Source: Chytridium lagenaria (taxonomy: Eukaryota; Chytridiomycota; Chytridiomycetes; Chytridiales; Chytridiaceae). From it: 64,000 nucleotides of DNA. The translations under genes were made by a program, and so were the position numbers. A model generated the notes under the pieces. The model was given only the letters and a program-made list of their open reading frames with translations. It did no database searches and had not been told where the DNA came from. Location of the stretch: NCBI GenBank assembly GCA_025449115.1, contig JAHLKC010000078.1:124001-188000 (forward strand). Direction: 5' to 3'. Of the stretch, positions 1 to 64,000 are shown in pieces; within the stretch, counting starts at the first letter, position 1, and each line of letters begins with the position of its first letter.

Positions 1-756
1 TTTGACACGGGTAACCTTGCAAAGATCTATTGGTATCTCCGTGAGTGCATAAGCGAGAGTCGAGACACCTGGCAGAAATTTTCTCAAGAGATACTACTGC
101 CTTAGACAAGATACAAATCAAAATATTAATGGCCGTTTCTTACAAAAAGAAACTTGTTCTTTCCCAATTTCTTCTCCATTTATATGTCCCCCTGATTCAC
201 AATTCTCTCGACCTGATTATGCTTTTGTTTTTCGGTCTCATTTTTGAAAGGTTTTTCCGACGTAATAATGCTGCCTTCTCCTTATGGAAACACCAATTGT
301 CTTTGGTAGAATGTAAAGAAACGTCGTCCTAAATGGGTTTTTCTTTCTTGAATGCTCCGTTTAAGCAAAGTCGCTCTTTGTTGCTTCAGCTCGAAACAAA
401 AATACGAAATAAACAGTGAACAAACCTGGGGGCAAATCTTGAAAACTTGCGACAGCACACCACATTTTTCGTCTATAACATTTATTCATCCCCACAACCT
501 GATGCAAAAACCACATCAAAAAAAACAACAAAACAAAAAACTGACGCGTGGAGGAAACCACAAAAACAATGGGGGCACAATAGATAAAAGCAAAAAATCA
601 GCCACATAACTAGAGCAACAAAATAGGCGTTTAAACTGGAGAGAGAGAGAATAATAATGGGACCACTGATTAGAGAAAGAAAAATAAACACAACCCCCCA
701 TAAACAGAATTATTAAGGATATCATGAGGGTTGGGAATGAGGGTTGGGAAGGGGGT
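1..756. other. 3' flank of eEF3, no gene recognised
   Basis: No conserved protein is seen in any frame; the open frames are short and low in complexity. There is a (GA)n microsatellite near 640-652 and A-rich tracts. The right part is the 3' untranslated side of the eEF3 gene, which ends at 757 on the minus strand. Confidence 0.5.
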
Positions 757-3700
757 TTAGTCAGAGTCAGAGTCTTTGGGCTTTTCGCCGCCCTCAATAA
801 GCCATTTCAAGTGTCTAAAAAAAAAAAATAAAAAAAAAAGTTAGCATACCCAAACGATACAGGGAAAAAGAGCAACGCCACAAAAAAAACGTGTGATAAA
901 AAAAAAAAAAACAAGAAAAAAAAATACACACCTCTCCCTTCTTCTAACCTCCCGCTCCTTCAACTGATTTCTCGTCAACTTCTTCTTCCTCGGTTTACTC
1001 ACAACCTTGCTCTCAATCTTTTTCGTCTCTGCCGCAAGATCCTCAAAGTTATCAAGCGCCACCGATCGTTTTCCCTTTTGGACAAGCTTCCCACCCTCCA
1101 TGTGCCAGAGTTCAGGGCACAAGGCGGACACGAATTCATCATTGTGCGAGATCATGACGACACCACCACCCCAGTCGCGGATGGCGACGGCGAGACCACC
1201 AAGACTGTCTCTGTCAAGGAAGTTGGTAGGCTGTAGAGAGATGAATGGTTAGATGCTTGAGATCAACAACACGCTTCCTTTTTTTCCTTCCTTTTTTTTT
1301 TTTCTTTGTTTTTTTTTCTTTTCTTTTTTTGTCGGTTGGCGATAAACGAAATAAAAAAAGGGAAAAAATGCTCACCTCATCCAACACCAACATATGCGGG
1401 TTCTGCCACATAGCCGCCGCAATAACAACCTTCACCTTCTGTCCACCACTCAACCCTCCAATATTATTAAACTCTGCAATATCAGGGTCAAGTCCCACAT
1501 CCTCAAAATGTTTCCTAATAGCCGCAGGTGTAAGTTCACGGTATCCAAGTCCCTCACGAGCCGCCTCGTAATCATCAAACTCTTGCACGATTTTAGTAAA
1601 CCCTTGATCGTAGAGTTGTTCACGGGGGATCCAGGTGTTGTGTTTGTGGAGTTTGCCGAGCCACTTGATTTCGTATTGGAAGGACTTTTTGAGTTTTTGA
1701 CGGCCGATAATGTACTGTGGAGAAAGGTGAGGTTAGGTTTAGGGGTTTTAACGAGGGTATGGTTTCTTTGTAAACGCGTGGAATTGATCAAGGTAGTTTT
1801 TGGAGTGATATGGAAGTGCGTTGGAGGATAAAAAAAATAGCTTATACGTATAAGAGTGAAAAATATAATCGCCTAAAAATAAAAATGAAAAAGAAATCTT
1901 TACCTCAATCTTCCTCATCTCTCCTTGAATCAAAATCGCCTTATCCATCTGCGCCTTATCCTCCTCGGTCAACACCCTAGTCACCTTCTCATGCACCTCC
2001 CTATCATCTCCATTGGCATACCTCCACTGAATATACGCCTTTGGTGTCAAATCCAAATGCTGTTCCAAATGATGAAAAGCATGTTGCGCCACATACCCCA
2101 CCCTCAAATTCGGATGTTTCCACACCTTCCCTTCCTGTGGTTGAAGTTCACCAAGGAGAACTTTAATGAGCGTGGATTTGCCTGCACCGTTGTGGCCGAT
2201 AATGCCGACACGGGAGGAGAGGGAGACTTGGACAGAAACGTCCGTGAGCGATTTTTTGCTGGAGCCGGGGTACTGGTAGGTGACGTTGGTCATGTAGAGG
2301 ATGGCCTTGGTGTTGGAACGGACGCCGGTGAGGAAGGCGGGAGGGGGGAAGGTGAATTTGAGGTTGTTGGTGGAGAGGGTGTAGTAGGATTTGGCTTCAG
2401 GTTTCATCTTGACAAACCTTTTTTTATTATAGTGTTAGATGCAGACATGCGAACCGAAACACTGAAAAGAAAGAAAAAAACACCCCAAAAAAAGATAAAG
2501 GAAAAAAAGGACTTACTCGCTCAAATTCCCACGGTAATTCACCAACTTTTTCCTCTCATAATGAATGATATTCGTACACACATTATCCAAAAAGCCAGAA
2601 TCGTGACTGACAATCAAACAAGTGACTTGAGTCTGACTGATCAAATAATCCTCCAACCACTTGACATTCGCCACATCCAGATGATTGGTAGGTTCATCGA
2701 GAAGAAGAACATCCGCTTTCATCAGGATGGCACGGGCGAGTTCAAGCTTCATCTTCCAACCTCCCGAAAGGGATCCAACGGGGTTGGGGAGCATGCTTTC
2801 GGCAAAACCGACAGAGATGAGGGAGCTACGGATGTCGGCGGTGGTGACGTCGGAGAGACGTTCGTCTGTGAAAAAAAAAAGGATTGAGGTGAAGGTCAGC
2901 AAAAAGAAAAATTGGGGTATGGGGGGTGTTAGCCTTACCGGAACGAATAAAGCCGACAATGTCAAGAGTGGTGTCTTCACCCTGAAGAGCGTGCTCCACC
3001 ATGACGGTGCGGACTTGGTCGGCGGGGGGGAAACCGTCGACTTTGCTGTTGGCAATAGCCCTCATGAGCGTTGTCTTTCCGGCACCGTTGGGTCCACAAA
3101 GACCATAACGCTTTCCACGGATAAGGGTCAAGTTGGTGTGATTCAAAAGCATCATGCCACCGTACGCAAGACTAGAATTTTCACATATAAAGATAATGCG
3201 TGAGATTTTGGGAGGATGTAGTGTGGGAGAGAAAGGAGGTGAAGAGGCGGAAATATTACCTGAAATCGCAGTTACAGATTTCCTCGCCTTCGTCTTCCTC
3301 ATCCGCATTGTCACCCATTCTCCTTTTCTATAATCAAACATATTAATCAGCAAATTCGAATAACTGCGAATTCAAAAAACCAATAGAATAATAAAGAAGA
3401 AAAAAAAAATAGATAACAAAAAAAACTCTTTACCTTCTCAAGAACCTGGTAGTAATGCAAGATAGCCTTGGTGACCTTGACGGCCTCATCATTGGACATG
3501 AAAGCGGTAAGCGTGGGCATGGTAACGTTAAGCTCGTTCCACTCAGAGTAGGTGAGAGCGTTGAGGATGAGGAGATCCTCACACATGGGGTACATGTAGT
3601 TGAGGGCGAAACGGAAGACGGAATCAATGAAAATGCTGGTCGTTTCAAAAATGACGGATTCAATCTTTTTCTCAATGTTGGCGCGGGTGAGCTAGCAAGT

Positions 3701-5127
3701 GTTGGAAATGGTTAATATTCAGAATTGGAAAAAGAGGAAAGACAATGAAAGTATCCATCTCGCGTATATAGGCGATGGTTTGAATTAAATAAATGAGGAA
3801 AAAGAAATCTTGCACTCTGAGCAAAATCGCTCCACGGCGAATGCTCGTAAGAAACAATAAACAAAAACAAAAATTAAAAAAAATAAAAAAAGTTACCTCT
3901 GCGGGAATCTCATCTGCGGTGGAAAGACCACCACCAGCCTTAAGAAGCGTATTCTTTGCAGCGGTAGCAAGAGCCCTAACCTCTGGGAACGCCGCCATCT
4001 CAATAATCCTATCCAACCCCGGCAAAAGCTGTGGCAAAAACTGTCCCCGCCTCTCTAGGATCTCTGACGAGTTTACACAAATTATCAATGATGATAACGG
4101 TTTGACGTTGGACGATCATCGACCTCTCATTGAGCGCTCTGACGAGGATAGGGACAAGGATGGCGAGAGCTGGACCGTTGACTTCGGCAACAAAGGTTGT
4201 GGCGGAGAGCTTTGCGATGCAGTCGGCTACGTGGGTGGGGTGGGAGATGCAGTCGACGAGGATGGGGATCTTGGGTTGGAGATCTTGGTTGCCGACGACG
4301 CTGCAGACATCGTTCATGGTCTTGAAGGCTTCCTCAGAGACCTTTGTTGTGTGGAATAAAGTGGGGGTGAGTAATAGATACGAGTGCAATGGGAGAATAG
4401 GAGTAGAATGAATGAAAGACTAAAGTAGCTGTTCGCCGTAGGCTAGTGTAGAGTGGTGGGTAAGAGAGAGCACTCGCCGCGGGCGAGTTGCAGGAGAAAG
4501 AAAAAAAAGAGCGACAAGATAGGGAGTGAACGCCATTCTTATGCATGCTCGTAATCGAGAATAAATTACCTCTTTCCTAGTATCATCAATACACTCTGAA
4601 ATCCTCGGAATCAAGTCAACCAAACACTCTCCAACCTCTGTGGGAGCCCTCTTTGCGAGACTCGAGATAAGCGTGAGAGCACCCGACCTCGTCTGCCACT
4701 TTTTCGACGAATCCAAACCATGCTCATACAAAAAGGGGAGAACATGATGCTTGATAGCCTTTGGGCTAGGTAGCCGAATGAATTCCGTGAGAGCAATCCA
4801 AGCGGCATCTCTAACGACTTGACCTTTATCAGCCAACAAGATCAAGATGGCCGACATGTGAGGTAAAAGAAAGGGAACAGCTTGAGCGGCGAAAAGACGA
4901 AGGATAGCAGTGAAACCGATCATGGCGCCTTCACGACGGTAGCCGGATTTCTTGTCGAGGGCGGCTGTGTGGAGGTCTTCGAGGACACCGTAGGAGGTGA
5001 GAGCACGGACACCCTCGGATTTGAGGAGTTTGGCAAGGTCATCTGCGGCTTTGAGAGAGTCTTCGGAGGATTCTGCGGTGTAGATGGCGTTGAGGAGGCG
5101 AGGAGCCTCGCTATCTGTTCCTGGCAT
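757..5127 (-). CDS. TEF3: translation elongation factor 3 (eEF3), multi-exon
   Basis: ABC-type ATPase that acts on the ribosome with eEF1A and promotes E-site tRNA release; essential in fungi. The chosen start (5125-5127, MPGTDSEAPRLL) opens a HEAT-repeat region (about 5127-3430). ABC1 follows with Walker A GPNGAGKT, signature LSGGWKMKL and Walker B VLLLDEPTNHLD, then ABC2 with GHNGAGKST, LSGGQKVKV and MLVLDE. ABC2 holds the chromodomain-like insert typical of eEF3 (YEIKWLGK). The Lys/Arg-rich tail ends in KPKDSDSD and a TAA at 757-759. Several T-rich introns interrupt it, for example the last one at 815-931. One break: in the C4 run at 4045-4048 (G4 on the coding strand) the frame shifts by one between the HEAT peptides CKLVRDPREAG and QFLPQLLPG; one base fewer restores the family sequence. 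I read this as a sequencing error, not a pseudogene. Confidence 0.96.
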
Positions 5128-5247
5128 TTGCGAGGATAAAGTGTTTTGTTGGTTGGGGAGTATCTCTATGTGTAGTGTCAATGCCAGTGATTTAAAGAGA
5201 GAGAGGGGAGAGGGGCAGAAGGGAAGTTTTGTAATGGGAGTTGCCAA

Positions 5248-5285
<38 letters not shown>

Positions 5286-6811
5286 TGTGAAGCCCTCGCT
5301 TTCATACTTTTGAAACACCGTTTCTGGTTGAGAAAAAAAAAAAAAAAAAGGGAATCAAAACAAAAATTTCTCAAGTCGATAAGGGAATTGTCAACCCACG
5401 TTTTCACTAATAAGAAAAGTTGTTGTTGCATGCGTTCTCGTTATTAATAATTAAATAATATTTATTTTAAAATATTCATTAACGCTAAATGACGTACTCT
5501 ATTTTCAATTTTAATAAAGACCACATCCTGGAGTCTGGACCACACCCGTCATCCCTACCTCAATCATGCAGTACAATTCCTCAAATGACGTCTCCCAATG
5601 CGCGAAAAATAAGTTTGCCACTGAATATATATATTCATAGAATGTGAACGAGCTTGACAAAGAATGATTGAACCGATACCCTTGGAGGAAAGGGTTCACG
5701 ATAGATGGGATATGCGGGGATACGTTCATTTGAAATCCGTTTGCTTGAATAGCTGCTGAGGAGACCTCTATTATGATGAGCATGGGTGTGCCATTTATGT
5801 ACTCGTGTCCTGTCGACGAATTGTAAAGTTTAAATCTGTGGCTATGATTTGACATTTACTTAGTTTTTGAAGACATTATTTCATCAAGCGATTATTTTGG
5901 ACTATGTAGTCTCGAGTGATCTTTACTTTTGTTAAGAACTGGGACGCATATACATTTCTGTTCAATTTGCTTAGGCGGCATGAACAAGAAATCTTTTTTT
6001 GCCTTATTTTGTATATCCATACTCAAAGAAATCTTTGTATGTACATCCAAACAAAGAATTTGATATAACTTATAATTACTATTAGTGGAATAATCCATTA
6101 TTACATAAAGTTATCGTTTATGACAATCATCGTTTTATACTATTTGCTGCATCAGACAACGGGTTTGGATTAAAGCTTGAGACTCAACACACATCAGCTC
6201 TCTGCCTTTTTCGAGATGCAGGTGATGCGGTAAAATCTAATCCTCTTGCGGCTGTTTACAGAAAGCTTCACCAATCCAGGTCCTTCATTTGATATCGTTC
6301 AAGGTCTATGGTCACTTTGTGCCATCAACGATCAACGAAATATCAAGAGTCTGTTTTTTGATACACTGACGGCGCGTCCAGTTGTCGTGTTAAATATGTT
6401 AAATGTTGAATCGGTGATGAATGAGTTTGCCTAGGAATAAATGTAAACCAAAGTTTGTACATACGGATGGATTTAAGCTCTATTCATTCATGATCAATTT
6501 ATTTTTGGGGGGAATTGAACGTTTCAACTTTATATGGGTTGTATCACCCGAATTGTAATATATAATAATTTCGTGATTTCGAATTCATTCAAGAAATTCG
6601 GTTACACATAACGAATTGGTTAATTACAGTACTGCAGTATTACCCGCAACCCTCCACCTTATCTCCACTCTCAACCTCCACACTCCACCCTCAACACTCC
6701 ATCCAACCAACCAACACACCCAGTTACCTTAACTCACACACACACACACACACACACACACTACCACACCTTTTTTTACCACTCCTTTAAACACCACTTT
6801 TTACATTCATC
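5128..6811. other. intergenic, eEF3 / BSD2 divergent upstream regions
   Basis: Upstream regions of two divergent genes. It contains a long A tract near 5250-5283, a second A run near 5334-5349, AT-rich DNA, and a (CA)n microsatellite at about 6736-6762 just before the BSD2-like start. Open frames at 5511-5855 (-) and 6246-6434 (+) have no recognisable domain, so I do not call them genes. Confidence 0.5.
6736..6762. repeat. (CA)n microsatellite
   Basis: Uninterrupted CA dinucleotide run about 50 bases upstream of the BSD2/NDFIP start codon, inside a C-rich probable 5' UTR. Confidence 0.9.
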
Positions 6812-8205
6812 ATGGCAAGATACGAGAGAATCCCCAACCAGCAATCCGCCGACCAAGACAACCTTCTCTTTGAACGTCCCTCCTTTGATGAAGTCCCTCT
6901 AGTCGCCTCCTCCTCCTCCTCCTCTTCCTCCTCCACCACCACCACCACCCCACTCCCCACCACCTCCACTCGTCAACAACCCACCCCATCCAACGTGATT
7001 GGGACCGGCAATGACGGTGTCTTTGCCAATCTCTCTGCCGCAGAAGCCGCAGCCGCCGCCGCCGCCTCTGGGTCCGCTCAACCCGCTGGAAAGAATTTTG
7101 ATGAGATGGAACCACCTTCTTATCAGGATGCGGTGTTTGAGACTTCGCCGCCTTACTTTGATTCCACGGTGGTGTCGTCGTTTTCGGATGATGGGGATGT
7201 TGTTGTGGAAGGTGAGTTTATATGTGTTGATGTTGCGTATGAGGTGTTTCTTTGTGGCACCATTTTGAACATTTGGTGAGGGTTGTCCTCTCTTATGAAG
7301 AGTGAGATATTCTCTTGCTGGGTATACTTTTTTTATTATATATTATAACTCCTCTATGTCACCCATTGCTACTCGCCCTTTTTGGATTTGAGAGCCAGAT
7401 TCCTTATGACTGACCATCTACTTTTTATGAATATTTTAGGGTACCCCGTTGGCAACTTTTTCACCTTTTTGTGAATCTCATAGTCTCCATGAGCTTTGAT
7501 TTTATCGTAAGCATTTTATATTTTGTGAGATAATCCGACCACCTATGCTTACTCTTCCCCCCTCATCATTTTTAGGGCTTTTTATTGACATCCATGCTCG
7601 CGACTTCGCACGCAGCCAAGGTATGATACAGAATATCTGTTTTTGTTTTTTGCATGAAGAGTTTTTTTTTAAAATTCCTCACACTTCACGCCCTCCCTCC
7701 TTTTCTTTGAATATTGAACAGCACGGTTCCCGCTCTGGTCTTGGCATTACTCTTATCAGGTACGGCCTTCTCTTGAAGGCTAAGACTGATGAGGAGGCTG
7801 GACTCGCGTACCGCACTGACCCTGAAACTTTTATGAACACGGATCAAGACCAGATTGCTATGCAAAAGGAGTGGGTTGCTTGTGAGTGCTGTTTTTTTTT
7901 TTTTTAATAGCGTTTTGCTTTCTTTTGTTGAATGCTTGTGTGTGTTTTTGTTTTTTTATTTACTGACATGAATATGTTGGGTTTTTAGACATGATGATGC
8001 TTGTTGGATTTATTCTTATGATTGTGAGTAATTCTTTTTTATATAATGATTTATTTTAAATCTTTTATTTTTATTTCTTGAATCTAATTCATATTTTGTT
8101 TTTTTATGTTTTTTTTGGAATGATTAGCGTGCCAATGCCGACTTTGTTCGAGTGCAGAGGCTCCGAGCAGTTGTTCTTGCGACATCGGAGCACCCTCCCG
8201 TGTAA
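6812..8205 (+). CDS. BSD2: BSD2/NDFIP family adaptor of Nedd4/Rsp5 ubiquitin ligase
   Basis: Golgi/endosomal membrane adaptor that recruits Rsp5/Nedd4-type E3 ligases to membrane cargo. Six exons: 6812-7211, 7440-7506, 7576-7620, 7722-7881, 7989-8023 and 8128-8205, all with GT-AG junctions. The Ser/Thr/Ala-rich cytosolic N-terminus carries a PPSY motif (EPPSYQDAVF) and a nearby SPPYF, the expected WW-domain ligands. Membrane segments follow, with the family's conserved GYPVGN, GFLLTSMLATSHAAK and GSRSGLGITLI stretches, then a third segment (MMMLVGFILMI) and a short cytosolic tail. One break: the T5 run at 7466-7470 puts a TGA directly after GNFFTFL; one extra T joins it to VNLIVSMSFDFI. This matches the other homopolymer breaks in the window. 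The family call is firm; the yeast gene name is by analogy. Confidence 0.85.
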
Positions 8206-8748
8206 AAAAAAGGAAGAAGAAGAAAGAAGAAGGACAATAAACAAACACTTTATGAGCACCTTTTACCCTATACATTTGTTTTATATTATATAATTCAAAT
8301 AGACTATGATATGATATGAATGATATATGAATGATATGAATATGGTAAGTAAGTAAGTAAATATATAATTCATATATGATAAGTACATATGTAATAAGTA
8401 AATATATAAAAGTACATATGTAATAAGTAAATATATATTGGCAGAAGAAAAAAGAGATGAATGAATAATAGTATATTAGATGATGTAAATATTCAATAAA
8501 TATTATAGATGATGTAGATATTCTACATGCCTAATTGATGTGATACCGTGGACACTTTTATATATTATTACTAATATTTTATTTATTTATTTTTTAATTT
8601 ATTAATTAATTAATTTAATAAAAAAAGGAAAACGTCAATTCTCTTTCGCATTCACACACTCATTATTAAATATTATATATTTATTTAATAATATATTATT
8701 TATTACCATCATCATCATCATCATCATCAAGAACATCATCTCGATCCC
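8206..8748. other. AT-rich intergenic with short tandem repeats
   Basis: Between BSD2-like and HIS4. Very AT-rich, with degenerate repeats of GATATGAAT type near 8305-8345, GTAA repeats near 8345-8362, a roughly 29-base duplicated TACATATGTAATAAGTAAATA segment (about 8384-8440) and a CAT trinucleotide run at about 8707-8729 just before the HIS4 start. No gene seen. Confidence 0.7.
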
Positions 8749-12696
<3,948 letters not shown>

Positions 12697-14164
12697 GCTA
12701 GTTTATTTTAAGGGGTTTTTTTTTTTTTTTTTTTTTGGGAGGCGATTGTTGGGGAGGATGGAGTGGAAGGGGGGGGGCTGGATTGGGTTTTGGGGGAGGA
12801 GGCGGAGCGTGCCATTTTGTTTGTTTTGATGATAAGTTGGCGATATTTTGTGGGGGTTAGTCTGTGGTAACCGGTGTTGATTACTTTTTTTCTTTTGCTG
12901 TTTTTGTTGCTTGGTGGGTCATGACCACCTTTTTTTTTTTTTTTTTTTTTTCGCATGAGAGTTTTGTTGTTTTCCTTTATTGTTTTGTTGGTGGTGTGAT
13001 GAGGTTGGTTTTTACCTTCTCCTTTTTTTTTGGTTTTTTTCGTAAAGAGACCTTTACTTGTTTTCCCTTTTACGGTCGCTGTTTTGTGATCGGAATTTTG
13101 TTCTTTGGTGGGTTTATCTCATCATCCTCTTTCTTCTTTTTTTTTTTTCGTAGAGAGACTTTTGCTTCAGAGGAAGGTTCCTTTTTTTGTCGTTTATAGT
13201 TGAGTTTACATTACCGCTTTTTCCTTTTTTTTTTCACAAAGAAGCTTTTGCGTATGGATAGGTTTCCTTTTTTTTTTTTTTGTGGCTGTTTTCTGGTGAG
13301 GACTTTGTTCCTTCACCTCATCCCCCTTTCTTTCCTTTTTTTTAGCAAAGAAACTGTTGCTTATGGATGGATTTCCTTTCTTTTTTTTTTATAGCCGTTA
13401 CTTTACCTTGTCCCCCCCTTTTTCCCTCCAATTTTTTGTTTTGTTTAACCGGAAAAAAAAAAGGGGAACCAGTTCCCATCATTCATGCGTTTGGTGTTTT
13501 CGGTTTGTTTTTTATTCCTTTGCGTCGTCGTCAGCACCGTCTTTTTGATGTTTTGGGCCGTCTTTTCAGATTTTACATTGTTTCCCGTTTTGTTGTTGAG
13601 GTTGGGAGGGGGGTGTTTCGGCTTTTGGTCAAGTTTCATCAACCTTGAGATGTGGTTTTTTCATACATTAAAATCTTTTTTAAAAAAGTTGGGAAGCCGT
13701 CCACCTTTGTTTCATGGATGATTCTTCAGTCTGTGGGGTGGGGTTTGTGTTGTGCTGTTTTTGGGACACTTTCTGGACAGATTTTTAATTTTTGTTTTTC
13801 GTCAACGTACATCATAAACCAAAAAAAACCATCTTCATCGCGTTGACGGGGTTTCGTTCCTGAAGTGATCGACAGGTGCGTATGCAGCTCTGTTTACAAT
13901 AAGACGCCAACATAAAATTTTAAAATAGCCACCCTCCCCCTCACACCATCCATGTTTCATATACACTCGTACATCCTAAAATAAATGAACCAACCCATAC
14001 AAAAAAAACCCAACTCTTCTGTATGCCAATATATTATTACACTTTCACATGATGCCATCATCGCACCACCCCCGTCATCCCCCCACATGATCGTCATCAT
14101 AAGAGGTTTTTATCAAAAAAACGTGGGGAAACATGAGCCAACCACCCCCTTCACAATCTCGAAT
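12697..14164. other. T-rich intergenic between convergent HIS4 and UNC50
   Basis: No conserved coding sequence. On the plus strand it is a string of T-tracts separated by related short segments (listed separately). The long open frames here exist only because poly-T encodes Phe. Confidence 0.7.
12940..13390 (+). repeat. degenerate tandem repeat, about 85-110 base period, T-tract rich
   Basis: At least five related units, at about 12950, 13040, 13150, 13235 and 13345. Each has a T-tract, then a segment of the type CGTAAAGAGAC followed by TTTTGCTTATGGA, then GGTTTCC and another T-tract. The last three units are the most alike. Confidence 0.65.
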
Positions 14165-15275
14165 TCAAAAGTACGCGTCCAAAACATGCTTACTGACGTT
14201 GAACCCAAAGAGGGAGATAAAGTAGAGAAGACCCGCGATGGAGATGGGTACAGGAATACAATAGTGTTTTTGAGGAAGGGGAGAGCTAGAGAAAAGTGAG
14301 ATTCATGCATCAAAACTAAAAAGAAATAAAGAAAAAATCGCACGGAGAAAAAATAAAACGCGCAGAGAAAAACAAAGGATAAATGCATGAAAAACACTTA
14401 CCACTATACCCAAATACGTGATATACATATAATAACTAACCGCAAACAAATACAACGTATTTCCAAAAAACAAACAAATCCAACTCGACTGCGTCACAAT
14501 CCTTATAAAAAAAAACTGCAACACATATGTAATTAAAAACGCGGGAAAGAAACTATTGCAGTGAATGTCAAACGCGTACGCCCATTCCACCGATTGATCA
14601 GAAGAGTGGACGTGATGTTGGATAAGGAATCGGTTGGAAAAGAGCCTGAAATTCAATGAGACATATGTCATCGGGGGGAGGATGGATTTTACCATATTAA
14701 TGTGGAAACGACGAAACCGACGACAAGGAAATCGACAATGACCATGTAGAGAATGTTTTTGAGGATGCCGCCAAAGCCTAGACCGTAGGCGATACCGTAG
14801 GCGATGGCCGCGACTAAACGTGATCGTAAGTCAATAAACGTTGAGAAAGTGAACGGAATGATAGAGAATGAATGATGTGGGTTATTTACTTGTAAGCAGT
14901 ATGCTGAAGATGAGGAAAAAGGCAGGATCGTCTCTTGCCCATTGGTTTTTTGTTTCTGTGATATGGGAATAAAAACAGATATAGATGTTAATTTGAAGAT
15001 ATATCAAGTTTCCAAAGAGTAAGAACATAATAAAATCAAAGGCTTACGTTTATGATAGTATATATTCCGATACCTGCATCAACACAAAAACGTCAACGAT
15101 GATGCACCCCCAAAACTCAGCGAAAGAAAGAAGAAAAAATCCGCCCCTCCATAAATTCTCAAGAACACTATACATACACTCTCCTAGGTGATATACACAA
15201 ATACAACATCTGCCACAACGCATACTCAAAATCCATCTGCGGGATCTGCACCAATCTCCAAAAGAACTGCCCCAT
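14165..15275 (-). CDS. GMH1: UNC-50/GMH1 family Golgi membrane protein
   Basis: Multi-pass inner Golgi membrane protein, linked in other eukaryotes to Arf-GEF recruitment and receptor trafficking. Exon 1 reads MGQFFWRLVQIPQMDFEYA then LWQMLYLCISPRR; next comes RNIYYHKQTK and NQWARDDPAFF, then hydrophobic helices (NILYMVIVDFLVVGFVVSTL), WLFSNRFL, VEWAYAFDIHCNSFFPAF and SYYMYITYLG, ending SKHVLDAYF with TGA at 14165-14167. Introns are short GT-AG. The start at 15275 is the first ATG upstream of the conserved PQMDFEYALWQML block; an earlier exon is possible. The C3 run on the coding strand (plus 14246-14248) breaks the frame between NTIVFLY and ISIAGLLYFISLFG; one extra C restores it. It is convergent with HIS4. 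Confidence 0.88.
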
Positions 15276-15699
15276 GTTCGAGTTCCCTGATCTCCTCAAC
15301 TGACTCCGACGTTGCGCCCCTGCTACAGGTGTGTACCCGCTACTGGACGTTTGACGAGATGTGTGGGAAGCATTTGGTTAACGGATGAGACGGGGGTGGT
15401 GGAATGGGTGTGAAGTTGACCCTTCCTGATGGATGCCAAAGGAAGGGTGTATGAATGCAAGTCTTGTGTGACTGGACTATTCCACTTTGAATTTTTTGGC
15501 CTCCATAGGGGAGGACTGGAAGAACGTTGAATGAAAGAGCATGCAATACAGACAGAGATTACGGGGTGTTTTTCAACCGGAAAAAAACAACAGAAGGTGT
15601 GATGACGCATACAGAAGTGATTTGCAGAGGCAAAAGGGGTACAGATCAAGAATAGAACCACAATTTCAATGGAGGGACGAGGTATGAAAACTCCTGTTA

Positions 15700-17944
15700 T
15701 TACTCGCCAGGCACAGAAATCGTCAAATCGATCAAATCAACATCACCCTTGATACTTAAATTCCTCTCGTTTGCAAGATGTAGAAGACAGATGAAGCAGA
15801 ACGCGACAGATATGTCCTTTAAATCTTTCTCCTCGTACCGCGTATTGAGTGTACTAACCACATCCGTAAACTTATTCTGAAGCGGTGTCGGCTGCGAAAG
15901 AGAAGAAAATGTTATGAGAAACCGCTCCCGTTGAAAATGTTAATACCTGTGGTGTTTGAGACGGCCTAATGTTTGTCCAAAGATTTTCTTTCAGTCTTTT
16001 AACGTCAACCCTTTTCGGAGCTCGAGCGTAATGGATAAACGATGCTTTGATTTTCTTTGGCGCGTCCACAAGTTGGTCACCGTATGAGAATCGTACATGT
16101 CGGAACCCGCCAAGCATTAGGTGTAAATTCTTGATGTATGCTGTCATTGTACATATTTTCGTAAGGAATTTCATCACCGTCGTCATCATCACCATCATCA
16201 GGGACTGTCAATTGAGATGGATTAATTTCGATAGAGAATTCATCAGTTGACTTTACCAATGATCTCGGTTGGTGCATTAAAGATAACAGCGTCATTTGAA
16301 TGTTGTGACCAAAATTGCTCGTCAACGACCACAGCTAGGAGAAAAGGATTCAGTTAAAATACGTGATGTTGTCTAAGCTGGCTTACTCTGCTTGTTAGGA
16401 TCCAAGGAAGTTCCATTCTTTGACCGGAAAATCGGCTGTAAAAAAAAAAAGAGGTTAGAAGTAGAAAATAGGACTTTGGTCATGCCTTTCTGGTAGGCTG
16501 AAGAAAAAGTCTGAAGAAATCAGCCGATGAAAAATGCTCATCGTCGGGTAGCAGGTTCTTCATCGTCGCCCTCTCACTGGACTTTGGTAGCTTTAAAGAT
16601 GCAGAGCTAGTAGCGAAAAGTTCCTTCTCCGTGACCTGCTGTGCAAAAAGATCCACCTTGACCCTTTCCTTCCTAGTCTTTGGCTTCTCAGAGGCAGCTT
16701 TGGCTTCAATACATTAAAATTTCGACCAAAAAATAGTACAGTTGACTCACTAATCTTCGGTCGTATAGGCTTCCAATATCCGGGACCAGCCCATGATCGT
16801 ATCAGCGCAGTGTCGAAGTACGAGAAAGCACTATCGTCCCCATTTGTCATCTCCAACATACCACCACCATCCGCCATCGAGGCTCTACGATCGTAATAAG
16901 GAGCCTCCTCAGCAGGAGGCGGGGTGCCATCCTCTTCATCATCATCATTTTCCATCCCATCATTGAAAAACGGGTCATCGTGGTTAGATGCATTGTCCAT
17001 ATCGTCATTAAAGTCTACTTGGCTTTCGGAGGGTTCCTCGCTACCCCGTGTAAACATCTCAATATCAGGGATATCGCCGTTGAAGGAAAACTTGGAAAGT
17101 GAGGGGCACACTTCGCACGTCCAGATCTTGTTTAATGAGGGCATGAATTTGTCTAAAGCAAAACCCGTCAGCATCCTTCAAACCGAATGGCTAAATAACC
17201 TCGGAAAGACTGAATATTGATTTTTTGAGGTGGAGCGGAAGCTTCGGTTTCTGCATCCAGCGTTCCAACTTCAGCATCACTAGCGTCGAAAATGATCTTT
17301 CCGGTCTGAGACATGCTAAGGTGGTTCAATAAAAGACCGCTCGCACTTCCTTCATCAAAATCAGCAGACGTTTTCTTGAAGAGAGGGTCGACCATAAACT
17401 CGGTTTCAAAGCGCTTAACATTAAGGGAGGCGAAATCTTTTTCCAACGTCTCGCATGTTCGAGTGACCTGTGGGAAGCTAAATATAAAGCCTATAATGCG
17501 TATAGCCAGACCTTGCGCTTTGATGTTTGCTCTTTAGCTTGAGATTCATCCGCTCCTTCTTCGCTGTCACCTGATGCACCTGTTGTTTGTTGTGTTAGCA
17601 ACTCATTCGTCAGCACTTCTCCCACCTCCTCGGTCAGCCAGGCCACTTAAGAGTTGCTTGGTCTCCGTATCCACAGAATCAACTCTGTACATGTAGATCT
17701 TGATACAGCCATCTAGAGTGCATGATGCCTTTTGAAAGTTGATGGCATCTCCATCTTTCAAGAAGCTCATGTCATGAAAGTAGTCAATCAATGCCAAATT
17801 CCATGTATTGGAGGCGGTGATTTTCTGTGAAAAGTCCATATGAGATAAACGATGCGCAAGGGAAGCGATCTCTGCTTGCTGTAAGGCACTTACGTTGTCC
17901 GCCGCTATTTTCATCCATTCTTCGAACGTTCGTTGTGAATCCAT
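15700..17944 (-). CDS. BRN1: condensin complex non-SMC subunit 2 (kleisin, BRN1/NCAPH)
   Basis: Kleisin that bridges the SMC2/SMC4 heads in mitotic chromosome condensation. N-terminal family block: FEEWMKIAADN joined by splicing to KITASNTWNLALIDYFHDMS, then DGDAINFQKASCTLDGCIKI and LLSGLAD. Mid-block: FMVDPLFKKTSADFDEG. An acidic linker follows, and the C-terminal block has FSYGDQLV, RVDVKRLKENLW and ISVAFCFICLLHLANE, with TAA at 15700-15702. About ten small introns; two are notable: a 37-nt intron at 16141-16177 and a GC-AG intron at 16436-16485. The intron at 17825-17893 is 69 nt and free of stops, so it looks coding if unspliced. The frame is open upstream to 18034, so the start could be slightly earlier. 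Confidence 0.93.
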
Positions 17945-18118
17945 TTTTGTGTGTCCGAATGTGTCCAGAATTTGATTGTTCCTCACGAAATGCTGGGGGA
18001 AATGAAAGCTCAAGCCAGTGTTTATTTGCCCCATATGTATGTATATACAAAAGCAACCCGCCAGCAGGTTTCTTTACTTCTTCAATAAATTAAGTTGCGA
18101 ATGGATATAGGTACAAAA

Positions 18119-20849
18119 TCAATCATCTCTTTCATTCCAGTTCCTGACTCCTCGTTGTCGAAGCTCTGCCTTTCTTGCTAATGCTGGATCCAAAGGTTCT
18201 CCGGCGTTAAAAGCCGAGCGAGCACCTTTACCGGTATTCCTCACAGGTGATGTCGATTTGTATGGTTTTCTCGGTCCAGAACTCTCTGGTTTTGCAATTT
18301 GACTTTCGGTAGTTGTGATTTTTGTCTTGAGCGGAGCTGCGGGTTCTTGAACTGGAATCGGAGCAGCTATGGAAACGAAAAATATGTAAATATATTCAAA
18401 TTGCAAATATAGCCTACTTTGACTTCCAGCATTTTTCGTCCGCACAGCCGGTTTTTGTGCAAAGTTCAGCATTGCCTTTGTTGAATTGCTAATTTCAATA
18501 ACCTTGGCCCGTTCTCTAGATATGGTAACAATATCCTCCACCGCCTGCCGAAGTTTTGATCGTAGATTTTCATTTTCCTTTTTTGTCTCCTCAAGCTCTG
18601 ATATAAGCGCAGTCGGGTTACCAAAGCCTGAACCTTCGCGCATAGGCTGAGAATAACCTTGCCCTTGTATCATGGAATCGATAATCTCTTGTTTCGTTTT
18701 AATGATGTCAGCCAAAGCCTTCATTTGTGCATTCGACGTTAATGCTTCGTTATAGTAGATATTTGAAAAGGCATCGTCATTTCTAATTTCTCCTTGATAG
18801 CCGGTCTGACCAGACTGCCCGAAAACACCCCATTTCCATCCTGTACTGACTTCTGGATGGTCTCCATATCTTCCCTCATTGCTCGTATTGTTCTCACCAA
18901 GTCCTCGTTCTGCATGCTTATTAGACATTGCAGAGTACATTAGCTATATTAACCTCTTTCTGCAAAAATTCGACAGTGTTGTGAAGTTCCGCAACGTTTC
19001 CCTCATGCTCTTCTGATTCACAATCAAAATTATATTAACATCACTGTAACTTACCTTGTATAATGTTCTAAAATGGCGAAAAATATTTTAGGTTAACAAA
19101 CATTTCTAAATTATAAAAGAAAAATAGAACGAAACAAGGTCTAGACTAACCAAATTAGGGTACTGGGCTTGCAAGGATTCATTCTGATGCCTAATCAACT
19201 GCATAAAGTCAGCACTAAACTTCAAACAGGCTAATGACCTTTAACTCCGCGTCAAGTTTCTCCTTTTCCGAAATAAGAGATGAAATCAAGGCATTTGATT
19301 CTCGCTCTTTCTTTCTCTTAACCTCCTCCAGTTGCTCTTGAAATTGAATATCACCTAATAGGAGCGGAAAAAAAAAGTAAAATTAGACGTAATCTTTTTG
19401 CATCCGCAAGCAAAGTACACACGAGATGTTAGAGCATTCTGAAGCTTTTGCTCGTGGTCAATACGCCTTTTCAATTCATCTTTTATATCGCCAAATTCCA
19501 ATCTTTGCCGCTCCAAAGCAGTTTGTAATTCATCAACCTGCCTCTCACGGATATCAAGGTCTGCTTGAAGCTGCGTAATCTACTTTTGTAAGCGAGATGC
19601 TAATTGCAGGTTCAAAATACCGAAGTATTATGCAGTTTAACTATTTTCGCCAATTCTTCACGATAAGCCTCGCTTCTCTGCCTCAATTCACTGTTGATAT
19701 TATGAATCTAGCCATTTTAAATCTCCCACAGCATTGTTTATCTTTACTTCTAAGCTTTGTGACTCCATGATTTTGGAAACATCCGAGTCCTGTTTCGATA
19801 TAACCGCTTTCAATTCCTCAATGTCTTTTTCCTTTGCTCTTATAAGTTGATCTAACGCAACAATTTCCTCTTCGTGAAGCTGTCGGTCGCATCGCGAGTT
19901 CGCAAGCAAATTCTCTAGCTCTACTTGAAGATGGGCAGAATTCTCAATGAAACAGGCCTTTTCTTTGGCATGATTCTGTAAATCAGCTTAATATTGCGCA
20001 CAAACTTCTTACCGATTCCATTTCACTAAGCCTATTCAGCAAGGATTGTTTTTGCTCTTCATTCGATGAGATGGTTTTTTTCAAATCCGTCATAAGCTTT
20101 TTAAAGTCAGGACAAACACCGTAAACATAGACTACCATTCCGACTTGAGCCTCAAGCTCATTCACTCTCGAATTTGAATTCTTCTTTTGGTCGTTTAGTT
20201 CCCATATTTCCGTCTTCAACTTTTTCTCAGACTCGCTGTAGAGTGTTATTATTTTTTACGATTTGGGAATTTAAACCTGACGGAATTTAAGTCGGACTGT
20301 AAGGATTTGTTTTGCAACTCAAGTTTCGCCAATTTCTGCTCCCACTCGAATTCTTTCGCGGAATGGGCTTGCTGAATCTCTTGGACTGCGTTCTTCGACG
20401 ATGAATAAAATGTGGAAATATAATTCTAAACCTCCTTTTCCAATCTCATTCTTCTGCATGTATCATGATGTTGTTTGTCTTGAGATTGAATAAGTAAAGT
20501 CAAAGAATTTATCTCATTTGCTCTATCGCTCAGTAGAATACGGAGCTCAGATATAATCGATTCTCTTTAGATAAAAGTTTAGAGCTCAAGAAATTCGTGT
20601 ATTGTCGACTAACTTTTGGTTCAACTCAGTCTTGGTGCTCTCCACCAAAACATCGTATCGCTCAAGTTCAACATCTCTTTCCTCTAGCAGCTTGAGGTTG
20701 TATGTAAAATCCTCCTTTAACGCCTTCCAACATGCAGATGCCTCCTGTATGAAACCATCTTTCTCCTTAATCGTCGCCTCCAGCGACGCAAATAGGCCGC
20801 GGAGCTTCTCATCACGATCTTGGAAGACTGCCTCCAGTGTTACCACCAT
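18119..20849 (-). CDS. CCDC57-like coiled-coil protein (centrosome/cilium related)
   Basis: A long coiled-coil protein in many small exons. The N-terminal exon (20849 down to about 20610) has the block ALKEDFTYNLKLLEERD followed by VELERYD. It closely resembles the N-terminal motif I recall from animal CCDC57, a centrosomal/satellite protein linked to centriole duplication and ciliogenesis. Further exons (19700-19909, 19983-20219 and others) are Glu/Lys/Gln-rich heptads. The last exons (18119-18940) hold a short coiled coil and a basic tail ending RQRGVRNWNERDD. The start at 20849 is the first ATG before the conserved block and lies 74 bases from the divergent poly(A) polymerase start. Family assignment rests on one motif plus overall character, so it is moderate. 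Loss of flagella would make such a gene dispensable, which fits a zoosporic host. Confidence 0.65.
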
Positions 20850-20923
20850 CCAGCTCTCACAGCATTCTCAATTGGAGATTCAAAAAATTTCAAACAACCT
20901 CTGTATTCTAATAGGAACAAGGG
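20850..20923. promoter_or_regulatory. 74-bp divergent intergenic space (CCDC57-like / PAP)
   Basis: Only 74 bases separate the two start codons, so the two genes must share a promoter region, or each uses sequence within the other. No TATA-like element is obvious. Confidence 0.6.
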
Positions 20924-23342
<2,419 letters not shown>

Positions 23343-23917
23343 TGACGCGCAAGAGTTTGCTCTTGACTGACCTCTGCATCGTAGATTCGCATATGCATCT
23401 CCCCAATCCTCACGTCCACTTTTCACTTCTATTTTGTGTTTGTGTATTTCCATCCACCTTTCTTTTCCTTTTTTTTCTATTATTTTCTCTTCAGCTCCTC
23501 TTCTCTAGTTTGAACCTAGTATCCTCATTATTTCGAACGTAAACGCTATTGTCTTCCTTTTTCCCTACGTCGAGGAAGGCCAAGGTTTTATTTTTATTCT
23601 TCTCTCTTGGATCGCAAGGACTGTTATTCCTCTTTCACTGGACAAGGTCCTTTGCACTTGCTGGCAAGCCACAATACCGTATCAGTGGAAACTTGTTGGG
23701 CATTTGAGCATCTGGGCTTGTGGTGTGAGCGATTTAAGCGTTACATAATTTTTTTTTCTGTGAAGGATCGATGCCTTATCGAACCTTACCAGCAAACCCT
23801 TGTGTTGATATGCTCACGAAATTTATACCGAATAAAGGTCGTATCCAATTACATAAAATATCGTATTGACAGAATTTCTAAACAATGTGAACACTACAAG
23901 TCGAATCCCAACTTCAG
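23343..23917. other. intergenic between convergent PAP1 and STT4
   Basis: AT- and CT-rich 3' flanks. The open frame at 23607-23921 (+) overlaps the STT4 3' end antisense and has no recognisable domain, so it is not called. Confidence 0.5.
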
Positions 23918-26900
23918 TTAAAATGGAATTCCGTTTTGTAAGTTCTGGAACCGATCGTACATTCGACTGAGAAAAAACAAGGTGAGAAACTTTCAAATAA
24001 AAACTAGATCCTTACCTGAACTGATTTTCATGAGCAGCTTTTATCTGAGCCAACATGAAATCTGCTGCTTGTCTATCACTCTTTCCAGGTTGAAATTTAT
24101 CACGCAACTTAGTGATAGTTTGCTCGCCCTTGAAGCATGGAAGACCTGAGTCGAGCATCAATCGAACCATCTCAACAATTTCCTCAGCATGAGGCCTTAA
24201 AGAAAAATGGGAGGCATGTTAAAGTTGAGACAAAAAGAAAATAATAAAAACCTGATCGCCAAGTAAGATCTCACAACCAGGTCCGAAAATAGCTTATATT
24301 CGGCCGTATTTGCATCTCCACCCATAATAGTAATCATTTCTGTCGTCAACTTGAACGGCGAAGCCTCAAACTCAATGCCACCAGGTGCGATGTCCAAGAT
24401 GAAACCAAAATCTTTTAAAACGGTTAATTGTTTAAACTGATAGATATTGTACCGATATGAAGGATGTGGCCTTGATCATAACATGATGTTTCCATTGTGT
24501 CGGTCCTTGATGGAAACTATATACAAAATGACGGAATACGCAGCAAGACTCCGTATGAAGGCATCTTGGGCCTGATGAAATTAAATCCCTGCACCTTAAC
24601 AAGAAGCTACCTTGCGGAATGCAAAACTGTCGGAAGTGCCATTTTTCAAGGAAGTAGCTGGATATAATTAGTTTAAGTAAAAATGCACGGGCATTACTTT
24701 GGCAGACTATTGACTTTCTCTCTTCCCATCATATCCCTCGAAATTGATTTTGGAATAACCTCAATAATGCCGCACTATGAAAACTTAGCATTAAGGAAAT
24801 ACAATAGATTCTCACCCCAGGATCCGTCGCGACGATTCGATAAGGGTAAAGATAAAGGTCCAACCCGGCGTTCGAGAAAATACCTTTACATATGCTAATC
24901 AACTGCAACGCCAAAATATCTTGTCGACAGTCATCGCCGACTTTAAAAAATAACAGACTGCCACATAGTGTCTACGCGGGCTGGTGGCAGCGACGCTCTC
25001 GCGTTTTTCTAGCTTCCCGTCTTCGGGAAGCTTTCTAATTTTGAACGTAGCCATAAACGGTGCCTGAGATGTGAAGTTAGCATCGCCTTAAACGTTAAAA
25101 TCTACCTTGGCGTGACTCTGCAAAGGTCGACCAGAATCGTAATCGATGTCAACCACGATACTCTCTGGGTTACTAGGAAGATACACTCCAGCATCCACTT
25201 TAATCAACCTCATTTCTTCATCGATTTTTTTCTACGAAATTTAGCATAAACCCTCCAATATTTCAAACCTTTTTCTCAGCCTTGCTTTTTTGAATGAACG
25301 GCTTAAGTTTCCCGAAATACCCGTAACTTCACTGAAAAACTTGAATTCTCGCTCAAAGAAGGCTTGGTCTTCGCCTGAAAGCGCCGACACGATTTTGTCA
25401 ATAATTCGATCTAACGCTGGTTTCAAGGTATCGGGCTGAACTGTTAGATTACGTGTGAAAATAAAGATTACAATCATCTTCTCCTCATGTTTTCCTTCTT
25501 TAACCATCTTAAACATATTCGCCTTCATATTCCAAATGATTTGATGCTACGAAGAAATTAGACTTCTTCAACAAACATTCCATACCGCAAAGAGTTGAGA
25601 GAACTTGGCTGCCTTCAAAATGAAAAGCTCGACGTAACCTATTAAATAAGAATCCAAAATATAGAATTTTCACCCACCAGCAGAATCATATCTTAAAGCC
25701 TGGACCAACTGCGGCACGTAAAAGAAAACTTGATCGATGGGGAAGTAATCCAAGACATAAACAGCATATTGAAGACACCAAGGCTGGAGCGGGGGTTTTG
25801 ACGTCAAAATACTAACAGCCGTGACAGGCGGTATTGGTGCCCAATACATCAAGAACTACACCGTCAGTTGAGAATCAAAAAGAAATAGTACCCGAAGTTG
25901 ATCGCTGTTCGCCTTTTCGCTAGAAATAAAACGACATGGCCGCATCAGGATCTTCCATAATATCCGTTGGGACACGAAATGGGGGATTTCACACTTGATG
26001 AATCGTGGAACCGTCTTGGAAGATTTAACGCGACTCTTGGGTTAACGTCCCAAGCAATCGGAAGCAATCGTTGGAATTTCAACTATAAAAATTTAGAGAC
26101 TATTGGTGTTATACAGTCTTACTTCTCTCTCTTTCGCCAAAGACGGAGAATCAGGCATACGATCCGAAAGTGGGTTGATCCATATAGCAGATCTCGTCAT
26201 CTCGCTTTCCAACAGCAAAACAAGAAGCGCTACAACATCTAATCCATCGACTACACAAAGTAAGTAACTATGTTTGCAATTGGAGCATACCTTTCTTTCC
26301 GTTTGTAAATGGAGACTTCACGCAAAGCTTTACAAAGGAAATCAGCTGATGGAACCTTCTTTTCGACTTTGTACGGCTTTATCGCGTTGTAAAGTACGAT
26401 ACCCAGCTAGGACTCTCATCCGACTTCAAAAGCCTTATAATTGTTAAGCTAGTAAACATGGATACTCTTACGTTGGGGCCAAAGTAAACCAATCCAACCC
26501 AAGTTTAACCACCTTCGCAAACAAAAGATAAGCCGTAGGATCGCCCAACGCATCCAATTCCTCCGAAACTTGAACGCCGAGCGTCGCCAACAAGAACACG
26601 GTTTCCCTCAACATCGGATGACTACTGTTATCGAAAGTCAGTCTACAAAGTTCTACTAAAGAGACACTCACGATAACTTTGGAATTGCATCCAACGCCAA
26701 ATGCATGAACTTCGCAAACAACCTTGTATACTCCTTGCTCCTTAACAACAACTCCCTATACTTTCGTCTCAAAAACTTGAGCCATTTGAAATGCACCAAA
26801 CAAGCCTCAGAATTTTTTTTCAGCTTTTCTGACGGCGCATATGTAAGCTTCCCCATCAGCGGATTGTGGATCTAATAAAGAATCAGCCCTATCCAATTCG

Positions 26901-29900
26901 GAATTTTTCTCACGTTGCTTCACCCTCGTATAGCCCCTTTTTATCCAATATGGTGCGCTCCCAAATCGCAAAAGTTCCATAAAAGTGCCCCAGCAAGTTC
27001 AGGTCTTGACGAAATAATCCATTCCATATCGGAATCGTTGTAGCAAGGATCCACAGAAAACACCTGGAACGGTGCTCGACAAGTCAAGTGAAACAATTCT
27101 TCGTCAACCTAAGGCAAAACGTAAACATAATCATATTAAGCTGATCAACAACCTTTGTAAGACATGACGATAGCAGCAGCACCGCGATACAAAATCGGGT
27201 ACGCCGTGCTCACAAAAACATTGGGGTCGGTTATAGAAAAATATCGATTTCAGCTCATTCTTCAATATCGTATTGACATAATCCGACTTTAATGGTGCAC
27301 TCATAGGGCCTACAATTTTTTCAGCAAGGTGAAGGGGAAAAAAAATGAAAACATTAGCTTACCATTAAACGCATTCACGGCTCGATGCAACCCCCGAATC
27401 TCTCCAATGTAATTTGCTCTCACACTCAACGATTTTACAACATCACTCGCAACACCTTCAAAAACCATCAACACGGAAATTGACAGCATTCAAACCTTCA
27501 TTCAAGCAAAATTTACTCATGAATTCAGTAATACACGCTTCTTCAAAGATGAATAACTCCGGATGATTGAGTTGCAAGTCTGCAAGATATGCCTTTTAAA
27601 TATCAATATATACTCTCCAGAAGGTCGAAAATACCTGCAAAAGCGACGACGTCTCCCCCGCTGACCGTTCAAGCGCCATAGTAATTACCTCAAACGCAAC
27701 TTTTTCAAAATCCTTAAACGTCGCCTCCCTATCGGCATCATCCGTAAAAGCAAAGTCAAATCCAAGTCGACTTTTTAACAACGCCTTTTACAATAAATCA
27801 GCCTTTTGAAGAAACATAACACGCTTTAAACCTTTTTAGATGCATCCTCAAAATTAGTCGCATCCAGAAACTGCACAAAATCCAACATCATAAACACCAT
27901 CTTCCGATCCCACAACATCCCAGGAACAGCTGCCATGAGACGTTTTAAAGATCTCGCGGAGAAGGAACGGACTTTAGCGAGCCGGTACCCGGATCCTTCG
28001 ATAAGAGCTTCGATACTTTTTCTCACGGATGATTTCAGAAGTTGCTTTCCTCGCAGATAAATAGTGGTGACCTAACAAACAGTCAAAACAAACTAATGGC
28101 GTTTTTCACCTCGTCTACAATGAGTTCAAGGAATGGGTATATATCGCTGTTATAGTATCGTTCATCGCGGAGATACAAAAGACAATGTGCAAGTGAAGAC
28201 CTCGATACCCTCAAGCTCTCGACATGATAAATAGCCAACAAGAAAACCACAGAATTGTTCGAAAGGCTCCTCGAATCAATCGCTTTGCCGTTGAATGCAG
28301 TTGAGAGATTATTCCTCGCTTTCGTGAATGTCTTTTTACGTATATTAAATCTTTGTTTTGTGGACAAACTACATACCTGCTCCACAAACTTTGCCCGTAA
28401 AATCGAATTTGAATTTAAATCCGCCTCCAAATTCCGGCGATCCTTGGACAGCAACAACGTGGGTGTACGTAAAGCCACAGATTTTAGAACGGGCAGCCAT
28501 TCACTTGGCCATCCAGTTCCAGGTTTATAAATAGACATGACAGCATACAACCAGAAACTCCGGAATTGACTTGTCAACTCATCGGAGAAGATGATGTCCG
28601 TTGGAAATGTTTCGGATTCACAGGCTTCCGCAATATTCTTCCCGAGATCTAATAATTCAGGCTGAGATGACGCGTCCTATAATAATGAATTTCTCTGACA
28701 ATATCGATTGATCACCTTTTCAGCATGCGCTGCTCCGCGTTCCAAAAATACTGTGAGGAGTTTATCCAAATACGCATCAATAAGCGCAGAGTTTTTCGCC
28801 AGCATTGGTCCAATCTAAAGGTATGAGAGAGAAAAAAAAGAGGTAAAATCTCACCTGATTTAATTTTGCGTTCTTTGTATGACTGACCAACGAGAATACT
28901 TCCCGAAATACATCAGCATCACAAGACATAGCGATTGTTCCAAGACTATTCCATATCCCGTTTTTCGTGACCAAATCAGGAATTTCGTTCAAACTTTTGA
29001 TCATTGCTGGGATTACAACTTCGATAAGCTAGGATGGAATTTAATATGTCATTTATGTCAACAAATAAGTACTTGTGAGCTTTTTAAGACAGGAGCCATG
29101 GCTTTGATAGCCGTGGTGCAATTTGCAGAAACCTTTGCGGTTCCACCACGTTGTGCGCTGCTGCTTAAATGGTTTGTGACAGTGTAGAGGCATGACTTGA
29201 CACAGCCAGATGAAGACGATTTCTAACATTATGAAGAAGCATAGACCAAATAAACAAAAGTTTGGTCAGATAATGATTAATAAAGTATTCTGCACCTTTA
29301 AACATTTCGCGAGGATATCAGCTTGGCAGTTTCTGATAACCGCACACAACGTGTCCTCCCCTTCAGCCTGCAAAATTGCAGGCGGCTCCAAGATCAGCTC
29401 GGTGACTTTGGATGTGACGTTAATCGCGAGTTCTGGGTTGCTATATATCTTTAAACACACAATCATATTCATCTCCTTACTTTTTTGCCAAAACAGCAAG
29501 CGCCTCTGTCGTTGTCAGAATAACTTCACAGTTTAGTATATCAAGATAGTGAGGGTCGTAAGATTTCAGAAATTCGAAGACTAGGGCAATCGTAAAGGTT
29601 TGGTCGTGTTCATACAGAATGGATGAGTACACGTAAGATTGCTACAAATTTAAATTAGTGAACAAAGCCTCAGCAAAACACAACAGGGCAGAATTGAAGA
29701 GATTATACTCACCACGCAAACGTGATAAAAGGTGACATGAGTTTCGGCTTCCAATGATTCAAAAGCATCATGAAGAATCTGAGGCCACCGTTCCACAGTA
29801 CACAGCGTCCTGACGGCGACAATAAGCTTCTCAAATTTGGCATCATAAATTCCAGATTCAGCGGGGCGACCGGCAATAAGATCCGTCCACAGCATCTCCG

Positions 29901-31015
29901 CATTCGAGCCTCCAAAATCAACCGCTTCCGAATCAAGCAAGCTCGCTAGCATGTTTCGAGCAATTTTAAAGATCTCGACGGCAACATTTACAATAGACCT
30001 GTGAGAGGCGTTTTCTGCTGAGACGTGGGAGGTCGTGGCTGTATCCCCCGGATGCAGCGATTCGGTCTTAGCGGTTACTTTTTTGAAGGGTAGGGCGACA
30101 ATTTTGGTCAAGAAGGATTCTAAGAGAGCAAGTTGATCCGAAGTGTGAATGAAGGGTGAGGATCCGGCAAGAGCTCCGGCCAGACCAGTCAAGCAAGCTC
30201 GGCTTCCGCTTTTTGTGGATGCTTAAGATCAAATTACAGTGTTAGATATACAACGATATTTCTGATGATAAACAACAATCTGACTACCTTCCTCAAGAGC
30301 AATGTTCACCAACGACGTCATCCACGACCACATGGAACGCAATATGGGCTCTCTAACATCCGGGAAGCTTTCGGCAACTTTCAGCAGCCTTGATCCAATC
30401 TCAAATGAAAACGACTCGTAATGTTCAGGATCTTTAATTTCAAAGACATTATGTAAACAAATAAAGTCCTAAAAGGCATTGGATAAAGAACACAATCGCA
30501 CCTTCTTCGCCAAAAAACCCAATATCACTCGTGTTTTTGGCCATTTCTGGAAACTTGTCCAGTTCATTCAAACATACTGAGACCAGGTGATCCCGATATG
30601 CTCCTTTTGATGCCAAAACATAGTCGAGGAGACCAACAAGCCCGAGTTGGTGGGAAGAGTCCTGAAGTAAAGAAAAAAAAACAAGTGAGTCGATTATATT
30701 TCAAATTCGAAAAGAAGGTGATGTGCTAAAACTTTCTTCCAAATAAAAACGAATGGCTCATCAAAACCGCAATTATATGGAATAAGAGAACGGTGGTCTT
30801 ACGTGAACGATCAATGAAGGAAGATCGGCCGTGTCCATGTTAACCTTTAGAAAAGATCCGCCGAGCCCCATAGTAATGTTCAGATCCGGACAGAATACAT
30901 CGACGAGCGAAGGAAGTTGTTCCTGGGTGAGTGGTGATGACGATGCAGCGACAGCGATCGCGGCATCTGCGAAGATATCCAGCAAGTACCCATCTTTGGT
31001 TTGATTGTAAAACAT
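23918..31015 (-). CDS. STT4: phosphatidylinositol 4-kinase alpha type (STT4)
   Basis: Makes PI4P at the plasma membrane. The protein is split over many small exons. The kinase domain is clear: [15 protein letters not shown] (about 24890-24930), the catalytic loop DRHNGN at 24488-24505, HIDFGFI across an intron, then [26 protein letters not shown] and [10 protein letters not shown], ending NLQNGIPF with TAA at 23918-23920. Upstream lie a helical PIK region and a long poorly conserved solenoid: [19 protein letters not shown], and [16 protein letters not shown] in the pre-kinase part. The length after removing introns (roughly 1900-2000 residues) fits STT4. The 5' end is unresolved: the first convincing exon begins at 31015, and additional coding sequence may lie between 31015 and about 31170. 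Divergent from the TTLL1 gene. Confidence 0.92.
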
Positions 31016-31545
31016 GCTTCCAATACTATGCTAAAAACAGCGAGATTTTAAAATCAGATAATCGCTTCAGGGCAGTTAACCCCGTATCGCAGGGTCTAAG
31101 AGCTCTCCGGGGATTGAGGGTATCTCGTCTGGACGCTGCTTTTCTTGATACTGGCAATGCTCTTTAAGTAGATGTGATGGTTACACAAGTTGGATGCAAG
31201 GTTTTGAGATCATTCGTGTTCTGGATGGGATGAATGGTGTTGAGGGCCACCCTCCTTTGCTTCAGCAACAAATCAATCCCATCATCATAAATGGATGTAA
31301 AAGGAAACTGGGAATAGTTTGTTGCGGATGTTGTTCATGGTATCTCTTACTGTGGGAATAACGCTGCAGAATATCAAATATCAATAAAACTGGCTCAAAT
31401 ACATAACCACACAATTACGTTATTGTTAAACACCTTAGATATCTTAGTAAACTGAAAATTGAATGTCCCTCATTTCACCAATGCTCTGCAAACGTGTGGT
31501 CAGCCATGATGATGGGTTCCACTTTCACGAACTCTGAATTTCTGA
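31016..31545. promoter_or_regulatory. divergent upstream region STT4 / TTLL1
   Basis: About 530 bases between the first confident STT4 exon (-) and the TTLL1 start (+). It probably contains an STT4 5' exon plus both promoters. No element is recognisable by eye. Confidence 0.4.
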
Positions 31546-33620
<2,075 letters not shown>

Positions 33621-33773
33621 ATGCTGCACCATCTTCTTCCCCACTCGTTTCTCGTTACAAATATTATATAGGTCGGAGATTGAAACCCAAGAAATTTTTT
33701 GAGAAAATAAAACTTCTGGAGAGGACAGAACTGTTTTCTAACAAAAAAGTTGAATACTTTTGTGCAAAGAAAG

Positions 33774-35729
33774 ATGCATCAAGCAATGTCCTCTCAGGAT
33801 ACCGCACTCGACTTCGTCATTTACATAATGATGATTATTATCGTGATCCTCCTTGTGGCCGGAGTGGTCACCGACCTGACCAGACCCAGTGTCCCTGCAG
33901 CTGTAGCCGGCAAGTCAAGCAAAGCATCAAAGAAGCGAAGTAAGCCTCCTTAGCCTCCTCTTAATCAGTATCGCATTGCTTCTTTTGCTAAACATCTTTC
34001 ATCAATTACAGACAGCCGTCATCTCAAGCATTCTGTTAGTTCTAAGATCCTGGCTGCCAAAACCACAGAACCTGCCCAGACTCTCATCGTTGAACATTGC
34101 GACACAGTCAACCTCGTCCAACCCGCAAGCAAAGTACCCAGCATTTTTTCCGATGCCTTCACCGTCTTCTTGTGGTTATACGACAGGGTTATGATTTCTT
34201 TTGCCATTGCCTTTGCCATCCAGTACTTCCTTTCTATTAATGCCAAACCCACCGCAACTTATTTGACCATCTCTTCCAATCCTCACTGGACTTCGACCAT
34301 TATGGTACTGGATGACTACTGCTGCACAAGCACCTTGGAATGTGTGCCCAACTATATCTGTATGGAAATTAAGGAGAATCATGTTTTCAAGTCTGGAGAT
34401 GAGTTTTATGGAAGCTTGTTGAGGACGAGTCAGCCTCCAACAGCCCTGACATTTACTTGCTTACCAGTACCAATTGTTCGTTGGAAAGCCCCTCCCAATT
34501 ATTGCTTGAGGATGTGCCTAAAATTTCGGAGGTCCACAAGCCTTTGCTAACGCTACACTGATGTTTGGAAACACCGCTACTGTCTTCAACTTGGTTTCGC
34601 GCACTTCTGTACGCCCCATTATCACAAACAATGCAGCCCCGCCGTCTCACATCCCGCCCCCAAAATTATCTCGTCCTGCAAGCATTTACACTACCGTTGA
34701 GACCGCTTCAAACTACGTCAAGGACTCTCTAGTATCTCTGTTTTACTACGTCTTGTACCCCGTCAACCTTTTCGCAAGGGACAACGAAGTCGAGATCGTA
34801 AAGGTTTGTTGTTTCGCTTATTTCAATACTTACGCTGTTAGCCAAATGAGTCAAAACAGTCCATCTTTTCCTTGAAATATGCATATGAGTCCGCACAATC
34901 TCTATATCGCACCATCAGCTTGTACTCAACAACGCATATCTTGCCTATGCACTCAAAGACGGTACCCCCACAAACCCAATCTTCTCAAACCCAAACCACC
35001 ACAACCACATCAACCCCCACGCATGCCACACCAGACGACCAAATCATTAATCACAGACTCAACTTTAATTCTATCTGGGAGTATGGATGTACCGCGGTTT
35101 TCCAGATGCTCACCCCATACCTTCCCAACAACATCAAGGAAGATAATTCTGAGAAGCTTGAATACCGTCCCGTCACCATCAACCCGACATCTACAATTTA
35201 CATGCCTTTCCCGCAAAGAACGGGCTCAACTCGCACCTACACTCCCCGACTCTACATCAACACCGCAGCAAAACCATTTTCAATCACAGCCAAACCATCT
35301 CCAACCATCACTAAACCGTCACCATCCACAAAATCTACTCCAAAAAAGGAGCTTAATCAAGAACGTGGTTTCACATCAACCTGGTTCGACGGGACCATTG
35401 GCACTCTTCAAAGATTCTTTTTCTCCAACCCGCCCAAAAATGATTTAACTAAACCCACTCAAACACGGATCTACCGTACTGTCATCAACCCTACATCCAC
35501 CATCCTCATCCCACTCACACATGAGTCGGATTACAAGCATGTTCGCACTCGTTTTAATCTCATGACCGCTACTTTATCCACATCTAAAACCCGTCTCCCG
35601 AGCCACTTAAATCAAAGAGTGAAAGCTGGTGGACGAGACTTTTTGGACCTGATGAGCCGCCGAGAGTGTATTATCAACCTATTTGAGGAAACATTGCAAT
35701 TGGGAGGTTTTATGGGAGATACCATATGA
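33774..35729 (+). CDS. unrecognised single-pass membrane protein with internal repeats
   Basis: I do not recognise this family. The start at 33774 or 33786 gives a short N-terminus, one strong membrane segment (VIYIMMIIIVILLVAGVV) and a basic stretch ending SKASKKR. An intron at 33941-34011 leads on to NSRHLKHSVSSK. The rest is Thr/Ser/Pro-rich with hydrophobic patches. A motif resembling Y-x-x-I-x-x-N-P-T-S-T-I-x-x-P recurs at least twice (YRPVTINPTSTIYMP near 35161; YRTVINPTSTILIP near 35470), with a weaker form near 34258 (YLTISSNPHWTSTIMVL). A hydrophobic segment precedes each of the two later copies. Another intron lies at about 34805-34840 (EVEIVK to PNESKQSIF). The frame changes near the A-run at 34516-34519, probably another homopolymer error, and it is unclear which upstream frame is used at 34390-34520. 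Likely lineage-specific. Confidence 0.55.
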
Positions 35730-36536
35730 AGACTTGTATATTTTGGAGTGTGCGATCAAGTATTGGTTTTAGGCAGACCGCGTGAATTTTTTATTTAGGA
35801 GTTCGGAAAGTGTGCTTTAAGACATCAGTGTGAAGTTTTGGTGGGAATGTCTTGTTTGTATATTATCATTGACGTTAATAGCTGCCCTTTGTTGAATCTC
35901 TTTTTTTTTGTGTGTTGAATAAACAATAAACATTTTATTTATCAGTCTTCGTTTTGCCTTTGTTTGAGAGTACTTTTGAAGTAGCAAGTAAACAGAACAG
36001 CATCAACCTTTTACATTTGATTGGTCGTTAACATCATGTATTAGCTTTGACTTCACATCTAATCCTTCTGTTAAAGAGAATAAAAGGATTTGTCTCAGTT
36101 AACGTTTAATGAAAACAACATAACAATTCAGGCAATGGAAATGGGAATATCATATATTAAATATCTTCCCAGTAAAACAAAAGGCGAAAAAGAACAGATG
36201 AAACATGCTTGAAAATCCGGCAAAAACTCAAAGATCCAGGAAAAATGGAACGACAAAAAACATCAATAACAATAGCGAAAAGCAAATGATATATTCTCAA
36301 AACACACTACGAAATGCAGGACCAGATGAAAAAGGCCACAAAAAAAAAGAATCCCAACAAATAAACACGGAATGACACGATAAGCGTCGGGGGAATAAAA
36401 AAAAATGCATAACTCAAAAAACAAGAACAGAACACGCGTCAAAAAACTTCAAAACGCAAAATTGGCAAAACCAAATACTTGAGAAGAGAAAAACGGGGGG
36501 AATAAAATCTCTGTACACATCACAACAAACAACAAT
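35730..36536. other. AT-rich intergenic, convergent 3' flanks
   Basis: Lies between the unknown membrane protein (+) and WC-1 (-). A-rich on the plus strand, with no conserved coding signal. An AATAAACAATAAA segment near 35919-35931 could serve polyadenylation of the upstream gene. Confidence 0.5.
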
Positions 36537-39500
36537 TCAACCTTTCCTCAAACCCTCCAACTCCTCCAAAATCCTCTTATTACTCATCCTCAACCTATTC
36601 ACCTCAAACTGCAGACTCGTCTGCTTTCCTGTCCAACACCACTCATCACATCCTCCTCTTCATCCTCCATCGCTCCCAACCCACCACCCCACCTTTAACG
36701 CTCACCCGCAGGTACAAAAACCTCCCACTAACAGCACTCTGCGACCCCCCAACAGCGCCAGGGAACACCGCTACCACAGCAGGAATACGACCAAAGGCGG
36801 TATTCAGCGTCACATCAACGCTAACGGGATCAGAGGAAACAGGTGTGGAAGTCTTGAACGAAACATCCATATGGTCCTTGGCAGCCTTCAACGCCCGTCT
36901 CACATCCTCTTTTCCATCCTCAACAACCTCGAAAAAGCTACGTCCCTCAACCCTTCCCAACACCCCACGCCCACCAGCAACATGCAGTACAAGACCCTCA
37001 GGAGACAATTTCGCCCAACCCACCGCATCCTTCTCCACAAGATCCTTCATCAACAGCGTCGAATGCACACGCTCCCTCAACGACAACACAAAACATTTCG
37101 TACGTTTCCTGTTGCGCATCTCATACTTCAACCCAGTAGCCTCCACCCAGATATACCCCGAATGCTTCCGTCTAAACCGGTACGACACCGAGATGCGTTC
37201 CCCCAACGCCGCCGTCTTCAGATCCCGCATCAACGAGATCAGATCACCAGGGTGACAGAACTTTGAGACGTTTCGACCAATCAACTCGCCGCTCTCGAAT
37301 TCTAGGATATCGCGAGCAGCGTTTGGGGAGGCGTAGAGAAGGATCCCACGAGATGAGAGGATGTGGATCACGTCGGGAGAGTTTTGGATGAGATGGTATG
37401 GGGAGAGGAGGTGATCGTCAACATGGGGTTTGAGTTCAACGAGATGGTGTGGGGGATGGGTGGAGGTTGGGGGGAAGTGGAGTTCGGTGAGAGTCACGGT
37501 GCCAGAGATGGCGTGGGCTGTTGTGGCGATGGCACCCCAGGGAATGGCGGCTTCTGGGACGCCGTTGCGACGGGCTGTGGTGGGGTGTTGAGTCGGGTTC
37601 GGAGACGAATGGGTTGGTGAGGGAGGGTGGATGGCGGGGGACGGGGAGCGAGTAGGTTCGGATTTAGTTTCTTTGAGAATGGTTTCCTTTGAGGGAATCT
37701 CAGGTGTGCGGATAGGGAGACGGTATAGTTCAAAGGCGGAAGGGGGGAGACCTAAACCATTGGAAGATGCTGCTATTGACGCAACACTCTCTGATTTAGA
37801 TACTCTCCGTTTCCGAGGTGCGGAGACGTCGTCGTCTAATTTACGTTTCCTAATGTCAACGACAGGTTCGTCGTGGTCTTCCATGTCCTCATCCTCGTCT
37901 TCACGCTCACTGTCGTCCGACTCCTCTTCTTCACTCTCGCTCTCAACAGGAACGATCTTGGTACCAAACAACATGACATCCTCCGACCCATTAGGTGAGA
38001 TGGGCGACACGTCTCCGCGAACGGGTGGGGTGGGTTTAACGACACACGAAGCAGGTGGTGACAACACCCCCATGGGAGTTGGTACGACGGGTGCTTCCAT
38101 ATCAAACAAGGTGAAGCTCATATCATCGAGATCAACGGGAAAGTCGTTTCCCATGAACGTGGTGTCAAAGAAATTCCTGGACGCATGAGGGGGTGGACTT
38201 GGAGTGAAGTTTTCCTTGTCGGTGGTTGCGACAGGTGATGGGGTGTCGCTCATGTTTGGGTGATCAAGGGTGGATGTTGGGGAGGAAGTGGATGCTGGAG
38301 GAAAGAGGAGGGCGGTGGGGTCTGTGAACGAGTCGGATTGGGAGGAGTTGGAGAGTAAGGAGAAGAGGTCGGGGAAGGACATGGAGGGGGAGGAGGTTGA
38401 GAGAGATTGATGAGAGGTAGAGGTGGGAAAGGTTGGGGGAGGGAGTTGTGGGAGGGAGAAGGGTTTTATGTCACCGCTTGAGGGGAGGAGGGATGAAATT
38501 GGGAGCGGGTGGTTTGGATTTGGGTCGACGGAAGAGGAGGTCATGGTGGAGGTAAGAGGTGAAGGTGCAGCTGTCGACGAAGCCGCAGACATCGCTTGAT
38601 CGATCAAAAAGTTGCCTTCTAATATAAAGGTGTATTAACAATCAACGCGACTTTACCATAAAAATAAAACGACCACAGAAAGCAAAAACATGGAAAGAAA
38701 ACACACCTTCAAGCCTCCCCAAAATAGCTTTCGACTGTAACATCAAATCCACTTGAAACCCAACGAAGAACTTGACCCGTCTCCGTCCTCCATTCTCGGA
38801 GTCATCTTCACTTGCCTCATCCAACACGGGGATGACAGTGATCAGGTTGACAAAAGGCTCTCCACCTTTCTTGTAGTTGATATTGACAAACTGGCACTCT
38901 TGATGGTCGTCAATGCTGCGCTTGAGTTGATACACGATGGAGTTGTCGACGTATTTGCGTTCAGCTCCACGTTCAACGATGCCATCGGGTGCTGGATAGA
39001 AAAGGAGAATCGAAATTAGTTGTTTGAAGAAAAAATTACAAATGGAATATAAAAACAAAACAAAACAATAACTCACATTGCAAAAATCTGCAGTTTAACC
39101 CCACAATCTCATCCGAGGTGTAGCCAGTCAACCTCTCAAAACTCTCTGAACAGTACACGATGGGCAAATCATACCTCCTCGCATCCACCACCAAAAAGCT
39201 CGAGCTCCATATCCACAGGCCCCAAATCAATCTTTGGGTCATTCCGTGTCCGCACTTTGGTGAGGATATCAAGCATGTCGAACCCGCTATTACTGTACAT
39301 GCCGTAGAAGGGGGTACAGGACGTGTTACGGATGGAGACGCAGTAAGAGAAGGGGATGGAGCGTGTGGCCAGGAAGTGGAGGAGCTGGCGCGACGGTCGG
39401 GTTGGTTTAGGGGACGTTTTGGTGCTGAGGCTGCCATCAGATTGAGAAACTGTTGCTGCTGGTGTTGATGCTGTTGCTGTTGCTGGATGAGTGCTCTTGC

Positions 39501-39740
39501 GGCGGCGGCTGTAGCGTTGATGGAGTTTGAGGAATGGGTGGCCGGGGCCCGACTGATGGGGAATGGGGTCAATAGGGACGAAAGAACGCCAATATTAACG
39601 CCAGAGAGCGGGTTTGTGTTGACGGTGTTGTTGTTGCTGTTTGTGTGAGGGTGCTGAGGAAAGAGATTGTGGTGGCGAAAGGAATGGTTGGAGCCGTTGA
39701 TGTTATCCGCACTTAAGGCGGCTGAAGTCAATGCGGCCAT
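36537..39740 (-). CDS. WC-1: White Collar 1 type LOV/PAS blue-light photoreceptor
   Basis: Flavin-binding photoreceptor and transcription regulator. The Asn/Gln/His-rich N-terminus includes a polyglutamine tract, as in ascomycete WC-1. The LOV domain follows: YGMYSNSGFDML, SSSFLVVDARRYDLPIVY, LTGYTSDEIVGLNCRFLQ (the photoactive Cys) and, after an intron, YVDNSIVYQLKRSI and GGEPFVNLITVIPV. A long Ser/Pro/acidic linker with a basic cluster (RKRKLDDDVS, RKRRVSKS) leads to a second PAS (VHILSSRGILLYASPNA, HSGYIWVEATGLKYE) and a third PAS-like region. Three frame breaks: the run at 39399-39401, the GG at 39207-39208 just before SSSFLVVD, and near 36643-36660 before a C-terminal helix (QFEVNRLRMSNKRILEELEG) ending at 36537. 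No GATA zinc finger is seen after this helix. Three exons. Confidence 0.9.
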
Positions 39741-42700
39741 TTTTTGTGGTCAACAAAGTCGTCTCCCTTTGATGATGATGATAGGTACAGTGATGATAGC
39801 TGTCGAGGCTACTCCGGATGGTCCCAAGCAGCAAGAAGGGTGGCAAAAGGCTTGCTTTTTTTGTTATTTGTTGTCCTTCTCAGCCCTCTGCTAACTATGT
39901 GCGCTTAGCAGCACAATGGTGAAGAGGATAACAAAAGAAAAGTGGGTCTTGTAGATTCGTGTAGACGAAAAAGCTTTGGCCAACAGGAAGAAGATCAAAA
40001 GACAGGGAAGGGTGGTGGTTACAGAGGAAAAGGATGGGAGGTGGCGTTGGTGATGATGGAGGTGATTAAGGTGTGCAGAATGGTTACAGTGCGACTACGT
40101 CAGATGCGCCTCTGTTCGGGAGTCCCTATAGCGTTGCGAAGAGTGGGAAATAGAGTACTCCAGCGGTGACCGTCTCCACCTGTCCGTTGCTCTGGTGGTG
40201 AATGTGCTGAAGAGTAGGTAGAGTGGGGAAAGTTACGAAGTATAAGTGTACGAGCAAGGAAGAAAAAAATAAAAAGGATAAAAGCGCACACCAGTTTTCT
40301 CTTATTCGAAAAACCACAAATTCTAAAAAATTTCATATGAAAAAAGAAATAAAAAGAATTAATAATAAAAAATAAAAATAAAAAATAGTTAGAGAGGAGG
40401 AGGAAGCGAAGGAGGGCCGGGGAGAGGAGGTTTAAAAAGGAAACTGAATTATCATTGGCGGGGCCATTCACTCAGCGAGTTTGATTCCTTCAGATAAAGA
40501 AAGCGGAAAAAAAAATGTATTTCATTATTAATTAATTAACAGCGGATGATTTTGTTACTCATGTTTTTTGTTTTTTTTAGTTTTTATTTTATTTACTTAT
40601 TAACAAATTAAACTCTTGTCTCCCCCCCCCTTCGGTCCACATCACCCAAAGAGTAAAAAAACAAACTAATAATATCATTAAATAAAATTTTCTTCGATCC
40701 CTCGATCCACTGTTACACATATATGTTTTATTTTTTTTTCAATGAAAAGTGTTCCGAGCCTTAAATGAGGGCAATGGCTTCAATGATCGTCTTTACTTGC
40801 AGCTACATGCGGTAAATCGCACAAACATTTCGTGCGTCGATGTGGTAATATAAAAGATACTTGTCCATCGCCTTCATCGGCATTTTAGCGACTCTCTGCA
40901 ATCGGCTTTTTTATTCCAAATATTTACGAATTACGATATCGCTTAAGATTTCCATAACTGTCTCTATGAGCATATGTAGAAGAGTGGAAGTTAAACACAA
41001 GATCGACCACTACGGATTGCACGAATGCGACAGGGCGAAACAATCCTTTGACGCTCATAGCTACCATAATGGCATCAATCCACACCTTTTCATCAATTAT
41101 CTTATGTAAACCTTTCTGAGTAGATTTTTATAAATTATACAGCTATTTGATGAGGCTCAGTAAGTTGTGCTCGACTGTTCGTACTTTATGTCATCATCTC
41201 CAGCTGTCGTTGAATGTAATAAAAAAAAGGCCAGTGGTCCAGCGGCATCAACAAGGTGGTGTCCACCAACCAACTGCCTGATCTGAGATGGATACCAGTA
41301 GCAATATCCATAGCAATGATTCGCGGGGAAATCCTCTCCTATTTCCATCACAGATAATTACAGATTCGGCATAAGTTGGTTTTTCGATAATTACCCTTTG
41401 GGATCACAGGGAAACGGACTGATCGCACGTGTGGTTTATGTGGCGATAAAAAACAGTTTGAGGTGATCTTCACTTCCGGAGCACATCGGAAATTCACGGA
41501 ATATGATATAATATTTATTTAATGTGCCGATTCTTCTCTTTTTTTCTTTTGTTTTATTTAAATTAAATTTTACAGGGGTGTGGGGCGTTGTTGTGAGTTG
41601 TGAGTGACGTGATCATAAATATCTCTGTGTAACTGGATCGAAGTGGATCGGTGTTTGCTTTCCTTATTAACCTTTCAAACTTCGGCTCCTTTATTTAGCC
41701 TTTTACGGCGCCTGCGCCACTCATCAACAAACAGCTCATTTAATAATAACTAAAAAACCATAAAAAAAAATCCTTTTCACACTAAACTCTCAACACCATG
41801 CGTCTACAACGATGCAGCAGAGATGGGAGAGGGAGAGGCTTCACAGTAAGTTCCCTCATGGGAGAATCATCAGCAGAGTGGAAATTGAATGGATTGACGA
41901 GGAGCTTACATATTAAAACTTTATACCGGCGCCATTAAAAAACTGTACGGATTAAATATGAGGGGGTGGGGGGGGAGTCAATTATGTCAATTACCCCGTT
42001 GGAGGAAACATCTGTCCTCACTCCTCGCAAGGCAACTTGCAACCGTCGTTTGGATAAAAAAAGAATAAACTTTTCAACGGATACCGCGATTTCGCCATTG
42101 AAGCGTGGTATGTACTAGACCAAAATACGTAAAACTTAGCATAGGTAATATAACGTCAAAAAAAAAAAATTCCAACCGCGTACGTCAGTGGCTCCCATCG
42201 ATAACTCACCTTCTTAAATACGTGATTTTTACACTTCTAGTAATATGCTTATGAGAGGACAAGTCAAGGTACCGTCATCAGAGTCATAGTAGTTACACGC
42301 CCCCCGTATTTTTTTATTCTTCGACATCAGCTGGTCGAGACATGTTGACGCCTGTGGACGCGGTTTCGGCAAAGTTGATAATGGTTCACTATGGGAAAGT
42401 GACCTAAGACGCAAAATGTATTGATTTCGGTAAAAGCTACTCACGCGAAAACGATATTCTGTTGATTCGGGTGTACTTGTGGATAATCTTCACCCGCTCA
42501 AAGACGTTTTTAGTGAAAAGGGAGAAACTAGCAGGAAAATGATACCGCGGGGGAGGATACACAGGAGTTTATTAGGGAATATAAGACTTTGTTGAAAGCT
42601 GATAAAAGATTCTATAATGAAAGCCAAAGCATGGCGTGATGCTTATGAGGGTAGTGTTTCCAAGGATTCTATCAGCTAAGAGACACCTTCGAGGGGGCTG

Positions 42701-43524
42701 ATATTATGATGACACTACATTATTTTTTAGTACAAATAAAACATATTTCCTAAGTTCCCCGATCATACGGCGGCTCTAAAGCTGAAAAAACAAACGAGGA
42801 AACTATTTCTTTTATGGAATATAACAAAAATGGCTCGACGCGTTACTTGAACGTCGAGGAACTTGGGTGACAGAAAGGCACGTACATCAAGTCGGGTTGG
42901 CTTAAACATATTGATTCAAGAAATATAATGTATCTTTCCCCCATTCCGTGCTTGCCGGATACAACGGGTTTGACGCTTGCATTAGAATACCTATATGAAG
43001 CTATTAACCGCGAAAGAAAAAATACCCTTTAAACGTATTTGATGGTACGCAAACTTGATTACTTTACTGTGTCCAAGCGTGCATGACGTGGGCGAAAAAG
43101 TACAACTTTCAGTCATGTTGCCGAGCCACGCTGTATTGATTTCATGCTTGGATTTACTAATTTCGTACTGCAATGGATAATATGTCTCCAGTGCGTATAT
43201 CATTGTATTCAAAGGTGGTTTAAAGATAAAAACCATGAATGTTTAAACCAAATATAGTCCTTCCTGCGTCAAGCCCTAAAAAAGCGTTGACTCGGCGTTT
43301 AACGGAATCTTCACGCCAGTGAGATAAAATGAGGAGGGAGATTCTTATATGAAAGTAAATCGCTCACAAAAAATGAATGTGTTGAGGAGGTAAAAATGAA
43401 AAAGGAAACGTGCTTTATCGCCTAAAAATATTCGAGCTCATGCACAAAACCGCGATTCAGCAAAATTCCAATAAAGAAAACAATTTCAAAGTGAAAAGAG
43501 AAAAGACAAAGGCTTCGATAGCGT
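39741..43524. other. WC-1 upstream region and gene-poor AT-rich spacer
   Basis: About 3.8 kb without a recognisable gene. The part next to WC-1 (to about 40500) is the probable promoter/5' UTR. Further right are AT-rich tracts and scattered short open frames. Near 42330-42480 there is weak similarity to the sequences upstream of both oxygenase copies. Near 42550-43020 short coding-like peptides (EDTQEFIREYKTLLKADKRF; WLKHIDSRNIMYLSPIP) are broken by stops and might be a decayed element. Confidence 0.45.
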
Positions 43525-46272
43525 TTACATGGCAACAATACCAGTATACGAAGCGTACACAAGATACCCTCCATTAAGGTCTTCAGAGCATCTCAAATGC
43601 ACATGATCCAAATGCGTATACGTCAAACAATCCATCATCTCAACCTTCAAATGCGGAGAGAAAAAACACTGATGTGACGCGTGATTAAACGATTCAAACC
43701 GATCCGATTGTTGAAGCGGCGTCACGTCAACCTTAAACCTCATCATCTTCCTTTCAGGATCTTTCATCCTCACACCCCATCGCGCCGCATCAGGAGCATT
43801 CACAAACTTCTTCCACAGATATCCCTCCGCTCCATCGTGCTCATGCACACGACATGCTCGACAGGATTCAGGTTTGCTCTTCTCAAAACTAGCCTCCTCA
43901 GTGACAGCAAGCTGGTACCGTGAAAAATCAAACACCATGTCATTGGCGTTGCGTGAAAGTGGGGATTCGTCATCCAAATTCCAAATCCCAGCAACGCCGT
44001 CATTAGGGCAATCCTCGTATTCTAGAAAAACGGAATCGTCATCCATGGGTTCGTGTGGATAAAAGACAAGGGTCCTCCGTTGGCAATGACATGCTTGCAT
44101 GAGGTGGTGAACTTCTCCGATTCGACAGAATTCTCGTTTACCACTGTTCAGAGATGTCACGGATTGAAGATATGACGTCGGGTCTTGTAGACTGTGGGAA
44201 GTACTTCTCTTCATCTCATATTCTGACAGAAAATATGGGAGTCGAGCAAACGCTTTACGAGCAAAGTCATTGTCATAATCATTAACTTTTCTTGAAGATC
44301 CTCCAACATTCGATTGCGGTGGCATCTGGTAAGAGTCCGAGAAATCTCTTTCGTCGCCATCGTCCATATCGCTATCGTGATCTTCAGTGTCTTTGACCAA
44401 ATCGAATTCTTCATCATCTGCCTCTGACTTGGAAGGGTGTGTAACTCGGTTGTAAAAGTTATCCAAGTAGCCCTCTCCCACAAATTGTGAACCAAAGCGG
44501 TACGTCATGTAGGTTCTATCAACGCTTGCGTGGAAGTCTCCTTGGGGATTTCTCTAATAATTTGAGAAAGACGGATATTAATGGAACGGACAATCAAAAG
44601 AGGAAGATGTTTAAAAAAATCAAAAAACCAACCTTAGCTGCATCCTGTTGCTTCACCTTAAACAAAGCTCCAAAGCAAGGTGTCTGATGGAAAACAGACA
44701 GCAATACGTCCTTCATATCAACCGCTACCGCCTCCTGCGTGACAGGATTGTACGAGACCGTATACACATCACTATCATTCGTGTGCCCTAATCTGAAAAA
44801 GGCGATAACAGCAGCGACCCTACAGCAACCTTCAATATTGTTCTTGAAAAATTCGGCACTGGGGAACCTGAGCATCGAGCATGGACCATAGTGTGTGCGC
44901 CATTCTGGAATTTCGAGCCATTCAATGCTAGATAAGTCCTTGGATTCTTCTGTGCGTCGTAGGTTCTTGTGGGAGAGTTGATACGCTTCCAGGAGCCATA
45001 GAAGAGAGGGGAATGCTAGAACAATCTTCTGAATGTCCACTTCTTTGAGAAAGAGGCCGATGCGAGGGAGAAGCTCTGAGGGAAGGCTTTTTTTAAAATA
45101 TGATGTGCAGACTGTTAGAACATTCACAGCATACGCTTCCATGAGAATTAAAGTGCACCTTACCGATTAAGTCTGCATGGCAGTTTTTTCACATTTTTGG
45201 AAAGCGCGAGAACCTTAGGATAGGAATATCTGATGGACAAACTTCGTTCATACAGCTCTCCCGCCTTTGCAGCATTTCCTTTGAGCTCTTGAGTTTGCGC
45301 TTCCCGAAAATACGTAAGACAGGCCTGATAATCTTCTGTCTCCGCCTCGCTAATAACAAAACCCTTCCATTCTTTCTCTCTCCGGACCATCACATCCATG
45401 CGCAAGATAGCGCGAAGCGGGTTGACGCCATCGTTCGCGACCTTTGGCGTGAGAGGCGTCCCTTCGTGTAAAAGATTTTGACTAAACACCACAGCCGACC
45501 CTCGACGTGGTTTTACGGAAACACAATCATACCCATTTTGAAGTCCTCCAAGATGTTGCATCTCCTCGTCCACCGTCAATCCTTTCAAACTGGATACGTT
45601 TTCAAGCGTGGTAGGGTCTTTTGGAAAGTAAAACTTTGTCTCGCCACCATCGAAATCGTCGGTAAGGTACACTACAACCGACAGAAGAGATCTGCGATCA
45701 GCGTGTGGGCAGTACTGTGCATCCACGTGAGGTGCAAATAGTCCGTCTTTTTCAGTAAAGAGGTTGATCCGGAGAGCGGCATTGGTGCCATCAAGACTCC
45801 AGCTGCCCGTCGAAACGCCGAAACCAAGGGGTGTTGTTGAGAGGCCGGCTTGATCCACCGTAGTAGTGATGATGTTTTGAATACGATCCCAGATGAGAGT
45901 TGAGAGTTTCTCGTCGATGGCGAGGAGGCGTGAGCCTCGCCGCTTTGACTCTTCATATCTTCCTTTCATGGAAACGAACGATGATGGGTCGTTCAAGCCT
46001 ACAATCTATGACGGATATGTAAAAAAGATACAACAAGATCATAGGGATTTAAATAAACTGTTCCTTACCTGTTCACACTCTTGGGAAGACAGAACATTGT
46101 CCAGCTGCATAAGCACGAGTCCATGACGGTTTTCAACAAAACGGATACTTGACACTGCGGGATTGGAGTCGTCGGGAGTTGGCAGAAGATCAGCAGAGAC
46201 TGGATTATCCCTAGTGCGGAGAAATCCATCGGCCGCGAGGTATTGGGATCTGGAGGCCGTCCTCAGCGTCAT
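43525..46272 (-). CDS. 2OG-Fe(II) oxygenase (prolyl-4-hydroxylase-like) with F-box-like segment, intact copy
   Basis: Four exons, each open in the conserved frame, about 850 residues. Exon 1 starts MTLRTASRSQYLAADGF at 46272. Exon 2 holds the P4H-type double-stranded beta-helix fold: iron ligands H-x-D in FAPHVDAQYC (about residue 168) and the distal His in SQNLLHEGTPL (about residue 255), with FDGGETKFYFPKD and PRRGSAVVF between and a candidate 2OG-binding Arg in LRAILRMDVM. Exon 3 begins LPSELLPRIGLFLKEVDIQK, an F-box-like helix pair. Exon 4 is a Cys/His-containing C-terminal region of unknown fold with acidic stretches (HDSDMDDGDERD). The substrate cannot be inferred. A decayed copy lies 9.5 kb to the right in the same orientation. 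No homopolymer break was noticed here. Confidence 0.75.
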
Positions 46273-46693
46273 AGAGCTGAGTCCACAGAACTTGTGTTGA
46301 ATTATGACGCGGTTTTGGCAAAGTTGATAAAGTAGCGGCAGCTGTTACTTTGCATGCGGAAGGCTACACGAAACAAAAGTCCAGAGGACGTCTTGGATAT
46401 ACTTTCACCCTTGAAAACCTTATGTGATCGTCTGGGCCAACAGAGGACCTCGGAAGTGTGCATCGCGGGGGTGTCTTTCAACTTTTTTGGGCTGATTCAC
46501 CATATCTTTTGAAGGAAATGTATTTACTAGAGATATGAGGAGAAACAAGGGACAATACACATTTTATCCTGTTGTTTTATATGTAGGTGTTTACAAAAGG
46601 TTAATTATCTGCTACAATCCAAAGGGCTCTTGTGGGATAACGCTCGGGTAGCAATGCACTGCAGCCGCCAGTGTTGAGACAAACCCAGAGTAC

Positions 46694-48188
46694 GTGCAGT
46701 GCTTCAAACGTTTAACAACCAACGTCCACGGAGTACTTGCGATCTTACATGGACGGGACAGGGACGCGGCAGACGCTCACATCCTCCTCGCCACTTGGAA
46801 GAAACGAGGGATGAGACACACTTTTTTGGGTGGATCAGCAGCACCAGCACAACATTTCAAAAATTGTTGGAGGCTGCAAGGAAGACAAAATAATTGTTTG
46901 TTTTGGTTTGCAGCAAAAGAACACCTCTCACATCCACTTGGACAGCAGCTTACCAACTCTCCAGCGATGCCTCGGTCATCGCCCAAACCGGCGACTGCAC
47001 TCTCGCCAACTGCAAATTCATTGCGTCAGACCCGCAGAAGAAATGCGGGGAAGGAAGGACCCGCGCAGGGCAATGTGAACTACAGGTCGGGCTTGGGAAA
47101 GACCGTACCCACCGGCTATCACTCCCCCGCCTCATCCTCCTCATCCTCCTCGTGCACCATATTACCGTCTCCAACGCCGTCGTTATCCCCTGATATGATC
47201 CGCGCGCCTACTAAGAAGATGACGGAGTCCTTCGTTCGGCCACCACCGTCCTTGTCACCGCTTGTCAAGAACACCTCGGGGGCGGAGTCTGACAGTGAGG
47301 TCACCCTTAAAGACGCCTCCTCCGTTGCGTCATCCTCAGACTCTTCGTCGGGCGTTGCTTCTGTCAATAGAAAGAGACGCTCGTGCAGAGGCTCAGCAGC
47401 GAAGGGTAAGGCCCCTGCCGTTGTCCCCTACCAGACTTCGCCTCCCAGCAAGAGGCAAGGCAAGACTGGGTTGAGCTCATCTTCCATGTCTTCTTCGCCG
47501 TCAATGGCTTTTGATGCACATGTATATGACATGGCTCGTGTGGGTTCTCCGCCAGCAAAGAGGGGACGCAGCGGAATGGCGTCCGCCCCCCGCTCCATCT
47601 GTTCCAACGTTCTATTCCGCCTCCCCCATCATCTCCCGAATGTATGTGACTCCAATCCCTGGTAGCAACGTCCGGGTTAGCGTAAAGTGCATCGACGGGT
47701 TCCCCCAAATGAGGGAAAGGTCGTCACAGCGCAAATGGCAAGAGGGTATGATCCAGAACTCTGGAATTTATAACGTGCCCAAGGTAACTTTAAACTTTCA
47801 TTTATGTCTTAATTGCTTTCGCAACCCTTATCAAAAGTAACCGAAAATTGTTTATGCCGTGCTTTAGGACCTTTTGGATGAGGACGGAGACGTGGTGTTC
47901 AGCTCGAGCGACGATGAAACATTGTACTCGGCCGACTTTAGCGGGAGTTATGCTTCTCCTGAGATCAAGAACATCGTTGCGGACGGCAAATTCCCCAACT
48001 CGGAGCCAACCATCATGGATAAGGTCTATGAGGAGCTCTTCGGGCACGAGCTTCATGATTCGCCTCCCCGCAGTGCCTCCGACGACTTCCAATTTGTGGC
48101 TGACGGCTCCAGCGGTTGCTCTCCCTTTGACGTTTCTGACGCCTCTGGTTGGTATGGCTTCAACGCGTACCAGAGCAGGGGCTTTTAG
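46694..48188 (+). CDS. unrecognised Ser/Pro-rich protein, two exons
   Basis: Not recognised. Exon 1 has an uncertain start: ATG at 46694, or the more protein-like MPRSSPKPATALSPTANSLR at about 46967. It ends at 47783. Exon 2 is 47868-48188 with GT-AG junctions, and TAG is at 48186-48188. The N-terminal half is low-complexity Ser/Pro/Arg with basic clusters (NRKRRS, PPSKRQGK, PPAKRGR) that could be nuclear localisation signals. A folded-looking part follows (ISRMYVTPIPGSNVRVSVKC), then an acidic Ser/Asp-rich C-terminus (DLLDEDGDVVFSSSDDETLY, GCSPFDVSDASGWYGF). The C6 run at 47586-47591 breaks the frame; one C fewer joins the two halves. It lies divergently from the intact oxygenase. A nuclear role is only a guess. 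Confidence 0.5.
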
Positions 48189-48889
48189 AAATAGTTGAGA
48201 CTCGACCTTTAAAGACATGAAATTCTCGAAACACCTACAGCAGCAGAAGAATGACCAACATTTTAAGACCAAAACAGAACTATAAGAAAGAAAGTTACAA
48301 CGAACGACAAAGCTAAAGAAAACCATGAACGCCATTAAGCGAAAACCTTCGAGATATCTGAGTATGGCTCGATGAACGAGCATTGCAAGCATGAGACCTT
48401 CTATTACTTCCCTAACCTCCGCGGACTTATATTCACTACCTCCCCATACACTTCACATTCACAGTCCGCAACAAAACCATTCCTACTTCCAACATCTTCT
48501 TTATCCCTAACGAATCTTCTCACTTGATATGGGTGTATAAGGCGCCGACATTTCGTCGCCGTTCAATTCCCTACGCGCCTTCCCCACCCCCAAATTCCTT
48601 CCATCATCTTCATAAACTGAAGACCAAACTTACCCTTGGACAAAACTCAATGCCTAACCATCGACTACTCCCATCCGGCTGCATATTGCCAAACCCTTTC
48701 CCAAATGCTACCTACACCCATGGGTCTTCCTCTCTCCCCCCCAGCCCTCTAATGTCACAACGCTCTAATCTACCTCCTCCTTTATGTCGACACTACCGCA
48801 GAGTAACAAACCACTCTCACCTCACCCTACCCTTCCTTTCAGCTCTCTTCCAACAACGGATATTTTGCATACCTTTTTTGGTGTATTTA
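48189..48889. other. C-rich 3' flank, no gene recognised
   Basis: 3' side of the Ser/Pro-rich gene. An open frame at 48524-48931 is Pro/Ser/His-rich from CT-rich DNA and has no recognisable domain. Confidence 0.45.
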
Positions 48890-50475
48890 CACGTACCATC
48901 TGAACGTCGCGAACGTTCTTTAGTCGGCTAGTCCACTTTTGATAGATGGGACACGGAATTGTGAATCATCTCGGTAAGCCCTTTTTCCTGTTTTTTCATT
49001 AATTTACCATAGATCATCGCTAATTATGTATGATGTAACGCTAGGCATTGACTCTGAATTTGAACGAACATTACACGGCTTCACTTCTCTCTCTGTCGGA
49101 GATTACGAAGGACAGATTCTTGCGGGAACTCGCCTTTCCTTCTCTTGAGACACTTGGGGATAGCCTGTGTGATTGTAGTGTTCAATGTACCATCAGAAGG
49201 TTGCAAACGTCGCTAGTCGTCGAACGCATCATTCAAGTAGATATGGGACGCTCTTTGGATATTTTTCAGAGTAAGGGCAAATAAGTTGGCCTGTCTAATG
49301 TATTTTCTATCAGGTCAGGCGGATACTAGCAAAGAGACCGCGCCAAAATATCTAGCTGGTTATCTGTGATGTAGCGCTAGGCATCGACTCTGTGTTTTGG
49401 ACGAACATTACACTGCTTCACGTCTCTCTCTGTCAGAGATTACGGAATGACAGATTCTTGTCGCCTTTCCTTCTCTTGAGACTCTTGGTGATAGTCTGTG
49501 TGATTGTAGTGTTCAATGTACCATCAGAAGGTTGCAAACGTCGCTAGTCGTTGAATGCTCCATTCAAGTAGATATGGGACGCTCTTTGGATATTTTTCAG
49601 AGTAAGAGCAAATTAGTTGGCCTGTCTAACGTATTTTCTATCAGGTCAGGCGGATACTAGCAAAGAGTAAAGCGCCAAGATGCCTACTGCTACCGTCTAT
49701 GCGCGGCTTATATGTGTAAAGCGTACGTGCCCATAATTAAGGATGTGCAACTCCATGCCTCTCGTGAAGGAACATACTGCTGCTCTACGCTATCCAGTGA
49801 AAGCACGTCTTACTGCTCAAAGCCCTATGCCCTCCCTACCGGAATACGAATGACAGATTCTCGATTGAACTCACCTTATACATTCTTAAGGCTGTTATTT
49901 TTTTGATTGCGGTTGTCGCTTTGAATGTACCATCTGAACGCTGCAAAACGTCGCTAGTCGTCAAATGCATCATTCTAGTCGATGGGACGCAAATTGGATC
50001 GTTTTCAAGGTAGCAGCTTTTCTAAACTTTGAGATGTTTACTGGTTATGGCTAATACTTACTTTTTCTTTTTTACCAAACAGGCACAAGCAGGGATTAAC
50101 GGATGCGGCTTATTTGCTTGAAGTATACGTCGATGCACGTGTGTGATATTACTGCTCCACTCGGATTGATGAAGGAGCATACTGCTGTTTTGAGCCTATA
50201 TGTCAGTCTTGTCGGATTACGAAATGACAGATTTTCGTGTGAACAGGCCTTCTATTTAAGGGTGTGGATTGCTTAGTATGGTTGCCTTTGAATGTACCAT
50301 TTGAACGTTGCAGACGTCGGTAGTCGCTGGATGCATCATTCGAGTCGATGGGACACGAATTAAATAGAACTCAAGGTAGGAGAAGTTTTTCTCGGTCTCG
50401 TAAATTGTTTATGGGCTTGGCTAATACCTCTTTTTCTTTCATGTCAGGCAGGCACTAGCAAGGAGCAAGAGCGAA
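48890..50475 (+). repeat. degenerate tandem array, about 290-410 base units, each with an intron-like segment
   Basis: Five units can be aligned on the anchor AATGTACCATCTGAACG-type sequence at about 48891, 49184, 49515, 49924 and 50291. Units at 49032-49367 and 49368-49700 are the closest pair, with near-identical stretches over 100 bases long. Downstream of the anchor each unit has a GTAAG/GTAGG-like donor, a CTAAY branch-like motif and a pyrimidine-rich CAG/TAG. Coding frames are not conserved between units. Confidence 0.75.
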
Positions 50476-50523
50476 AGATATCGAGTGATGCGGTTTATGT
50501 GTATGAACTTCCGTTGATGCACG

Positions 50524-50715
50524 TGTCGACCGTTAAGCATGTGTGAAGATCTTTGATGACGCAAGCGAAGATTTCTTGAATATTTGACTTTCGTACGTAT
50601 GGAACGCGTAAGCTTTCATGTATCGAGTGTCGACCATAAGGCATGCCTGAAGATCCTTTATGACGCAAACGTAGACTTATTGAATTGGGATTACGTACGT
50701 GAGGAACGTGTGTAA
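50524..50715 (+). repeat. two-copy tandem repeat, 103-base period
   Basis: Both copies begin GTGTCGACC (50524 and 50627) and share GAAGATC...TGACGCAA...CGTACGT...GGAACG in the same order, with about 75-80 percent identity by eye. Confidence 0.7.
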
Positions 50716-50785
50716 AATTCCACTTTTATATGCATGTAAGGAACGCTGGGAATGTGTTAAGTATGCATTTTGAACGTGCTGAACA

Positions 50786-50949
50786 TTAAGCTATGTGATA
50801 TATGCTTATTGGAGAGGAAAGTCGGGAACGGTAGCCGGAAGCACATGAGGAGCGTCGAACATTCGCCTTAAGCTATGCGATATATGCAAATTGGAGAGGA
50901 ACCTCGGGAGCGGTAGTTGGACAAACGTCAGGAGCGTCGAACAGTCACA
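50786..50949 (+). repeat. two-copy tandem repeat, 82-base period
   Basis: TTAAGCTATG at 50786 and 50868, followed in both by GATATATGC, TTGGAGAGGAA, TCGGGA-CGGTAG and AGGAGCGTCGAACA in the same order. No coding frame is shared. Confidence 0.8.
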
Positions 50950-52249
50950 AAGTATCGTTTTTGAACGCACGAGAAGAACTTTGACGGTATGATGTATGTT
51001 GAACGTATGTTTGGGATGGGATGATTCTCGCAGGATGTGTACGCATGCGACGTGGATATGGATGAAGACTTGTGGGGTTTTAGCGGTTTAGGTTTACGTC
51101 ACAGCCGGTGGCGACGACGATGGTTGACGGGGAATCTGAAATCGTATTTTCCGAATGTTCGCTTGAGCATCAAAGCGAAGGTATAGGGGACGCTTAATGA
51201 TGAAAGAGACGCCAGAAGAATTGCCGCGATGGCATGTATGGATAGCATCAACTAGCTCAATGATGTATGCTCCCGATGTCGGAAGAAAGTGTATTCCATG
51301 GATCTTATGGAGGGATTCACATAAAACGCTCGAGCTCCATTCGTAGCAGCAATATTGAGCTAGCAGTTTGATTTCGTTCTGGAGGTCATTTAAGTTTGGC
51401 TTTCTCTCGCAGGAAGGATGAGATTGTGAAATTAATATGGATGAAGCCTTGGAGGAAGCTTGGTTTGGGATTCTACGACAATAGTTTGTGATGAAGACGT
51501 CGTGGATTGGAAAGGTGGTTGAAAATTAAAGTTTACTTTTTCCTCGACATCTTGAAAAAGCCATGAAGACAAGATTATCGGTGGTTCTTAAGGACACGGA
51601 TATTCTTGACTTTATGCATCGCCTTTACGGAGTCCCACTGACTTAACCCGTTGATATACTCAGCTGCTTATCGTTGCGCAATAATGAAGGGAAAGTTTTC
51701 TTTTGTTCGTATAAAGAACCTTCCTGCAGCTATTGTAATGAGAGTCACTCTCTTTCCTTGGAGCTATGGTAATTTGAGGTGAATATTTGAGGATGATGTG
51801 GAGCTAAAATGATGGTGGGCTCGATGTGGATCTAGGATGTGGCGCTGGAACGGCCGTTATCGTAGTAGTAGCGGGTTGGATGTGGATTGGGGTGATGTAT
51901 TGATGCTCGGATTGAGCGGCTTTAAGGCTTTTACTACAGAAATGGTTGCGGTGACGATGGGAAAAAAAAGGGAGTTGGAATTCTACAATGAATGCTGAAC
52001 TCTTACAACGACGCCACATATCTTCGCAATCATCGAGCAAACTAAGAGATTTTTATGAATCGCATGCTTGAAGACTTTGCAGCGATGGCAAAACGTGGTG
52101 ATTATTTGGCTAAAACGGTCGACAGTATCTTTCACGAATGGTTCAAACTTGGTCACTAAATATTGAATGGTCTATCTGCAGTTACTGGTTGTTTCTTTGA
52201 TTTTCATGTATTTTTGGGGATTTTTTTTTTTTTTTTTTGGAGGATAAAG
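50950..52249. other. repeat-flanking spacer, no gene recognised
   Basis: No conserved frame on either strand. The sequence is of intermediate base composition with TTTTGAACG-like and CGTCG-containing words that echo the neighbouring repeats. Confidence 0.4.
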
Positions 52250-52818
52250 CTTTCTCAACATTCCATTTTATTTTTTATGTTTTGGTTGGAAATGTTATAC
52301 TCTTGAATTATGTGTTTGGTTTGGGCTCCGTGTTTGTTTTTCTAATTGTGCAGTGTTCCATCATGTTACGAAATTCTCTAAATCATAGCGACTTGAAACA
52401 ATCTTCCTCTATGCACACATCTTAGAGCTAGTATGCTGTTTGCAGTCTCTGCTCATATGCAGAGACTTTGCGACATTTCGACGTGTTGTCATCTGCACGC
52501 TTTTCTAACCGCAAAACAGATCCTACACGGTTGAGGCAAGTTTCTTTTGGGGGAAAGAAAAAGCAAGAAAACGTAAATGAAGGCAGAACATATCTTTTTA
52601 GCCCACGCTGCAAGGAGTGGGCACCTTCATGTAGTTAAAAACTTTTGTGAAGTCTGAACAAAGTGTCCAATTACCAAGAATGCTTGCGCATGACGAGGTT
52701 TTGGACTATTTCACAAGGTTTGCAATAATTAACATAAGCGAATCCGATGCTATCTTCTTTTTTTTTGATTCCAACCGCGTGGAAGACTCGGTATTTTGTA
52801 CAAAATGAGGGCGGACGA
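52250..52818 (+). repeat. direct repeat R1 (left of decayed oxygenase copy)
   Basis: Shares long blocks with 56338-56797 in the same order and orientation: TTATACTCTTGAATTA, CTAAATCATAGCGACTTGAA and AGCGAATCCGATGCTATC, ending GGTATTTTGTACAAAATGAG. R1 carries about 100 extra bases in its right half. Confidence 0.85.
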
Positions 52819-53004
52819 GGTTTTGTACTGAAATATATAGAATAAATAGTAAGGTGGCTAAAGAAGGATAAAAGGGAAAAAGGAACAGTGGCTCATTGTC
52901 GAAATAAGGCGAGCACATGTAGCGCATCGACAATAGTAAAATGAATAAACAAGAAATATTAAAAGTGAAAAAAAGAAAAGACCCACAAAGGCTTTGAAAG
53001 CGTT

Positions 53005-55803
53005 TAAATAGCAACAATACCAGTATACGAAGGTACACAAGAACCCTCCATTAAGGTCTTCAGAGCATCTCAAATGCACATGATCCAAATGCGTATACGT
53101 CAAACAATCCATCATGTCAATCTTCAAATGCGGAAAGTAATAACACTGATGTGACGCGTGATTAAACGATTCAAACCGATCCGATTGTTGAAGCGGCGTC
53201 ACGTCAACCTTAAACCTCATAATCTTCCTTTCAGGATCCTTCATCCTCACACCCCAGTCCGCCCATCAGGGGCATTCACAAGTTCTTCCAAGATATCCTC
53301 CGCTCATCGTGGTACCCACTCGACATGCTCGACAGGATTCGGGTTCGATTTTCTCGAAACTCTCCTCCTCAGTGACATCAAGCTGGTACCGTGAGAAATC
53401 AAACACCATATCATTCGCAGTCCGTGAAAGGGGTAATGATATTAAGTCGCCACGCACCCTTAACGCCGTCATCAGGGTAATCCTTGTACTCTAGATTTCT
53501 GGAATCGTCTCCCGTGGTTTCCCCTGGATAAAACACACGGGTGTTGTTTTGGCAGTGACAGCTTCCACGCGGTGGTGGACTTCTCCGATGCGACAGAATT
53601 CTCGTTTACCGTTCTTCACGGATAAAACGGAATGGAGGTATGATGTTGGGTCTTGGGGATGTTCGGAAGTGTCTCATCCATTAAATATTCCGTCCGATAG
53701 GGGAGTCGGAAAAGCCTTGCGAGCAAACTTTGGATTGCACACATTTCCGCCTCTTGTAGAATTACCAACACCAAATGGTTCCGTTGCGGTGGCATCTGAT
53801 AAGCATCTGACTCTCTTTTCAATCTGATTGTCCATATTGCCACTGGCATCGTCGATATCTTTGTCTGATTCGCCTTCATTGACCGCATCGTCATTGGAAT
53901 CGTCAGTGGAATCTTCTGAATCCGTTTCTTCATCATCTGATTTCTTGGTTTTTGACTTGGTCGGTGAAGGAGCTAGTGGGATATGGCATGTTACTCGGTT
54001 GTAAAAGTTATCCAAGTACCTTCCCCACAAATTGTGAACCAAAGCGGTACGTCATGTAGGTTCTATCAACGCTTGCGTGGAAGTCGCTTCGGGGTTTCTC
54101 TATATTTCGAGAAAGACAAGTGTTATAGGAAAGGACAATCAAAAAAGGAAGCTGTTTAAAAAAATCAACCAAACCAACCTTAGCTGCATCCTGTTGCTTC
54201 ACCTTAAACAAAGCCCAAAGCAAGGTGTTTGATGGAAAACAGACAGCAAAACATCCTTCATATCGACCGCTACCGCCTCCTGCGTGACAGGATTATAAGA
54301 GACCGTATACACATCACTATCATTCGTGTGCCCTAATCTGAAAAAGGCGATAACGGCAGCGACCCTACAGCAACCTTCAACATTGTTCTTGAAAAATTCG
54401 GCACTGGGGAACCTGAGCATCGAGCATGGACCATAGTGGGCGCTCCATTCTGGAATTTCGAGCCACTCGATGCTCGATAATTCCTTGGATTCTTCTGTGC
54501 GTCGTAGGTTCTTGCGGGAGAGTTGATACGCTTCCAGGAGCCATAAAAGAGAGGGGAATGCTAGAACAATCTTCTGAATGTCCACTTCTTTGAGGAAGAG
54601 GCCGATGCGAGGGAGAAGCTCTGAGGGAAGCCTATTTGAAAACATGATGTGCAGACTATTAGAACATTACAGCATACGCTTCCATGAGAATTAAAGTGCA
54701 CCTTACCGATTAAGTCTGCATGGCAGTTTTTTCACATTTTTGGAAAGTGCGAGAACCTTAGGATAGGAATATCTGATGGACAAACTTCGTTCATACAGCT
54801 CTCCCGCCTTTGCAGCATTTCCTTGAGCTCTTGAGTTTGCGCTTCCCGAAAATACGTAAGACAGGCCTGATAATCTTCTGTCTCCGCCTCGCTAATAACA
54901 AAACCCTTCCATTCTTTCTCTCTCCGAACCATCACATCCATGCGCAAGATAGCGCGAAGCGGGTTGACGCCATCGTTCGCGACCTTTGGGGTGAGAGGCG
55001 TCCCTTCATGTAAAAGATTTTGACTAAACACCACAGCCGACCCTCGACGTGGTTTCACGGAAACGCAATCATACCCATTCTGAAGTCCTCCAAGATGCTG
55101 AATCTCCTCGTCCACCGTCAATCCTTTCAAATTGGATACTTTTCAAGCGTGGTCGGGTCTTTTGGAAAGTAAAACTTTGTCTCGCCACCATCGAAATCGT
55201 CGGTAAGGTACACTACAACCGACAGAAGAGATCTGCGATCAGCGTGTGGGCAGTACTGTGCATCCACGTGAGGCGCAAATAGTCCGTCTTTTTCAGTAAA
55301 GAGGTTGATCCGGAGAGCAGAATTAGTGCCATCAAGACTCCAGCTGCCCGTCGAAACGCCGAAACCAAGGGGTGTTGTTGAGGGCCGGCTTGATCACCGT
55401 AGTAGTGATGATGTCTTGAATACGATCCCAGATGAGAGTTGAGAGTTTCTCGTCGATGGCGAGAAGACGTGAGCCTCGCCGCTTTGACTCTTCATATCTT
55501 CCTTTCATGGAAACGAACGATGATGGGTCGTTCAAGCCTACAATCTATGACGGATATGTAAACAGGATATATCAAGATCATAGGGATTTCTGTTGCCTAC
55601 CTGTTCACACTCTTGGAAGACAGAACATTGTCCAGCTGCATAAGCACGAGTCCATGACGGTTTTCAACAGAACGGATACTTGACACTGCGGGATTTGAGT
55701 CGTCGGGAGTTGGCAGAAGATCAGCAGAGACTGGATTATCCCTAGTGCGGAGAAAGCCATCGGCCGCGAGGTATTGGGATCTTGAGGCCGTCCTGAGTGT
55801 CAT
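53005..55803 (-). pseudogene. decayed tandem copy of the 2OG-Fe(II) oxygenase/F-box-like gene
   Basis: Co-linear with the intact gene at 43525-46272 over all four exons, roughly 90 percent or more identical in exons 1-3 and lower in exon 4. Start MTLRTASRSQYL at 55803. Breaks relative to the intact copy: exon 2 loses frame near 55380-55395 (before the Fe-ligand region), near 55138 and near 54830; exon 3 is shifted near 54215; exon 4 has several deletions and replaced segments (53260-53560 and 53700-53960), and the last codons are shifted by a lost base near 53034. The number and size of changes exceed the single-base homopolymer pattern seen in other genes, so I call it a pseudogene. It is bracketed by direct repeats R1 and R2. 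Confidence 0.8.
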
Positions 55804-56337
55804 AACGTCTGGCTTGACAGGAATTAGCTCTGGGACAAACTCTTGTTGCCCTTGTTTTTGTGTGGCAACCCAAAGGGAGACGGTGCGGTTTCAGGCAAAG
55901 TCGATAAAGGGGGTGAAGTTAAACATCATGCGCCAAAGACATTGCCTATGTCGGTGAAGTCACTTACGCGTGTGGCCTCGGATGTGGCCTCGGATGTCAT
56001 CCTCCTGAACATCTATCTATTCATGAGGTCCTCTGGCCAACAGACCGTCGGCAGCATTGCCGGAGTGTCTGCAAACTATTATTTGCCTGCAAGCCACACA
56101 TCCCGTTATTGAAGAGGGACTAGAAACGCATAAGAAACAATAGCTTTTAGAGTTTTTGCTGGAAAAGGATAATGTGTTAAAGCTCAACGAGTCTAAATCA
56201 CATTCTGCACCGGATATATCTTTATCCCCTTTGAGCTAAAAAACAAAACAGTCCACGCTGTGCCCCACCACGTTGGACTTCGTCGAATGCAACCTGTTTG
56301 AAATACTGCATACCGGGATTTTTTTTTTTTTGAATAT
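55804..56337. other. upstream remnant of the decayed oxygenase copy
   Basis: Shows patchy similarity to the sequence upstream of the intact copy (46273-46480), for example CGGTTT-GGCAAAG-TGATAAAG and CTGGGCCAACAGA/CTGGCCAACAGA. The duplication therefore included some upstream DNA. No gene. Confidence 0.5.
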
Positions 56338-56797
56338 TGAAGTCTTCTCAACATTATTTTTAAGGTTCTGGTTGGAATTGTTATACTCTTGAATTAAATA
56401 TATGTTTGGTTTGGGCACCCTGTTTGTTTTTTAGTTGTGCTGGGTTCCATCATGTCTCGACATTCTCTAAATCATAGCGACTTGAAACAATCTTCCTCTA
56501 TGCACACAATCTTAGAGCTAAGTACGCTGTTTGCAGTCGCTGTTCATGTGCAGAGACTTTGCGTTATTTCGACGTGTTGTCACCTACACTCTTTTCTAAC
56601 CGCAGAACATATTCTTGAATAAGCTTTAGCCCACGTCGCTGCTTGGCATGACGACCGTTTGCAATAAATTGACATCAGCGAATCCGATGCTATCACCCTA
56701 TGACATTGTGAGACTTCTTTTCTATTCTGGAAACTTAAAATCTCGCGTTTTTAATGGCGTGGAAGACTCGGTATTTTGTACAAAATGAGGCGGAAGA
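56338..56797 (+). repeat. direct repeat R2 (right of decayed oxygenase copy)
   Basis: Second copy of R1, shorter by internal deletion and diverged by roughly 10-15 percent. The R1-R2 start-to-start distance is about 4.1 kb, with the whole decayed oxygenase copy between them. Confidence 0.85.
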
Positions 56798-56808
56798 GTG
56801 TGAAACTA

Positions 56809-56945
56809 CGGCCTCCTACCACGTATCCGAAGATATGGTAGGAGTTTCGATAGGACTAGGTCCTTCTAATTGTACATAGAACGTCTGCATATAAATAAAT
56901 AAAGTTTAGTGTACTTGACAAAGTTAAACAATGTCCAGAGTATGA
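56809..56945 (+). mobile_element. possible solo LTR fragment
   Basis: Begins TGTGAAACTACGG, contains a 9-base inverted repeat CTCCTACCA/TGGTAGGAG and a TATAAATAAATAAAG promoter/poly(A)-like stretch, and ends near TTAAACA. This resembles short Ty1/copia-type LTRs. No partner copy is in the window, so this is weak. Confidence 0.25.
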
Positions 56946-57481
56946 AGTAAGTGGAGCTCAATGATGATCAGTGTTCCAAGGAAAGGTAAAGGGAATAAGG
57001 GTGGATACAGCACGGAACCAGGAATAGAAGATACTTAGCTTCGGCATTCTCAAGTAAGTCTTCCTACAACCATTTCTGCCCATTCTGACAATCATCATGG
57101 CGGGTAAAGGCATTTCCTTAGCGTTCCCAGTGCTCAGGGCAATCTCTAACCCAAATTGACGATGACGAGGGGAAGCTGCGTTGATACTCCATCTCATTGG
57201 CCGTGAGCCGAAGGGGGGTTAACTGATTGGGGGTTTACAGCAGCCGATCACCCAATGCCACAGAACCTATGCGGTGTGTCCCAAGACCTGACAGAGGCAC
57301 CTTCTTGGTGAATATCTGTTGTATTTATAACAATTCAATAAGCTTACTTTGCGATTCATGATGTTCATCCGTCGAACATGTTCACCCAACTGAACCCTAG
57401 AGACGACCTTTACGTCGCACGTTATAGATCTATATTCACGTTTGATTCTTATTTAACATGATCACATATCAGCTATAACGC

Positions 57482-57542
57482 TGTAGCAAAACTCAACTTG
57501 TTATTGCGGTACGCCAAATGACTAAGAGTTGCAGTTTTGCTA
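57482..57542. repeat. imperfect hairpin, about 17-bp stem
   Basis: GTAGCAAAACTCAACT on the left pairs with AGTTGCAGTTTTGCTAC on the right (one bulged base), with a loop of about 26 bases. It lies about 55 bases left of the first LTR-end copy. Confidence 0.6.
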
Positions 57543-57594
57543 CGTTGCGAAATGCCGATAGATCAAGTTAACTCAACAACGAGAATGTATACTA

Positions 57595-57663
57595 TGTGAA
57601 GAATTACATTATTCACATGGCCAATGGCTCATAAGGACATTTTGCCTAAGTCCGTTGAGTTCC
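57595..57663 (+). repeat. 69-bp extra copy of the LTR end
   Basis: TGTGAAGAATTACATTATTC and the following bases to GTTGAGTTCC repeat directly as 57664-57732 with a few mismatches, so the outer LTR end is tandemly duplicated. Confidence 0.85.
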
Positions 57664-58598
57664 TGTGAAGAATTACATTATTCACATGGCCTATGGCTCA
57701 TAAGGACATTTCGTCTAAGTCCGTTGAGTTCCGTTATATCCCCGTCGACGCGTGTATTTACGCGTCATATTGAATCCTCCTTCTTTTCCCTTTGGGTTTT
57801 TTATATATAGTTTTTCCCCACGTTTATAGGGTTTTTATCGAAGGAGGTGGCGCGCATATGTGCCGTTTATGTGTGTGTGCATATGTTGTGTCTATTATTT
57901 ATTTGTATTTTGTGTATTACTTTAATATGAGAGATTTCTTGATTTAATTTGTACCTGTTGAATTAAGTAGTTGATATTGAGTTGATCCCCCATCCTCTAT
58001 CACCACGCGCGTGGCCTCGCGGCGTGATCTCCCCTTCACTCTTAGTTGGATGACAGTCGACCCCTCTGCCCCCTTACCACCTGGTGAAGCTGCAATCCGG
58101 CCGTTTGAGACGGAAGGCTGTGATGGAATCCCTCCTCATTCACAGTGTCCTTTAGTCAAGGCTTGGTCAGCTACATTCCACCTCTGGTGCTCTCCGACCC
58201 GATGATCAGGCGCTAACGGCAGGCAATGAGTGAGGTTACCCTGTTCTAAGCTCTGAGAGGCAAACGAGAGCCCATGTTCCAAAAGGTGCCATAGTAGGGT
58301 GGCATGGAGACTTATAGCCATCCCCGATTGCCAGGAGACAATCTGGTGCTCATATTGGTTTATTAGCAAGGTAAGTCAACATAGAAGATACTAAACACGT
58401 TCCCTTCTCCCTTTATTAAGCAGAATCTCGCGATCACTCACCCACACCATCGCCAAACAACAACATCACTTAGATTCAGGAGTACATCCTGTCCCTAGAT
58501 GCTCTGTGGACTTGCTCTGCTGGAGCAACTCCTTTACTCTTCTCCCCTACCCCCTAGTCGAAGCTAGGTAGGGAGGGATGGGTCAAGAGAAGATCACA
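57664..58598 (+). repeat. inverted LTR copy (left arm of palindrome)
   Basis: About 935 bases beginning TGTGA and ending TCACA, the inverted terminal pentamer expected of an LTR. It is the reverse complement of 58631-59571 with roughly 95 percent or better identity by eye. Neither a polypurine tract on its left nor a primer-binding site on its right is seen, so it looks like a solo LTR in opposite orientation. Confidence 0.85.
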
Positions 58599-58630
58599 AT
58601 TGACATACTTGTCTTGATGGATGAGCTTTC
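58599..58630. other. 32-base spacer between inverted LTRs
   Basis: The only non-palindromic part of the 1.9-kb inverted repeat. It would be the loop of a giant hairpin, or the genomic DNA between two abutting insertions. Confidence 0.8.
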
Positions 58631-59571
58631 TGTGATCTTCTCTTGACCCATCCCTCCCTACCTAGCTTCGACTAGGGGTAGGGGAGAAGAGTAAAGGAGT
58701 TGCTCCAGCAGAGCAAGTCCACAGAGCACCTAGGGACAGGATGTACTCCTGAATCTAAGTGATGTTGTTGTTGTTTGGCGATGGTGTGGGTGAGTGATCG
58801 CGAGGTTCTGCTTATGTAAAGGGAGAAGGGAACGTGTTTAGTATCTTCATTATCGACTTACCTTGCTGCTAAACCAATATCAGCACCAGATCGTCTCCTG
58901 GCGATCGGGGATGGCTATAAGTCTCCATGCCACCCTACTATGGCACCTTTTGGAACATGGGCTCTCGTTTGCCTCTCAGAGCTTAGAACAGGGTAACCTC
59001 ACTCATTGCCTGCCGTTAGCGCCTGATCATCGGGTCGGAGAGCACCAGAGGTGGAATGTAGCTGACCAAGCCTCGACTAAAGGACACTGTGAATGAGGAG
59101 GGATTCCATCACAGCCTTCGGTCTCAGACGGTCGGATTGCAGCTTCACCAGGTGGTAAGGGGGCAGAGGGGTCGACTGTCATCCAACTAAGAGTGAAGGG
59201 GAGATCACGCCGCGAGGCCACGCGCATGGTGATAGAGGATAGGGGATCAACTCAATATCAACTACTTAATTCAACAAGGTACAAATTAAATCAAGAAATC
59301 TCTCATATTAAAGTAATACACAAAATACAAATAAATAATAGACACAACATATGCACAGACACATAAACGGCACATATGCGCGCCACCTCCTTCAATAAAA
59401 ACCCTATAAACGTGGGGAAAAACTATATATAAAAAACCCAAAGGGAAAAGAAGGGAGGATTCAATATGACGCGTAAATATACGCGTCGACGCGGGATATA
59501 ACGGAACTCAACGGACTTAGACGGAATGTCCTTATGAGCCATAGGCCATGTGAATAATGTAATTCTTCACA
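58631..59571 (-). repeat. 3' LTR of the Ty3/gypsy element
   Basis: On the minus strand it begins TGTGAAGAATTACATT at 59571, directly after a purine-rich tract, and ends GATCACA at 58631. TGTGA/TCACA ends, about 941 bases. The 5' LTR is outside the window. Confidence 0.85.
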
Positions 59572-59586
59572 TTCTCCCGTTTTTAA
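59572..59586 (-). other. polypurine tract
   Basis: AAAAACGGGAGAA on the minus strand immediately precedes the 3' LTR: the standard position for plus-strand cDNA priming in LTR retrotransposons. The same core AAAAACGGGAG recurs in the coding part near 63836 and 63976. Confidence 0.75.
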
Positions 59587-59614
59587 GAAAAGACTTACGT
59601 AAGAAAAGTCTAAC

Positions 59615-62600
59615 TTAGTTATCAGAAGTATAAGAACTATCTGTATATATATCAGAGCTTGCATTATCGGCAAGTCTATAAGGCCAAGTATTGGCAAGGG
59701 TTATATAATTGTTACCATCTAGCATTTCGATAGCTAAAGGTACTTCAAAGTTAGTATCAGGATAATCATCATCAAGAGGATTATCCATATCAGGTTCCAA
59801 CTGAGGAACTTCATTGTCATAGCATTCTGGTCATCAGAATCTATATGCGCAGCCTGCCGTAAAGAACGTTTAGCTTGCGCTTACGTTTCTTTATGGGGCT
59901 AGGAGGGTATCATCAAGGATACCTTCATCTTCATCCTCACTACGATAACCATCATTATCTTCAGGCATCGTGTAGGATATGGGCTTAGGCGCAAGTCTCT
60001 TGCGGCCAGCATTCTTTTCATACACTACTCTAGAGCATATGCTGTGGGCTGTGTTTTAGCAACACGGTCCCAGTAATCTTTAACTATGGATGGGGGTAAG
60101 GCCTCTTCATCCATTAGAAGGTTATGCGCGGTTCCATGACCGAGCCATTTAACATAATACTTATACTTGTTGTTATGAGAATCATAAGTATGATAATCCA
60201 GTTTCTCAACATAGAACTCAGGATCATTATAGTCGGCATCAGCGACTTCTTCATCAAATCGTCGAAACAATTCGCGATTAACTCCAACTGCTACCTTATT
60301 CTTAGGCATGCGTCTAATAACTTGGAGTTCTTTCCATGCTGCAATCTCAGCAGCAAAGTCATCTGAAGCTACTTCTGCAGATGCAGCATTAGCAGTTTCT
60401 GTAGGCGGCAAAGACTCAAATGGTCGGAGTCTAGCAGCATTAGCAAGTCGTGATAAGAGCTGGCCTCCAGGGAGGAGCTCTACAACTGTGTATCTATTGC
60501 TGTCCATAGATTTACTAAGGACACGCATAGGGCCAGCCCATCTAAATTGGAACTTCTTAGTGGGGGCATTCTTGTTCTCTTTCCCTCGACGTTCAGTCTT
60601 CAAGGGAACAGAGAGCCATACCAGGTCGCCAACATCAAACGAGTGTTTGTTGCGACTGGGTTTATTTTGTTGTGCTCGTCTCTTGCGTTTGAGTTCTGCA
60701 CGCAAGAGTACAGCTTTGAATAGGCTAGTCTAGCAGCTAGCTGGGTAACATAATCTTTAGCCTCCAAACGATCATCTTCATCGTTGAGGGATTCTTTGAC
60801 AAAGTCCTGAAGGGCTTGTCGAGTATTCATGAGCACACTCACATGTGTGTCAGTGTCTATATCATCTTCAGGAGAAATATAATTGTCAGGAGGAACATAA
60901 TCGTCCTGGTCGTTGTTGACTTCAAGGTCAATTATCTTTACGTGCATAGCAGGCCCTTCAGCAATAAGGGGTCTGCTGTTGTCTAGTATTGAAGTAGATG
61001 GCGATAAAACCAACAAGTCATGATAGTATAGGTTCATGCCAGTATCAACAAAAAGCGGATAACTATCACGCAAGTGTGGTTTCTCCGTCGCACATCCTCT
61101 ATGGATAACAGTGGTATAGACATCTCTGTCTTTGCCCTCATGTTATGCGAACCCGTCGGGTAATGGCATGCATAGGGAGCGTTTGTTTTCTTTGGAAGGA
61201 TCTCCATTGAAATGTATAACTTAATCTTTTCATGGGATGAAAGTGAATAAGATAGAATACGTCATACTCATATTTCTGAAGAACATCAGCAATGAGTAGA
61301 TAAGGTTCGCGACCGTCTGTTCTTGACAGATCGTGAGCAGCTCGCGCAAGGCGGTTGTCAAGAAGATGTGGTTGGTTAGAAACCATAGCAAGTATTCTGG
61401 GAGGAGCCTCGGCAGTATCTCTAGTAGTGGAGACGGCAATCAGAGGTTCATCTCCAGTTTGAGCCCATAATCTGGGGTCTGGGTATTCTTCCGCAAACGT
61501 CGTCTGTGGGATATCCAAACTTAAGGTCAGCCGGCGTAAACGCTTCACGGCCAAACATCATCATGAATGGGGTTTCATTTGTGGTCTGGTGGACCGTTGT
61601 TCTGTATGCAAACAACACATAGGGGAGTATTTCATCCCAATCGTCATGTGTTCTTTGGTTTAATATACGCACGTATCATCTGGCATAGAGTTTTTGTTTG
61701 TTCGTTCAACTAAACCGTTGGCCTGAGGCCAATACGGCATAGAGAAGGATTGTTTCATTCCTAGTACAGTAGAAACTCTCTTAAAGAGGTCACTAGGAAA
61801 TGGTTGTCCTTGATCTGAGTGTAAGGTCAAGGGAATGCCGAAGCGGCAAAAGCATTGCTCAACAACTATTCTAGCAATGGTGTTTGCTTCTAAGTCGGGG
61901 ACGGCAAAAGCATCAGCCCAACGGGTAAGTAGTCCGTGAGGACAACAATATACTTGTTGCCACGTTGGCTAGTGTTCATAGGACCAACAATATCGATGGC
62001 CACACGATCCCAAGGTCTATGACCAAAGGGTATGGGCCTCACGGCACCTTTTCTTGTTAAGTTATCTTTAGATTGTTGACATGTAGGGCATCGTCGTATA
62101 TATGCCTCTAAATCTTTTTGGATAGTAGGCCACCAGAACCTATCTAGGGTAGTGGCAATAAGTCTGCGGACACCAAGGTGTCCTCCAGCCATCATATCAT
62201 CATGGACGGCGTCAAACGCAACGTCCTGAAGTCTTTTGGGGACACATAAAGCGACTCGCACTGGCGATCGTCGCATGAGGTAGTCCTTCACATAGAGTAC
62301 ACGGTAGAGAACTCTACCACGCATCACCATATTCTGGGCATTCATTAAAACACCCTTTCTTAGATCAGGATCCTCAGGAAGGATTCCTTTCTCTAGGAAC
62401 TTGATGACGTCTGCAAATCTCAAGTCATTTCTTTGGGCTTTAATAAAGTCACCAGATATCTGTCCGTTAGCCATGAAGGCATTGGGAATAGTATCTGCAT
62501 TCCTATCATTGACAGAAGGCCCGGGGTTGTTTGAGGCTTCATGCGGTGGCTCTTGATCAGGTAAGTCAAGTGCTGGCAATGAGATCATGTTATCATAATC

Positions 62601-64000
62601 ATTGTGGTGAGCATCGCTGTGCTCTAAGACCAATTCAACCATTTCATGGTCAGTCAGTGAAGCCACGAAATGGTGGTTAACATTCCATTTACAAGGAATT
62701 CGTTTATCTACAAAGGCGTAGTCTATTCTCCAAACAGCTTTATAGAACTCTGTTGGGTCATGCCAAGTATATCCTGGCGTATGCGGATGGCTATGACGAA
62801 ATCCATCCTTTAAAACCTAAGTTAATGAATGAGCTAAGCCAGTAGCGTTCATCGTTGCGGAATCCAGAGTATCCATAGAATCTGGATGGTTCTCGAACAT
62901 CAATTGCTTTGTGAGCAATATTGAAATCGCCTACAACAATTGTATTTGACTGAGCTTTGAGACTCTTTACAAAAGTATGTAGTCGTTCCAGGAACTTCAT
63001 CTTGTATTCCTGTCTGTGATCATGCCTCGTGCCATTTGGCGCATAGACATTCACTATATTCATACCTAAAAGGCAGAGTGTAAGGCATCGTCCCTCTTCA
63101 ACAAAGTCGTCGAAGTCAGTGCGCATCATATGAGTCCCACATATTACTGAAAGTACAGGGATATCTTCGCGGACCATGGTCATAACACCATTGTGTCCAT
63201 TTCTTTGTTCGTCAGCATACATCTTCCATCCGCGGACAGACTTCAGTTGTTGCCAAAACTTTTCATGACCATCGCCGACCATAGTCCTCTTGGAAGCAGG
63301 CGATGTCACATTTCATTTCATCCAAATATTTAGCAAAGAATTCTGCTCTATTGGATTCATCACCTTCAATTCTCTTTGCGAAGTGTTTCTTAACAAGAGC
63401 TTGAAGGCTGTTCACATTCCAACTTATAATCTTCAACTTGGAAGAGCGGAATGGTGTTTGTATATTATCAATGGGATATATCTTTTTCATTGACTCTGGT
63501 GGGAAGTCATGGATCATACGAGAAGGAACGTCAGGCAGGGCCGTCGTTCTCTCAACGCCATATATCTCGCGTAGAGATGGGGGTGATTCTTCAGTAGTTC
63601 TCTTTCATTGAGGGGTGAGAAGAGCTCACGTATCTCAAGTATTTCGTAAGCGTAAAAACCACTTAGAGATTTTGGACCAGTGTCAGGCACTGGGTAGTTT
63701 ACAGCATCTGGTGGTATACCGGCATTAACTGTTATGACGTGGGTGGATCTGTCCAGGTATGTGCCTAGGTGCACGAGAAGAGTTACTCTCAGGATCAGGC
63801 ACCTGGCAAATCCAGAATCGGGTAGTTCCTATGAACTCCCGTTTTTGATATTCAAATAGTCTGCGTCTCTCGAGAATGTCCTTCAATCGAGATGACTTTA
63901 TCCTGACAAAGACATTGTCAATGAGCTGTTCAGGGAAGATAACTTCACTGGAAAGCAATGGTCGATCAGATCCAAACTCCCGTTTTTGAGAAGGAGAAAG
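59615..64000 (-). CDS. pol: pol polyprotein, partial (5' end outside window)
   Basis: The protein runs from the window edge to about 59615 through several frames that differ by one base, almost always in short homopolymers (for example near 63290, 62816, 61915, 61693, 61672 and 60715). The changes look like the same sequencing error class as in the host genes, though real decay cannot be excluded. The continuous frame 61890-62690 contains both the last EEP catalytic motif (LTDHEMVEL) and the integrase zinc finger, so the two domains truly share one protein. The tail after the chromodomain is acidic (EDNDGYRSEDEDEGILDD; NPLDDDYPDTNFEV). The segment before the endonuclease (63440-64000) is unrecognised. 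Confidence 0.75.
60025..60705 (-). other. GPY/F module and chromodomain at integrase C-terminus
   Basis: Basic helix RAELKRKRRAQQNK, then FDVGDLVWLSVPLK and FQFRWAGPMRVLSK (GPY/F-like), then the chromodomain: EFYVEKLDYHTYD, KYKYYVKWLGHG and PPSIVKDYWDRVA. In chromoviruses this domain directs integration to particular chromatin. In-frame stop at 60025; the acidic tail continues in another frame. Confidence 0.85.
61440..62260 (-). other. integrase zinc finger and DDE core within pol
   Basis: HHCC zinc finger (VHDDMMAGGHLGVRR ... RRCPTCQQSK), then the catalytic core: first Asp in VAIDIVGPM, second Asp in LTLHSDQGQPF, Glu in PQANGLVERTNK, and the YVLFAYRTTVHQTTNETPF block typical of Ty3/gypsy integrases. 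Frame breaks near 61915, 61693 and 61672. Confidence 0.9.
62630..63440 (-). other. ExoIII/AP-endonuclease-type EEP domain within pol
   Basis: About 265 residues with all hallmarks of the endonuclease/exonuclease/phosphatase fold in order: KLKIISWNVNSLQ (Asn), CDIACFQE (metal-binding Glu), GHNGVMTMVRED, CLLGMNIVNVYAPNG, TIVVGDFNIAHKAIDV (GDxN), FRHSHPHTPGYTWHDP, WRIDYAFVDK and LTDHEMVEL (catalytic D-H). FRH, YTWxDP and WRIDY are typical of the XthA/ExoIII repair type rather than of LINE endonucleases. Two one-base breaks, after CFQE and in a short A-run near 62816. Confidence 0.85.

Follow-up and report, generated by a model that had tools for sequence, protein, structure and literature searches.

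An ExoIII/APE1-type nuclease domain between RNase H and integrase in Ty3/gypsy retroelements of the chytrid Chytridium lagenaria

Introduction

Chromodomain-type Ty3/gypsy retroelements (Metaviridae) code for reverse transcriptase (RT), RNase H and integrase in this order, are flanked by LTRs, generate a 4-bp target duplication and end in a chromodomain-like segment. LTR elements are thought to depend on their host for DNA repair. Additional enzymes of nucleic acid metabolism are described for several of them. Plant Tat and the oomycete Chronos and Archon Ty3/gypsy elements captured a second RNase H of archaeal type (PMC5348765). The Juno and Vesta LTR elements of bdelloid rotifers carry an ORF3 for a DEDDy 3′-5′ exonuclease, gained independently at least twice and suggested to act on RNA 3′ ends (PMC5408684), while orchid Ty3/gypsy elements have an additional ORF for an AlkB-type m6A RNA demethylase reported to be active (PMC9289625). 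In LINE elements with an APE-type endonuclease, a domain of the EEP superfamily lies N-terminal to RT (EEP at residues 16-242 and RT at 558-782 in locus C40).

The elements of Chytridium lagenaria described here share domain order, LTRs, 4-bp target duplication and a putative chromodomain-like end with the chromodomain-type elements. They differ from these by predicted ASCH and ExoIII-type domains added between RNase H and integrase and by an extra insert between the integrase core and the GPY/F-like module; the length of three of them (C95, C50 and C76) is about 14-16 kb. The dual-RNase H elements are likewise gypsy elements with a captured nucleic-acid enzyme, an archaeal-type RNase H instead of an ExoIII-type nuclease with a predicted ASCH domain; Juno and Vesta also gained a 3′ nuclease, of DEDDy type and in a separate ORF3, whereas the one found here is inside the polyprotein; and the orchid elements captured a nucleic-acid-modifying enzyme, a demethylase in an additional ORF rather than a nuclease inside pol. 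The second RNase H of the dual-RNase H elements is reportedly located at the same place in pol, after RNase H. An EEP domain is common to LINEs and to the present elements, where it is found after RNase H and before integrase in an element with LTRs and is far from the LINE domain in sequence. It resembles cellular ExoIII/APE1 in sequence, predicted fold and catalytic residues, but those enzymes stand alone whereas this one is fused in a retroelement polyprotein and has extra insertions.

The element copy in the window

The window (the whole stretch of 64,000 nt analysed) carries the EEP motifs in collinear order on its minus strand, within an element copy whose features are compiled in Table 1. 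This copy aligns collinearly with the one at locus C76 (91.5% over 5,105 columns). It is decayed, truncated by the contig end and split into several frames. The original prediction placed the EEP domain and an HHCC-DDE integrase in one uninterrupted frame. A single open frame of 308 aa does join the C-terminal part of the EEP domain (motifs YTWHDP, WRIDY and DHEM) to the H2C2 zinc finger; the rest of the EEP domain lies in two other frames and the DDE core in yet another, so that for the window copy the statement is correct for this joint and fails for the whole. The joint itself is far above chance because uninterrupted ORFs elsewhere share it and the window copy is collinear with C76. A Pfam scan of the extra insert between the integrase core and the GPY/F-like module gave no family above the cut-off.

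Table 1. Features of the element copy in the 64,000-nt window (positions of the window).
Feature	Position	Strand	Evidence
ASCH-domain remnant	63500..63930 (approximate limits)	-	Split between ORFs 64000-63725 and 63828-63514, which are in different frames; the C76 ORF is collinear
EEP nuclease, N-terminal part (SWNVN, CFQE)	63263..63604	-	Open frame; PF03372 matched weakly (E 0.07); the intact C76 copy is collinear
EEP nuclease, middle part (NVYAPNG, GDFNIA)	62791..63312	-	PF03372, E 1.7e-6
EEP C-terminal part and integrase H2C2 zinc finger (62243-62064)	61890..62816	-	One ORF; PF17921, E 6e-18; joint repeated at other loci
Integrase DDE core fragment, frame-shifted	61660..61968	-	PF00665 (rve), E 2.3e-7, 31.5 bits (cut-off 32.6)
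Extra insert between integrase core and GPY/F-like module, two frames	60600..61557	-	Aligned with its counterpart in the ORFs of C198 and C76
Integrase C-terminal GPY/F-like module and chromodomain-like end	60025..60729	-	Chromo E 0.016 and SH3_Tf2-1 E 0.021, both below cut-off
3′ LTR of the window copy	58631..59571	-	88.7% to the C76 element LTR over 954 columns
Second LTR copy, opposite orientation, adjoining the element	57664..58598	+	88.0% to the C76 LTR over 953 columns

Architecture in the genome and beyond

Uninterrupted ORFs in the 41.9-Mb genome (one of 1,604 aa and one of 2,573 aa) code for RT, RNase H, a linker, an ExoIII/APE-type EEP domain, the H2C2 zinc finger and the DDE core. 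They bear out the proposed Ty3/gypsy polyprotein with an EEP domain between RNase H and integrase. The RT-RNase H-integrase order in pol of the C198 and C95 ORFs is that of Ty3/gypsy elements, and the RNase H of the EEP-bearing ORFs is present and scores well. Upstream of RT a CCHC-like motif was found at C95, C50 and C11, its spacing being one residue short of the classic one at C95 and C50, while C76 has an Asp_protease_2 match below the cut-off (E 3e-4) in this region. The C-terminus of the C198 ORF matches Chromo with an E-value of 4e-4, below the cut-off (20.7 bits where 25.1 are required). The EEP domain is directly upstream of the integrase zinc finger at 44 of the 84 zinc-finger matches in the genome, and the joint is retained across loci of just 34-57% identity. 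Many of the genomic copies are broken. The same genome also carries a gypsy element without EEP domain, C222, whose LTRs are 99.8% identical.

Two very different RT lineages, named A and B, carry the EEP domain. In lineage B it comes 55 residues past RNase H and is not accompanied by an ASCH domain. The original prediction includes neither the second lineage nor the ASCH domain. The two lineages have long branches in the RT tree of 99 rows, where their union as a single clade (36 of the rows) is not rejected (p-AU 0.181).

A protein search with the EEP-integrase part of C95, whose candidates were proteins of 0.55-1.75 times 1,604 aa, returned 280 proteins; among the 120 matches listed the domains were those of gypsy pol, 31-55% of the query was covered and none had PF03372. 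Under the same length limit, residues 110-600 of the C11 ORF (lineage B) gave no match at E <= 1e-4 among 7,996 candidates scored. The EEP domain alone matched 36 proteins, two of them partial proteins of another chytrid, Phlyctochytrium bullatum. Both end before any integrase, and the only one that reaches the ASCH part (P0124) has the ASCH-EEP joint. One viral-contig locus matched at 24% identity in the search for the architecture elsewhere. An EEP domain between RNase H and integrase is not named in the available portions of the open-licence literature among the matches listed.

A window copy that lies in several frames at a contig end could raise the suspicion that the assembly is chimeric or that a piece of a LINE or of a cellular gene was inserted into a gypsy element. 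This explanation, which we consider scarcely credible, is refuted for the family by the uninterrupted ORFs, the two lineages, the 44 integrase matches and the ASCH-EEP part in the second species. Because of the last two, neither the lone insertion nor the assembly error contemplated in the original prediction accounts for the joint. The EEP-integrase architecture is genuine and no local accident.

The linker between RNase H and the nuclease

The linker between RNase H and the EEP domain is a predicted ASCH domain, its C95 model having the ASCH fold in the fold test. The model is closest to ZmASCH, a ribonuclease. The C76 linker aligns with the modelled domain of C95. No match was obtained in a Pfam scan of three linkers or in a search of the genome with PF04266 (Pfam ASCH). 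The linker is thus designated a predicted ASCH fold and not a filed member of the family, because it has no sequence match to the Pfam model.

Type, relatives and conservation of the EEP domain

By sequence similarity the EEP domain lies nearer to ExoIII/APE1 enzymes than to the nucleases of LINEs, which favours a repair-type (ExoIII/APE) rather than LINE-type domain, as originally proposed. The similarity of lineage A to the ExoIII profile (2 of 34 ExoIII rows omitted) is not independent because the profile rows were found with the C95 EEP domain. Of the 14 non-integrase EEP loci fetched, ten served as LINE-type rows; the other four were omitted because they had stops or belonged to other kinds of EEP domain. 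The LINE identity of the ten was checked on one, C40. These ten rows come together (100/99) in an EEP tree of 56 rows in which the deep order is not resolved. In the tree of 54 rows, from which three short rows were omitted, lineage A falls on the same side of a branch as the LINE rows (84/92, not starred), and no tested grouping is rejected (p-AU 0.162 for A+B, 0.308 for A, 0.363 for B+LINE and 0.0955 for A+B+LINE). The tree itself is therefore no proof of the repair type, since A and LINE share a branch side and B+LINE is not rejected. A LINE origin is rejected by sequence similarity, not by the tree.

Among stand-alone proteins, the nearest relatives found are ExoIII-like, with 27-35% identity, and bacterial in both cases with a named organism. 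No stand-alone gene was recognised among those looked at of 87 genome matches to one such relative, a survey that intron-bearing genes may escape. The suggested capture of a host gene is not borne out by these relatives.

Residues N68, E96, Y171, N174, D210, N212, D283, D308 and H309 (the catalytic positions in APE1 numbering) are all kept in near-complete rows of lineage A, as far as these cover them. At N68 the C6 row has K, its ORF beginning after the motif. In lineage B one catalytic residue is changed, Ala being found at the position of APE1 Asn174. The EEP domain is under purifying selection, its omega being low; dS is saturated in 6 of the 13 omega comparisons and the seventh computable value, for C95-C50, is 0.56 on only 3 changes. 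The ASCH linkers evolve faster than the EEP domain (dN 0.29-0.41 versus 0.20 for C198-C324). It is very improbable that the EEP domain is a passenger or a structural spacer with no catalytic role: the many broken copies would fit, but against this stand the low omega, the retained catalytic residues of near-complete lineage A copies and the persistence of the EEP-integrase joint across such divergent loci.

LTRs and insertion sites

The EEP-bearing elements have LTRs of ~950 bp. The paired LTRs are 98.2% identical over 962 columns at C95, and 98.5% over 392 and 99.5% over 653 columns at C76. A 4-bp target duplication is present at 10 of 21 insertion sites, including those of the full elements C50 and C76, and absent by the rule used at the other 11, in 3 of which an LTR end was not found; the count is rough because C82a and C82b, instead of being solo LTRs, probably form the LTR pair of a single element, and because the 4 bp matched at the C39 pair are all A. 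These duplications imply that integrase still performs the insertion.

The full element C95 has no 4-bp duplication. Instead, a flank duplication of ~217 bp directly abuts its two LTRs. Roughly the first 9 nt of the 5′ LTR are missing; the duplicated stretch has only three weak further copies in the genome (75% over about 146 bp). The only other long flank match in the 21 sites is at C206, whose flank looks like a tandem repeat. Long target duplications as a rule were rejected, with one clear case and this apparent repeat.

The C95 flank is the kind of trace expected if the EEP domain nicked target DNA in LINE fashion as a second entry route beside integrase, and the missing LTR end and the scarcity of further copies of the stretch agree with it. 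This function, mentioned in the original prediction, is made less likely by the ordinary 4-bp duplications, by the restriction of long flank matches to two sites and by the ExoIII-type, not LINE-type, similarity of the domain. We regard it as quite unlikely.

Proposed function of the nuclease

In this Ty3/gypsy family, where a single pol frame places an ExoIII/APE1-type nuclease after RNase H and before integrase, in one lineage joined to a predicted ASCH domain, we propose, with about even confidence for and against, that the nuclease repairs, trims or proofreads cDNA 3′ ends before integration. The EEP domain would be made as part of Gag-Pol and thus packaged together with RT and integrase. 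It could then remove abasic, otherwise blocked or mismatched 3′ ends of the element cDNA, leaving 3′-OH ends that RT may extend and integrase may join, while the ASCH domain (PUA-like fold) might hold the RNA or DNA substrate. ExoIII-family enzymes are versatile, so cDNA as substrate is a choice and not a result.

Several observations were counted against this cDNA-repair reading. C222 manages without an EEP domain and has nearly identical LTRs; the C95-C50 omega, the saturated dS, the faster ASCH linkers, the lineage B Ala, the positions of A and B relative to the LINE rows in the EEP tree and the 11 sites without 4-bp duplication belong to the same list, as does the C95 flank duplication, which would fit EEP nicking.

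The substrate might also be RNA. The EEP domain would then be a second RNase H or an RNA-end nuclease that clears genomic RNA or a primer (tRNA or purine-tract), and ASCH would bind RNA or act as a ribonuclease. Its place after RNase H, the similarity of the ASCH model to ZmASCH and the second RNase H of Tat, Chronos and Archon (PMC5348765) are in line with this idea. A well-scoring RNase H is, however, already present, and the lineage B domain follows it after 55 residues with no ASCH domain; on balance we hold an RNase role to be unlikely.

The cDNA-repair reading has a further-reaching form, which we put forward tentatively and as rather less than probable: for the first time in retroelements, a module for repairing or proofreading cDNA would be built in, consisting of an ASCH reader together with an ExoIII nuclease in pol and restoring usable 3′ ends while reverse transcription proceeds. 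Two distant Ty3/gypsy lineages, both of early-diverging fungi, would have gained this fidelity device.

Significance

To our knowledge, the reverse transcriptases of retroelements are held to be without proofreading. An LTR element whose pol includes a repair-type nuclease of its own would undo the division that assigns DDE integrases to LTR elements and APE nucleases to LINEs. Such an element also suggests that captured domains can settle between RNase H and integrase, and an EEP domain in pol makes it testable whether a captured enzyme buys a retroelement fidelity or damage tolerance.

The Copy in the Window

An LTR element is represented on the minus strand of the window (C78:124001-188000) by its 3′ part; the contig ends 419 bases beyond the window (the genome comprises 41.9 Mb in 356 contigs). 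The element body is collinear with that of contig C76 over 5,105 columns (91.5%). The original prediction of an ExoIII/APE-type nuclease domain (EEP) joined to the integrase in one frame holds for the junction, as the C-terminal part of the EEP and the integrase zinc finger (H2C2) share a frame, but the copy is decayed: its EEP is spread over three frames and the DDE core (rve) lies in another. An opposite-orientation LTR of the same family is present at 57664-58598, separated by 32 bp from that of the element itself.

Coordinates of features in the window copy and in related elements of the same genome
Feature	Position	Strand	Remarks
EEP, N-terminal part	window 63604-63263	-	open frame
EEP, middle part	window 63312-62791	-	open frame
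EEP, C-terminal part, and H2C2	window 62816-61890	-	single open frame
DDE core	window 61968-61660	-	frame other than that of EEP C-terminal part/H2C2
Lineage A integrase insert	window 60600-61557; C198 ORF (L030) residues about 1990-2330
LTR of window copy	window 58631-59571	-	88.7% to LTR of C76 element
C95 LTRs	87227-88184 and 100645-101601		98.2% alike
C76 LTRs	63710-64652 and 78853-79791

Recurrence and Domain Order

The 308-aa EEP-integrase frame of the window, used as a genome query, gave 144 matches ranging from near-identical pieces to integrase-only matches at 24% identity. Uninterrupted ORFs of C198 (2,573 aa) and C95 (1,604 aa) encode RT, RNase H, EEP, H2C2 and rve in this order according to Pfam, which also assigns RT-RNase H-EEP to the C324 and C50 ORFs, EEP-H2C2-rve to that of C76, and the EEP end with H2C2-rve to that of C238. 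When 105 EEP and 84 H2C2 matches were paired genome-wide (all of these counts are lower bounds), a same-strand EEP was found upstream of 44 H2C2 matches at a gap of 307-897 nt. The other 40 include truncated copies still matching into the EEP end (e.g., C10, C16:282956). Elements devoid of an EEP are also among them; in C222, for example, RNase H runs to residue 891 and H2C2 begins at 1005. The junction thus recurs in other copies and is no local accident.

Two lineages were distinguished. Lineage A (C95, C198, C76, C50, C324) has a predicted ASCH-fold linker between RNase H and EEP. One ASCH-like stretch was seen in each of C95, C50 and C76, and two consecutive ones in C198 (L030 ORF residues 1015-1111 and 1172-1298) and likewise in C324 (L035). 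Another feature of lineage A integrases is an additional insert, very roughly 250-340 residues long, that separates the catalytic core from the GPY/F-like module and for which no Pfam family scored above cut-off. The lineage B ORF of C11 (L041; 653 aa) has RNase H to residue 105, EEP at 160-410 and H2C2 at 514-569, just 55 residues separating RNase H from EEP. Its RT is very divergent from that of lineage A (branch of 3.75 changes per column). The lineages may go back to a single capture of the EEP or to two, as a single clade of both is rejected neither by EEP nor by RT data. A database search with the C11 EEP-integrase part found no relatives at E ≤ 1e-4 among the 7,996 candidates scored. 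The EEPs of C11 and C137:85432-86304 are 100% identical over 291 residues, which indicates a recent copy or duplication.

Type of Nuclease and Selection

Relatives of the element EEP among PDB sequences are ExoIII and AP endonucleases in 53 of 55 distinct sequences, the remaining two being Crc; the best match is 5cfe (E 1.3e-28). The structure modelled for the element EEP has APE1 and Mth0212 as matches (about 1e-19). Against an ExoIII profile, the eight near-complete EEPs reach 119.7-159.9 bits, versus 10.1-29.2 bits against a profile of ten LINE-type nucleases from the same genome (LINE identity checked for one, C40). This comparison is independent for lineage B and not fully so for lineage A, since the C95 EEP had served to find the ExoIII profile rows. 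Five shorter pieces score in the same direction. The predicted repair-type identity is therefore upheld by sequence similarity rather than by trees, which were run and decide neither way. Lineage A EEPs have the catalytic residues where covered; lineage B has Ala in place of Asn174 (APE1 numbering). A viral contig (L087, IMGVR_UViG_3300018868_000395) encodes a distant EEP relative at 1736-2461 (24% identity).

Among 13 pairwise EEP comparisons, which are not independent, dS was computable in seven and saturated in six. Omega was 0.041, 0.118, 0.10, 0.017, 0.015 and 0.094, and 0.56 for C95-C50 on three changes in all. Non-synonymous change between C198 and C324 was 0.199 in the EEP, near that of RNase H (0.155) and above that of RT (0.062). 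Judged from these coding sequences, the EEP is under selection.

Integration and Possible Role

The C95 LTR has 41 genome matches. The four bases adjoining both LTR ends agree at 10 of 21 sites examined, including the full elements of C50 and C76; this is an LTR element with ordinary integration. C95-family LTR pairs with short interiors, possibly non-autonomous derivatives, were observed at C206:44849-48310, C33:211995-214796 and C39:231350-237263; the C206 flank looks like a ~250-bp tandem repeat.

The 4-bp duplications point to integrase as still carrying out insertion and, taken together with an ExoIII-type domain, the simplest reading is that the EEP acts before integration. Inside the particle it would clear away 3′ ends that are abasic, blocked or mismatched, leaving termini that RT could extend and integrase could join. 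The EEP may instead supply a second hybrid-cutting activity, or it may nick target DNA. Nicking is kept alive by C95, where ~217 bp of flank is repeated outside both LTRs, flush with their ends (C95:87011-87226 and 101607-101823; L061, L033; 97.7%). The 5′ LTR there lacks about its first 9 nt, and the duplicated flank has three further genome matches, all weak. We favor 3′-end clearing before integration.

Relation to Known Elements

In Phlyctochytrium bullatum (Chytridiomycota), two partial proteins match the EEP, and the alignment of one (P0124) takes in the ASCH part as well, at 36% across 316 columns; both stop short of any integrase. No description of an EEP between RNase H and integrase was found among the open-licence literature matches listed. 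Enzyme capture has precedents in rotifer LTR elements, which have a DEDDy exonuclease (PMC5408684), in elements of plants and oomycetes, which gained a second RNase H (PMC5348765), and in those of orchids, where the enzyme is an m6A demethylase (PMC9289625). The rotifer exonuclease is encoded in a separate ORF, whereas the enzyme described here lies inside pol. Relative to these precedents, an ExoIII-type enzyme within pol, accompanied by a predicted ASCH domain, is a novel form of such capture.
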